Made by a program: the position numbers and the translations under genes
The notes under the pieces: generated by a model
Told to the model about the DNA's origin: nothing
Databases searched by the model: none
Seen by the model: only the letters and a program-made list of their open reading frames with translations
Assembly: GCA_002049455.2 (NCBI GenBank)
Contig: KV918787.1
Location: 124,001 to 188,000, forward strand
DNA: 64,000 bases
Direction of reading: 5' to 3'
From: Porphyra umbilicalis
Lineage: Eukaryota; Rhodophyta; Bangiophyceae; Bangiales; Bangiaceae
Shown here: positions 1 to 64,000 of the stretch, piece by piece
Layout: each line of letters starts with the position of its first letter
Position numbering within the stretch: position 1 is the stretch's first letter

Positions 1-1
1 A

Positions 2-1246
2 GCCACGATGGGCCGGTCATCAACCGAGAGCCAAGCCCTGGTGCGCGCGGCGACGGCGACGTCTGATACGCTCCTCGACAATATGGACGGGTTCGACGGG
101 GTGGAGGAGGAGGGGGGCCTAGGGCAACTGATTTGGGCATCCATCGTGTTCTATGGGGCTTTTCTCTTCGAGCAGCGGCGCGGCTGCGTCAATGTGGCCT
201 GGCTGACAGTCCACGACGTGCAGCGGACGCGCAGCTCCCTCCGCACATCCCTCCATGCCCTGTGCCGTCGGATGGTCGGCGTGTGGCAGCGTGTTGGGTT
301 TTTCCACGCACGTCACGAGTGTGACAGGTGCCGTCTGTTTAACGGCATCGACTATCTTGTGGGTGACGGCGTTGCTATGGGGGGGATTGTATGCGGCATG
401 GAGGGCTGCCTTGATCCCCCCGTCCACAATCTTCGGTTTTGCGTGCATCACTCGGCGCGTGAGCGCGTCTGCGCTGTCGTGCGGGTGTCGTCATCATCCG
501 GGCCGTGCGGGGAGCCCCGGGCGCCCCGAGCTCCCTCCGCTGGTCGACAGGCGTTCTGGCTCGTTTGCCGGCGGCACATCCCATTGGAGGAGGCCCACGA
601 GCGGCGCGCGAACTCGGCGGCCACGCGTCGCAACGGGAGTGTACCCGGTAACGTTGCAGCAGATGCGGCTGCTTCTGTGGACGGGGACGGCGGGGACCAG
701 TTTGGTGCTCATGGTGGGGGGCCTGGATCGGGGCTGCGGGCCGTGTGGCGTCGTCAACACGTCCAGCGCTATGTTGTTTTCAGCCGACCTTGTGGGGTTG
801 TTGTCTTTGCTCAGTTTCTGTCGGGTGGGGAGGGACCCGCGACAGTTCTCGCTTCCATGGCCCGGGCGGTGCGTTGCCTTGAGCGCACCCCGTCGGCTAT
901 TGGCTACGACATGTGCTGTCGCATCCACCAGCACCTGCGTGGACCCAATGTTGTGCGGCGGGATGCCGACACCGTAGCCGGGGCTGTCTTGGTAGTGCCT
1001 CGCTTCCATGAGCGTACTCACCGACTCTGTGCGCCTCATTGCATGTCTTCGTGTCGAATGTCGTGCTATCCCGAGTTGGTCGGGCCTGATGGCAGAACGA
1101 GTCTCTTCAACACCTCGCGGGCCGAGCAGCACTTCAGGTTTTTGCGTGGATGGCAAAATACAGTCCACAGCATGCACTGCGACAAGGCCGACTTCATGCT
1201 GGGTTGTGTTGAGGAGGAGCGCAACTTTGACTTGCTCCGGCGCTAG
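2..1246 (+). CDS. KDZ/CxC-type transposase-like protein, C-terminal part (5' end outside window)
   Basis: The frame is open from the first bases of the window, so the true start probably lies upstream; the first visible ATG is at 8 and gives 412 residues. Near residues 104-150 there is a CxC-like cluster (CDRC, then GDGVAMG, then CGMEGC) followed by a C..HH segment. The last ~120 residues hold YDMCC, a FHERTHRLC motif (FHxxxHxxxC) and NTSRAEQHFRFL followed by a basic/acidic helix. This order resembles the end of Kyakuja-Dileera-Zisupton (KDZ) transposases, which are about 900 residues or longer. I infer a DNA-transposon protein whose N-terminal half is outside the window or missing. The family call rests on motif memory, not a search. 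No terminal repeats were found inside the window. Confidence 0.5.
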   Translation, partial: ATMGRSSTESQALVRAATATSDTLLDNMDGFDGVEEEGGLGQLIWASIVFYGAFLFEQRRGCVNVAWLTVHDVQRTRSSLRTSLHALCRRMVGVWQRVGFFHARHECDRCRLFNGIDYLVGDGVAMGGIVCGMEGCLDPPVHNLRFCVHHSARERVCAVVRVSSSSGPCGEPRAPRAPSAGRQAFWLVCRRHIPLEEAHERRANSAATRRNGSVPGNVAADAAASVDGDGGDQFGAHGGGPGSGLRAVWRRQHVQRYVVFSRPCGVVVFAQFLSGGEGPATVLASMARAVRCLERTPSAIGYDMCCRIHQHLRGPNVVRRDADTVAGAVLVVPRFHERTHRLCAPHCMSSCRMSCYPELVGPDGRTSLFNTSRAEQHFRFLRGWQNTVHSMHCDKADFMLGCVEEERNFDLLRR

Positions 1247-4200
1247 TGCGCTCCTCTGTTGTTGAGGTGTAGAGTACGTGTCTGTCTATTCAATAGTAGC
1301 TTGTTATCTCTTTGCACTTGCTAATGTACAGAGCCCCGACATCTGGCCGACAACAGGTCGATGCACGCGTCTAGGAACTATTCTACTCATGGAAGCAACA
1401 AACAACCGACAAAAGATGGCGGGGACATTGCCTTAGCGGCCCTTGTTCCAGCTGGAAAGCACAATGTCGGCCGCCACCACGTTTGAGAGAAAGCAGGCCC
1501 AGGTCAGGACGCTCAGGTCGCGACAGCGCGTGGACGTCACGGTGGCCATTGTTCGCGTGGGTGGCCAGTGACAACTACATTCCCACGTCCGGCACGCTGT
1601 CTCCACTCGCGGAGGCCTTCTCGCCTCCTGCAACATAACCAAAGAAGGAAACATGGCCGGGGCGGGAGCCGTCCGATACAACTGCGGAAAGCCGGCCTGC
1701 TCGTCAGATCCAAGGAATTGTCAGACTACATATCAAGTCGCGGATGCCAATTCTAATGTAATGGGAATACCGTTTCGAGAAAGAGTCCTCATTCTTTGCC
1801 ATGGGCGCAGCACCGCCGAAGCAGTCGACAGAGAGATGCACACCCGTCAAGCGCCGCTGAGTACAGAGCCACAGGCAAGCACTTTTTTCTTGTAGCGGTG
1901 TACTCTTCAACTCAGAACGAGACGGCACCGAACGTACTGTTCAAATAGGCTTGGCAACGGCACCTCCGAGCAACTCGACCCTCGACGCTGCCATCACTCG
2001 AAGTGCTTTCATGGAGATGAAGTGTGCCGACAGCGCTCACCTTCACGCCTCGCCACAAAGGAGAGTCGTAGTGTCTCAGTTCGCCAGTGGCAAGAAGGGC
2101 AGGAGCGGCCACCAAGTCATGAACGCTCGGCGTCACGAGGTCTGCTCGCATACCTAGGCAGGAGCCACCACATTGCTCGGCGTACGCACCATTGCCGTAG
2201 CTACTACGATGAGCACAGGCAGGACCACCTCCAGAAGGTCTACATTTCTTTATTTTTCCAGTCCCGGTCTGACAGCCGTGGCGGCGCGTCATTGCCGCGG
2301 CGCGGTCTCGCCAGGGGATACAAAGGCTATCTGCTTCTGCCGAAAGTGCTTTCCACTACCACGAGCAAGCGCTTCGGCGAGCACCCGCACGAAACTGGGC
2401 TGATAGTGGTATCAGGGGTAAACGGCGGCGCATCTATGTTTACTACAATGAGAACATGACTGTGGCGTCACTTCTCGACTGCACCGCGACATGAAGTAAA
2501 AGTGTGAACCTCCACGGCCACACACAAGAGAGCGTCTGCTCCAGCCAGCGCCGCAAACGCACGGCGAGTCCATCGCGGAACGCAGGTGGGCGGCGGGCAA
2601 AGGGGCGCCGCAAGCGATGCAGCAGCCCCCACCATGGGACCTGGCTGAGGCACACCACGCGGGCTACAACGCTGGATGTAACGCATGTGGCGGCGCAGCC
2701 GCCGCTGCTGCCAGCCTCAACCAAGTGCAACATCGCCTCGAAGAACCGCAGCGCACAAAGCAGCACCGACAGACGGGGCTGCAGACGAGGACGTGCGCCC
2801 TCTGGGCGGGCGATGGTAAAATCGGGGCACCCACGTGAGATGATTACCTGTAGTGGGACCGCTCACCGTGATGAGGGGAAAGCAACATGGGGGTGTCTTG
2901 GTAGAGTGACTACCAAACGACTGGGAATAGTCGTGTCGGGGTCGCGGTCCGTACAGCTACTGCCGCGGGATAGAGCACACGCTGCAGCTGCGAGCTTGAC
3001 GGAGCTCGTGCAGCTTGCACAAAGAAAAGAGACGTCCGCGCACGCGACGTCTACGCTCTGGCATGTACAGTGAGTTGCAAAAACACAAAAGGAGTAGGAA
3101 CTGATGTCCCGTTCTGATGCGACCCGATTTCACTGTCAAGTAACTTGAAGCAAGCATTACGAATGTCTCCGGCGCTACGATTAGAAACGTGGTACCACGG
3201 TGTACACGACGACGGCCTACTGCCCCTTGACGGCTTGCGTCACTGCACCACTTGCCGCAGCACGAGTTTCACGTCGTGGGCGAATCTGGGTTACGGAGCA
3301 TAGCACACCCTAATAACAGGTCTTCTCCTGCCAATTACTGGTCAGGCCACGTTGATTCTAAACCGAAGCAGACGCAATGCTTGAAACCGGGAGGATTGAT
3401 AACCATTTATCGCATTCTCCTTTTTCCAACTACTGAGCGGGGCATTTTCCCACTCGGCCACAGGGACCTTTGCTGTCCGATCGCGTCTCCAAATGCAATG
3501 TATAGCATTGATTCTGTCTCTGGTCTCGGGTTCGATCTTCTCCGGTCGGAATAAAAAAGGACTCCATCTGGGCGTACAACACCGCAGCACCCAGTTTGCT
3601 TCGATTCTTGCGCTTGTATGCTTCTTGGGCCGGGCTTTCAGATCCCGCCTGGTTGCGGCGCGTGTGGCCGACTATCAAGTTAGCGCCTCGGCGACCCCCC
3701 CCGCTTGCCCGCCGTCGCCAACGCACCGAAGATGCTGATTCTCGGGCTTCTGTTCTGTTGCAACCACCGCAGACATGGGCGCCCCCTATTGCACTAAGGG
3801 GGGCCTGCAGGCCACGGGCGTTGACACTTTCCCTACCGATGCACCGCAACAGCCACATAGGCACGTCTGCCGCATGCTCGTAGTCTGCCCCCACAGCCCG
3901 CGGAGGCGGGAGATGCGTCGGCGCCATCAGCCCCGCCAGCGCTGGTAGCCGTCCCCGGCAGCGTCATCATAGCTGGATCGGCCGGGCCCACGGCCCGTCA
4001 TGGTACGATACAAGGTTTCGCTGGCACCCCGACCCACTAGCTGGACCCATGGCGTTGGCCACGGTGTGGCCAACCTGTGCATCGCCCCCACAACTGCAGC
4101 ACGCAATGGGGAGCACGCTGCTCAGCGTGATGCCCAAAAGGGGCAGCCAAAATACTACTGACGGTACCGTGCCGAGTGCAGAGGTGACGTCCGCCAACCA

Positions 4201-6369
4201 CGTGGCCCCTCTATGCGCCTTTCATGTATGCGGGCTGTGCGCGGCCGACAGGGCCAATGGCGACCCAGAAACAGAGAGAGGTGCGCGCACTAGCAACCAG
4301 GTAAGTGATGTTGTGCCTAGGCCGCCCCTCCCAGAGGACGCCACCGCTAACGTCGGAAGACTACATCGACGCAGTGCCCGAACGCAGCAAAGACGCGTCC
4401 CTCTGCGTGCCAGTCCCATAGCCGCTCAGCGTGCCACCGCGCTTCCATAGACCCAGGAATGGTGGCAGAGGCGTCCGACCCACGTCCCCACGGCCTCCCC
4501 CGGCCGCAGAGCCCCCGCTTGCTACCCTCCCCGCATTGTCCTGCCTTTCCCCGACATTTTCAGAGTCCTTCGGGCTGATGCTTGTAGCCTGTATGGCGGG
4601 GGCTTTCTGTCGCTGCACCCACCGACGCCGTCGCGAGGTTGGTTCCTGCCTTGAATCGCCGGCCTTCAACTCCGAGATCTGCGCGCATGCCAATGGAAAG
4701 GCACCAGTCGCAGCGCCCTCATGACCTGGTAGTGTCGCGCTGCTGAGACGGCTCGGCTGGATCGCTTTAGTCCTAGAATAAGAAATGCGGTTTGAAGCAC
4801 TCGGGTGGCCGCAGTGACACAGGAGGCTGTATTACTCACGGTGCCCACCAGCGGGCCGCAGGACCCTAAAGACATGCCGGTGCCGTTTCACGCCGATGAG
4901 AAACTCGGGGAAAGCGTGGCGGGTGCCATGACGCTGGGCATCAGCGAAAGGAATGCCCCAGCGCTGGCGGGGTGCGCCCAAGCACACCCATCAGCCCCCC
5001 AGATCGTCGCCTGGCCGCCGGCGCCGAAAAGACTGCTGTGCCTCCTCAAGCCAGGTGCCTGGAGTGGAGAATAACTCAACGGCGCATGGCGGCGCGAGCT
5101 TTTGCCCATCGCCCTCTACGACTGTGTGCACGGCGCCAGCGGCATGCCGTCTGAAGGTACGACCTCTTGCAGCGGATCTTCGCTACCGGCCAACACGCGC
5201 TTGGCACCGAATAATTGCGGCGCAAGAGTCGCAATGCCTACATTGGATTTTGCTTGCGCTGGTGCCTGTGGGTACGTCAACTGGCTTGCCGGAGAGCAAT
5301 TTGTCATACCACCCCCTTCCCCACTACAGTATCGCCGTCAGCATTCCTTTGGTCCGTACCCCACTTCAGCAGATCCAGGCCTACCCTTTTATCCCTTGTG
5401 GCCGTTCCGGCGTCTGTGCTATCTCTCTAGCCCGACCATCCGACGACACAATGACAAAGAGTGGCCGGCCTACGCGTGAGACACCGCAAGCCATGGCGCC
5501 CGCGCACGACGCGACGGTTTTCCGTGCCGCCGTGCTGAGTCACCAGTCGCCTCGACCCCTGTTTCCGGCAGGAACCTCGGCGCCGCCACCTCCGTTTTCC
5601 GGACAGAACTGTTTCGTCCGACTCGGAGCGAGGGTAGCGTCCTTCCACCGTCCCTAGGCTCTCATTGTAGTGGCTTTTTACGCTACCCGTCAGAGTCACT
5701 CGCATCGGCTGGGTCGCCCTTTCCCATGACACACTGTCATCCGCCGCTGTGGCGGCGGACCCGCTCGCGCCCACGTGACCGTCGCCGGTTGTGACAGACA
5801 GCGGCAGTTGCCATGGTGCAACACTAGGTGGAAAATGCACCTAAGAGCGCGCATGACCATCTCGTAGTCCCTATCCCTACCTATACTCTTCACCCCCGAC
5901 CCTCCCCCGCAGCTTTTAGCCGCCCACAACACGGCCGTGGTAGCCTAGGTGGTGAGAAGCTCTCTCTGCTACATGTGAGACGGTGGCCAGCGGCAGAAAA
6001 ACGCGGCGACGGATCTAGAGATTCCCCTGTGCCCCAACCTGTACCACATACTTGAACACGGCGGCCTCTCCCGCTACCACCACCACTATAGAAGACGCTT
6101 CAACAATGGCTTTCGTGTACTCTGTGGCCGCCCTCGCCCCTCCGCTCCTTCTCATCGGATGGCCTGCAACCGGGTTGCCGCGGGCAGGTGGAAACGGAGT
6201 GAGGGATGTCTTGGGAAAAAAACAGAAAATGAGACAAAGGAGCTTGTGATTGGTGACGGAGGCGCGTGCGCCTGGTCGAGGAATAGATGTGCCCTGTGTC
6301 GTCGGTTGCCATACTTGAGCTAATGAAAAAAAGAAAAATAAACAGCTAGAAGGCATCGACGCTTGCGTA
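1247..6369. other. Moderate-GC intergenic block, probable decayed mobile-element DNA
   Basis: About 5.1 kb without a gene I can support. Short frames on both strands (for example minus 1912-2292, plus 4049-4450, plus 4805-5074) have normal amino-acid variety but no recognised domain and no continuity, as expected of old transposon sequence. A tRNA-like 75-base stretch at 3476-3550 is discussed under rejected items. Confidence 0.4.
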
Positions 6370-8286
6370 TCACTCGGTCGCCTTCATCCACGCAACTTGA
6401 TTGCGCACGGCACGAGGATGGTCAATAAAGAAAGACCAAACTTTGGCGACCCACAAAGCCGCAGATAGGTGGCTCGCCATGGGTTGCAGAGCCACCTTCT
6501 CATCATTGAGCATCAACCGCAGGGTGGCCAGGATCCACTCTTCTCCACCATCACCATCTCGGCTGGGGCGGAACCGCATCCGTAGGTCGTCAAAAGCAGA
6601 TTGGGCACGAGACCGGCCAGAGCTACGACGAGCGCGGAAGTGGCGGATGTCCTCAAAAATGACATGTGCCGGCGGCGCGGAGTGGAAGAACCCAAACAGA
6701 GCGAAACTGGTGTTGCGAGCCACCACATACATCGTAGGCAAGTCCCGGATGCGGATCAGCTCCTCCATGTACACCGCCCCGGCTGTCAGCGCACGCAACC
6801 AGGAGACCGTCACCGTGCGGGTTGTACGAAGGACAGCTGTCCCGTCGGCACCCAGGGCGTACCGCGGCCATGTGGGCATCCAAATGCGGGCGCCCTCCCG
6901 CAGAGCCCACTGGCGAGCCTCATCGCGGGTGAAACGACCAATAGCGCCCACCAAGAACACCTCGCTCGTGAAAGCGCGCTCCTCCTCGTCGAGACCAAAT
7001 GCAGCTGCCAGGAGATCACGTGCCGCCACGGGGGAGACGTGCGCCGACGGGTCCAAATTGGCCGCGGGGGGCAGCTCGGCGGTGGGTGGCGCGCCAGTAG
7101 CATCCGCGGGTAGTGTAGCACGGGGGGAGACTGAAGACGGAGCGGAAGGAGCGGTAGACGGGTAGGCACAAGCAGGCGACGATGGGGATGGGCGACGAGT
7201 CCCAGACGGTGCGGGGGCGCAGGTATTCATGGGTCGCTGATCCCGGGCGACAGCCGGAGGCGGCAGGCGGTGAGCGGTAGTCTGGTTGCCAAGCGAGGCA
7301 GCGGCCGGGAGGCGCCGCATGAGTGCCGCAGTACGAGCCGGTGTAGACGTGGCCGAGGAGCGTTGCACAGACGCCGGCGTTGGATCAGTGGCATGGCCCT
7401 GCAGCACCGCTGACAGCACATCATCGTCCTCCGAGTAGCTGTCTGGCTCAGTGGACGTGTCCGACAGAGGACGCGCCGGAGTCCCGACAGGAGACCCAGG
7501 AAATCCACCCGTCAAGTACTTGTGCGCGGTCGTTGCAACGCTCGGCTTGGAAATTCTTCCACAGCGCACTTGGTCCACCGTCCCACGCGAGCGCGCCGGG
7601 CGCCGGCCTCGGCAAGCCGACGCAGCCGGAGAGGTCGGCGGCATGCGCACGCTCGCTGCAACGGCAGCTGGGGGCAGCACCACCGGCTCCCTCGAAGCAC
7701 CTGGCACCGGCCGCGATGGAAGGCCGACCGCGACCACGTCAGCGGCGCTCTGTGCGGCGTACGCAAACATCCCATCGGCGCCCCGTCCGGCTTCCGCCTG
7801 AGCAAGAGCGCCACCACCCGGCTCAGACCACGCACCAGGTCCCACTCTCTTGGAATCCCATGCATGCGCGACAGCACGGAGCACGGCCCGCAGGGATGAG
7901 GCACTCAGAGGGGCCGAACCACCCCCGGAGAAGCATTGGCGAAAGTGGTCGTCCATCTCGTCACGCGTCATCGGCTTTCCGGCGAGCGTCTCGAGGAAGG
8001 TGTCTAGGTGGTCAACGCGGGCAGGACGGAGGGTGGGCGGGATGGCAGACAGGATGGAAACCTTGAGCAGCGCGAGGTTGGTCTCGTTAAAAGCCTTGCG
8101 CGGCAGCGGTACGCGAACAGCTGCAGTCCCCTCGACCTGCATGCGAGAGTTGGACGGCGAGGCGCCACAGCGACCACCACTGCGGGTACGGCGAGTAGGC
8201 GTCGCGGAGCGTGGAGAGTAAGGATGAGCGGCGGCTAGGCGAGGCACGGCGGAGGTGAACAGGTGAGACGTGTCCTGGTCCGCCAT
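6370..8286 (-). CDS. Orphan protein of 638 residues, possibly mobile-element associated
   Basis: A long uninterrupted frame with balanced composition. The first ATG (8286) is followed by MADQDTSHLFTS; a longer frame upstream would need a TTG start. The N-terminal third is mixed alpha-helical (around LLKVSILSAIPPTLRPARVD). The middle 250 residues are Pro/Ser/Ala/Thr-rich and probably disordered, with a GRISKPS motif followed by an acidic stretch (EPDSYSEDDDVLSAVLQ). The last ~220 residues are ordered-looking and rich in Trp, Phe and Arg. I recognise no domain. Its place in a repeat-rich block beside a KDZ-like ORF suggests an accessory ORF of a large DNA transposon, but a host gene is equally possible. 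Confidence 0.6.
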   Translation of the reverse strand: MADQDTSHLFTSAVPRLAAAHPYSPRSATPTRRTRSGGRCGASPSNSRMQVEGTAAVRVPLPRKAFNETNLALLKVSILSAIPPTLRPARVDHLDTFLETLAGKPMTRDEMDDHFRQCFSGGGSAPLSASSLRAVLRAVAHAWDSKRVGPGAWSEPGGGALAQAEAGRGADGMFAYAAQSAADVVAVGLPSRPVPGASREPVVLPPAAVAASVRMPPTSPAASACRGRRPARSRGTVDQVRCGRISKPSVATTAHKYLTGGFPGSPVGTPARPLSDTSTEPDSYSEDDDVLSAVLQGHATDPTPASVQRSSATSTPARTAALMRRLPAAASLGNQTTAHRLPPPAVARDQRPMNTCAPAPSGTRRPSPSSPACAYPSTAPSAPSSVSPRATLPADATGAPPTAELPPAANLDPSAHVSPVAARDLLAAAFGLDEEERAFTSEVFLVGAIGRFTRDEARQWALREGARIWMPTWPRYALGADGTAVLRTTRTVTVSWLRALTAGAVYMEELIRIRDLPTMYVVARNTSFALFGFFHSAPPAHVIFEDIRHFRARRSSGRSRAQSAFDDLRMRFRPSRDGDGGEEWILATLRLMLNDEKVALQPMASHLSAALWVAKVWSFFIDHPRAVRNQVAWMKATE

Positions 8287-11200
8287 GATGACTTGGAGCC
8301 GGGATTGAAGTGGGGATAGAGATGGAATGTACGTGGAAATGGAGGGTGTGGTAGCCCGTGTCGAAGTTGGAGATAAGTGTCGTGGGGGCAAGCGCGTGAG
8401 CGGTGGTAGGGATGTGCAAGACAGCTCGGTCGTCGACAGAGAGTGTCATAGAAGTACTCCTCGGGAGCCCCCCCCAGCCTCCCCCGAGTGCTCGACTGCC
8501 CCCGTTCAGCCCCAGGTGGGCTAGCAAGGGGGATGGGCCTCGACGGTCCGCTGCATGGTCGCAACAGATCCCAAAGCGGGAAAAAAGCGCGCGAACGGAT
8601 TTGCTATCGACCGTGACGCCCCATGGCAACAGCACGCGACGAAAACGCCCGAAGCTGGAGGGAGAGCCCGGCCGGCGGCGAAGAGATACGCGTCCTGGGG
8701 CAGTGCGGTGTGTTTGCCAGCCCTCTCTGGCTGGCACTCGCGCCAAACTGACCCCATGAGCTGTGGCCTGCTCCACGACTCCCAGAAACCGCCGCCCGTC
8801 CCCGCCCTCATGGCCCTGAAAGCGATGGGCTTTGCTTCATGCCAACAGCCCGAGGGCCTCGGAATCAAACAAAGAGGAAGCCGCGGTCCACCAAATGGGC
8901 TGAATCTCTCAGAGCGGGCCCCAGCCTGACAGGAAAAGGACACTGCGGCCAGCTGTGCGCAACTGCCATCTCCAAAGGATCCGTTTCAGCCCCCTACGCA
9001 CACAGACGGCCCGTCCCACTTGCACAGTGCCCAGTACCTGGCTGAAGGATATCGGGGACACGCACAAGAGACCAGAGCAGCACACGGGGGTTCCCCTGAC
9101 TGGTCGCCAGTGCCGGGATGCACAACACAGCGCGGGATCGACCTGCGCCCGCAAGATATACAACCACTGGCTCACTCAGTACTGAAAGTACGCTCTGACA
9201 CATGCGACCGTAACTCCATACGTCACAAATGCATATGTGTATATGTGACATCCTCAGATTTTTGATCGAGGGTCAACATGATATCGGGCCACCGGTGCAG
9301 CGAGATTGGAACCCGCGTGTGTGCCACGAAGGGCTCCTGATTTCATGTTGGAGCCACATCCAGCTACATTAGTCAAGTTCATTGCCGGGACATGCGTGAT
9401 GCACTCGTGTGTGCTCGAGACCCGCGGATGTGGCACGACACTCGCCACGTCCCTGGCTAAGTCGAAGGCTGCCTGAGCGAGTCTGCCTTGTCTTGGCGTT
9501 GGATCCGGTCAGAAGAGCACACGAGGTCGCAGTCTCACGTGCAATCAAATCCGTAATTGAAGCATTCCCGACGCGATCGACCGTGGACACCCAGCCAGTT
9601 TGTGACAGAGAACCTCGCGATCGGGCTTGATTCGAGGCCCGATCTGGGTCTCGGCAGGGACGATGCACGACGTCCCAGCACGGTGCGCCACAAGAATGCA
9701 TCGCTGGAGCAGGGGCTACAATGTGCGCAAGGGTGATATATAACCGGATATTGACTGTACAGCGAAGGGCACACTCTCCTGCGCCCCGTCCTGCGGCCCG
9801 TCCTGCGGAGATGGCGTCCGGTGGCCTGGTAGCGAGGCTCCCGGCGTGATCGGCCACCCAGAGGCGTTGAGCCACTATAAGCAGAAACAGGTCCACCAGC
9901 CGAATGGCACGACGCGGCGACGCGTTGGGAGCGACCGGCCCCCACGGGGCCGTCATGCAGTACATGCGAATCTCGACAGTGCTCAGCACGCGGCACGCTT
10001 GCAAAAGTGGCCTTGCTGGTGTGTCTCCGGCTTGTTATGCGGCCTCGAACGAGGCTGCGTCAAATATGAGTGGTCTTAAGTGACTGCTCCTGTACGAGCC
10101 TCGACGTCCGACAGATTGTTCGCAGAGATCAATGCACGGCAGCGAAGCGTACACCACTCACCTGCGATGTCACACGATGACTAGTTTAGCTTGGGTGATG
10201 TTTGACCGGGGCTGGTCGCGCGATGGGGCACGAATCACCCAGGGCCGCCGACGGCCCAGCGCCAAACCCTCGGTGCGATCAAGAATGTCACACGTGGTGA
10301 CCATCACGATCGTCTCGGAGCCCTCCTGAGCCACTGACAGCGCTCCATTTCGTCTAAAACGGGCTGGCCCCGTTCGGACCGGTCGGTAATCGGCCTCTGA
10401 CGTCCCCAAATCTGGCTTCTATGAGGAAGCCCACCCTTGATTCGCGACTGCCTCCGAACTCACCTCTGGGTTATCCGGCTGGACTTATCTCGGCGCTGTA
10501 AATCGTTTCTGGCCCGTTTGCGGAAGTTCTGCATACGGGACGTTGTCGGTGGTGCTAGTTTCCGCATATGGTGCCACGTTAGACACGTGGGGACACGTGT
10601 TCCATATTTATACGATAATCGACATTGTTGGGATTGCTCTAATGCGTGAGCCGCCAGACGTGCGCCACCGCGTGCACTCGTGAGCGGGCGAGTGGGCGAC
10701 CAGGCCACAGGGGCAACCGCCGTTTGGCAGTCACTGGCGTGGCCGGCGTCGCCCCCCGACGGCGGTGCGGCCGCCGTGTGGCGGCGCCGCGACCGCCGGC
10801 CGACCGGCGGTGCGTGACAGCCGCGGTGGCCAACGAGGCGTCGACGGGGCGGCGCCCCCCACTGCCAGGGGGCAGTAGCAACATGCAGCTGACCATATCG
10901 CCACGGGCGCACGGTGGGGGGCGGGCGCGGGCGGCGGGCGGTACGCGCAGGACGCCCATTTTTTCGCGGGCTTTGCAACGACGCGTCTCGCGACGGGGGG
11001 TGGGGAGTCGGGGGGGAGGGGGGCAGCTGCCACCCGCCGCCACGGGTGGGGTGACGGTCGTGGCCAGCGACTGGGGTTCCCGCACCCCCCCCGCTGGCGC
11101 CGCCCAATCGCGTTACGGGTGCATTGCCTGGCCGCGCGGCCGGGGTGTTGGTCCGATCCATCCGTGAGGCATCCGCTCGGGGGCGCGGCGCGGCGCGAGC

Positions 11201-11379
11201 GCGCGCCTACTTGACCGCCCGTCGCGCGCCTCCGCCGACCAGCCCACCGCCGTCCATCCGCACAGCCGATCACACGGTTCTACACGCCGTTCCCATTGGC
11301 CACGCTACCCACCCACAGACGCGAGCACGGCGCGCGTCGGGGCTTGATCCGCGCCCCCCCCCCCCCCACGACGACCACC
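8287..11379. other. Intergenic: repeat-like DNA (8.3-10.6 kb), then GC-rich promoter island (10.65-11.38 kb)
   Basis: 8.3-10.6 kb shows only short scattered frames on both strands and no recognised domain. From about 10.65 kb the base composition jumps to very GC-rich CpG-dense sequence that runs into the start of the next gene, so this part probably contains its promoter. No TATA box is obvious. Confidence 0.4.
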
Positions 11380-12417
11380 ATGGGCCACCCCACCCCCCGC
11401 CATGGTCGCCGCCAGTCGCTCGCCGCCACCGTTGCCGCCGCCGCCGTTGCGGCGGTGGTGGCCGTCGGCCTCGCCCCTGCCGCCGTCGACGCGCGCAAGA
11501 CCATCACCGCAACCGGCCGCTTCCTCTGCCAAACCGCCGGCGGGAGCCTCGAGCCGATTGCCGGCTCGGACATCCGCCTCATGAACCGCAACGCGGTGGC
11601 CGCGATCGACGCGCGGATGGCGACGGGCACCACCGCCGCCGACGGCACCTTTCGCGTGCGGGGTCGGGGCGGGGATCCGGGCATTGGCCGCGGCACCCGC
11701 CCCGACCCGTACGTCCGGCTCATGTACAAGTCGATCGGCGCGGACCACGATATCCACGTGGAAATTTCGCGGCCGATCCTCCGCTCCCTGACCAACTATC
11801 GGGGCGACAAGACGGCCACGCGGCGCAACGAAAAGCGGGATGTGGACTATGGGACGGTGATCATCCGCTCCCTCGAGTGCCAAGCGTACGTCGCCTTTCG
11901 CGCCGCCATGATCGACTTTAAGGCGCGCACGGGGATCAATACTCCCGGCGGCCGCCTGCCGGTGCGCACGCGGGTGCTGATCCACGGGGACACTGCGTAT
12001 GCCCTCTACGACGCGATCAAGCTGCCGCGCAAGACGTTTGTGTCCCCACAGTTGGCGACGCACGAGCTCGCGCACGTCGTGCGCCACGTGCTCGACGGCA
12101 ACGCGATTCACTTTGGGATCGACGCCGCGCGCTTTATCTACACGCGGAATCACCGATGCGAGCTGGAGAGCAACCACGGCTACGCCTTTAACGAGGGGTG
12201 GGCCATCTTCTGGGCCGGCGAGTGCCAGAACCGCACCGTGGCGCCGCTCGACAATTATCGGGTGGAGGCCAACGTCGCGGCGGCGCTGCGGGCGCTGCAG
12301 TCGCGCTGCGGCTCCACCGACGGGCGGATGGTGGAGGTGTTGGCAAAGTCGCCACGCAGCGTGCACTCCTTCCCCGACTTTCAAACCCGCCACAAGGCGT
12401 TGTTTGGGTGTGAGTAG
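11380..12417 (+). CDS. Secreted transthyretin-like / gluzincin zinc metallopeptidase fusion
   Basis: Single-exon gene of 345 residues. The start is ATG 11380 in the strong context CCACCATGG; the frame extends upstream only with a TTG start. Residues ~7-38 form a signal peptide (Arg-rich, then an Ala/Val core ending near APAAVDA). Residues ~39-125 look like a transthyretin-related β-sandwich: ITATGRFLCQ, then TGTTAADGTFRVRGRGGD, then PYVRLMYK. The C-terminal half has HELAH (window 12061-12075, residues 228-232 from this ATG) and FNEGWA 40 residues later. HExxH...NExxA is the gluzincin zinc-ligand pattern, giving His, His and Glu. I infer a secreted metalloprotease with an N-terminal TTR-like module. 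Six cysteines in the last 160 residues suit an extracellular fold. No close family was recalled for the exact fusion. Confidence 0.8.
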   Translation: MGHPTPRHGRRQSLAATVAAAAVAAVVAVGLAPAAVDARKTITATGRFLCQTAGGSLEPIAGSDIRLMNRNAVAAIDARMATGTTAADGTFRVRGRGGDPGIGRGTRPDPYVRLMYKSIGADHDIHVEISRPILRSLTNYRGDKTATRRNEKRDVDYGTVIIRSLECQAYVAFRAAMIDFKARTGINTPGGRLPVRTRVLIHGDTAYALYDAIKLPRKTFVSPQLATHELAHVVRHVLDGNAIHFGIDAARFIYTRNHRCELESNHGYAFNEGWAIFWAGECQNRTVAPLDNYRVEANVAAALRALQSRCGSTDGRMVEVLAKSPRSVHSFPDFQTRHKALFGCE

Positions 12418-13706
12418 GCACGACGGGGTTCGCGGGGGGCAGGGAGAGGTTGTATGGGCGAGCCACGGACGAGCGGCGCGCTCGGCACGACGGCGGGGCC
12501 ACCGCAAGGGCGGGGGAACGCCCGCCGGCGTGGCGCGACAGGCCCGACCCAGAGCGGCGGGTGGGGCTAGACCAACACACTCGACGCGGGATTTTGACCG
12601 CCACGGACCGCGCTTGCCACTGCTGCCATGCCCCCCGCTCCCACCGCAGCGGCTGCGCTGGCGGCTGGGGGCACGCCCGCCCCGTGGATTTGGATGCGCG
12701 GCGCCGCCGCGCGACGCGCTGGTCGGGTTGGCGCCCGTGCCCGCCGCGGCGCCCGCCTCGTGGCATGCAGCGAGGGGGGGGGGCGGGGGGGGGGGGGGCC
12801 AGAGCCGCCGACCGCCAGCCGCCGAGGCGGCCGGCTGTCAGCGACACTGGCGGCGGCGGTGCACAGCGGTGGGTGCGGTTGGCGGATGGCGCGCCAATTG
12901 CGCCACACGGTCGCTGGCCGCTCGCCGCCCCCGCGCCGCCCACCCCCCTCCGCGTCGCACCGCGTGTCGCTCAAACACAATAACAGGGCGTGCCCGTGGC
13001 GGCTTGCACCCTGCAAGCAAGCACCCCCAGACAGCGCCGCCCCGTGCACGCGCATGCGGCACCAGTGCGTGGGCGCGGTGCGCCGCGCAGCTCCCCCCCC
13101 CCCCAGGACGACCGCCCAGACACCACCCCGCGCCGCCGCGTGCGGCTCCGCGTGCCACCGCCGCGTGCCCCACCCACAGGGGCTCTCGTGGCGCCGTCGC
13201 AGCCCACGGCGGTGGGTGCCGACGCCGACGAGCGACACCCACTGCACGGTGCCGGCCGCGTTGGCGCGGTCGCCGGCAATGGCGGCACCGCCGCCGCCGA
13301 CCGGGCCGCCGCCGCCGCCGCCGCGGGCAACGGGGAGCCCCACCCGCCGCCGCCGCGCGCGCGCCGCGTGCCGCTCGTCCCCGTCGGCGCCGGCGGGGGA
13401 GGCGCCGCACGGCGCCGTCAGCCGACGGACGGCACGCGTGTCGGCGGTCACCGTCTGCGTGGAGCCCGCCGTTGGGGAGGTGTGGTGGGACCGCCCCCCG
13501 CCGCCGTCGCCCCATCCGCTGACGGAAACGCCAGGAGGCGATGGAGGGGGGAGGCGCACACAAAAAGAGGGGCAGACGCCAAATCGGAGCTCCCAACAAT
13601 CTCGACGCCGCTATCCCCGGCACACGGGCCAAGAGGTAAGACTGGTTGCCGTCCTCTCCGCTCTCCCCCGGCCTCGCCCCCTGCCCCCCCCCCCCCCCCC
13701 CCCCCT
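12418..13706. other. GC-rich spacer between convergent genes
   Basis: About 1.3 kb of extremely GC-rich, Arg/Pro/Gly-coding low-complexity DNA. Long open frames exist on both strands only because stop codons are rare at this GC content. It should hold the 3' ends of the protease gene (plus) and the RING ligase gene (minus). No gene is supported. Confidence 0.5.
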
Positions 13707-15437
13707 TTACAGCACCTGCAGCAGGCTCCCAATCCGCTGCCGACACACCGGGCAGTTGGCCTGCTCGACAAAATCCGCCGCGCACTCCCCGCACAAGCAC
13801 AGGTGGCGGCACGGCATGACCGCCACCGACCGGCGGGTCGACAAACACACGACGCACTCCTCAACGCCGTCGCCGTCGGCGGCCACGCCGCCGACGGCGC
13901 CCCCGCCCGACGGCGACTCCTCCCCCCCATACAGGTGGTGCACCGTGTACGCGGTGCGCCCAATGTGCGCGCGCTGCTCAATGACTTCCAACTGCAGGGG
14001 GGAGGGGGGGGGGGCGGGGGGACGGGGCCACCGCCCCCCCCACCCCGCACCGCCGATCGCCACTTGTCGAGCGCCTCCACCGCCGCCGCCCCGACGCGCG
14101 CGTACGTCACCAGCGCGCGCACGGGGGGCGGCGTCGCGGCGGCGGCCGCCCCCGCCGCCGCGCCGCCGCCGCCGCCGCCGCCGCCGACGATGCGGGAGAT
14201 GGTCCGCCGCACGACGCCGACGGGCGCCTCCCCGTCCTCATCGTCCAGCGCCACCACGGGCGTCGATGCCGCCGGCCGCGCCTCCCCGCCGGGCGCCGAC
14301 GCGGAGCGCACCGGAGTTGCGGCCGGCGGCGCGTCGGGCGGCGGCGGCGCCGCCGCCGCCGCCGCCACGGCGGGCGGCACGGGGGCGGCGGCGGCGGCGG
14401 CGGTGGCGGCCGCAGCCGGGGGCTCCTGCCCCGGAGCGACCTCCACCACCACCACAAACGGGTAGACGCCCGCCGCCCCCCCCGCCGTCGCGACCGGCAC
14501 GCCCCGCCCCGTCCCCACGAGCGCGTCTGCGGCAGCCGCCTGGGCGGCGAGGAGCTCCCCCAGGCGGTCCACGCTCACCCCCCGCGACGCCTTTTGGCGG
14601 TACGCCTGCCCCGCGGCGGCCCCAAAGGCGGTGCCCCGCCGCGGCGGCGGCGCCTCCCGCACCGCCGCCGGGACGGCGGGCGTAAAGGCCGGCGGCGGCG
14701 GGGGCGGCGGCGGCAGAGGCGACGCCGCCGCTGCCGCCGCCGACGCGGCCGCCGCGTCGGGCGGGGGGACCTCCCGCACCCCCGCGTACACGGCGAGCGT
14801 GCCCGCGACGCGGGCGGTGAAGCGGCAGGTGAGCACGTAGGCGCCCGCCGGCGGGCGTGGCGACGATGGCGTCACGCCATCGACGGCGGCGCTCGCGGCC
14901 GCCGCGTTGGCGGCGGCAGGCGGGGCGGGGGGGGGGGGGCGGGCACCCACACGAGCGCCAGGGAGCCCCCGTCGACGGCGACGGCGCTCGACGTGCGGGG
15001 GGGGGTCGTCACCGCGGGCGCCGCCGCGCCCGACGTGAAGAGGTGGGAGAAGGAGATGGCGCGGTGGGGGGGGGCGGGCGCCGGCGGCCGCGGCGGCGAC
15101 GCGGGGGGGGGGGACCGCCGGCGGGGGCGCCGCCGCCCGCCGCCGCCGCCGCCGCCGCCGCGGCCGTTGGTGGGGGTGCCGGTGGGGCGGGCGGGCGGGA
15201 CGACGTGCCGGCCGGGGGGGGGGCGTCCCCGACGACCGGCGGCCCCGGGGGGGGGCGGTCTGCCAGGGGCGCCGGCGGCGGCGGCGGCACCGCCGGCGCC
15301 GGGGAGGCCACCAAGGGGGGCGACGCGGGGATGTCAACGACCGCCGCCATGGCCGGGGGCGCCGCCACCGCGGCGTCCGAAGCGGCGGCGGCGGTGGTGA
15401 CGTCCACGTCGGCGGGTCGGGAGCCGCTGGCGCCCAT
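13707..15437 (-). CDS. LUL/MGRN1-type RING E3 ubiquitin ligase, N-myristoylation signal, one short intron
   Basis: The C terminus carries a C3HC4 RING (CVVC, then PCRHLCLCGEC, then CPVC) of the LOG2-like/Mahogunin type, preceded by VIEQRAHIGRTAYTVHHLYG. This matches the conserved lead-in to the RING in that family. Upstream, the MGRN1-type region shows GTAFGAAAGQAYRQK and VYPFVVVVEV. The start chosen, ATG 15437, gives MGASGSRP, a glycine-2 N-myristoylation motif as in plant LUL proteins. Exon 1 ends at 14051 and exon 2 starts at 13991. The 59-nt intron (13992-14050) begins GTGCGG, has a poly-C tract, ends CTGCAG, and keeps phase 0. The N-terminal part changes frame twice, near poly-C runs at about 15.10 and 14.93 kb; the segment FSHLFTSGAAAPAV lies between them. 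Predicted role: membrane-anchored ubiquitin transfer. Confidence 0.8.
13992..14050 (-). other. Intron of the LUL-type ligase (59 nt)
   Basis: GTGCGG donor and CTGCAG acceptor with a C-rich tract. Removing it joins DKWRSA to LEVIEQ in phase 0 and restores family-like sequence. Read through, the frame gives only Gly/Pro runs. Confidence 0.65.
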
Positions 15438-15886
15438 GGGGGCCCGCCGGCGGCGGCCACCAAACGGAAGGATGCACGGGCCACAGCGCGGGCGGCGCGT
15501 GGCGCACGGAGGGCGATGGGCTCCGCGACGGGTGTCGGCCGTGACGTGGGGGCAACCGAGCCGACAAGGCGGGCAGCGGCTCGCCGCGCGCCGACGGCGC
15601 GTGCCCCATTGGTACCAATGGGACCATGGTCCTCCTACGTGGCGGCGCGTGCCCCATTGGTCCTCCATACGTGGCGGGCGGTGGGGCGTCTGCCGCGGCG
15701 CCCCGCTTCGGACACTGACCAGATTTGCACTACGTGGGCGGCCCGGACGACGCCGCCGTGTACTGTAAAGTACTTCAACTCGATCAGCCACATGATCCAA
15801 GTGCCATCCAATTAGTAGCCGTCATGCCATGACATGCGGTCCGCTGGCGCCAGCGGACCGCGCACCAGACTGCTGTCACCCCTCGT
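15438..15886. other. Spacer between the LUL-type gene and the TIR element
   Basis: Contains the upstream region of the minus-strand ligase gene and several copies of a CCCATTGGTNC-type motif around 15.6-15.66 kb (GTGCCCCATTGGTACC / GTGCCCCATTGGTCC). An 18-bp hyphenated palindrome (TGCGGTCCGCTGG..CCAGCGGACCGCG) lies at about 15.835-15.862 kb, just left of the transposon. Confidence 0.35.
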
Positions 15887-17035
15887 CACGCCTAGTTAAG
15901 CCTGCTCTTCTGGGTCTGAGCATTACACGGTCGTTTCGAAAGCTCCAGAGCGACGTGTTAGAAATCCAGTGGTCCGTAGAAAATTGGGTCGCGACCCAAT
16001 TTTCGGAGACCTCCGTAGCCTCTGCGAGAGCACCTTCTGACGCCAGTGGTTCAGCAGCTCTCCGAAGACGTGAGTCGTGCAAGCGACGGGTCGCGACCCA
16101 ATTTTCAGAGGCCTGTGCAGGCTCTGTGAGAGGGCCTGTTGATCCGAATGGATCAGCAGCGGTCAAAAACGTGATCCAGGGCGGATCACGTCTTGCTCGT
16201 GCTTCGTCGATCCTGTTGCCTGCAGGCACTTGCATGACACCTTCGTCATCACCGTGCGGTTGCTGTCTTTCTGTGGGGGGACACAATATGGCGGAAGCTG
16301 ATGAAGGCCAGACGTTAGTTAGGTCTGGGTGTGTTGCGAGTGCAGTAGGGCGCAATACAGGTGGGGAAGGGGTGGTGGGAGAAGACATCCTCGATAAATG
16401 TCATCATGAGAAAAACGTATTCACCCCTCCCCCCTTCGCCACGGCCGCACATGTCCACTGAAACGGCCCATGCAACCCCATACCACTTGGCATCGGAGAT
16501 GTGTCAAGAAGGTCCGAAGAGGAATCCTCATAGCGACGACTGTAGGTGTCAGTTGGGGGCGCTTGTGCGGAAAAATGGCAGCTACGGGGTGCCTCTAGAG
16601 TATTCTGGAGACGGAGTAGCAAAAACGCTGGCGAGAGAGAAGCTAGGCCACGAGCTCTACCTGGTGAGCTTTTCTGCCTATAACGGGCCGGAATGTGGGT
16701 AGGAAGTGGTCAAGGCATGTTTTTTCCGGCAGAATCGTGCTCTGCACACCCTGTTTGAGTGGGCTGGTATAGGGGGAGCTCCCAGTCTTGCTTCTCTCGG
16801 GAGCCGGCGACTCCCCCTTACGCCTGAGCAGGGGTCAGGCGGAGCCTGTCCGACAATCCTTGCTCCTGGCACCAGGTCATTGTCCACGTTGCATTCTGCG
16901 CGGGAAAGTGGAAGCCTGATCTGACACTTACCCTTTCGGCCAATGAGCTGTGCCATTTGAAGCACCAGCCAACCCGGTGCGACAACCCTGTTGAAAACCC
17001 AGAAGAGCAGGTACACTGGCCCTTAACTAGGCGTG
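15887..17035. mobile_element. Non-autonomous TIR DNA transposon, copy 1
   Basis: The ends are a perfect 14-bp inverted repeat, CACGCCTAGTTAAG at 15887-15900 and its complement at 17022-17035. A second conserved inverted block (CTGCTCTTCTGGGT) sits just inside each end. TCGT lies immediately outside both ends and is a candidate 4-bp target duplication. The interior has two copies of GGGTCGCGACCCAATTTT near the left end (15986 and 16088) and a small frame, but no transposase. A second copy, in opposite orientation, lies at 51.3-52.7 kb and shares both ends and subterminal sequence, so this is a real family. I cannot assign a superfamily. Confidence 0.75.
16288..16461 (+). CDS. Small frame inside TIR element copy 1
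   Basis: 57 codons starting MAEADEGQTLVRSG. The equivalent position in element copy 2 also carries a frame starting MADDDEERKNVRR, and the upstream codons match as well (VGGHN versus VGRN). The two diverge quickly afterwards. It may be the remnant of an internal transposon ORF; function unknown. Confidence 0.2.
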   Translation: MAEADEGQTLVRSGCVASAVGRNTGGEGVVGEDILDKCHHEKNVFTPPPFATAAHVH

Positions 17036-17813
17036 TCGTGCAGCGCCCCATCGGGCGGGGCGGGTGGGACTCGAATTCCGCTTGCTGCCAGCGCTGGCAC
17101 TCTTGGTCGGCTGCCCCGCGCTGTGGGGCCCCGCGCGCGCCGGGCGGCGGCTGCCAACCGCCGCCCCCCACGCCACTGGCAGTCGCGCGGCCGCCGCGGC
17201 GCGTCTGGGACTGACGGCGGTCGACGCCGCTCCCCCCCCCCCCCCCCCGACGGAGCCGCGCGGCGCGACGGCGGCGGCTACCCCCACCCCCACCGTCTCC
17301 TCGCGGCGCTGCCCCCCGCCCACCGCTACCGCTTGCGGACGGCGGTCCGTGGTCGGGTGCCGAGGCGCCGGCGGGAGACGCGGGCGCGCGGGACGGCCGC
17401 CGCGGGCGGCGCCCCGCGGTGCACGCGCCGGCCGCTACCGTCGCGGCCGCCCCCGCCCGTTGCTCCCGACGGCCGCCCGCCCGCCTGTGGCTGGGTTTGG
17501 TAGCGTTGCACCGTCGTGGTCGTTTCCTCCCCGACAGACGTTTTTTTTTCCAACGCGCGCACTGCGCGCGCGCCCGACTCTGTTGCGCACCGCCGGCGAC
17601 TTCGTCCTCTGCTCCTTGATTCCCACCACTCGCCTGCCTTGGATTCTTTCACCGTTTTTTTCGCGCCCGCTCCCTCCCCCTTCTGCCCAACAAACCTATC
17701 GCTGACTCACCCCCCTGTCCCCGACGCGAGCGGCCACTGTCGCTTGTTTCCCCGTCTGCCCTTGGACTCACTCGGCTCTGGTCCAGTCTTGGCGCTATGC
17801 GACGGTGCTGGTG
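17036..17813. other. GC-rich upstream region of the double-ACBP gene
   Basis: CpG-dense sequence with a 16-base poly-C run at about 17233-17248, followed by a T-rich patch at 17540-17548. No gene is supported. It probably holds the promoter and 5' UTR of the following gene. No clear TATA box. Confidence 0.35.
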
Positions 17814-20641
17814 ATGGGTGACGACGTTGGTGGGTACGCGCGTGCACCCGTCCCCGGATCCGACGGTCCGCGCCGCGGCTCGATTGGCGACTGGGGTACC
17901 CGGCCGGCGGCGCGGCCGCGCTCCAGCCCCCCGGCCGGCCGACCAACGGGCGGGGGCAACCGTGACGGCGTCGCCGACGGCGACGACGACGACGACGGGT
18001 TGCCCGGCGCGCCTGGTCGGCGTACGCCGCGCGCCCGCGACGGGCCCGACGCGGGGGCGGCGGCGGCCGGTGGGTTTGGTGGCGCCCCGTGGCCGCCGCG
18101 GTCGGCAGCGGCGGGGGGGACACTGACGGCCGTGCCGATCGAGATGTCAACGTCCATGGACGGTTTCCCATCAAAGGGCGGCGCCCGCCCCGTGCGCGTG
18201 CGGCGGGGCGGGGGAGGGGTGTCGGCCGACGGCAGCGGGGACATTGAAAGTGGCTTTGGCGTGCCGCTTGGGGGGGGAGGCACCGGCGAGAGGGGAAGTG
18301 GCGGCGGTGGGGTTGGCGGGGGGGGGGCGGCGGGGGTGGCGGCGGCGGCGGCGGCGGCAGCGGCGCGGGCGCCCTCGTCGGCCTCTTTGGTGTTGGCGGC
18401 AAGGGCGGCTCTCTGGCCGCCAGCGCTGCCCGCGGGGGCACCCTCTGCGCCCCCGTCGTCGGACCGGACCTGCGCTCCAACCGCACCAAGCGGCTGCTCG
18501 GTATGCTCGTGATCTTTGCGTGTCTGTTTGTGCTCTCGTCGGCGCTCGACGTGCGGCGGGCGACGATGAAGACGCTGCGCAAGCCGATGAAGGTGCAGCT
18601 GAGCATCCCGGCCTTGTCGTCGTCGGATGACGACTCCCCACCGTCAGACGCAGGGGGGAGCGCCGTCAGCGGCGGCGGTGGTGGCAGCAGCACCAGTAGC
18701 GCGGTCACCGCCCCGCCGACCTCGACACGGGACGAGGCGGGTGAGACGACCGCGTCCGCACCCGTGCCCCCGGGGGAGGAGAGCGGCACCGAGTCGATGG
18801 TGACGTTGGTGCCGCTGTCGCCCGGCTCCCCCGACGTCAAGGGTGCCAACGCAACCGGCTCGGCCCCGTACTCGATGCTGCCGGGCGACCATGCGACGGA
18901 CGTTGCCAGCGCTGCCACGGGCCCGACGCCCGCGCCGGAACACCCCGCCGCCGCCGCGGGCGGCTCGGCGACTGTCGGACCCATGCCGCCGTCGCCGTCA
19001 TCGACTGGCACTGCTGCGTCGGCGGCGCCGAGTCAAGGTGCGGGCGCGTCCGACACCAACCTCAGCCCCCAGGAGCTGCGGGACGACGTCGACCAGCTGA
19101 TTGCGCATGTGGACGCGGAGGAGAAGACGACGCTGGCGGTACCCCCGCCGTCGGCTGAGCTGGCCGCCACTGAAGACGGCGGGCCAGGGAGCGATGTGAC
19201 GTTTGGCACGGGCCTGTCGCTGCCGTCGGGCGGCGGCGTCTCGCCGCCCGTCGTCGACTCGACGTCTGGGGTGGCGGTGGCGGACGGGGCAAGCACCGGC
19301 TCGGGGGTAGCGGCCAACACAACGGCCACTGGCGAAGTGCCGCGACTGTCGATTGAGGAGGAGTTTCTCGCCGCCAAGGCGCGCCTCAAGATGAACTCGG
19401 TGTACTTGGGCGCTGGGGAGCTCCTCTACATGGATGCCCTGTCGCTGCAAGCGACCCACGGCGATTGCGAGACCGCATCAGAGGGCGGCAGCCTCTTCAA
19501 AACAGACGCGGAAGTTGCCACCGACGACGTTGAGCGGGGCAGCGCCCAGTGGGGCGCCTGGTGTGTCTTTCGGGGCAAATATAAGAGCGACGCGATGCGG
19601 CAGTTTGCAGCCAAGGAGCGAGTGCTGCAAGACCGCATCGTCGCCTCGTTGATGGTCTCGTCGGCGCCCGCGGGCCCCGCGGATACGGAAGACTTTGGCG
19701 ACGGGGGCGTCGACCACGGCGTTGGGGGGGACTCTGGGGCGGCTGAGCACAACGCGACGACCTCCTTGGTGCCGGGGCCGGTCGCCGAGGCGCCGGTCGC
19801 CGACGGCAAGGACGGCGCCGACGGCGCGAGCGGGGACACGGCGGCGGCCGCGGCTGCCGCCGCCGGCACCACCAGCGGCGGCGTGCCGCCCAAGCCCGCC
19901 TCCACGTCCTTATTTGCGGCCACCGCCACCGCCAACGACACGGTACACCCCATGAGCGCGGAGCTCGGGGCGCCCTTTGCGTCGGCCCTGGAGGTGGCGC
20001 GCACGCTCGTGCCCGACGTGGACGACCACGAGACGCGCTTCGTCTCTGCCCTTGGCCTGCAAGGCCTCCATGGCGACTGCAACGGGGTGGCCGACGGCGG
20101 GGACCGCGCGTCGGGCGGCGGCGCGGGCGGCGGCGTCGTCAGCGTCCTCGGCCCCGGCGGCGTCCTCACCCCGCTCATCGACCCCGTGTTGCAGGCGCGC
20201 GTCGGCCGCGCCGACGCGCTCTGGGGCGCCTGGTGTGTGCTCGGCGGGAAAGCCCGCGACGCGGCCGCGCGGGAGCTGATTGCGCGCGTCGACTTGCTCG
20301 CCGCCCAAAAACGACGGTTGGAGGAGGAGGAGGCTGCCGCCGCGGCGGCGGGCGGGGTGACGGCGGCCACGTCGGGGGGGGCGGCGGCGACGGCCGGTGC
20401 GGGGGAGGGGCTGGACCCGATGAGCCGCCGGGGGCAGCTCGGGGAGGCAGGGCGTGCCGCCCCGGCCAGTGAGGGGGGCGACGGTGGCGGCGGAGCGGCG
20501 GCCGCGCCCGACGGGGCACCTGCGGGGGGAGTGGAGAGAAGAGGAGTGTTGCCGGCGGGGCAGGGGCTGGCGCCCGACGTCAACATGTCGGTTGTGGCCG
20601 CGGCGATCGCGGGGCACATGGCGCGGCATCCCCTCCTTTGA
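17814..20641 (+). CDS. Single-pass membrane protein with two acyl-CoA-binding-protein (ACBP) domains
   Basis: ATG 17814 opens MGDDVGGYARAP, a ~170-residue Gly/Asp/Pro-rich cytosolic-type tail. The frame changes in a poly-G run at about 18.31-18.33 kb and continues as GAGALVGLFGV, NRTKRLLG, then a transmembrane segment (MLVIFACLFVLSSALDV, 18503 on). A long Ser/Pro/Gly/Ala linker follows. ACBP domain 1 is at about 19352-19650: LQATHGDCE, then QWGAWCVFRGKYKSDAM. Domain 2 is at about 19966-20320: LQGLHGDCN, then LWGAWCVLGGKARDAA. Both match the YKQATxGDxN and KWxAWxxLKG signatures. The lysine of YKQAT, which contacts acyl-CoA in known ACBPs, is Leu in domain 1 and not conserved in domain 2, so ligand binding may be altered. 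A predicted coiled segment (RRLEEEEAAA) follows domain 2. Probable role: acyl-CoA binding or trafficking at a membrane. Confidence 0.7.
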
Positions 20642-21121
20642 GGTTAGGGGGGTGGCGGGGGGGGGTGGCGGCGTGACGAGCAAGTACTCCACGTCCGCCG
20701 TCTACCTGCCCCCCGTTTTGATGTGTTATTGGCGTCGGCGTGGACCGCCCAACTCTTGCTCTTCTTTGTTCGCCGACCGAGAGCCCCTTTTTTTACTTCC
20801 CACGTGCCCGCCCTCCCGCAACTGCCCGTTGTACGGTCCAGCAGCGGAGAGCGGCCGCGCCACCCGGCAGCCGAGAGCGGCCGCAACACCCGTCTCGGCC
20901 AGACGAGGCGGCCGCAGGCACCACAGCGCGCGGCGGGCGGCGGGCGGACGCCACCGTGCGACGGGCGCGCCGGCGCTCGCCGCGCACCCCCCGCGGACCG
21001 GTCCCAGATACGGAGCGCACCCGTGATGCCCGTCCCGAACGTGCCCCGCGTGCCGGTTGGCCCCCCCCCGCCGATGCATCCCACAGCGGGCGCGCGCACA
21101 CCCCCACGGCCGCCAGCGCCG
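20642..21121. other. GC-rich spacer between convergent genes
   Basis: Holds the 3' regions of the double-ACBP gene (plus) and the TrmB-like gene (minus). I see no gene in it. Confidence 0.4.
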
Positions 21122-21815
21122 TCACCCCAACCACCGCCCACGCAGCGCCCACGTAGCTCCACGGGGCAACGGCGGCGGCGCCCCCCCCCCCTCAACGCGC
21201 CCCGCGCCCCCGCAGCCGCCGCGCACCCCCGCCAGCCGCCGCCTCGGCGTCGGCGTTGGCGCCCACGTCGGCAGCAGCGGCCGCCGCCGCCGCCGCCGCC
21301 CGCACCGCGTCCAACCCCCCCCCACCCGCGCCGCGTCCACGACGACGGTGAGCGCCCACAACTCCAAGCCGCACCCCCCAAACTTGGCCTCAAAGTTGGA
21401 GAGGGCGCCGCCCGGGGGCACCACCCACGGCGTCACGCCTGCGCCAACGTCCAATACGGGGCTCATCCCCGCCCCCCGCCCCCCCCACCCCCCCCCCCCC
21501 CCCCCCACCCCCCCCCCCACCCCCACGGACCGCATGCGGGCGGCGAGGGCGGTGACGGCCGCCGCAAACTCGTCGAGGTAGGGCTTCCAGCTCGCGCGCA
21601 GCACGAGCACCCCCCCCAGGCGGAGGAGGTCTGGCCACACGGGGTGGGCGCCCCACCGCTTGTTCACGTCCCCCGACGACGGGTACGGGTTGGGGTAGAG
21701 CAAGTAGTGGTGCGTCGGCGCCCAGCCGGCGGCCACGCCGAGGCGCCAAAAGTCAACCACGTCCGCGCGGAGGAGCAGCACATTGTCGTCCCCGTCACCG
21801 CCGCCGCCACCCCCG

Positions 21816-21852
<37 letters not shown>

Positions 21853-22511
21853 CGCGGTAGACAGCGTTGCGGTTGAGGCGTGCGGCGGAGCGGTCGACGC
21901 CGACGACAACCGCGTCGGCGTGGCGCCCCGCCGCGAGCGCCCGCGACGAGGCGCCCGTCCCGCAGCAGCTGTCGAGCACGAGCGGCCGCCCCGCGCGGGC
22001 GGGGGCGGCCAGCCACGCGGCGGCGGTTTCAAACGCGGCGGCGGTGTGGGCAGAGACGGGGCGGCGCGCCGCCCACAGCGGGTAGTGGTCGACGGCGCGG
22101 GCGGCGAGCGCCGCCGCGCGCGGCGCGTCGCCGGCAGCGGGGATGGTGTAGAGGGCGCGGCGGTCGGCGGCGGTCAGGGTCGGTGGGGGGACTTTGGGGG
22201 GGGGGGGGGGGGGGGGGGGGGGCACGACCGGTCGCCCCCAGGGGGGGGGTGGCCCCCGCCGCGGAGGTGGCGGCCGCGGCGGTGGCAGCGGCGGCGACGG
22301 CGGCGGCGGCGGCGGCGGGTGGGGGCGTGGACGCAACCGCCACCGCGCGGGCGGCTGCCGACGGCAACCCGCCGCGGAGGGGCGCCCGCCGCACGGCGGC
22401 GCGCCGCAACGCCGCCGCCGCCGTCGGCCGGCCGCCGCCGGCCGCCGCCGCCGCCGCGGCGGCGGAGCGGAGGGGGACGACGACCGGGGCGGCGGCGGCG
22501 GCAAACGCCAT
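21122..22511 (-). CDS. TrmB-like SAM-dependent methyltransferase with predicted plastid transit peptide
   Basis: ATG 22511 opens MAFAAAAAPVVVPLRSAAAA, an Ala/Arg/Ser-rich leader of ~75 residues typical of a chloroplast transit peptide. The frame then changes at a 27-base poly-G run (22196-22222) and continues TLTAADRRALYTIPAAGD. The SAM-binding motif is VLDSCCGTGASSRAL, followed by VVGVDRSAARL. A TrmB-type block HYLLYPNPYPSSGDVNKRWG and WPDLLRLGGVLVLRASW comes next, then NFEAKFGG near the end, comparable to the TNFE..... motif of tRNA (guanine-N7) methyltransferases. The open frame ends at 21122. If the 9-base G run near 21.32 kb is also mis-sized, the stop would be 21192 after an Ala-rich tail. 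A Gly repeat of variable length, from GCC/GGC triplets at ~21.80-21.85 kb, sits in a loop. Substrate (tRNA) is inferred only. Confidence 0.7.
22196..22222. repeat. 27-base poly-G run inside a coding region
   Basis: Uninterrupted G on the plus strand. The reading frame of the minus-strand methyltransferase differs on its two sides. Confidence 0.9.
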
Positions 22512-24300
22512 GGCCCGCGCCGACCGCCGCTGGGGGGGGAGGGGGAGGGGGGGGGGGGCGGGAGGGGGGACGAAGGTGCAGAGAGGGGGGTAACAGGGGG
22601 GGGGGGGCGGCCCCAGTGGGTGGAAGCACCGGGGGATTGGCGGGGGGGGGGGGGGGGGGGGAGCGGCGGCACTGCGACCGCGGTGGACCCCGTCGCGCGC
22701 CGGCTCGGGTGCCATCGTGGTTTTCCACCACGATGAAATCCAGCAGAGGAACTTGGCTGTACTGCACCGGATGGTCAAAACAGCCTGTGTGTGCCACATC
22801 TGTGCGTGTCCCTTCATCCTTTTCAAGGGGATGGACCAATATTTCCGGAAAAGTCCAGCAGTACAAATAAGAACTAGAGCCGGAATTCCTGTGTCTGTCA
22901 ACGATGGTAAGGCGCACACTCCGCGGCTTGTTCGTTGTGCTCCGCGCCCTCTTTGTATACAAGTGTAGCTGTTTACCGCCAAAGACGTCGGCGGGCGACG
23001 GCGCTGTAAAGCGGGCGTCAGCATGATCAGCCGGGTGCCGACGCAGTGGTGCTTATCCAGCCGAGGGTATGTTGCGCTTGTGGCTGCCGGCTGGGGAGTG
23101 GAAAGAATCTGTCTCATCCGTCAGCTCCTGTTGACTCGATAGGCTGCGCATTTCACGTAGGGCAGCGGAACGTGACCTTGCCTTAACAAGGATGCTTCCC
23201 AATCGCTAGGTCCGGTGACTTCTCCAGCCGCACGTATGCCTGTTCGACAAGGATGCTCGCTTTGCCACATAGGCCTCATTCTCTACGGGGGCATACGTTC
23301 AGTGCCTGTATGGGTTCGTCTGACGTCGCCCACACGACACACGCAAGATGATGACGCGCTCAAAATGGAACGCTGCCAGCAATGGCTACGGTTCCTGAAA
23401 AAATCCACAACCCTCCCATTCGTGATTTTCCGCATCACACATCTATTGGTCAAAACGGTCTTCGTTGCTCGCGTCATCAAAACGATGGTGCCGCTTTCCA
23501 AACGATTCGCACCCTACACCCGGGTTGGGGGCGCGGCCTCGGCAGCGGCGGCTGTTCCGTTTCCGTGTCAACGTTTTGGCGGCACGTTGGCCGTCTTGCG
23601 GCCGCTGGGGGCCTACTCTTCCGTTGGCCGCCGACGACTGGTCGCCATCCTCCCTGCGACCGCGGGCGCCTCGGCTACGCCAAGGAAAACGTCGGCCGCG
23701 TCCCTTCAAACCCCCAACCTTGAGCCCATATGCAGCTCCTACGTTGCGTCACAGTCACAATGTCCGAGCTTTGCACGTTGCTGTCCACCTCAGGTCGGGG
23801 GCCGGTCGGCACACGATAGTCCATGGCGGCCCTCTCTGACTGTTGGGAGGCCGCAGACGGGTGGACCCCAGCACAGCGCCCTGCCGCAGGCCCGTCCCCC
23901 GGTGTCCCCTCTTGGCATTTGGCGCTACTTGAGGCAGCTGCAGTTTCCTGGTTGCGTCCAGAGACTAACCGCCTCCGACGAGTCACCGGCACCGACTAAT
24001 GTTCACATTGCCGCCCACGCCGCCAAAGCCGCCTCGCCTACGTTTGCCAAAGTGCGCTCTCCGCGACGTCACCACGCTGCGTGTCATCCCCTCGCCTGCA
24101 TCGATCGGTCATCCGAGGAGGGAAGGCGAGTCGGCGCCACGTCCTAAGGGATCGCCAAGTCGGCGGCGGCGCCTCAGACGCTTTCGGCAACAAGCCGTCA
24201 GAAAGCATAGACCATCGTTTGCCTTACCCACAGTCGCGCGGTCAACCGACGTGGGGGCCGCACGATCCGTGGTGCCGTGCGCCCGTTTGCGTCCCTGGCG
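22512..24300. other. Repeat-containing spacer
   Basis: Includes GC-rich sequence upstream of the TrmB-like gene, then moderate-GC sequence from 22.7 kb. The stretch 22.79-22.86 kb matches, in reverse, sequence at 62.96-63.04 kb (see repeats). From 23.2 to 24.2 kb there are only short interrupted frames, such as 23823-23999 plus, MAALSDCWEAADGW, without recognised domains. It may be decayed upstream coding sequence of the next gene or mobile-element DNA. Confidence 0.35.
22789..22860 (+). repeat. Dispersed repeat, copy A (VCHICAC repeat)
   Basis: About 70 bases containing TGTGCCACATCTGTGCGTGT and ATTTCC.GAAAA; the same sequence occurs inverted at 62964-63037. One frame reads VCHICACPFIL here and VCHICACHFIL there, so it may be a fragment of a former mobile-element ORF. 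Confidence 0.6.
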
Positions 24301-25305
24301 ATGGAGTTCCAAGACGTTTTTCCGTCGCTGATGCTTGCGTTGGGGGGTTGTATCGCCGGCGTTATTGGGTCGCAATCGAGTGGTAGCATTCGCCCCGTAG
24401 CGGACCCCGTTGAACGCGGACGCGAAGGCAGGGGCTGTGACGGCATGCCGCCTGCATCATCGTGCCCTTACGCATCCAGGGACGCCGCACCCCTTCCATC
24501 CCTTGTCACGGAGCTGACCCCCGACAACCTGCTGATGGTCCTTGGCACCTCCCTCACGGCCGTCGTTGAACAGTACCCCGCCACGGCGGCCACCCACAAC
24601 GCCGCCATCGCCCCGTTCCTTGTCGCATCCGAGGCGGCCGCGTCGCAGAATGCTGCCGCCGCTGCGAGCCTCGCCGAAGCTGCCTGCGTCTTTGTCGACA
24701 CGCACGTCCACCCAACAGCGCCTTTGCCGTGTCGCAGTCTCATCGCCGCCGTCAATGCCTACAAGCAAGCTCGGCGCTCCGAGGAGGAGATTGCCGCAGC
24801 ACTGGCGGGTGTCTTCCGCCCACTGCCCGTGGAGCGCGCCTCCTTCCCGCCCGCCGACGACCCCATAGCCGTGTTCTTTGGAGACGAACGGACGGACGAC
24901 GTGGGCGCCTTTGTCGGCCGCCTCGTTGCTGAAACCCACCTGTCCCCATCTGCTGCAGCGGACGCCATGGCCCTGCTCTCGTACGCAGCCGAAGGCGACC
25001 GCCGCTTAACGCCCCACGTGTGGACCGTATCGCGCGTGTACACGGTAGCCGCCTGGTTCGCCGCCCACGCAGAGGTGGGCGGGTGGCCGGACGATGGCCC
25101 CGCGTGGGCGGGTGTTGGCGGATTTGGGAGCCACAAAGAATTCTATGCGGCGGTGGCCATGCTGAGGAGCGTGCTGGGACAACTTCTCCTCGAGCCGCCG
25201 TCGACGAGGGTGTGGATGCGTGGGGTGCTGATACGCTACTACAATGAGGTGGCTGCTGCGCGCGGGATTCTGACGGGCCAGGGGGATGGGCAGGCGATGG
25301 CCTGA
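24301..25305 (+). CDS. Unknown 334-residue protein, possible cyclin-like fold
   Basis: An open frame from ATG 24301 (MEFQDVFPSLML) with an N-terminal hydrophobic stretch (LMLALGGCIAGVIG) that could be a membrane anchor. It is followed by a helical, Ala-rich, low-repeat body. Residues ~200-315 (VGAFVGRLVAETHLSPSAAA, then WTVSRVYTVAAWFAAH, then GFGSHKEFYAAVAMLRSVLGQLL) have a helix pattern and small-residue spacing reminiscent of the cyclin box. The diagnostic Arg/Lys/Glu cyclin residues are not clear to me, so this is a weak analogy. Codon use is less extremely GC-rich than in the neighbouring gene islands, and it sits among repeats. Either a host gene or a transposon-borne ORF. Confidence 0.55.
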   Translation: MEFQDVFPSLMLALGGCIAGVIGSQSSGSIRPVADPVERGREGRGCDGMPPASSCPYASRDAAPLPSLVTELTPDNLLMVLGTSLTAVVEQYPATAATHNAAIAPFLVASEAAASQNAAAAASLAEAACVFVDTHVHPTAPLPCRSLIAAVNAYKQARRSEEEIAAALAGVFRPLPVERASFPPADDPIAVFFGDERTDDVGAFVGRLVAETHLSPSAAADAMALLSYAAEGDRRLTPHVWTVSRVYTVAAWFAAHAEVGGWPDDGPAWAGVGGFGSHKEFYAAVAMLRSVLGQLLLEPPSTRVWMRGVLIRYYNEVAAARGILTGQGDGQAMA

Positions 25306-25958
25306 ACGGGAGCGCACCCAAGAGGGTGATGGGGTGGATAGCAGTGGACCGCGGAGGTGAAGCGGGCATTTCATGCCTCGGATGGGAGACTTCTGAGGAG
25401 CTCCCCTCCGAGAAGAGGAGGGGAGCGGCTACCGCCTCTAACTGGGTAGCTGTCGTGTGTCCAGCCGAGATTACACACAACGAAATCAAGGCTGTACTTG
25501 AAATATTGGCTATAACATATGTGTGTGTGATTATTTCGCCTGCCGGGCTCCTACTTTTCAACTCGACCGTACAGAAGGGTCTCATTGGCCGGGAGCAGCC
25601 AAATTGATGCAACGTCGCTTCAAAGCTGTGACATCCACAGTGCCACGCGCTTGTATCCGTATGGGTCGCTTCTACGCTGTGCACTGGGGGTGTGGCAATA
25701 GTTCTTGTCCATAAAACAGGGAAGGCCTGGCAAGATTCGTGAAACAAGGGGGCGCTCAGAGGCTGTTCTGGCAGGGATGGCCAAAATGCAAATTCTTGGC
25801 GAAGGAGATCAATTAAGCTGTCAATTACTTGACCAATCTATACTTTCAATTTAATCGATCATCGCTTTCGGGTCTCTTCTGTGCCCAACGCCGACTGGAG
25901 CAACCGAGGCCGAGGCGGCCGTCGTCACCGGCTACCACCCAGTTCCTACATCTGTACC
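25306..25958. other. Spacer with AT-richer sequence
   Basis: Moderate-GC DNA with short runs such as ATATGTGTGTGTGATTA at about 25.52 kb. No gene is supported. Confidence 0.35.
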
Positions 25959-26258
25959 ATGAGCGGTGCCCGCCAGTGTGCCGGTCACGCCGCCGATACC
26001 CCCCCCTCCTCGCAGGCGCCACTGGCACAGCTGGCCTCCGCAGCATCGGCGCGGCCTGGGGAGGTGGAGGCGGCACCGGCGCCGCCGACGGAGCCGGCTG
26101 CGTCGTGGCCGATTTTTCCCGCTTGGTGGCCGGTATCGGGCGCGTTCGTGCTGGGGGCGGTCGGGCGGCGGTCGTGCCTGAAAAAGCCGCTGCCACACCT
26201 CTGCCTGCCGCCATCGGCCTCGAGGCGGCGTGCTGCCGCCCGCGGCACCTGGAAGTAG
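25959..26258 (+). CDS. Small hypothetical protein (99 residues)
   Basis: ATG 25959 in context TACCATGA. The product MSGARQCAGHAAD is followed by an Ala/Pro-rich stretch, then FPAWWPVSGAFVLGAVG, a possible single membrane segment, and a basic Cys-containing tail. No homologue recognised; it may be spurious. Confidence 0.25.
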   Translation: MSGARQCAGHAADTPPSSQAPLAQLASAASARPGEVEAAPAPPTEPAASWPIFPAWWPVSGAFVLGAVGRRSCLKKPLPHLCLPPSASRRRAAARGTWK

Positions 26259-26419
26259 CCGACTATGGAGGCCAGAGCCGACAGGCAGTGTGAGGGGGAG
26301 ATGGTCGGCAGCGTCAGCGACGTTCCAGGTGGCCACCTCGCTGGCACCGCCACGAAATAGAAAAATGCAATAGATCCATGGGATCGGCTCCGTATTAATC
26401 GTCGATTAATCGCAGATTC

Positions 26420-26456
26420 ATTCATTGGATAAAATGTACCGATTTAATCGTTGCCG
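26420..26456 (+). repeat. Dispersed repeat, copy A (TTCATTGGAT..ACCGATTTAAT)
   Basis: ATTCATTGGATAAAATG, then ACCGATTTAATCGTTGCC. The same order with few changes occurs at 56313-56353, so both are relics of one interspersed sequence. Confidence 0.5.
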
Positions 26457-29400
26457 GCGCGGTGCAGGCATGGTCAAAACCTGGATGTGTGTAGCACTTT
26501 CGACAGAAGCCGGGGGGGTTTTCAGCCCGCGCAGGTCGAACACCCAGTCATTTCTGTTGAGCTTCGCCGTGGCGTAACCGTCTTGGTCATTTTTTATGAA
26601 AGGTGGCTGGCGAGACACCCACCGCCAGGCCACGCCCGCCGCGGCGGCACGGCCGCCTTTCCCCCCCCCCCGCCCCCGCCGCTGACGCCGCCCGCCTCCC
26701 CCCCCGCCACCACCGCCGCCGCCGCAAGTCGACGACCTGGCGTCGCGAGCAGCTGCGCCTCCGCCGCCCCCACCCCACGCCGGCGACGGGGCGGCGTCGG
26801 CGTCGCCGCCGACGATGCACGCTCCCCCCCTCCCCCCCTGCGGCTGCAGCGGGCGGTGGCGGTGCGGCTCGCCGCGTCGGCCGCCGGCGGCGGCGGCGGC
26901 TCTGTGGGTCGACGTCGCCGCCGCATCGCGGGCGGCGGCGGCGGCCGCCGCCGCCGTGGCCCGTGTGGTCGTCGTCTGGGATGCGCCGCGCGCAGCGGTG
27001 ATGGGTCCGCCGTCGGCGGGGACGGCGGGGTGACGGTCGGGGGGATGGCCGCCGCGGACGGCGTCGACCACGCGGGCCGGCGTCGGGTGGCACACGAGCC
27101 GGGTGCGGGGCGGGGCGTGGCGGCCGACCACAGCCGCCTCGCGCCGCCGTGTGGTTGCGGCCTACCCGTGCCGCCACACCGCTTGCGGGTGCAGCCACTG
27201 GCGGCCGCCGCGCGCTCGGCACGCACGCGCGCACCACCGCCCGTCGTGGCCGCCGTTGCGACCGCTGCAGGTCGGGGCGGGCGGCGGCGACGCGGCCGCC
27301 GTCGGCCGCACCTGCCGCCGTAACTGGCAGCGGCGACAGACGCGCGACGCTCGGCCGGCGGCGGCGGCGGCGCCGATAATAGGGCGGCTCGCGGTGGCGT
27401 GGCGGGCGGTCACTGGGGGGGAGGGCGGGGGGGTCGGCTGGCACGGGCGTGCGGGCGACGGCGTGGGCGACCGGCCGCCGGGGGCGGGCGCCGACGCCGC
27501 CACGGCCGCCGGTGGGTGGTCACTGGCGGGCGACGGCGCGGCGGAGGGTGCTGCAGCTGACACCGCCGCCGTCGCAGCGCGCAGCGTGTTTCCCCCATGT
27601 GTCGCTGGGCGGCCACGGCCGCACCACGGGGGGGGACGGCGTTGGACACGCGCACCGCGCCTGCGGCAATGTGTGCGGCGGCGGCGCCGCGCGCGTTGTC
27701 TGGTGGCGCAGCGCGCGGCGGCCGCTCGCCATCGGGCGCCGCGTCATCGTCTGTGGCGGCGGTGCCATCCGCACCCCCTACCCGCCTGCCTCTCAATCCC
27801 CCCCCCCCCCCCCCCGCACCGTGAGTGGCGCTGCATCGGCGGCGGTGCCGCCACTGTCGCTGCCGCCGTCACAGCAACAGTGGCGGCCGCCGGCACCGCC
27901 GCACGGCGGCGGCGGCGGCGCTGGGAACGCGGCCAGACGCGTCGGGGCGGCGGGTGGTCGGGCGTCGGCGGTCCCGGCATGTTGGGTGCTTGTCGTTTCT
28001 TTGTGGCACTTGCCGTGGCCCGGCCTTTTAGGGTTGTATGCTCCGAGGCTGTTTGTTGCGCTTCGCGCGTTCTTTAACATGGGTCAATTGACCGATTAAG
28101 CGGGGTGATTAGAGTGGGGCGGCTTCCACTGAGCCCAGCAGTGTAGGTGGCGGGCCAAAACACAGCACGTTGCCGGTCGCCGTTGGCAAGCTTGCCCGGA
28201 CACCCCGCCGCGGGGGCCATTCACGGTTGATACGCGGGCCGCGGTCGGCTGTTTCGGCAGCGGGCCCGATGACGTTGCCCGTCATTGACTGCCGGCCGGC
28301 TCGCTACCAGCGTCCATGCCGCCACGCCTGCCCTGCCGTCTCAGTTATTGTTCGGCCCAGCGGATGCGGACAATGACAAACAACTGGCCGTCCGATCGCC
28401 GAGACGGACCTCTGCCTGCAATGGCATTGCGTTTTTCGGCCACCCAAGCCGATCTCTCGCGAGTGTGTTCGGCGTGGGCGGCCGTCCTCGAGGACAGCAC
28501 TCGAGGACGCGTGACGTGGCTGAAACGACGTCATCGGACGAGGAGGTCATGGCTGTATGCCGCTGTAATGTATTTGAATAAAGTCCACACTGGCCACCCC
28601 CCGTTTGGAGCCCGGCATGACCACAGCGCGTTGATGAAATCTCGTGTCAGGTTCCAAGGTATCTGCAACAAGGCCGAACCGTATTGCTGCTCGACCCCTT
28701 TGCGTTCAGAGAGAGATCGAAAATGAGTACATAACTCCTCTTTGCCCAATCTTTAAGGAGAAGTTCACATCCTTCGAGACATATGTTGCGAGACTCGCCG
28801 CAATGATCCCTCGGAGGTCTCGGGGAAGAAGTGGAGCAAGACCCTGACGGAGGAAAGGATGTGACACCGGCCAGCATTGAGGATACATGCCAAAGATGCA
28901 TTGAAAGACACGGTCGCTTTATTGTTGCTCGGCGCGGGCACGGGTGGCAGAGCAGACACGAAATCGATAAGAAAGCCACGGTGTGCTACAGAGTCACGCA
29001 GACATGTAGCTAACTGCACACAGCCGCAAACTCTGACAGAGCTACAGGCCACCGGACAACAGCAAGCTCACCATGTCAGCGACTCGCGGACACCACGCAT
29101 GCATGTGCGTATGACACAAGTTACTCGACTTCGATGTCAGCAACACCCATTGGTTTGCAAAGAAACAGAAGCCAAGAAAGAGGAAGCCATCGCACATATG
29201 CATGGTAAGGATACATGGGGGATGGGCGAGCGAACACGAAAAAGAAGTACGTGGTCAGTTCATCCAACCCATCCACCACCCACCCACCGCGCGCGTCACA
29301 CTATCCACACTGCGCCAGTGTGGATCCCCACCCAATCGCCACCACCACTAGTCCAGCGACTGCAAACGTCGTCCGGCCCGTCGTAGAGTGACTCCCCCCC

Positions 29401-29475
29401 GCCCCCGTGCGAGCTGGAGAGAATGCGTGGGATGGAGGGGATGCAGATAAGAATACGACAGGAACGAGGGCGGTC

Positions 29476-29605
29476 GGCAGGAGGGTGGGCGGGGCGATCG
29501 AACAGAGGGTGGCCGGGGCTTCCGGCCAGGAGGGTGGGTGGGGCGGTCGACCAGAGGGTGGGCGGGGCGGTCCGCCAGGAGGGTGGGCCGAGCGGTCGGC
29601 CAGGA
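29476..29605. repeat. Tandem repeat, ~26-28 bp unit
   Basis: Four to five imperfect copies of GGAGGGTGGGCGGGGCGGTC followed by a short variable part ending CCA. It has no CRISPR-like spacer structure. Confidence 0.7.
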
Positions 29606-30771
29606 GAGCGAGCGGGGATGTTGGCAGCACTTGTGCACTTGGGCGGCAGCCAGGAGCGGGGCTGGGGGCAGCATGGCAGTCACCTGCACACATGCCGAGG
29701 GCGCGCATTGGCGCCGCCCAGCACTTCGAATTATTATTAATCGCCCCGCTATCCCCAAGCACAAGGCTTGACGTTTTCCAGCCCGCTGGTTGGCTGCCCG
29801 GTTGACCGGGGGCGCATCCTGGGTCCCCATTGGTAGCAGACTATCATGCCAACAGGTACTGAACAAAGTCTGGCTGACACAAGCTACGACGGTGAGGCGT
29901 CCGAGCAGAGGTCTCCATGTGCCCGCAAGAATGCATACTGTGTACGCCAAGTCTGCCTTGAACTGGGTGTGAAGGGTGCCGTTTGATCGCGCAAGGAGGA
30001 CCTGCCCCATGACCCTGCCAGAGCTCTGCACGGCAATGCCAGCAGCCGTCCCACTCTAGCGACACCGTTTGCGCCCCCATCCTCCCCGACCCCCTCGGCA
30101 TGTATGTGCAGCCCCCCTCGCCCCCCCCCCCCCTGCCAGCAGGAGAAAGGAGTGGGAGAGGACAGGAAAGGAGGCAAGCACAAGTGTCCGTGGTTGGGCG
30201 GTGCCCGCAGCTATTGGGAGTAGACGAGTACGCACATGGGTAGGGGTGACCAGGTGGGTGGGGTAAGAAGGTCTCTGGGGGTGTCAGAAAGCCTTCTCAG
30301 ACAGAGCCTTTTAGAGATCGACACAGCGACATTTGCGAGGATGGTGTCACGAGGTTTGCTGCATGGAAAAACATTTCTCTCACGACCTCTCACGGTTCGC
30401 ATATATTTTAAGTTCTCCGTGACCCAATTTGACAACGTGCTGTGACTGTGTCTCGACGGCTGATCGGCAGCCGCGGCAGCGCTGTCAGCTACGCAACAGC
30501 CGCGTACGTAGCTGCGTCAGCGGGGAGCGACCACGGCGTCGTCGTCCTTTGACGTGGCGCCCTGCTCATTGCATGAGCGGGGCACGTCGTCTCGACACCT
30601 ATCCCGTCGACGCGCGCCTCGTGCTCGCGGCGGCTCTTGGTGGCTACTCAGCGCCGGCCGCACCCCCCGCCCCCCTCGCCCCCCCGCCTCCGTGACGCGC
30701 GGCCCATTGCCCGGCAGCCTCTGCGCCCCGCCTCGCCCCCCCCCTCACCCTTTTTCCCCGCCCTCCGCACC

Positions 30772-32176
30772 ATGCTCGCCACCGCCCTCACCGGCCCTGG
30801 CCGCGGCGGTGGCGCCCTCCCCCCCCCAGCGCGCAGCGGCCACCGGTGCCCCCCCCCCCGGCCGCCCCCCCGCGCCGCCGCTCGCGCCCTCCCGGTCGTG
30901 GCGGGGCGGGCGCCCGCAGCGGGCAGTTGTGGCCACCACCGTTGCGCTCGCGGTCGTCGCCCTCGTCGCCGTCCTTGCCGGCTTTGGCCCGTCGCCGGCA
31001 ACGTTTCCCCTCGGCGCCCGCGGCGGCGACGCGACGGCGGCGGCAACGTCGACGGCGGCGGCGGCGCGCGCGGCGGCGGCGGCGGGGGCGCCGCCGACAG
31101 ACGGCACCTACTGCGGGCTGTCGCGCAGGGAGTCGCGCGACTTTTTTTGCGAGCCGCCCCACCTGTGGGCGCGCCGCAAGGCCATTTACGCGGCGCAGGC
31201 GGCCAAGCAGGTGCACCGGCCGAGCGACGCGTCGTCGTCGCTGCAGAGCTTTTGGCAGTACAACTATGTACGTGGGGGGGTCGGGTGCAGGGGGGGGGGG
31301 GGGGGCAGGTCGACGGCGTTCTCGCACGGCCGTGTGCGCGCCGGTGGCGCTGTGTTGGTGGGGTTGGGGGGGGTGGGGGGGTGGCGTCGTGGCCGCACAT
31401 GGGTGTCGTTTGGTTGCTCGCGTGTGCCGGCCCACTGCTGACATCACCGCACCGCCGTCCCGCCGTGCCGTGTCGGTCGCCCCGCTTGCTCCCCCCGGCG
31501 TGTCCATTCTTTTCCTCCCCCCCCCCAGGAGCCAAACTTCAGCTGCGCCTACGAGCAGCGCCTCGGATCGATGGGCGACGGCGGCAAGTGGGTGTACGAC
31601 CCCGCCTCGATTGAGCGCGCCGCCGCCGCCGCCGGCCGCGGCTGCGTCGTCTACTCGGTCGGCTCTGGCGCGCGCTTCTCCTTTGAAGCGGCGGTGCACG
31701 CGGCGCTCCCCGGCTGCGCCATCCACACCTTTGACCACACGATTGGGGATCGGCGGCGCGGCCGCGCCACCGCCCTCCCGCGCTACATCCACTTCCACCC
31801 GTGGGGCCTCGCCGCAGAGGACGTGGGCGGCACGCCGCTGCGGGGCCTCGCGAGCGTGCGGCGGGAGCTCGGGCACGACGCGGCGACGGGCGGGGTCTCC
31901 CTCGAGCTCCTCAAAGTCGACGTGGAGGGGTCGGAATTCGAGTCGCTCCTCCCGTGGCTCCGCACGGGCGCCCTCGACGGCGTGCGGCAGCTGCTGTTGG
32001 AGGTCCACGAGCCGCAGCGGGACGACCACTACGCGACGGCGCGGCGCATTTTTGCAGAGTTGGACGCCGCGGGCTGGGTGATTACGCACAAGGAGCCGAA
32101 TTTGCTCACGGGGGGGAAGCTGGTGGAGTATGCGTTTCTCAAACTCGAGTGGGACGTCAAGGGCGAAACATCCTAA
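30772..32176 (+). CDS. METTL24/FkbM-like methyltransferase, type II membrane protein, two exons
   Basis: Exon 2 encodes the family core: FSCAYEQRLGSMGDGGKWVY, then VVYSVGSGARFSFE (SAM motif I), IHTFDHT, LLKVDVEGSEFESLLPW and QLLLEVHEP. This order is typical of METTL24-like (Methyltransf_22) proteins. Exon 1 provides a transmembrane anchor (VVATTVALAVVALVAVLAG), an Ala-rich stem, CGLSRRESRDFFC and SLQSFWQYNY. The intron (31268-31528, 261 nt) starts GTACGT, ends in poly-C plus CAG, and joins NY to EPNFSC in phase 0, exactly as expected of the family. ATG 30772 is the only good upstream start. It lies in another frame than the anchor, and the change falls in poly-C runs at about 30.82-30.87 kb. 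Likely a Golgi or secretory-pathway methyltransferase; substrate unknown. Confidence 0.75.
31268..31528 (+). other. Intron of the METTL24-like gene (261 nt)
   Basis: GTACGT donor, polypyrimidine (C-rich) tract, CCCAG acceptor, phase 0. It is the clearest intron in the window because both flanks match the protein family. Confidence 0.85.
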
Positions 32177-33111
32177 ATAGGCGCACTTGCGGCGTGCGCG
32201 GGGGGAAGGGGGGGGGGGGGTGCACGCCGTGCCCCATTCCCCTTCTCCTCGGGCGTACGGGCGCTCTGTGTGGCACACACGCAAGAACAAGCGACCGCCT
32301 TTGTCCCCTGCCACCCGCGGTGCGGGGCACGTCCGACAACCGCCACCAGTGGGCGTACGCAGGCGGCTGCTCTGCCACTTGCGAGGGCGCTCGAGTGGAC
32401 GGCAAACGACGGCGGGCATGCGTGGGTGGCATCCGAGCACAGCGGCGCGTGGCGGCTGGGGCCGTCTCCCTCTCGCAGACACGTTTGACTGTGCGGGATG
32501 CCTCCCGACGCGAGCCTCGTGGCCGCCCACGAGCGCGCACGTGCGTGGCCGGCGCCCGCTGACGATTTCGATTCCCTCTCGGTCCCCCGCCCGCCGGCCT
32601 CGGCCTGGCGCCGCGCTGCCGTCTCGCGGCAGCACGCGCGGCCACGCAGCTGCGGACGGCTCGCCGTCGGGCGACGCGTCGACCCCCAGGGCGGCCCCGC
32701 CCCGCCACCGTCGGCGCCGCACCACCGCTCTGGCCCCGCGCGACGGTCGCCGCCCATGCAATGGCCAGCGCGCCGCCTCTGTGGTGAGGCCGGGCGGGCG
32801 CGGCGCCCGATGCCAGCCCCACAACTCTGTACCAATGTCTCATCGGTCACCACACGGGCGCCGGCTCGCTGCACCATGCCACTCCCCCGCTCCTGAGGAA
32901 AAACGTCCGAGGCACACTCCTGTCAGACCACCTGGTTGAGGACCCACAGTCCCACGAAAGGCCGCATGGGCACTCGCGCGCATCGCCGCGGAGCGGGGCC
33001 CGTTGGGACCGCGGGACAATGCTGGTTGGCGACAAGTGTACTCTGTTCTCGGCACGAAAAGCAAGACGGGAGGCCAATAAAAAAGGGGTAGCCCCAGACG
33101 TGGTCACCGCC
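32177..33111. other. Spacer between convergent genes
   Basis: GC-rich to 32.9 kb, then a more balanced stretch with GGCCAATAAAAAAGG at about 33.07 kb. No gene is supported. Confidence 0.4.
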
Positions 33112-35631
33112 CTACTTGGTATTCTGACACTTGCGGTTCATCTTGACACAGCAGCCCGCGCGGGAGGGCGACCCGGCCGTCGCAGCGGCGTCCATCGCTC
33201 TCCCATAGGTTGTGCACATGCGCGCGCAACAGTAGTGGTCGTTGATCGCGTCGTAGTCGCGCGGGCACGAGCGGCAGCGCGGGACAGCCGGGCGAAAGGC
33301 GTCGACGGGCCGACCCCAGACGCCACCATGCGCGGTGGCCGACTTGCCGATACGTTTCTGCTGGCTCGCCGGCGGTCCGGGCGACCAACTCTCAAGGCCT
33401 CCCAAGTCGATGTCTGTCACCATGTGGGCGGCGGTGGCCGCCAGCCCCGCCGGCGCGGCCGCGTCACGGCCCCCCTGCCGACCGTCGCCGAGCCGAACGG
33501 TCGGCACGCCCGCTACTGCGGACCTGATGGTGGCCGCTACCGTGGAAGGGCACCGCTTCAAATCACCGACCACCTTCGTGCCGTCCACGTCAATGGCCAC
33601 GACCTTGCCCGTCCTGACCGGCAGCGCAAACTGCACCGCCGACGCCGCGGCGATGCGTGCGGCGGCGGGCGCGTAGGCACACGCCCACGCTGCCTGTTCC
33701 CCTCGGAGGGCGGTCTTCAAGTCGGACGGGAAGCGGCACTTGTTCAGCGCGTACCCGCTCACGTCGACGAGGACGCGCGTATTCGCCGCCGCCGCATAGT
33801 TGGCCAGGTGCCACCCGAGGTTCTCCCAGTACCCGTCGGGGACGCACAGGTCACCGGCGATACCGTCGGGGATGCCCATCCACGACAGCGGGCGGAGGAC
33901 ATATTCAAAGTAGGCCGTCGAGCAGCACGAGGTGCTCCCATTGGCGGCGTCTATCGTCGCGATGAGGGCGGCAACGACCTGGCTGCGGTGGACAACCCTG
34001 CACGGCGTTGTCGCATTGGGCCCAAACTGCTCCGCGGGCCAGGTGCGGTCCGGGGCCAAGACGACGGGCGCCATTGTCGCGAGCGCGCTGGTCTTTGTCG
34101 CGCGGACACGCGGGATCTGCGTCGGCCTTGGCGTCGGCGTCGGCGAGGGTGCGGGCGCGGGCGGAAGCGTCGGAGAGGGCGTGGACGGCGGCGACGGCGA
34201 CGCGCTCGCGCTCGGCGACGGCGACGCGCTCGCGCTCGGCGACGGCGACGCACTCGCGCTCGGCGACGGCGACGCACTCGCGCTCGCCGTCGGCGGTGGC
34301 GGCGGCGACGCGCTCGCGCTCGGCGACGGCGACGCACTCGCGCTCGGCGACGGCGACGCACTCGCGCTCGCCGTCGGCGGTGGCGGCGGCGACGCGCTCG
34401 CGCTTGGCATCGGTGTGGCGGTCTGCAGCGGCTTGGGCGCGGCCGTCGCGGCGGCGGTCGCGGCTGCACCCCACCCCATGACGTCGGTCCTGTGGGGGAC
34501 CCCAGTCGTTGGCGACAGCGTCCGCGACGGGGACCCCCACCCGGGCGCCGGCGGCTGCGCGTCGCCCCGCTCATAGGCGGCGTTAAACTCACCATTCCAC
34601 GCTTCCCGTTTGTCCCACGCGGCCACGTCGGTCTTGTGGGCGGCGGTCGCTTTGGTAGCGAGCGCACTCTGGGCCACCGCCACGTCGGCCTTGACCCCCT
34701 TGTACTCGTCTGCGAGCACGTTTGACGCGGCGTTGAGATCCCGACTCAGCGTCTTGGCTGCGTCTTGGAGGGCGTGGTAGCTGGTTGAGCGGGCGGCGGC
34801 AATGGCCGCGGCGGCGCGCGTCTCCGCTGCTGCCACGGCCTGCTGGTGGGCGCGCTGCAGGCGCGCCGTCTCGGAGCGGTGAGCGGTCATGAGGGCCGAG
34901 TGGGTGGCGAGGCCCCGGTAGCGGGCCCTCAAGGTCGGCGCCCTGTGCGCGGCGGCAAAGGCCGCTTGGGCGGGCACCTTGTAGCGCGCGTCTGCTGCGG
35001 CCTGCCCGGCGGCCCATGCCCGTGCCGCCGCCCGCGTGTCGGCCGTCTTTCTGGCGGCCGCTGCCTTGAAGGCCGCCTTCTTGGCCGCATTGGCTGCGGC
35101 CTCGGCCGCGTTGTACGCGTCGACGGCGGCGGACATGGCGGTCTGCTTGCGCACGTCCGACGCGGCGCCCATCGCATTCATCTTGGTGTCCGCCACCTTG
35201 GACGTTTCTTTGTACGCGGTGCGGCGGTGGGCAAGGCCAGCCCTGTCGACGGCGACGCGGGCATCGCCAACGCCCTTGAATTGGTGAAAGCGGGGTGACG
35301 GGCGGCGCCCAAAGACCATCCGGACGGCGGGGGCGGGGAGGTCGTCGCCCCGGCCTGCCCCACCGACGAGCGTGGGGCGGCGGCCGGACAGCGGGGGGGG
35401 CGGGGGGGACAACGGCAGCGAGGGGGGGGGCGGTGCCGCCACCGCCGCCGCCGCCACCGCCGCCGCCGCTGCCGCCGCCGCCGCGTCCGCCGTCGGCGCC
35501 ACGCTCCTGGCGCCGCCGCCCGCCGCCGTCGCCGCCGCCGTCGCCGCCGCCGCGTCGCACGGGGCGGCGGCGCAGAGGACCACGGCGGCGGCCGCAGCCG
35601 CCGCGACGGCGGCGGCCGCAAAGCGCACCAT
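33112..35631 (-). CDS. Secreted Ala-rich / Ser-Pro-rich modular protein with Cys-rich C-terminal domains (839 residues)
   Basis: A single uninterrupted frame. ATG 35631 ([13 protein letters not shown]) starts a strong signal peptide (hydrophobic core to CAAAPCDA); the frame extends 94 codons upstream without a better start. After a Pro-rich patch, residues ~150-400 are an Ala/Lys/Arg-rich helical rod (DVRKQTAMSAAVDAYNAAEA), a probable coiled coil. A linker of 24-bp repeat units encodes SASASPSP repeats (window 34190-34410), resembling hydroxyproline-rich matrix linkers. The next ~230 residues are a Cys-containing globular domain (CRVVHRSQVVAALIATIDAA, CCSTAYFEYVL, GYALNKCRFPSDL). The tail is Cys-rich (CRSCPRDYDAINDHYCCARM). 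No family recognised. I infer an extracellular matrix or cell-wall protein. Confidence 0.75.
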   Translation of the reverse strand: MVRFAAAAVAAAAAAAVVLCAAAPCDAAAATAAATAAGGGARSVAPTADAAAAAAAAAVAAAAVAAPPPPSLPLSPPPPPLSGRRPTLVGGAGRGDDLPAPAVRMVFGRRPSPRFHQFKGVGDARVAVDRAGLAHRRTAYKETSKVADTKMNAMGAASDVRKQTAMSAAVDAYNAAEAAANAAKKAAFKAAAARKTADTRAAARAWAAGQAAADARYKVPAQAAFAAAHRAPTLRARYRGLATHSALMTAHRSETARLQRAHQQAVAAAETRAAAAIAAARSTSYHALQDAAKTLSRDLNAASNVLADEYKGVKADVAVAQSALATKATAAHKTDVAAWDKREAWNGEFNAAYERGDAQPPAPGWGSPSRTLSPTTGVPHRTDVMGWGAAATAAATAAPKPLQTATPMPSASASPPPPPTASASASPSPSASASPSPSASASPPPPPTASASASPSPSASASPSPSASASPSPSASASPSPPSTPSPTLPPAPAPSPTPTPRPTQIPRVRATKTSALATMAPVVLAPDRTWPAEQFGPNATTPCRVVHRSQVVAALIATIDAANGSTSCCSTAYFEYVLRPLSWMGIPDGIAGDLCVPDGYWENLGWHLANYAAAANTRVLVDVSGYALNKCRFPSDLKTALRGEQAAWACAYAPAAARIAAASAVQFALPVRTGKVVAIDVDGTKVVGDLKRCPSTVAATIRSAVAGVPTVRLGDGRQGGRDAAAPAGLAATAAHMVTDIDLGGLESWSPGPPASQQKRIGKSATAHGGVWGRPVDAFRPAVPRCRSCPRDYDAINDHYCCARMCTTYGRAMDAAATAGSPSRAGCCVKMNRKCQNTK
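34190..34410 (-). repeat. 24-bp coding minisatellite (SASASPSP)
   Basis: Repeated GACGGCGACGC(G/A)CTCGCGCTCGGC-type units, broken twice by an 18-bp Gly/Pro-type variant. All copies stay in frame in the secreted protein, so length changes would not break it. Confidence 0.8.
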
Positions 35632-37438
35632 GGCGGCCCGTCGACGGGTGGCCACGCGGCGGCGGGTGGCGCCGCCTGCGCCCGAGTGCCCCACACCCGA
35701 CGCTCGACGCGCGGGGAACCAGGCGACGGGGGCACGCCGCACGGCCCGCACCCGCGCGACGCGGTCGGCGGTGGGGTGGGGGCCCGCGACCGACAAGCGT
35801 CGGCGAGTCGGGCCGCCCCACACGCGCCGCCGCCCGCCGCACTGCCGACCGTCGGTCGTGGAGCGGGCGCCCAACAAAAGCGCGGCGGGCGCCAACAAGC
35901 GCGGTGAGCGCACGGTCGGCGCCGTCGCCGCCCCCGCCGCCGTCGCCGTCGCCGCCGCCGCCCCCTACACACACGGGGCTGCGGCGTCGGCTGGGGGCGG
36001 CGCCGTGGTTGTGGCCGCCGCTGCAGGCGGCCGCACCGGCCGCCCCATTGCCACTGCTGTTGCCGCCGCCGCCGGCGCCCCCACCAGCGGCCGCGGCGCG
36101 CCGGGGCCACCGCCGCCACACCCCCCACCGCCAGCCACCCGCCACGGGCAGCCGAGGCGGCGGCCACGGGGCGCGGCGCCCGCAGCGGCGGCGGCGGCGG
36201 CGGCGGCGGCGCGGCCGCTGTCCCCCACCCGCAGCCGTGGCCGCGGCAGAGGCGCCCCCCGACGGGCGGCGACCGGGCGTGCGGCGCGCCCGCATGAGCC
36301 GCCGCCCGCTGCAGCGGGGAGGTGGGCGCGCGGCTGGCAGCGGATGGGGGCGGGGGGTGGGGGCCGGGGGGCGCCCACCCCGGGGGGGGGACGTGGGGGG
36401 AAGGCGTGTCGCCGCTCCCTCCACCAGGGGGAGGGCGTGCCGCCGCTCCCTCTACCAGGGGGAGGGCGTGCCGCCGCTCCCTCTACCAGGAGGGCGTGCC
36501 GCCGCTCCCTCCACCAGGGGGAGGGCGTGCCGCCGCTCCCTCCACCGCCGCCGCCACCGGCGGCCTGCCGGCCGGCCTGGCGGCGGGACGCCGCGGGGGT
36601 GGGGGGGCGGGGGGGGGGGGCCGCCGCGGGCGGGGCGTGGCGGACCGGGCGCGAGCGCGGGAGACCGCCCGGCCGCTTGCATTGATGGGGTTTGCCGCCT
36701 TGCACGCAGATCTATGGTTTGGCCACGCTCACATGAAAAAGAAATAGCAGTCGCATCAGAAATTCGTGTGCCACGGATGAAAAGAAGATGAACAATGGAC
36801 CGCCGCCCTGCTTTGGGCCAAAAGCCGCTCCGCAGCACGCTTGCTTGTCAACCCCCACAGCGCCCACGCCGTTGCCGGTCGTGCGCCGAGTCAAAGCGGC
36901 TCGCCCACCCCCCGTCGGGTCGGCAGATGGGGGCGGGTGGAGGTTTCGGGCCCGCGACAAGTTGCCGGTCGCCCCGCCGTGGGAGTGGCGCAGCGGCCAG
37001 AGACTGTTGGCGATACAACCACGGGTCCGTCGCGGGGGCGGCATCTGGCACGACCCGTATCGTCGTCCGTGCCACCCCGTCCAAAGGCTGGGGGGGAGAG
37101 CGCAGGCAGATGAGCGCGGCAAAGGGGACAGAGGCCATGGCCAAGCGTGATGGCCTCAGTGGAAACGACACAAAAAAAAGAAGCATGAATGCTGCAGGAT
37201 GGCACCAAGCTGCCCAAACGGCGCTCCACAGGCCACCACGCGAGGCGCTCCCCACCCACAAGATGCCCGCAAAGGCCCGTCCACGCAGCGGCAGTCGACA
37301 CCCAAACAAAGAGCACACCCCACACAGGGGCCCTCACCTCCCAGCCGTCCGAGTCCCGCCACAATGCCGCCGACCGTCGCCCACCCCCACGCGGCTACCC
37401 GCCCTGGTATGGAGGCGGCGGCACAGAATGTGGCCACA
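35632..37438. other. Spacer with GC-rich promoter region and minisatellite
   Basis: 35.63-36.7 kb is GC-rich upstream sequence of the secreted-protein gene, with a 31-bp minisatellite at 36.40-36.55 kb. 36.7-37.44 kb is the 3' side of the TMA7 gene. No further gene. Confidence 0.4.
36398..36552. repeat. 31-bp minisatellite, about five copies
   Basis: Units begin GGCGTGCCGCCGCTCCCTC and end ACCAGGGGGAG. One unit is 3 bp shorter. Copies are nearly identical, which suggests recent expansion. Confidence 0.85.
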
Positions 37439-38089
37439 CTACTTCTTCTTGCCTTTGCCCTTGCTGCCGGCGGCAGCGGCAGCCTCCTTGAGCTTCTTGG
37501 CCTCCTCCTTTTGCTTCTGCTTGAAGGCAACGTCCTCCTGAGGACGCCCAACATGAAGCCAAAGAGCCAAAGAGCGCAAGCCGAAAAGTGAAGAGCAAGA
37601 CCAAGACGCGACAAAGAACAAGAAAAACCCAACAGTCAACACCCTGGCATCAAATCAAGCCACGGACGACGCAGAAGTGCATACCATCGACAACAAACAA
37701 GAGATTCCTACGCCAGCCTCTGCCAAACCATACATGGAGAAATAGGCGAAGCACGCCGGCACAAACGGCTCTCGTGCATACAACACTGCCACCTCCACCG
37801 AGGCCAAAGCAGTACCACCACACCAGCCGCACGCTTGAAACAGGGCACCCGACCTGCCCCCCGCGGTGCCAGCAAAATGCGGTCCCACCACTTCGCGACA
37901 CCAGGCCCATGGCACAACGCCAACACGTTCACAAGAGCAAAACGAAAGCAAGTCCCGCTCATCGTCCAAGGGCGCCCACCACCAGCAACGCCCCGAGCGT
38001 GTCGCCGCTCCACGTACCTCGGACAAGTTCTTCTCCCCGGGCTTCTTCTGCTTCAGGGGCTTCGCCTTGCCGCCATCACGGCCGACCAT
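37439..38089 (-). CDS. TMA7: Translation machinery-associated protein 7 (TMA7/CCDC72) homologue, two exons
   Basis: Exon 1 (38018-38089) encodes MVGRDGGKAKPLKQKKPGEK and NLSE. Exon 2 (37439-37537) encodes EDVAFKQKQKEEAKKLKEAA and a Gly/Lys tail ending KGKGKKK. Together they give 56 residues that match TMA7 throughout: the GREGGKKKPLK start, the EEDxAFKQKQKEExKK core and the basic C terminus (human TMA7 is 64 residues). The 480-nt intron (37538-38017) has GTACGT donor and CTCAG acceptor and is phase 0. TMA7 is a small ribosome-associated protein of unknown exact role. The gene starts 419 bp from the divergent Nudix gene, so the two probably share a promoter region. Confidence 0.9.
37538..38017 (-). 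other. Intron of the TMA7 gene (480 nt)
   Basis: GAG|GTACGT donor and CCTCAG|GAG acceptor on the minus strand. Splicing joins NLSE to EDVAFKQ, the conserved centre of TMA7. Confidence 0.85.
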
Positions 38090-38508
38090 CTTGACGGGCT
38101 GCCCGTGTACAATGTGCGCTTGGAGGGTGGCGGGTTGACAGAAGGTGCCGGGGGAGGGATGGCGCACAGCAAGGCGGCCGGGGGGGCGGGCTCGTCCCCG
38201 CAGTGCAGTGCGCTCGAAGTGGCGTGCCACGGCGAGGCCACGCCGTGGTCGCTATCGGGAGTTGATCGGAGAATTGGTCCGCTGACCCGATTTGAATTTC
38301 TCCTATTTATGATAAATTCTAATTCTACTGATGACGAAGTGGTCCGTCAGTCAAGCAGCGGATCAAGTCCAGCTTGCAAACGGCCCGCGCGGCACGTGCA
38401 CAGCGTCCCCATGAAGCCGGGGCCGCGCGTCGCCAGCGATCGATCCGACAACCATGCCACTGTCGTTGTCCTTCGCCTTTCACCGTCACCGCCTGCGTGT
38501 CGCGCGGC

Positions 38509-39437
38509 ATGAGGCTCCCGCTCTCGCTGTTGCCCACTGCGCTATCCCCTCTGGGTGCTCCCACCCTGTGTCGCCGGCTTCTTGGTCAAACATTGCGGTC
38601 GTCATCTGTCCCCGCCGCCCCCCGGCGGTCGTCGGCGCCCGCGGCGGCGCGCTCCCCCCGCTGCGGCATGGCGTCGGACGCGGGTGAGGCGGGCGCAGCC
38701 CCCCCCCCCCCTCCCCCCCCCCCCCTCCGCGCTCCCCTACAAGCTGTTGGCATCGTGCCCCGCCGTCACGGGCCACGTCACCGCCGTGTCGACGCCGTAC
38801 GAGACGCGCTGGCTCGCCTTCCGCCACGCCAAATACACCGACGCGACCGGGCGGGAGCGCGACTGGGATTACGTGTCGCGGCCGTGGGCGGGCCCCCCCC
38901 CACCGACGGCAAGCCGACCGTCAACGCGGTCGTCATCTTTGCCCGCCTCTTCACGTCCGCGGCGGGGCCGCACGGCGGGACCCCCCCCGCCGAGGGCGAC
39001 ACGCTCCTCGTGCGCCAATTCCGCCCGAGCGTCGGCCGCGACAGCGTCGAGTTCCCCGCCGGCCTCGTGGACGGCGGCGAAACGCCCACCGACGCGGCCA
39101 TGCGGGAGCTGCGCGAGGAGACGGGCTTCACCGCCACGGCGGTGGTCGACGTGTCGCCCGTCACCTACACGTCGACGGGGCTGTCGGATGAGGGCGTCGT
39201 GCTCGTAACCGTCGACGTGGACGAGGCGGACGCGCGCAACGGGGGGGGGGGGGGGGGGAGGTCATGCAGCAGCCGGATGAGGGGGAGCTGATTCAGGTGC
39301 TGCGGGTGCCCCTGGCGGGGGGGGGGCTGCTGCGCGCGGTGGAGCACCTGGGGGGGGCGGAGGGGGCGGCCATTTTTCACGGGCTGTACTCGGTCGCGTT
39401 GGGCTTGTCGCTCGCAAGCAAGGGGGGAAAGGCGTGA
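38509..39437 (+). CDS. NUDT5-like Nudix hydrolase (ADP-sugar pyrophosphatase type)
   Basis: The Nudix box is complete: FPAGLVDGGE, then AMRELREETGF, matching GX5EX7REUXEEXGU, in the FPAGLVD.GE setting of ADP-ribose/ADP-sugar pyrophosphatases. Upstream VNAVVIFARL and LLVRQFRPSVG are the usual β-strands. Downstream DEGELIQVLRVPLAG and FHGLYSVALGLSLA match the end of NUDT5. ATG 38509 (MRLPLSLLPTALSPLG) gives a possible organellar leader; ATG 38668 (MASDAGEAGAA) is the alternative for a cytosolic form. The segment YKLLASCPAVTGHVTAVSTP to RDWDYVSRPW lies in another frame. Three frame changes fall in C or G runs at about 38.70-38.73, 38.89 and 39.24-39.26 kb. Predicted metal-dependent hydrolysis of ADP-sugars to AMP plus sugar phosphate. 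Confidence 0.8.
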
Positions 39438-39735
39438 CGGACGCGCCGCGCGCACCGTGATACACGAGGCTACCATGTTACAAAACAGGGGTGACGGCAA
39501 TCCCCTCTTTTTCCGCGGTGTAGCCAGGAGGGCGGCTCCGCCAGCGGGACCCAGACAGCGTAAACGGGTGAGCGACCGCCGCGGTCGCGTAGATGTACAG
39601 AGATTTTCCTCTACCAGAACGTCGGTCATTTAACAGTTTCCAGAATGCGCTGTGTTTCCACCTCCTAAAGGTGAGTAGAAGAGAAACTGCAAGGTCCCTG
39701 CGAAATTACCACAGATCTTGGAGCGGGAACTCACT

Positions 39736-39800
39736 GTATTTCCCTGGACTTTAGTCTAGGGTACTTATCAACATGCGCATGGGGTCACACACATAACTTT
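39736..39800 (+). repeat. Dispersed repeat with hairpin motif, copy A
   Basis: CCCTGGACTTTAGTCTAGGG followed by a TATCAACATGCGCAT-type stretch. Matched by 41143-41205 (CCCTGGCCTTCAGGACAGGG, then CCAACATGCGCAT). Confidence 0.6.
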
Positions 39801-41142
39801 TTTTTTTCTCCAGTGCACGCGCGGGAGTACTTGAGGTTGGTCCCGTGTGCACACCTTTTCGGGCGGTACGCAGTGTATCGATCACTGCTGCGGGTCCTTT
39901 GGGCATGGTTCGGTGCGCAACTTGCGTCCAGCACTTTCTGTAGCTTTTCTCGTTTGTAGCATGTCAGCCGTGGTCATACGGACGCCGTACGTCGCCTTTC
40001 GTAGGATGTCCGGGTCAGTTGCCTCAGAATGCGGGTGGTGCGTTCAGACCCCCGGAAACGTCGATCTGGTCAGACGCGTCGACTGTATTTTGTGGTTAAG
40101 TCCGGCGATGGCTCTCCACGGGACAACCAAGGCACATTCTGTTCGAATTTTCAAGCAGACGCTCGCGACCCATCGTCCTGGAGGAGAGGGCCCCCGGACG
40201 GCCGGCGGGAGCTGCCGATGGCCGCACCACCGCTGTCGTCGGGGTCACCACCGCGGCGGCCGCACACGCCCGACACACCCCCCGCGCGCGCGTCGATGCG
40301 CGACCACCCGCGACCAACACAGCCGGCGCGCGGTCGGCCGCCGCGCCGATGAGGCGACCAGCCCCACCCACCCCCCCGCGCGCGCGTGTGAGTGTCCCCG
40401 CCGGCGGCCGCACCGCCCGTCGCGCGCGGTATGGCATGGTTCGAGGCGCCGCCGCCCCCGCGCCAACGCGGCGGCAGCGTTGACGGCGGCCCCGCCCATT
40501 GAGGTGCCCCCCCACTCCTCGCCCCCACCGCTGCAGCGGACAGCTGTCTGACGGTGGACGAGCTCCGCCGCCGTTGGGAGCGGGGAAGGGCGCCGGCAGC
40601 GCCAGCGCCGCCTGCCCTGCCGCGGCTGCCGCCCCTGTCGCGTCCGCCATCGCCGCGACTGCGACGGGTGGTGGCTGCGACGGCGGCGGCGGCGGCGGCG
40701 GGCTGTGGTCGATGGCCCCACCGTCGCCGCTGCCGCCGCTAGCGGCCGTGCGCACCGCCACCGACGCGCCGGCGGCGGACGGCGGCGCGGAGTTTGACGG
40801 CGGCCTGACTGCGGCAGCGGCGGCGGCGCCCAACTGCCGCGGCCGTGGCGACCGGGACGGGTGCGACGGTAGGCCGGCGGCGGTGTGCACGTCTGGAGGT
40901 GCGGGGATATTCGTCTGCTTGTCTCTGGGGGGGGAGGCGCGGCGGTGACGGCGGCGGCGTGGGCGGCGGTGGGGTCGGTGCTTGTTGGCGGTGGCTTGTT
41001 TGCCGAGCATGCGCGGCCGCGCGAGGGGGGTGGTTCGCATGGGCTGGTCGTCGGCGGCTGCTGCGCACGTTGTAAACAAGTCCAGGGTATTTCCGCGAAC
41101 GCGTTTTCAGTCATTATCTATGTTGGGAAAGGAAAACTCCCG

Positions 41143-41205
41143 ATTTTCCCCTGGCCTTCAGGACAGGGTACTATCCAACATGCGCATAGGGGCCCCCATT
41201 CTAAT
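41143..41205 (+). repeat. Dispersed repeat with hairpin motif, copy B
   Basis: Same order as the copy at 39.74 kb; the shared part continues about 40 bases past the hairpin to a T-rich patch. Confidence 0.6.
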
Positions 41206-42188
41206 TTTTTTCCGAGCTAGTGCACGTTGCGGGAATACTTGCGAAAAAGCGGGGTGCACGCGGAGAGACCTCGTACGGCTCGGGCGGACGTCGCCGTACG
41301 TTGAGTCCGACATGGTTAGAAGCGTCAACTTGCACACTATCCGTACATGTATTTTTGCACGATGGCCGTACGTTGGGCGTTTGTGAGGTCCAACCATGTA
41401 GAAAGAGGGTTTTTTTCTCGTTCAGATGGCTTGAAACGGGGGGTCTGTGCTTCAGACGAGCTGGAAACGAGGATGCGTGCTGCATATGACCGCGTCGGGT
41501 GAGGAATTGAAGACGTAATTGGTGAAACATGCCCCTGAGATGCTCTGGACGGTGTTTTTGTTCTTCAAAATTTTGAACGCGCAGGAGAGGGCCAAGATCG
41601 GGGACGGCCGAGAGTCGTGGAATGTGGTGTGACCGTGGCGCGCAGTGACTGAAGCGGGCAGTCGCGAGTGGCGTGACGCAGCTGCCCGCGTGGTTCTGTG
41701 CGCGGACCTGTGACGAGGAGAGGGCGGCGTCGTGCGTGTGGCCCGTGCGAGGGGGTGGTGGTGTCTCGGTGGCGGATCCGGCCGTGCGGGATGTCGCACA
41801 ACTGACCGCGCGGTACGTCGTGGGGGGAGGAGAACGGACAGGGGGTACGTTCGGGGGCTGTGGAGGGGCTGAGGGGCCGTGGGGCTGGAGGGGGGGAGGG
41901 GTGAAGACGCCGCTGGCTAGCCGGTGGCAGCCCCTACGGCGGCGGCGGCGGACCCTGCGCCCGCGCCCCCTGCTGCGATAGGCTTGCTACTGGCAACAAG
42001 CCTAGCCATCATGGACGAGGGGGCGGGAGTGGCGTGGCGTTTGCCCCAGGGGGCGGGTGGACTGCGCGGTAGCGGCGGCGGAGGCGGACGTGGGTGTGAG
42101 GCCGGTGGGCTGGGGGGGGTGAGGCTGTCGGCGAGCCGTGCGTGGCTTGGGACTGTCGCAAGCACGGCGTCGCCTGGGTGGGGGGCCG

Positions 42189-42245
42189 GCGCGCTCCGGG
42201 GCGGACGGCTCTGGCGCGCGCTCCGGGGCGGACGGCTCTGGCGCG
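42189..42245. repeat. Tandem duplication of 27 bp
   Basis: Two identical adjacent copies of GCGCTCCGGGGCGGACGGCT plus CTGGCGC. Confidence 0.85.
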
Positions 42246-42352
42246 CGCGCCTGCCCGTGGACGCCCGCAATGACATAAAAATAAAAACCAATGCAGTGCA
42301 TGAAAAATATAACCACGTGCCAAGTGAAGCGCGACGCGGCATGCTTCAAGTC

Positions 42353-42592
42353 TATGGCGCGTCGCCAAAGAATGATCGGATCCGAGCAAGTTCCACAGCA
42401 AGTTGCAGCATGCTGTGACCGTGCTGTGACTGTGCTTTGAAATAAAATTGCATGCTGAGGGCTCCTGGATGGCTCTGTGGGAGGCAAGGACGATCACAGC
42501 AATTTTAAATTCTGTGCTGTGAGCTGCTGTGAACTGCTGTGACTTGCTGTGAGCGTTTCTCAGATCCGATCATTCTTTGGCGACGCGCCATA
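42353..42592. mobile_element. Fold-back MITE (240 bp)
   Basis: Terminal inverted repeats of 34 bp, starting TATGGCGCGTCGCCAAAGAA, at 42353-42386 and 42559-42592 differ at one base. The interior is itself partly self-complementary (CACAGCAAG... against ...CTTGCTGTG, and TAAAATTGC against GCAATTTTA), so the whole unit can fold into one long hairpin. A TA dinucleotide brackets TGGCGCG...CGCGCCA on both sides, compatible with a Tc1/mariner-type TA target. It has no coding capacity. Confidence 0.8.
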
Positions 42593-42984
42593 AATAATGC
42601 TCCAGAACTTCCTCGTATAGATTGTCTTCGATCACAGCACAACTCCAGGCCAGGGTGTTTTCGCGTACGCGCTTTCAGTCTTTCTCTGGCCAATCGTCCG
42701 CACTCCCCCGTTTCGGCGCGCCCTTTCCCCGACACTGCTCCGATCATCGTTGCAGCCGCGGGCGCGTGCGGCCGCCCGAGCGCTCGCCCCCGCTGCGCCG
42801 CGCCGTCTCCACCGCGCCGGTGCGGTCATCGCCCCTGCGCTGCTGCGGCGCCGCGCGCTTCCCCCCCCCCTTTTCCCCTGCCCCACCTCCCTCTGGTTGT
42901 TTCCTCGCCCCAACCCGCGACGCGCGCGGCGCCCCCCCCCCACGGCGCGGCGTGGCCGGCGGGGCGCGGCCGCCCCCCCCGACC
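42593..42984. other. Upstream region of the RD/GDR-repeat gene
   Basis: A transition from MITE flank to GC-rich promoter DNA. No TATA box recognised. Confidence 0.35.
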
Positions 42985-43637
42985 ATGGGCAGCAACCGCG
43001 CGCGCGACGAGCGGCGCTCGTCGGCGCGGCGGCTGCGGGCGCACCCCCCCCCCCAGCCCCCCCCCCGGTCACCCACGCCCTCCTCCTCCTCTGACGCGTC
43101 GGGGGCGTCGGCCCCCCCGCCCGCCACGTCGGGCGGCGGCGGCGGCGGCGGCAGCGGCGGCCGCCGCGACCGCGACCGCGACCGCGACCGCGACCGCGAG
43201 CGCGACCGCGAGCGCGACGGCGGGCGCTCACGCGAGTGGGGTGGGGGGCGCGACCGCTCCCGCGGCAGCGGCGGGACGACCCACTCGGGGGGGGCCCCCG
43301 CGGGGGGTGCGCCCGCGGGTGCGGGGGGCACGCCCCCGCGGCGGCGCGGCGGCGGGGGGGGGGGGGGGGGGGGGGGAGGGGGGGGGGCCTCGACTCCCCA
43401 CCGGCGGGCGGACTGGGGGACCTCATGCTCCCGCGGGCGGTGGCGTTGCCGCCCCCCGTGTCGGGGGCGGGCGCCGCCAGTGCCCCCGCGGGCGGCGGCT
43501 TAAAGGTGCGCATTAGCCTGCCGGCGGCGGTCGGGCTGCCCGCCGCCGCCGCCACCGCCGCCGCCGCCGACGGCGGGTCGCGGGGCGCAGACGCCCCCGG
43601 CGGCCGCGGCGGCGGCGGCAGCGGCGGCGGCGGTGGC

Positions 43638-43690
<53 letters not shown>

Positions 43691-44639
43691 GAGCGGCCCC
43701 CCCCCCCCCCCCGGGGGTGGGTCCCCCGCGCCCGCCTCCCCCCTCCCCGCCCCCGGCGACACGCCCGGCGACAGCGACACGTCGGCGACCGAGACGGTGG
43801 CGACGGCGTCGCCCCTGACGACCCCCCCCCCCCCCCCCCTGGACGCGGACGGGGAGGAGGGGCTCCCCACCCCCGCCTTTACACACCCCGGCGCGGAGGC
43901 GGTGCGCATCCTCCCCACCGCCGTGGCCGCGTCGGTCGCGCAGCTGCGCGGCTCCGCGTCCATCGATATGCTCCTCGGGTGGCAGCAAACGACGATTAGC
44001 CGGCAGGCGCGCGCGTTAAAGGCGACGCACGGGGCGCTCAAGCGGCGGCTGCGCGTGCGCGTCGGCGCCGCCCCGACGCGGCGGCGGTCGCCGACGCGGC
44101 CGTGGCCGTGGCGCGGACGGTGCCCCTCGTCGGCGCCGCGTGCGTCACCGCGTCGTGGGCGCTCGCCGACGCGGCGGCGGAGATGGAGTCGGAGGGCACC
44201 GCCGGCGAGTCGGGGGGGGGGGGGACGGGGACGCCGCGGGGGGGGGGGCGACGGCGCAACCCGCCGCCGCCGCCGCCGCCGTCGGTCCAAGGCTGCCGCC
44301 GCGGCCGCCGCCAATGGCGGCGGCGGCGGTGGCGGCGGCGCTGCCGCCGCCGGCGGGCTGCCCCCCGCCGAGGGCATCCAAGAGGGGTGGGTGCGGCTGC
44401 CCCTCGAAGCCTACGCCCCGACCGAGCCGCTGCGCGCGCACGGCGGACGGCTGTCGGAGGAGGGCCCGATCCGCGGCGACTGGGCGCCGCGGCAGGCGTG
44501 GGCGGGCGCGCCCGTCGGGTCCGCCACCGTCCTCACCGCCGCCGACGCGCTCGTGCGCGCCATGGTCGGCGCCGAGGCGGCGGCGCGCGCACTCGGCGTG
44601 CCCGTGGGGGGGGGCGGGGGGGGGGGCGCCGCCGCGTCG

Positions 44640-44693
<54 letters not shown>

Positions 44694-45431
44694 GCGGGGG
44701 GGTCCGCCGCCGCCGCGGCCGCGCCGGTGGCGGCGGCGGCGGGGGCGGCGACGGCGGTTCCGGGCGCGACGGGCGCCGACGGGGGCGTTGCAGAGGCGGC
44801 GGCGGCGGCGGCGGCGGGCGGCGGCGGCGGCAAGGGCAAGGCCAAGGCCGCCAAACCCCCCAAAGCGGCCAAGGCGGACAAGGCGCGCGCGGCAGAGGCG
44901 CCCGACAGCCCCGGCGGCGCCGACGAGGGGGGGGGGTCCGACGCGCCCGAGCGGGGGCGCGCGGCGGACAAGCCGTCGAGGGCGTCGGCCAAGGCGGACA
45001 AGGCCGTCAAGGTCGAGCGCCTCGGCCGCGGCGACCGCGTGGAGCGCGGTGACCGGGGGGACCGGGGGGACCGCGGCGACCGGGGGGACTGGGGGGAGCG
45101 CGGGGGGGAGCGCGGCGACCGCGGCGACCGCGGCGACCGTGGCGACCGCGGCGACCGCGGTGACCGCGGTGACCGCGGCGACCGTGGCGACCGCGGCGAC
45201 CGCGGTGACCGCGGCGACCGCGGCGACCGCGGCGGCGACTGGGAGCGGGGCGACCGGGAGCGGGGCGACCGCGGCGAGAGGGGCGACTGGGGGAACGCCC
45301 GGGAGGAGCGCAGCGACGGTGGGGGCGCCAAGGGCAGGGTGTCCAAGAGCCCTTATGGCAAGCGCAAGGGCGCCTCTGAGGACGATGCGGGCGCCGAGGG
45401 GGAGAGCGGCAAGCGCCGCCGCCGCCGGTGA
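42985..45431 (+). CDS. Nuclear protein with RD/RE and GDR repeat tracts (possible RNA-associated factor)
   Basis: ATG 42985 (context GACCATGG) starts [20 protein letters not shown]. An alternating Arg/Asp-Arg/Glu tract ([18 protein letters not shown]) follows, the kind of charged repeat seen in splicing factors such as U1-70K. A globular-looking core contains [33 protein letters not shown] and [18 protein letters not shown]. After a poly-Gly/Ala region comes [19 protein letters not shown] and [20 protein letters not shown]. The C terminus has [19 protein letters not shown], about 20 copies of a 9-bp unit encoding GDR (45047-45236), and a final KRRRRR. The frame changes at poly-G 43.35-43.39 kb and again around 44.06-44.10 and 44.21-44.34 kb. 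No domain is recognised. RNA or chromatin association is inferred from composition alone. Confidence 0.6.
45047..45236 (+). repeat. 9-bp coding repeat (GDR)n
   Basis: Units of GGCGACCGC/T or GGGGACCGG, all in frame. The encoded Gly-Asp-Arg array is a low-complexity polyampholyte. Confidence 0.85.
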
Positions 45432-47539
45432 TGTGGGCCTGGCGGTGGGGGGGGGGGGGGGCGGGGGGGTTGCTGGGGCGAGCCACCGAGTCGGGTCGGC
45501 GCGCGCTGCTGTTGAAGAGTGCTTGCGGCCAGTGTGGGACCTGGTGACGTGCCGTGCCTGGTGGGGACGTGTGTTGCGGTGGCCGCCACCGCCGCGTCGT
45601 CGGGCTGGGGCGCCCGCGCGGCGGCCGCCACCGCCCACGGTCGAGGCCGCCGCTTGCCACGAGCCCCGCCCGGACGGCGTTGGGTGCCCTCTTGGGCGTG
45701 GCGGGCCCCAACGACCGGCCTGTTTCTTCTTGCCGACTCTGGTGTCGTACTCACCCCCTCGTCTTTTGTCTCCGTCACGGCCGGTGGTCAGCGCGGAGCA
45801 GGGGGGCGGCGGAGCGCTTGCACCCAGGGTGGCCGGCCGCCGCGCCGCGCGGTCGGTCGGGCGGCGCCACGACCACAGCGCGGCAGGCGGCAGCTCCCAG
45901 TGCTCAGGGCGCGGGGCCGCCCTCACCCATGACCACCCGTGTTCTTGTCGTTTTTTTTTTTTTGGCGGTGCGGTCCGTTCTCCGTGGCGCAGTGGCGGGG
46001 ACCCACGGGGCGGGGTCGACGCGGGCGGGCGGCGCGCGCACACCCTGCGCAACGGCACGCGGTGCCGTCGTCAGCGCCGAGATGGACGTTGCGCGTGGCG
46101 CGGCGGGGGGGGGGAAAGACGCGGTCCACCGCGGCGGCGGCGGTGCGCGCCGACTGGTGCGGCGGGCGCCTCTGCCAAAGCGCCGCCAGCGGGACACGTG
46201 GCGCCTTGGGGTCCCCCTCGGGGACGCCGCCACCGTTGCTGCGACGGGGGGGTGGCCACCGCCACCGCCCACCCGCGCACGCGGTGCGCGTCGCGCGTCG
46301 CCGGCGGGCCGGCGCGGGGGTTTCGCGGCCCCCCCACACGCCGCCCCCCGCACACGGGGTGCGCGTCGCGCCTCGCCGCCGCCCCATCGCCAGACTTTTT
46401 CAGCCCCCCCCCACACAGCGCAGCCACGGGCGCGCCCGTGGTCGGGCCGGGGTGTCGGCGGCGCCACCCCTCCGCAGCGGCGACGCGCGGCGCGCCCCGG
46501 CCGACGCGCACGCCTCGGGGGACGCGTCGTCATCCCGTCGGCCCCGCACCGGCGGTGCTGCCGCGGCCACTGCCGCGGCCACTGCCGCGGCCACTGCCGC
46601 GGCCACTGCCGCCGCTGTCGCCACCGCTGCGCCCTCCGTTGCCGCCGTCTGGCGGCGGCGGCGGCGGCGGGGCGGCCGCCTCAGAACAGAAAAGCAAGAG
46701 CAGCCGCAGCCGTTTGTGGTTCGAAATACGCACCACAGAAAGACGGCCCTTCACGCTGGATCTACGGCATACGCAGAAGCGTCGACCACGACTTGGCACG
46801 GCGTGATGGCGGTGCTCGCACGCCCCCTCGACGCGGTGGGGCGCATGGTGTCGTCGCTCTCCTGTTCTTTGTTGTTCGTGGGCTGGAGGCCGTTAACGCA
46901 CAAGAACGACTTCGTCTGACCCATTGAACCCTTTCGATTATTTGTCAATGACAGTCAGCCAGTGATAAATTCCCTGGCCTTTAGGCAGGGTGCTCTCCAG
47001 GGTTGTAAGATTTCGACGAAATCATCATTGATGGTTTCTTTTCTCCATAATTATTAATAGCGCACACGGCCAGGGTCTGGGGAAAATCTCCCGCAGTAAG
47101 CAGTATCGCCTGGGTATTGTCCCTGACGCGATTCTGGATCAACGACGCCCCACGCCATGTAGTATCTCATCCAGAAGGGCACCCCGTCGATTGTGTAAGG
47201 AAAAATCGTCGTGTGGGCCGTTTGCAACGCCTCAGAGCACTGTAGTTCAAAGCAAATCACAATCAAGTTGCCTCAGTACACTCGACTGGAGGGGGTCCCT
47301 TACAGCAGCGGTCGCCCCGCCCCAGATGGAATGCGGTCGGGGATCAAATGCACTGCCGGACGGAAAGTCCAGCACAGGGGAATGACAACGAGAGGCCAGA
47401 GAACAGATCGTTACAACGTTCCCGCGAGCTGGGCATCATCACATCATTCACAGTGCTGGAATCACATTTCCCCGTCACAGGTGGGCATCATGCCGGCCGC
47501 CCCCGCTGTATGGGAGCTATTTACCCGCGGCGCATGGGT
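45432..47539. other. GC-rich 3' region, then AT-richer repeat-bearing DNA
   Basis: To 46.7 kb it is GC-rich low-complexity DNA, including four tandem copies of GCGGCCACTGCC at about 46.56-46.61 kb. From 46.9 kb there is a copy of the CCCTGGCCTTTAGG hairpin motif (46972-46990). A minus-strand frame at 47054-47266 has normal composition (PYTIDGVPFWMRYYMAWGVV) but no recognised family. Part of that frame (DPESRQGQYP) recurs as DNA at 54.93-54.96 kb. Confidence 0.35.
47054..47266 (-). CDS. Short unassigned frame, probable repeat-derived fragment
   Basis: 70 codons with normal amino-acid use (PYTIDGVPFWMRYYMAWGVV). The DNA for its segment DPESRQGQYP resembles 54.93-54.96 kb, so it is probably a piece of an interspersed element rather than a host gene. 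Confidence 0.2.
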   Translation of the reverse strand: MIVICFELQCSEALQTAHTTIFPYTIDGVPFWMRYYMAWGVVDPESRQGQYPGDTAYCGRFSPDPGRVRY

Positions 47540-49010
47540 GGCTGCCGCCGGCGCCTGCCGCTGCACCGCGCTGCTCCCGCCCCCGCAGCGGTTGCCTCTC
47601 TCCCCCACTGCTACCGTCCCCCGCTGCCGCCGTCCCCCGCTGCCGCCGCCCCTGGCTGCCGCCGCCCCCGTGGCGCGGCCGCCCCTGGCTGCCGCCGTCG
47701 CCGCCCCCAGCTGCCACCGCCGCCGCCACCAACCGCCGCCGCTGTCTCCACCGCCCGCTGCCACCTGCGCCCTGTCTTGCCGCCGCCGCCGCCCCCTACC
47801 GCCCCTGCTCCTGCCTGCCGCCGCCGCCACCTCAACCTGCTACCGCCGCTGACGCCGCCCCCTGCCGCTGCCGCCCCAGCCTGCCGCCGCCCCCGCCCCC
47901 GGCTGCCGGCACCGCCGCTTCCACCTGCCTCCACCGCCGCTGCCATCCGCTGCCGCCGCCGCCCTCGACCGCCACCGTCGCCGACCCCGGCTGCCGCCAC
48001 CGCCGCCCGCGGCGGCCGCCGCCGCCGTCCCCAGCGGCCGCCGCCCCCGGCGGCTGCCGCCGTCGTCCCCGGCCGCTGGCGCCGCCGCCCCCGGCGGCTG
48101 CCGCCGCCGCCCCCGTCCGCTGCGGCCGCCACCCCCGTCCGCTGCGGCCGCCGCCCCCGGCCGCTGCCGCCGCTCACGGCGGCTGCCGCTGCCCCCGGCC
48201 GCTGCTGCCGCCCTCGGCCGCCGCCGCCGCCGCCCTCGGCCGCTGGCGCCGCCGTCCCTGGCCGCTGGCGCCGCTGCCCCCGGCGGCTGCCGCCACCGCC
48301 CCCGTCCGCTGCCGCCGCCGCCTTCGGCCGCTGCCGCCGCTCACGGCGGCTGCCACCGCCCCCGGCCGCTGCCGCCGCCGCCCCCGGCGGCTGCCGCTGC
48401 CGCCCCCGGCGGCTGCCGCCGCCGTCACTAGCTGCTGCCGCCGCTGCCCCCGGCGCCTGCCACCGCTGCCCCCGAGCGCTGTCGCCGCTCTCGGCGGCTG
48501 CCGCCGCCCCCGGCCACTGCTACCGCCCTTGGCGACTGCCGCCGCCGCTCTTGGCCGCTGGTGCCCCCGTCCCCGGCTGCTGCCGCAGCCTCCCCCGGCC
48601 GCTGCCGCCACCGCCCCCGGTTGATGCCGCCGCCGCCCCCGGCTGGTTCCGCCGCCGCCCGCCGCCGCCTCCGCCTCTGGCCGCCGCCCCCGCCCCCGGC
48701 CGCAGCCTCCGCCGCTGGCGCCACCCTGGTCCCTGGCGAGCGCCCCACCTGCTGGCGCCACCCTCGCCGCCGCCGCCACCCCCGCCCCTGGCCGCCGTCC
48801 CCGCCGCTGGCGCCGCCGCCGTCGCTGGCGCTGCCCTGGCCGCCGGCTGGCGCCGCCGCTGCCCGCCGCCGCCCCCGACGCTGGCGCCGCCCCCGCCCCT
48901 GGCCTCCGCCTCCGCCGCTGGCGCCGCCCCCGCCGCTGACCACCGCCCCCGCGGCTGGCCGCCGCCCCTGCGGGCGGTCGGTCGTAGCGACCCCGGCGTC
49001 TGTGCGGTCT
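47540..49010 (+). repeat. GC-rich minisatellite array, arm 1
   Basis: About 1.45 kb of degenerate units built from CCGCTGCCGCCGCCGCCCCC and GGCGGCTGCCGCC. The plus frame stays open for 613 codons but encodes only Ala/Pro/Arg/Gly repeats. Its right part (about 48.55-49.02 kb) is repeated in opposite orientation at 50.38-50.76 kb. Confidence 0.8.
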
Positions 49011-49189
49011 GCGTGTGGGTGGGCTGTCCATGGCGAGTGGTGGGTGGCAGGTGGCGGGTGTGGGGGGTGGACGGTGCGTGGGCTTTGCGTGTGGGTGGGG
49101 CGGCTGGTTGTGGTGGCTGGCAGTGGGAGCCGGCGGCGGCGGTAGCGGCTGGCGTCGGTTTAGTACATCAGTCATACATCCACCGATAA

Positions 49190-50040
49190 CTGTTCATGCG
49201 CCACGGCTACGTGTGTGCGGGGATCTTATGGGACTTTCAGGGAGGGCCTAAGGTGCTTTGGCAGCAAGCCGCCTCCACAGGCGACTAATACACACGATTA
49301 TGAGGTGGCTCGGTTGGCGGAAAAGACGCTACGTGCCATGGGCATCCTACGACCGCCCTGATGCGGCTTTTCAGGCTCAATTGAGTGTATGGGATGAATA
49401 AAAGCCAACGCACACAGAGAGTTGGCCAGCAGACAGACAGAGCACCGTGGGGAGGTAGCGGCTTATCTGGCCGCTGTGAACTTGGAGGGGCTAGAAAAGT
49501 AGGAAGGAGGCCTTTGTACACCTAGCCACCTGCATTTCCGTTCCCAGCACCCTTCAAAGCATCAGGAAGGATTCTCTCTGAAAAAGTGTTGTTTTGGTCG
49601 ACTTCGCCCCCGACGTGCCGCATGCTCCTCCTTCTTGGACCAGATGGAAGCGAGTAAAGCGGCGGTGACCAGACCGTTCCGTCGCCAAAAAAATAGTGAA
49701 CATAATGGGCAAAGGGTGCTGTAGGACGTACGCACCGCTTCTTTTTTTGCAAGAAAAGATGCAGAACTGTTATAGGCAGCAAGAGAAGCGCAGGGTCGCA
49801 ACCCACTGGATTGAACAGTGTCAGAGAAAATACATGATCCACTGGATTGGACAGTGTCAGTCTCGATCTGCGGAGTACACTGGATCTGAAGCACTGTCAA
49901 AGTGGGTCCATTCACGCTGCTTGGTGGAGCCGTCTGCCGTCTCCTCTGCCTCCGTGCCCCCCTCAGCTGATTGCCAGGACGGCTACGACTGCCGTCGTCA
50001 GTGCCTTTCTGTCGTATACACTGTGTCTGATACACTGTCA
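49190..50040. other. Spacer between inverted minisatellite arms
   Basis: Moderate-GC DNA with a ~37-bp tandem repeat at 49.80-49.90 kb. No gene recognised. Confidence 0.4.
49804..49905 (+). repeat. Tandem repeat of 36-38 bp, three copies
   Basis: Units start at 49804, 49840 and 49878 with CACTGGAT(T/C)(G/T)(G/A)A..CAGTGTCA. A further partial copy (ACACTGTCAGAAAGG) lies at about 50.03 kb. Confidence 0.65.
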
Positions 50041-50379
50041 GAAAGGTTCATCTCCCTCCTTCCCCCGTTTCCCGTCTCTTTCACCCACTACCGATGCGCC
50101 CTCGCTCACCATCACGCTCATTCTCGCGTCCGCCGCCCACCCCCCATAGCAGTTGCTTTCCCACACCGCATCTGCCTCCCCCATCCCTGCTGCCTCTCCC
50201 CACCCTCGTTGCCTCCCCCGACCTTCGCTGCACCCCCCCACCGTTGTTGCCCCCCCACATCGCCGATGCTTCCCCTCGCCGCCGCTGCCTCCCCCCACCA
50301 TTTCCGCCTCGTCACACAAAACCAACGGCCGCGGCCGACCCACCCCAACACCCGCCACCCGACACCGAATGTCCTCCCT

Positions 50380-50765
50380 CAGGCAGCCCGCACACGCGCC
50401 GGGGTCGCTGCCACCGACCGCCCGCTGGGACGGCGGCCAGCAGCGGGGGCGGCGCCAGCGGATGGGGCAGCGCCAAACGGGGAGGAGGCGGCCAGCGGCG
50501 GGGGCGGCGCCAGCGGCGGGGGGCGCGGCCAGGGGCGGGGGCGGTGGCAGCGGCGGGGGCGGCACCAGCAGGTGGGGCGGCCGCCAGAGCCCAGGGCAGC
50601 GCCAGAGCCGGCGGCGGTGTCATCGGCGGGGGCTGCGGCCAGGGGCGGGGGCGGCAGCCAGGGGCGGGGGCGGCGGCGGGCGGCGGCGGCGCCAGCCGGG
50701 CGGCGCCCGTAGGGGGGTGGCGGCGAGCGGCGGGGGCGGCGGCCGGCGGCGAGGTGTCTGGTGCC
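50380..50765 (-). repeat. GC-rich minisatellite array, arm 2 (inverted relative to arm 1)
   Basis: Reverse-complement units of the array at 47.54-49.01 kb. The unique edge also matches: GGGCGGTCGGTGGCAGCGAC on the minus strand here against GGGCGGTCGGTCGTAGCGAC on the plus strand at about 48.97 kb. In protein terms both edges read RAVGxSDPGxCA. Confidence 0.75.
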
Positions 50766-51263
50766 GCGCAGCTGGCGTCGGGGAAGGGAGGAGGGGCACG
50801 CCCGGGCAGTGTTTGTGACCCGGCAGAACATGCTGGGGCCCGCTGTCATACTCTGTCTTGTGACGCTCACATCCATCGGATAGCCATCGTTTCGTCACGT
50901 CCAGGGATATCCCGAAATGTTACCGGGGCACTCGTCATTGCAGTGAGTTCAACCATGCCTCAGTCCACAATCGATAAAATTTTATCGTCGCGATGTGCCC
51001 CGCAGGCACCCCCCGCCAGGGCCCCCCCACAGAGCCCACCCACCCAGCCCCCCCCCCAGAGCCCCACCACCCGGGCCCCCCCCAGCCCCCCCCCAAGCCC
51101 CCCCTAAGAGCCCCCCGACCCAGCCCCCCCCCAGCCCCCCCCCCGACCCCCCCCAACCCCCCCCCCCCCCCCCCACACCCCCCCTGAGAGCCCCCCCCGT
51201 CGATTGTAGCCCACCTACACGTCGAATCGACGGGGTGCGTTTTTTTTGAAATACAACCTCCCC
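50766..51263. other. Spacer with poly-C tract and palindrome
   Basis: Contains GATAAAATTTTATC (palindrome, about 50.972-50.985 kb) and a ~190-bp C-rich tract (51.0-51.2 kb) of CCCCCCAGAGCCC-type units, immediately left of TIR element copy 2. Confidence 0.45.
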
Positions 51264-51602
51264 CACGCCTAGTCAACAGGCAGTGTTCCTGCTCTTCTGG
51301 GTTTTGAAGCGATTTGCGGGCCTTGGTTGGCTGCTCCGTCCAAATGTGACAGCTCATTGGTCACAAATGAGAGTGTCAGATCGGGCATATGTAGTTTCAA
51401 CCGTAGTACCACGTGGAGAACAGCACCCCCTCTCACCAACCCTGCCGGGCAGTACAGCGTGATCGTTTTGAGAGGCTCTCGTGAAAATCTTGTCGGAGAA
51501 AGCGGTGTTTGAACGGCCCCGCTACTCCGTCGGAAGCGACGCACATCAATGCAGAACGACAGAAACGGCAACAACTCCGACACTGTTCACGCTGTGGCAG
51601 CA

Positions 51603-52150
51603 TTCTTTGGCTTACTCTGCTGCACTGTGCGGTGTATCGCATAAACTGGCACCGCCAGAGCACGTGCATTTCCCACAAAAAAGATAGCGAGCAGACATAC
51701 GTGTCATTGTACACGGGGCTGTCAGAGGGTCGCAAGTGCTCCGATGTTCATTCTGACAACAGATTCTGGATCACGACATCCGAGTTACCCTAGCTTATAT
51801 AGGGGGAGCCTCTGGTTGTGCCTTGTGGCGTCCACAGACCCCCCCGACCGATTTTGTACCAGGGCATGCCGGGCCGAGTCAAGCGATCTGGTGGGAAAAC
51901 GGGCATAACTCCGGCTGTGTGTATGCATTTTGACTGTTCTTTGGCTCGTTCTGCTGCGCTGTATGGTGCGCTGCATGGTACAGCACCGCCAGAGCACGTG
52001 CATTTCCCACAAAAAAGATAGCAACCAGATATACGAGTCCATGTACACGGGGTTGTCAGAGGGTCGCATGTGCTACGATGCTCGTTCTGACGGCGGATTA
52101 TGACTCAGAGTACCCGAGTCACCATAGCCATAATAGGGGGAGCTGGTGGT
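51603..52150. repeat. 334-bp tandem duplication inside TIR element copy 2
   Basis: 51603-51816 and 51937-52150 align at a constant offset of 334 bp. They share GCACCGCCAGAGCACGTGCA, CCCACAAAAAAGATAGC and GTCAGAGGGTCGCA, and each ends at an ATAGGGGGAGC stretch. The copies differ at many positions, so the duplication is not recent. Confidence 0.75.
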
Positions 52151-52221
52151 TGGGTCGGTTGGCGACCACGGGTTCCCTGAACCCTATTGCTTCTTTCAAA
52201 AACACACGGCTCTGCTCTCCA

Positions 52222-52404
52222 TCATGTATGCTTCCCACTGTTGCGCGCCATGTACACCCCCACGGTACTCGCCGCCTCCATAGAGACCCCCGCCGCCCAC
52301 TTCTTTCTCTTCTTCGCCGCCTTGACGGCCTCAGCCCCGCACTCGGGCACCTGCGGCTTGTTTTCTCGTCGCACGTTCTTTCGCTCTTCGTCGTCATCCG
52401 CCAT
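52222..52404 (-). CDS. Small frame inside TIR element copy 2
   Basis: 60 codons, MADDDEERKNVRRENKPQVP, then a Lys/Arg-rich core (AAKKRKKWAAG). Its start region is shared with the frame at 16288 in copy 1, preceded by VG(R/G)(H)N in both. It could be the start of a former transposon protein or nuclear-targeted accessory protein. Confidence 0.3.
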   Translation of the reverse strand: MADDDEERKNVRRENKPQVPECGAEAVKAAKKRKKWAAGVSMEAASTVGVYMARNSGKHT

Positions 52405-54029
52405 ATTGCGCCCCACCTCAAAAGGACGGCGACCAAGCAGCGTCGACAGGGAAAAGCAGGTATAAAATCGCCTGCAAGACGAGGCGCGGGCAAGACGTGA
52501 TCCGCCCCGGATCACGTCGGACTGCTGCTGATCCGGTGACGCCGGCGACCCCGCTCAGAGCGGCCATCAGCCGGGGTCCGTAATGGGGTCGCGACCCAAT
52601 TTTGTATCGACCACTAGAATTTCAGCACGTTGCAGCGCAGCTTTCACTGATGGAGTGTAATGCCCAGACCCAGAAGAGCAGCCTTGACTAAAGGTCGATT
52701 CCACGCATTAAGGCGCATGAGCGCGACTCATATTGGCGCGCACAGAACTCGGCAATGAAACAAGCGTTGACGCTCCGCATGGACGCATCCTGGAGCCTAC
52801 TTCATCAGCTTTTTTATGACCCACTTTCAGGCGGCTACGACAATAGGCTTGAGAGACAGACGTTTTTCCTTGCATCCCACCGTTGTCTTGAACGCCTTTT
52901 TGTGGAATAAATGGCCCGCTGATCATGCTGCAGGCGGTAACTCCACGTGGCTAGGCAACAAAATGCGTGTCATCGGTGCTGCGGGGAAGTCTGGACGACA
53001 TGTGTGGCCGTTGGTCAACATGGGCGGTGGTGGTGGGGGGCAGGTGATGCTCGTAGCCGGCCGAGAGAAAGTGCATTTCCATGGGATGCCAGATCGGATC
53101 AATACGTGTCTTGCATGACAAATTGGTCAGAGCCAGTTCTGGATCGGCAGAGACAAAGAAAACGACGCGATTCTGGAGGGGCAGAGAAACACCGAGGTGT
53201 ATCTCAGCGCTACAAGATCCTTTGAGCGCCTAGTCTTTTTTCCTTGAGTACCCATGCCACGGAGACGAGTTCTATTTACTTCTCATGGTTAAAAAAAGTC
53301 TAGAACAGCAGAGAAAACCCTTTCCTCATCCGCCTAATTGCATGGAATAGACCTTTAGGCGTGGCCCGAAGTGGATCACCAGAATCGTCGATTCCAGCTT
53401 GTTTGCCCATTGCTTTTTCTCCCCACGAACGCCGTTGCCTCGATATATGGTCGAACAGGGAATTAACATACCGGCAGGAAGCTCTAGGGAAGACGCTTCT
53501 TTTGGTGCCAGTTGCGCTCGTAGGCTCGAACAAAAGAGCAGTGATCGATAGGTTGAGCGCACGAAGCGCTCTCAGCGTCGAAGTGCCCGAAACATTACGG
53601 ATCAAGTCGATCGATCGGGATCAAGTTTGCACTTGCGTGTCCGGTCGCCCTTCCTCGCAGGTGGCGGAGCGCGCGCGCCTTCTCGCCCAAGCCTGCACTC
53701 CAAAGGCCGCCAGATGCCCGCGCAGGCATTGCGCTAGCACTTCCCCCCCCAGCAACACCTGTGACAGACGCCTCGTGGCACACGGGCGCCCACCCAGCCG
53801 CGCTTTCCGACCGAGTCGGCCACCTCGCCCAACTGAAAATGTGCGTCTGTTACTTGCAGGCGCCAACACACCGCCACCCACCGCCCACCACAACCCTCCC
53901 ATCACTTCACTACCTGCCCTCCTCTCCGACCAGCGACCCCCCCCCCAAACCACGTGCCCCCCGCCTACCTTTTCCGCCTCACCACCTTTTCCACACGCTC
54001 CCACACGCTCCGCCAAGACTGGCGGGCAT

Positions 54030-54445
54030 CATGTCGTCAACAACCCCTTTCCCCCCGTCGCCGCCTCGCTCGCCCGTCCAAGCCGCGTTGCCCCACCGTC
54101 CCCGCCGCCTTGCCCTTTGTCGCCGCCGCCTTGCCCCCCGTCGCCACCGCCTCGCCCGCCCGTCCAAGCCGTGTTGCCCCGCCGTCCCCGCCGCCTTGCC
54201 CCCCGTCGCCACCACCTCGCCCGCCCATCCAAGACGAGTTTCCCCGCCGTCGCCGCCGCCTCGCCCCGCCGTCGCCATCGCCTCGCCTCCCCGTAGCCAC
54301 CGCCCCGCCCGCCCGTCCAAGACGCGCTTTCCCGCCGTCGCCGCTGCCCCGCCCCCCCTTCGCCGCCGCTTCGTCCCCCCATCGACGCCGCCTTGCCCGC
54401 CGTCGCCGCCGCCTTGCCCCGCCGTCGCCGACCGCCGGCGACGGC
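54030..54445 (+). repeat. Pyrimidine-rich minisatellite
   Basis: Nested repeats of GTCGCCGCCGCCTTGCCCCG and CGCCCGCCCGTCCAAG.CG. All plus-strand frames are Pro/Arg/Ser-rich. The strong strand asymmetry (C/T on plus) suggests possible triplex or quadruplex structure. Confidence 0.7.
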
Positions 54446-55126
54446 CACAGCGTAGCTTTCTCTGATCAAGCTACCGGCATCTGCCCCCCACCGGCGTCCG
54501 CTGCCAAGGTTCGAAAGACGTCTAGGGGGGGGCGGGCGAGAAGAAGGCGGAGGGGAGCCGCGCGGGAGGAAGGGACGGAAGGAAGGGGAGGGGGTGGGCG
54601 GGCGATGGCGCTTGGCGTGGAACAGCAGGCGTCCGCGTGGTCGACAATCGATGCAGAGGACTCGATCGGACTGCTCAGAATCATGATCGCCATCAGTTAT
54701 CAAGTAGCCCGTGTAATCAATCCAATTTCGAGTGATCCATCTTCGCGTCGCTGGAGTAACAAAAAGACGTCAATGAAACACAACTTCGGCCTACAGAAAG
54801 GGCAAGAAGAACAAATAAAAAGGCAGTACATGCCGTACAAAAAAGAACGCTCTCATCACGGCCTTCTCAGATCTGCCTTCAGATCTCATTTCTGACAACA
54901 TCCCACGACGCTATGCTCCATAGCGAGAAAAGTGATCCAAACACGCGTCGGGGACAATACCCCCCCCCCCCCCGTGCCGCCCCCCGCTTTCAAGGAGAAT
55001 GTCTCCAGCATGGAGGATTGTACCATTCAACCTCGAAGAGAGCTTTCATTGGCCTGCTGGTCACTTACATCTGCTCTTCCATTGGCCTGTTCCCTGCTGT
55101 CAGGGAGTTCGCGTTTCGGGGATATT

Positions 55127-55146
55127 CCCTGGCCTTTAGGACAGGG
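55127..55146. repeat. Hairpin motif CCCTGGCCTTTAGGACAGGG
   Basis: Imperfect inverted repeat (CCCTG..CAGGG with GGCC/TAGG inside). Identical to 55251-55270 and near-identical to 46972-46990, 41148-41167 and 39742-39761. Confidence 0.7.
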
Positions 55147-55250
55147 TGTGCGCGCTCGCGGCTATGGAGCCGGCCGGCGTGCCTGCGCAGCAGGCCCAAA
55201 ACCTTCGTCAAGAGCACGTCTGCTTTTGCGTGTTTTCGGACGAACAGATT

Positions 55251-55270
55251 CCCTGGCCTTTAGGACAGGG
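55251..55270. repeat. Hairpin motif CCCTGGCCTTTAGGACAGGG, second copy
   Basis: Lies 124 bp from the first; both are preceded by an A(T)TT/GATT context and followed by GTG. Confidence 0.7.
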
Positions 55271-56312
55271 TGCTCTCAAAGTGTAGTGATGCACACATAT
55301 ACTTAGATCAAGGGACTTGCTCTCCGTTTCAGAGGTGGCAGTCTGCATTCGTGTCCTCAGGGATCTGAGGGCGTGTCAGCGTTTGAAGGGTCGCGATGAC
55401 GCTAAAAGCGAATAGAGATACGCGGCTGAGAAGGACTGTCCTGCCACAAAGGTCACAGGGCCCAGACGGCGCCTGCCCCCCTGCCCCCCCCCACCGCCCC
55501 GAGTTGCGCGCGCCGACCGCGTGCAGCGACTTCCGGGGTTCGACGCGCCCGCGATGACCCGCGGGTGATCGTGCCTGCGCGCCGGCTTCTGTTGCGGCGG
55601 CACGTCGGCGGTTTCTCACGCCATCTCGCGGCACGGTTAGAGGCGGCCCGTCGCGCGGTGGTCAATCCCATACGCCCGCCCGTGCGCCGTCTCGGCCGCG
55701 CGCAGGTGTGCTGCGCGGCGGGGTGACGGCCCCGCCCGTAGGCGTTGCACCACGCCGGCGGGCCGCCGGCGGCGGCGGCGGCGGCGGCACCCCTTTCCCC
55801 GCCCCACGCCCCCCCCGCCACGGCAACGTGGCTGCACGTGCCCCCGTGCGTGCTCGCGGCCATGGAGCCGGCCGGCTTACCCGGTATCTATGCGTCGCCG
55901 AGCGCGCCACCGCCCTGAAGGCCAGGGTATTGCACATACGTGCCTGGAATTATCTGCAAACCGCCCTGGGGCTCCACTCCAACCAGGCCTGTTTGGATGC
56001 GCCCCCAAACGTTTGGCAGTTCCCTGGTTCCACTTTGAGCCAACCTACGCCCATGGAATGCCTGACCCGTGCCATGCAAACAGTGATGCTGCGATCGGCC
56101 ATCCACCGAGGTTCTTTGTCCGGCATCTGTGGATTGTGTGTCGTCCGCCACGAAAGAGGCCCACCCATAGTGAGCATCCAGGGGAGCCCAAGATTGAGAC
56201 TTGACCTGTTTAGTTTTGGCTCGACGTTTGGAGAGCCAGTGACAGGGCCACACGTTGGGCACTCGTGACGTTTGGCTTTGGCTTTTGGCTGCTTTGCACG
56301 CACGTGCCTGGA

Positions 56313-56353
56313 ATAATTCATTGGATTCAATGCACCGATTTAATTGTTGCCAG
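56313..56353 (+). repeat. Dispersed repeat, copy B (TTCATTGGAT..ACCGATTTAAT)
   Basis: Matches 26420-26456: ATTCATTGGATTCAATG, then ACCGATTTAATTGTTGCC. Confidence 0.5.
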
Positions 56354-57130
56354 CCACGGCTAGAGAAGGGGGTAAACCGAAAGTCTTTTTTGCCGTCGGT
56401 ACATCTTGCTCTGCCTGGACCAATCACCGCCCGTTCTATTGCCATACACAGGTCCTTGCATGCATTTCCCATACGGCAGTACAGCTCATACGTTCAGTCC
56501 ACGCCGACCACATGTGCGGTCGATGGCCCGCGCCGCCGAGCGGATGGGCCTGGCGGCGGCGCCATCAAGACACCTGCCCGTTTGGGCAGAGCCCGCCCGG
56601 CTGACGACCAGCGCACGCGCCCGCCGCACACGGCGACAGCTGCGGCGCGGCCGTGGCCGCCGTCCAGGCGGCGCCCCGGCCGGCCGCGTCGGGCCCGTCC
56701 CGCCACCCGCGTGACGCCATTTGGCGTGTGCGCGGCTCGCCGTGGCTGGAAGCGAGGCGGCTCGCTTGACGAGGCGGGCCTCGTCGGTGGCCGCTCGGCG
56801 CGCGTGCCCCTTGTGGCACGCGCCCGGGAGCGGCGGCGGCGCGTCGCGGCGGCGCGACGCTGTCTCCTCACTGCCGGCGCGCACCCGCCTCGATCTGGGA
56901 TCGGGCAGGCCGTCTGGCGCACCCGCGGGTTCTTAAACCCGGCAAAGCGCTACGGGCGGGCGTCGGCCACATCCGCCTCCACCCCGCCCCCCGACTTGCA
57001 CCATACCGTTCCACTGGGTCCGCTCCCCCCTGGTGGAGCTGTCGTCTCTCCTACTCACCCTCCTCCCCCCCCCCCCGCCCACGCCCATCCCCCATCACCC
57101 CCCTCCCCCCCCCCCCCCCCCTCTCCCATC

Positions 57131-57888
57131 ATGACGGCCATGCGGGGTGCGCTCGCGGCGCTCCTCGTCGCGACGGTGGCGGCGACGGGCGGCGACGGGC
57201 TCGCGCTGCCCCCCCCGCGGCGCGGCAGGGGGGCCCCCCTCCGGGGGTGGACACGAGCGGCGGGGGCGGCCCCCCCCCCGGGGTGGGCAGCACCATCCCC
57301 GCCAATGGGCGCACGTGCCCCAACGTGCCGACGGTGCGCGGCTTTGAGCTGTCGGCCTACACGGGCCGGTGGTACCAGGTGGCCGTCACCGCCCTCTTTG
57401 CCGAGCGCACCGAGGACAACAAGCCGTGCGTGACGGCCGACTATAAGCTGCAGGGGCCCAACGTGCAGGTGATCAACTGCAAGCAGGATGCGCCGGCCAA
57501 CGCCACGTCGCGCGCGACGGTGGGGTGCCTCGAGGGGGTGGCCTTCCCGCCCGCCAAGGGCGAGCCCCCCGCCGAGCTCGCCGTGCAGTTCCCGGGCGCC
57601 CCCTTCCCGGGCCCGTACAACATCATTGGCTTGTCGGGCAAGGCGTCGGAGGGCTACCGCGTGGCGCTCGTCTACTCGTGCACGGCTGGCGGCGGCTTCT
57701 TCTCGCAGGGCCTCTTCCTGCTGAGCCGCACTCCGCAGCTCGGCTTTTTTGAGCTGCTCAGCTGGTACGTGCGCTTCCTGCGGACCGGCATCAAGCTGGC
57801 CAAAAACAACCCGATTGTGTTGACGCCGCAGGGACGCAAGAGGTGTGCGTACCGGGGCGACAAGAGGGCGAACGTCATCTTTGAGTAG
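57131..57888 (+). CDS. Secreted lipocalin (ApoD/Blc type)
   Basis: ATG 57131 (or 57140) starts a signal peptide, MTAMRGALAALLVATVAATG. After a Pro/Gly/Arg stretch the frame changes in C/G runs at about 57.22-57.29 kb. The mature part shows CPNVPTVRGFELSAYTGRWY, containing the GxW lipocalin signature, then CVTADYKLQGPNVQVINC, YNIIGLSGKASEGYRVALVY and LFLLSRTPQ, which corresponds to the conserved Arg near the end of the barrel. A C-terminal extension ends CAYRGDKRANVIFE. The order fits apolipoprotein D and bacterial/plant Blc-type lipocalins, which bind small hydrophobic ligands; the plant and algal members are linked to membrane-lipid protection. A signal peptide and several Cys suit secretion. 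Ligand unknown. Confidence 0.85.
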
Positions 57889-59150
57889 GAGCGACGAAGC
57901 GGGGAGAAGCGAGTGGCCAGACGCCAGTTGCAATGTTGTTCGTGCACATAAACATGAGTAGACGCTCTTGTCCGTATCTTCATTGCTTGGGCACGACGCG
58001 ACGCGGCGCGGCGTGGCGAGGCACGGCTCGGCAAGGCTCGACACGGGATGTCGGTCGACTGTTGATGGGGATGGGGCGGCGGCCAGCGCTTGCGGGAGGG
58101 AAATGAAAAAGCGGGGGTGGCGGCGGAGGCCACACGTTGCGCTCCTGCTTGCAGCGTCGCGAGCAGAGGCACGGCCAACGTCTCGCGGTAGGTCCCGTCG
58201 CGGAACCGGCGCCCCCGACGGCCACGGCCCGCCTGTGGCCACGCCGGTGAGGCCGCCAACCGTCGACCTCCTCCTCCCTGTGAGGGGGTCGTGGGGCACA
58301 CGGTAGCCGCCGCCGTGACGGACCCGTCGACACTGGCAGTCGGCCCGCCGGGCACCGACGACGGCCGTCGCCGCGCGCCCCACCCGCACGCACCGGGACC
58401 GTCGACCCCCGTGCGGACCGCCGGCGGCCGGCGGGCAGCAGCACGGTCGGGGGGCGTCGGCGGCGGCGGCGGCGGTCGTCGACGCCCCCAACCCCCGCCC
58501 GCGCGGCCGCGGCGGTGGCCACGCGCGCACGGGCGCCGGCGCCCGCCTCCCGACCGCCCGCGCGCGGGGCCGACGGCGGTCCGCCGGTGCGCGGCGCGGG
58601 GCCGGTCGGTGGCGAGGCGTCGGCAGCGTCGGCGGGGCGCGCGCCAAACCGCGGTGCCCGCGCCGCCGCGCGGCGGCGGGGGCACTGCGGGTGGGATGGG
58701 GGCCGAGCCGCGGCCGCGGTGGCCGCCCCGCGGACGCGGGGCGGCCACCGCCCCAAGCCTCACGTGCGCCGCGCGCGGCCGCCGCGCCGCGGCCGTCGCG
58801 GCGACGCGCGCTTCAGCGACCTGTGCCCGTGCGGGCGCCGGCCGCCCTCGGCCCGCGAGGCTGTGTTTATGGGCGCGGCCCGTGGGCACGGGTCGGCGTA
58901 CAAGCACGGCCCAGTGGCAGCGCGCAGGCCGCGAAAGAGTTTCAGTTTGAGCCATGAGTGGATGTTTGGTGCATTGTGAGACACCGAGAGTTTTCTGACA
59001 ATAAAGTGTTTGCCAATGACTACAGCCCGAGTTCCTCGGCTGGATTTCCACAAGTGTAAACTTTGGCTTTCCAGAACTCCCGAGAATTAGATTACTTGAG
59101 TTCTACTGAATCTACGATTGTGGTCCTCCGGACTTGAGACAAAACTCTGT
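57889..59150. other. GC-rich spacer left of the inverted duplication
   Basis: 58.2-58.95 kb is extremely GC-rich. An AATAAA (about 59.00 kb) and AT-richer DNA follow. No gene is supported. Confidence 0.4.
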
Positions 59151-59399
59151 CGTGGCAACACGTGAACGCAACACGAGGGCAAAGGCTGTGCGACAGGGAA
59201 CAAGACGCGCTGCCAGAAAGACGCTGTGTTTACTCTCCCCCTGTCCCTCTCATCACGCCAATCGAACCACACTCGCACTCGACAAGACAAAATATACACC
59301 ATCAGCCCAAAGTCGGATGGGAGTCAATGCCCGGCCGCGCCGGGCGAGTCAAACCATTGTGTCGGTGAGGCGCCCCGCCGACGCAGCGCCGCCGCGCGC

Positions 59400-59619
59400 C
59401 TACTTGCGGCCGCCAATCACCACGCTCTGCTGGTTCTGGTTGTTGTTGTTGTTGTCGTTGTTGTCGTTGTTGTTGTTGTTGTTGTCGTCCCCAGACCCAT
59501 AGCCCCGCCCCGACCGCTCCACCCAGTGCACCGGGTAGTGGCAGTAGCCCGGCCGGCCGTCGCCCGCCTTGGCCGCCGCGCGCGACGTGCGGCCAATCAC
59601 CACGCTCTGCTGGTTTTGG

Positions 59620-59659
<40 letters not shown>

Positions 59660-59981
59660 CATTGTCGTAGCCAAAGGCGTAACCCGCCGCGTAGCCGTCG
59701 CCAAACGGCGCGCCGCCGCCCGACGCCGCCTGCCGCCCGCGGCCGCCAATGGCCACGGTCTGCTGGTTGTCGTTGTTGTTGTTGTTGGCGTTGTTGTTGT
59801 TGTTGTTGTTGTCGTTGTAGTCGTAAAAGCCGTATGCGTAGCCCTCCTTGTAGCCATAGTGGCACGGCACATACTTGGCGTCCCGCTTGACGGCGGCGCG
59901 CACCGACGTCGGCACGGCGGCCGCGGACGCGACGAGGGCGGCGGCGACGACGGCAGCGGCGGTGGTCTTGAAGGCACCCAT
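59400..59981 (-). CDS. Secreted Asn-rich repeat protein, copy 1 (193 residues)
   Basis: ATG 59981 (context CGCCATGG) starts MGAFKTTAAAVVAAALVASA, a signal peptide. The frame runs upstream into the 5' UTR without a better start. The mature protein has three modules. Each is a Tyr/Gly-rich spacer (HYGYKEGYAYGFYDY; GDGYAAGYAFGY; GRGYGSG), an Asn/Asp homopolymer tract encoded by AAC/GAC triplets, and a closing NQQTVAIGGR / QNQQSVVIGR / QNQQSVVIGGR. Two cysteines, in CHYGYKEG and CHYPVHW, share a CHY context. No family recognised. Composition suggests an extracellular, possibly self-assembling protein. It differs from copy 2 by one visible residue in the last Asn/Asp tract (Asn for Asp). Confidence 0.8.
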
Positions 59982-60197
59982 GGCGGGGAGCGGAAGAGGG
60001 CGGCGGGGAAGGCAGGGGTGTGGCGGTGAAAGGATGGCGGGGCGGAGGGAGGGCACCGAAGCGCGGGAAGGGTAGAGCAGGAGAGTGGGTGAGGCGGAGG
60101 GGATGAAAAGGGCGAGTAAGGGCCGGTCGCTAGATGTGGGGTCGCTGATGTGAGTGTGAGGAGAGGAAGGTGAGGACGGAAGGTCCACGTGAGGTCG

Positions 60198-60205
60198 CCT
60201 TTATA
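60198..60205 (-). promoter_or_regulatory. TATA box of Asn-rich gene copy 1
   Basis: TATAAAGG on the minus strand, 217 bp upstream of the ATG and mirrored exactly by the box in the other arm. Confidence 0.6.
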
Positions 60206-60332
60206 GGGCGTTGAGAGGGAGGAGGGCCGGTGGGTTGGGGTCACGCCTGGCCAACATGACCGCTGCCGTGACGACTGGGCGCCCCAACCCGCCCGCCACG
60301 CGCGAGCTCGGCCGCGCTGAGCCCCGCGGACG

Positions 60333-61693
60333 ACGGGCGCAGCGCTCCATAGGCCACTGTCATCCCTACCCCAGATTCTCTCTCGCGCCGGACAGGTCAT
60401 TGTCCCGCCAAGGGTGCCACGGCAAGCCGAGCAGCGCAGCCATGCACAACCGCGACTCGCGATGCCCGGTCGCCGGCCACTGCAAGTACCGACGGCGCGA
60501 GGACCGAGAGCCGAGGTACCATGCATTGGCACGCGTGCCAAGCAGAGAGCTTCAGGCGCTGACGCGCGCCCTGCATCAGATCCAGCCGCGGCCTGTCCGT
60601 GAGGGGCATATACGACGCGGTGTCCCAGTCAGCGGATGCCAGCTCACGCAGCTGAGCATGTCAGACGAGGAGGATTAACGGGTTATGGACCTGTCACACA
60701 GATGTCATTGGCATGGCGGTAGTGCTGGAGGTCCTATTACCGAGGTGCACAACGCACGGCGCGCTGTCGTTTGATGTTTAGACGCCTGCCAAGTCACGCG
60801 ATAGGCCGATTTAGGCGGTTTAGCCAGTCTCTTTAGACGCTACGAGCTTGCGAGATCCACGCCGACAGCTCAGCGCCCCACGCGGCCGCCCGGTCGGCCT
60901 GGCGATACAGCAGGGTGCCGCCACAAGGAGGCAGGATGGGCATCAGCACTGCTGATTCCGCTGACAAGGCTTGTCTCGGATCGGGACGCGCCAGCGCACA
61001 GCGAAGCAGATTAGACGCCTGACCGGCTGGCGCGCGCCCTGTTCGCTGTTTTTCCGCCGCGCAAGGCAACAGAAGGAGAATCAGGCCGGCCTGACGGTTG
61101 CCCATTGGTCCATTGTCTATGACTCATCATGTCGCGATTTTTGTGGGCCATTAAAATTGCGACGTTTGCCATAACTCAGAATGGGCCAGTAACAGCTGCA
61201 CTGCCGTTTCGTTCCGGGATGGAGCTTTCAAGAAGACCGGCCTTGGGCTGATAGAGCGGCCTGCCACCTCGTTTAACAATATTGACACCGATTCGAGCTA
61301 ATCTCGTGGCTGCCGGGGCGGCTTCCACCGGCTCGCCTGGGATGCGTCTTGGGCCAGATTGCCCGCTCTCAGCCGATACTCAATCTTGGATGGAAGGAGT
61401 AAAAAGAGGGATCCTGACAAGCACCGCTGTGTGTGCTTGCATCGGTGGACGGGAGGACCACTGCCAGGCACGTGGAATCTTGCGTCGCGGTGATCTGTCG
61501 TGTCCCGACATGCGTTTGCATGCCTGGATCGCCCCAGGTGTCATGGTGTCATGGGAGCCGACACACTGCTACGATGAAGTGGCTCCCCGCCTTTACGAGC
61601 GGCGGCACGAGAGACCGCGCTATGACCTGTCCGTGACTCCGCGAATCCGTGAAGAGGAATAGACCATCCGCAGCGCCTCTGCCATGCGGCCCC
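60333..61693. other. Unique spacer between the two arms (shared upstream region)
   Basis: 1,361 bp between divergent promoters. Short frames on both strands, the best being 60441-60678 plus (MHNRDSRCPVAGHCKYRR ending MSDEED), have no recognised family. It may act as a shared regulatory region. Confidence 0.45.
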
Positions 61694-61820
61694 CGTCCGC
61701 GGGGCTCAGCGCGGCCGAGCTCGCGCGTGGCGGGCGGGTTGGGGCGCCCAGTCGTCACGGCAGCGGTCATGTTGGCCAGGCGTGACCCCAACCCACCGGC
61801 CCTCCTCCCTCTCAACGCCC

Positions 61821-61828
61821 TATAAAGG
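61821..61828 (+). promoter_or_regulatory. TATA box of Asn-rich gene copy 2
   Basis: TATAAAGG, 217 bp before the ATG, in the context CGCCCTATAAAGGCGACC. Confidence 0.65.
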
Positions 61829-62044
61829 CGACCTCACGTGGACCTTCCGTCCTCACCCCCCTCTCCTCACACTCACATCAGCGCCCCCACAGCTAGCGAC
61901 CGGCCCTTACTCGCCCTTTTCATCCCCTCCGCCTCACCCACTCTCCTGCTCTACCCTTCCCGCGCTTCGGTGCCCTCCCTCCGCCCCGCCATCCTTTCAC
62001 CGCCACACCCCTGCCTTCCCCGCCGCCCTCTTCCGCTCCCCGCC

Positions 62045-62366
62045 ATGGGTGCCTTCAAGACCACCGCCGCTGCCGTCGTCGCCGCCGCCCTCGTCGCGTC
62101 CGCGGCCGCCGTGCCGACGTCGGTGCGCGCCGCCGTCAAGCGGGACGCCAAGTATGTGCCGTGCCACTATGGCTACAAGGAGGGCTACGCATACGGCTTT
62201 TACGACTACAACGACAACAACAACAACAACAACAACGCCAACAACAACAACAACGACAACCAGCAGACCGTGGCCATTGGCGGCCGCGGGCGGCAGGCGG
62301 CGTCGGGCGGCGGCGCGCCGTTTGGCGACGGCTACGCGGCGGGTTACGCCTTTGGCTACGACAATG

Positions 62367-62406
<40 letters not shown>

Positions 62407-62626
62407 CCAAAACCAGCAGAGCGTGGTGATTGGCCGCACGTCGCGCGCGGCGGCCAAGGCGGGCGACGGCCGGCCGGGCTACTGCCACTACCCGGTGCAC
62501 TGGGTGGAGCGGTCGGGGCGGGGCTATGGGTCTGGGGACGACAACGACAACAACAACAACGACAACAACGACAACAACAACAACAACCAGAACCAGCAGA
62601 GCGTGGTGATTGGCGGCCGCAAGTAG
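62045..62626 (+). CDS. Secreted Asn-rich repeat protein, copy 2 (193 residues)
   Basis: Same design as copy 1: signal peptide MGAFKTTAAAVVAAALVASA, three Tyr/Gly-rich spacers, three Asn/Asp tracts, and three QQ(T/S)V(A/V)IG motifs, ending GGRK. Transcribed away from copy 1, with its promoter inside the duplicated arm. The AAC-repeat tracts normally drift fast in length, yet the two copies have equal lengths. That implies very recent duplication, ongoing gene conversion, or an assembly artefact. Confidence 0.8.
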
Positions 62627-62875
62627 GCGCGCGGCGGCGCTGCGTCGGCGGGGCGCCTCACCGACACAATGGTTTGACTCGCCCGGCGCGGCCGGGCATT
62701 GACTCCCATCCGACTTTGGGCTGATGGTGTATATTTTGTCTTGTCGAGTGCGAGTGTGGTTCGATTGGCGTGATGAGAGGGACAGGGGGAGAGTAAACAC
62801 AGCGTCTTTCTGACAGCGCGTCTTGTTCCCTGTCGCACAGCCTTTGCCCTCGTGTTGCGTTCACGTGTTGCCACG

Positions 62876-63411
62876 TCAGTGTTTTGGCGCGAGTCTAGGC
62901 GACGACCACCGTAGATACAGGGCATGACGTTCGAGGTATGACGTCCGAGGTACTTCTTGGCTTGCTGAGTTTTCCTGGAAATCTTCGTCCATCCGCTTGA
63001 AAGGATGAAATGACACGCACAGATGTGGCACACATAGATTATTTTGGCCCATAGGAGAACACGTTTTGAAAGTACAGGCTCACTATTTTCAAGTTGAAAA
63101 GGTTGCTGGTGCAGGTACGGCTTGCCGACAGGGGTACAGTACCCCTGGCGAACCCGGGTTTGCCTTGTCCACCGCACGGTAATCCCAGGCCCGCAGCCTG
63201 CACCAAGTCTTCGCGGCGAGCGACCTCAGCGTCTGCCCGTGCCCGCCCCACTGGGCTTGTCACGAACTGCTACTGCTTGGCTGTGCATTCAGTGTGCCGT
63301 TGGTTGGGATGCTGGTGCTGGCGCCGACCAAGGCCTGCTGACCGTCAGCTCGTTGGTGTCCACTGTGGCTGCCGCCGTCAGCTGCGCGAGGGTGGCTCTG
63401 GTCGGTGCACG
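62876..63411. other. Spacer with dispersed repeat
   Basis: Contains the inverted copy of the VCHICAC repeat (62964-63037) and moderate-GC DNA that probably includes the 5' region of the right-edge gene. Confidence 0.4.
62964..63037 (-). repeat. Dispersed repeat, copy B (VCHICAC repeat)
   Basis: Reverse complement of the stretch at 22789-22860, sharing TGTGCCACATCTGTGCGTGT and the following TTCATCCTTT..AAG.GGATGGAC. Confidence 0.6.
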
Positions 63412-64000
63412 ATGAGTTCCGGTACGTTTTTGAGCTTTCTGCGTGGTGAGGCTGTGCGGAGCCGCTTGCACGGCTGACAGCGGTGGGGTGCTATTCGTGG
63501 AGACTTGTGTGGTGTGCGGCAGAGCCCGTGGACGGCCCGGTGTACACAGTCTGACGGTGCCATGAGTCGTTCCATGTTTCATGGCTGTGCATTCCTCTCT
63601 ACGTGTGTTCTTCTTGTTGATGTTTCACAGGCAGACTTGGAGGCTCCATGTCTTCGCTGTCCATGTCAGACCTGAGGCCGGTATGTTCCAACCAGACCCT
63701 GTCCAATTCTCGTGTTGCTGTTGCTTTCCCTCCAGACGCTGGATTGTTTCCTCTTCCCCGCTGTTTCGTACCACTCCGCTCACAGGAAGGTATGCCTCAA
63801 GACTGACCGCGTACTTCCTTGTTGTCCGTCGTTGCTCGCCGTCCCTTGCTCCTTGTGTTATCATTTTTGCATGCAATGCGCTGCTTGTGGGCCGTCGGGG
63901 TCTTGCTCGTTTGCGACATCCACAGGCTCGTGCCGACGATGAGCCATCGGCAGACCAATACGTCGTCGACGGGCGGCGTTTCAGTGGCACGGAACACTTT
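63412..64000 (+). CDS. Multi-exon gene of unknown product, 5' part (runs off window)
   Basis: Four exons are inferred from splice sites and a continuous frame: 63412-63421, 63631-63680, 63736-63789 and 63926-64000. Donors are GTACGT, GTATGT and GTATGC; acceptors are TTTCACAG, CCCTCCAG and ATCCACAG. Phases fit (1, then 0, then 0), giving MSSGRLGGSMSSLSMSDLRP, then TLDCFLFPAVSYHSAHRK, then ARADDEPSADQYVVDGRRFS and GTEHF at the edge. Introns are 209, 55 and 136 nt. Without splicing the region has only short frames. The last exon's YVVDGRRFSGTEHF vaguely recalls a chromodomain start but lacks spacing to call it. Function unknown; the first ATG is my choice and could be preceded by more exons. Confidence 0.45.

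Follow-up and report, generated by a model that had tools for sequence, protein, structure and literature searches.

A prion-like domain is usually recognised by at least 30 glutamine or asparagine (Q/N) residues in 80, and Q/N-rich domains of this kind include those of the yeast type and the tracts of Dictyostelium and Plasmodium. Among extracellular proteins, the repeats of curlin (CsgA) follow the pattern Q-x-G-x-G-N, the matrix proteins of mussel byssal threads are rich in Gly, Tyr and Asn, and the glycine-rich wall proteins of plants are secreted and carry Gly/Tyr-rich stretches open to oxidative cross-linking. Rodlins and chaplins are described as secreted paralogue sets that coat the cell surface (PMC5314377). 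The proteomes of Plasmodium and Dictyostelium are reported to be N-rich throughout (PMC11132505).

In the current analysis we have identified a family of Asn-rich proteins in the genome of the red alga Porphyra umbilicalis, two members of which are encoded in the 64,000-nucleotide stretch of DNA that was analysed (the window). The family resembles Q/N-rich prion-like domains in its Asn/Gln density, which is above the usual cut, and in its long Asn runs, and differs from them in its signal-like start, its tracts of nearly fixed length and the conserved hydrophobic motif attached to them. In contrast to Plasmodium and Dictyostelium, AAC-coded runs are rare in the P. umbilicalis genome. With chaplins, rodlins and curlin the family shares the organisation as a set of putatively secreted paralogues, but it lacks the Q-x-G-x-G-N pattern of curlin and its host is eukaryotic. 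The Gly, Tyr and Asn composition is like that of the byssal thread matrix proteins, from which the family departs in its block design, its nearly fixed tracts and the absence of Asn-Gly pairs (none in nine full-length proteins). Gly/Tyr-rich stretches are also shared with the plant glycine-rich wall proteins, in which no counterpart to the Asn cassettes and the VVIG motif is known. The reading that we prefer, with somewhat better than even confidence, is that the family comprises secreted proteins of the extracellular matrix (cell wall or cuticle) that would assemble through stickers and spacers.

The region between 59400 and 62626 of the window contains two near-identical head-to-head copies of one ORF of 193 residues, one on each strand. 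The plus-strand CDS (L001, 62045..62626, 193 residues and a stop, of subfamily A as defined below) and the minus-strand CDS (L002, 59400..59981), which differ by one residue in translation, each encode a signal-like N terminus followed by three successive units of spacer, Asn/Asp tract and QQ(S/T)V(V/A)IG motif. In L001 the signal-peptide-like region, with an AxA-type site, covers residues 1-23 (62045..62113, plus strand). The tracts, each counted as 17 residues, cover residues 56-72 (62210..62260), 107-123 (62363..62413) and 167-183 (62543..62593) on the same strand. The motifs, assigned by pattern and alignment, are QQTVAIG at residues 73-79 (62261..62281) and QQSVVIG at residues 124-130 (62414..62434) and 184-190 (62594..62614), all on the plus strand, the third being followed by GRK and the stop. 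The initial annotation had described these three modules; they are real, and occur in all nine full-length copies of the genome, the two ORFs of the window among them. Its description of one design repeated three times is exact for tract and motif and loose for the spacers, since the third spacer (CHY...W) is only partly like spacers 1 and 2.

Both ORFs lie within an inverted duplication whose arms, as aligned, extend over 61685..62920 (plus strand) and 59106..60341 (minus strand). The right arm includes promoter, CDS and 3' flank. The arms are 1,236 nt each, share 98% identity and are separated by 1,343 nt; only one of their 22 mismatches in 1236 positions falls inside the 582-nt CDS. A TATA box, CCTATAAAGG, lies at 61821..61826 on the plus strand, 224 nt before the ATG, and that of the minus-strand copy at 60200..60205. 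TATA-like boxes precede the ATG by 151-224 nt in all ten family members, eight with CCTATAAAGG and two with CCATAAAGG. The GC content of the window ranges from 0.57 to 0.81 per 2 kb.

A protein search of the 83.8-Mb assembly (665 contigs) gave 12 matches, of which ten, including the two in the window, are family members. Nine are full-length copies of 171-202 residues that keep all three modules. The tenth (L010) is an in-frame ORF of 76 residues with one cassette, and apparently arose when the part between tracts 1 and 3 was lost in frame; its description as a broken gene on account of one TAG was rejected, as the one-cassette ORF ends at that TAG. The two remaining matches, L011 (E 0.03) and L012 (E 2.2), have no Asn-tract ORF and were left outside the family. 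Three subfamilies are recognised: A, with the pair on contig C27 and L003 and L010 on C43; B, with a head-to-head pair on C514 (L004 and L005); and C, with three copies on C220 and one on C524. Between subfamilies, pS outside the tracts is 0.27-0.42 and the upstream flanks are 48-55% identical. The C514 pair (27432-30778; 93.9% identity over 1,611 columns) resembles the pair in the window. The resemblance could go back to an ancestral pairing accompanied by gene conversion, or else inverted duplication may have taken place repeatedly.

The DNA pattern of the motif, CARCARDSNGTNGYNATHGG, which misses QQQVAIG, as found in six of the first cassettes, and variants elsewhere, has 22 exact matches in the 83.8 Mb, all 22 of them inside the family, and the reversed control has none. 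Outside this genome, matches of the two window proteins to Pfam are all below cut-off and unrelated; no known matrix domain exceeds the cut-off, and neither curlin nor any other amyloid family is matched. NCBIfam gave no match at E 1 and the plasmids no relative at E 0.01, and none of the 273 pattern matches in GTDB genomes or of the 72 fitting stretches in viral contigs was confirmed. A relative of solved structure was considered and rejected, the only PDB match (E 6.1) being to poly-Asn within a fusion construct, and an origin from viruses, bacteria or plasmids was rejected for want of a relative in the viral contigs, GTDB genomes and plasmids. The earlier statement that no described family has this architecture thus holds for all these libraries; as none of them is a red algal genome collection, the absence of relatives does not imply restriction to this lineage. 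The literature matches listed include no report on Asn-rich Porphyra proteins and no protein of such kind.

The N terminus is Ala/Val-rich and signal-like in all ten copies as judged by eye, and the proteins are probably secreted. A plastid-targeted or other intracellular protein, with the N terminus serving as a red algal transit peptide, is improbable in our estimate. A Phe near the start is a feature of some red algal transit peptides, and the family begins with MGAF, with Phe at position 4, in an Ala/Thr/Ser-rich region that in subfamily A contains no acidic residue before D34. The hydrophobic core of Ala, Val and Leu with an AAA-VP or AAA-AP site reads instead as a signal peptide, L010 carries Leu in place of the Phe, and the four ORFs outside the family that carry (AAC)8 repeats likewise have starts that look signal-like by eye.

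A basic residue lies shortly behind every motif, in the sequences GGRGR, GRTSR and GGRK, and subfamily A has KR before module 1. Such residues would be expected in a precursor of short secreted peptides, cleaved behind the motifs to free Asn-rich VVIG peptides. We consider this highly improbable, as the KR of subfamily A is replaced by KT in B and by KE in C, and no dibasic site recurs in every module.

The family is under purifying selection and evolves as protein, as its substitution pattern shows. For the whole CDS, the 36 pairwise comparisons among the nine full-length genes give a pooled pN/pS of 0.36, a ratio of uncorrected proportions from pairs that are not independent. By region, pooled over the same pairs, the ratio is lowest in the motifs (0.17), followed by the tracts (0.30), the signal region (0.35) and the spacers (0.44). 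The tract, counted from the first Asn to QQ, is 17 residues long in 26 of the 27 cassettes that the nine full-length proteins contain, and the spacing from tract to motif is kept across paralogues in the same proportion. The departures are the third tract of L009 and the sole tract of L010, both of 11 residues. In all nine full-length proteins tract 1 is preceded by 55 residues, counted with the signal; spacer 2 measures 27, 30 and 24 residues and spacer 3 measures 36, 42 and 22 residues in subfamilies A, B and C respectively. This constancy of the 17-residue tract is a new feature, absent from the initial annotation.

The contents of the tracts vary by subfamily, with Asp, His, Ala, Gln and Ser at differing sites, so that the constant length is not merely the result of recent copying. 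Gene conversion within subfamilies can mimic such constancy and may contribute to it. A control from the same genome, an Asn-rich paralogue pair on contig C172 (pS 0.15), has tracts of 14 and 9 residues and also differs in a Pro-rich stretch. With this one pair as control, selection on tract length is suggested at most.

These observations bear on a secreted structural protein that does not assemble, in which the Asn tracts would be hydrated flexible linkers and QQxVxIG would bind wall polysaccharide or another protein. Conservation of a short motif carried by long hydrophilic linkers, variable spacers and the basic residue behind every motif are all in keeping with it. A plain linker should tolerate change of length, yet the tracts are nearly all of one length, and no carbohydrate-binding family was matched in Pfam or NCBIfam; we regard this alternative as possible but rather unlikely.

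Asn in L001 is encoded by AAC in 41 of 42 codons, and this near-uniform coding is what a by-product of microsatellite expansion inside an otherwise unimportant ORF would show. Genome-wide, (AAC)8 has 108 overlapping matches, 71 forward and 37 reverse. Nine family members account for 93 of these and four further loci for the remaining 15; the count covers exact AAC runs, with tracts that mix AAT codons falling outside it. The reversed pattern (68 and 36) is not an independent control, as it matches the same repeats, only shifted in phase. All 13 loci are in ORFs with signal-like starts, and the four outside the family (two on C172, one at C220:2959 and one on C462) also read the repeat as Asn. 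The nearly fixed tract length, the motif pattern matched only in the family and the confinement of (AAC)8 to few ORFs make microsatellite noise unlikely, and with the purifying selection described above we give this explanation hardly any weight. As far as the exact (AAC)8 search extends, long AAC-coded poly-Asn is confined to predicted exported proteins. This restriction to ORFs with signal-like starts and the 17-residue tract are the new testable features of the current analysis.

The four loci outside the family are of three kinds. L053 (C172:62042) and L059 (C172:67903) are paralogous ORFs that both begin with a signal-like segment. Two Cys-rich parts enclose, in this order, a long Pro-rich stretch and GNNNNGG/poly-Asn, and the composition is extensin-like; L053, the member of the pair that was scanned, has no match in Pfam. 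The ORF near C220:2959 (L060/L070) has a signal-like start, is rich in Tyr, Gly, His and Asn and is continued by many Cys-rich repeats, for which Pfam gives DUF7107 over the cut-off and EB below it; it shares its contig with three family members. L068 (C462:43723) has a signal-like start, a block of Asp/Ser-Asn(18)-Asp/Ser and a Cys-containing part, with no Pfam family over the cut-off.

The composition of the mature proteins is prion-like, as had been claimed: the nine full-length members have 35-39 Q/N per 80 residues, above the usual cut, and the short L010 counts 12 among its 53 mature residues. On an aggregation scale L001 has a local peak at each motif (0.54, 0.84 and 0.84), and the description of the motif as short and β-prone is supported. 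Peaks also occur in the Tyr spacers (0.70 and 0.70), in the CHY contexts (0.42 and 0.57) and at the N terminus, and stickiness on this scale is therefore not peculiar to the motif. The initial interpretation is partly supported, and amyloid formation is a putative property. Single-sequence AlphaFold prediction gave a mean pLDDT of 36.2 and no usable structure, a value usual for low-complexity sequence which speaks neither for nor against the matrix reading.

An association with minerals had also been proposed, and a carbonate-associated protein of the shell-boring phase would agree with an Asn/Asp composition reminiscent of mollusc nacre proteins. In mature form the nine full-length proteins carry a net charge (K+R-D-E) of -6 to +2 and so are not strongly acidic, and Asp accounts for 44 of 482 tract residues against 410 for Asn. 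The proposal is weakened by these counts and now appears barely credible. N-glycosylation sequons are absent from all nine full-length proteins, and L010 has one. In shuffles of three of the nine the probability of no sequon is 0.0755, 0.0235 and 0.0070, figures that are not strong evidence because the clustering of Asn makes the shuffle unfair.

The matrix reading therefore remains the one that we prefer among those considered, and we infer secretion, assembly, cross-linking, location and expression from the protein sequences. The N terminus would direct secretion, and the QQ(S/T)VVIG segments would pair as intermolecular β strands and so act as stickers. The tracts, amide-rich and equal in length, would stack in register or set the distance between stickers. 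Tyr and Cys would cross-link the network; C40 and C147 occur in each of the nine full-length proteins of the alignment. The equal tract length across paralogues would permit in-register co-assembly of different members. A more specific form of the scheme is a eukaryotic extracellular amyloid-like scaffold of the wall or cuticle, in which a 17-residue poly-Asn ruler and a VVIG strand form a 24-residue cassette, the length is selected for in-register co-assembly of paralogues and AAC-coded poly-Asn is kept for exported proteins; this we put forward only tentatively, as a rather doubtful possibility.

Repeats normally drift in length, and poly-Asn tracts of one length across diverged paralogues would therefore be unusual. 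Tract and motif, if the scheme is true, would also provide materials work with a ruler-plus-sticker design taken from nature. The protein components of the red algal wall and cuticle seem little described, and the family may well represent an uncharacterised matrix protein of red algae; with a compact and constrained family the question of such proteins becomes testable. The cuticle of P. umbilicalis is reported to bear mannan (PMC6419167). A text search of a review of the macroalgal matrix (PMC8307928) for cuticle, cell wall proteins and ECM proteins returned 0 matches in the text covered.

Other genes were noted in the course of the analysis. Phycobilisome-linker matches number 12, four on contig C665 and eight across seven other contigs, and phycobiliprotein matches number 11, ten on C665 and a weaker one on C128; these matches mark the host as a red alga, and C665 is read as plastid. 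The window also encodes, on the plus strand, an ORF with an acyl-CoA-binding domain (PF00887) at 18248-20638 and an ORF matching Methyltransf_22 (PF13383, E 1.7e-33) at 31442-32173.
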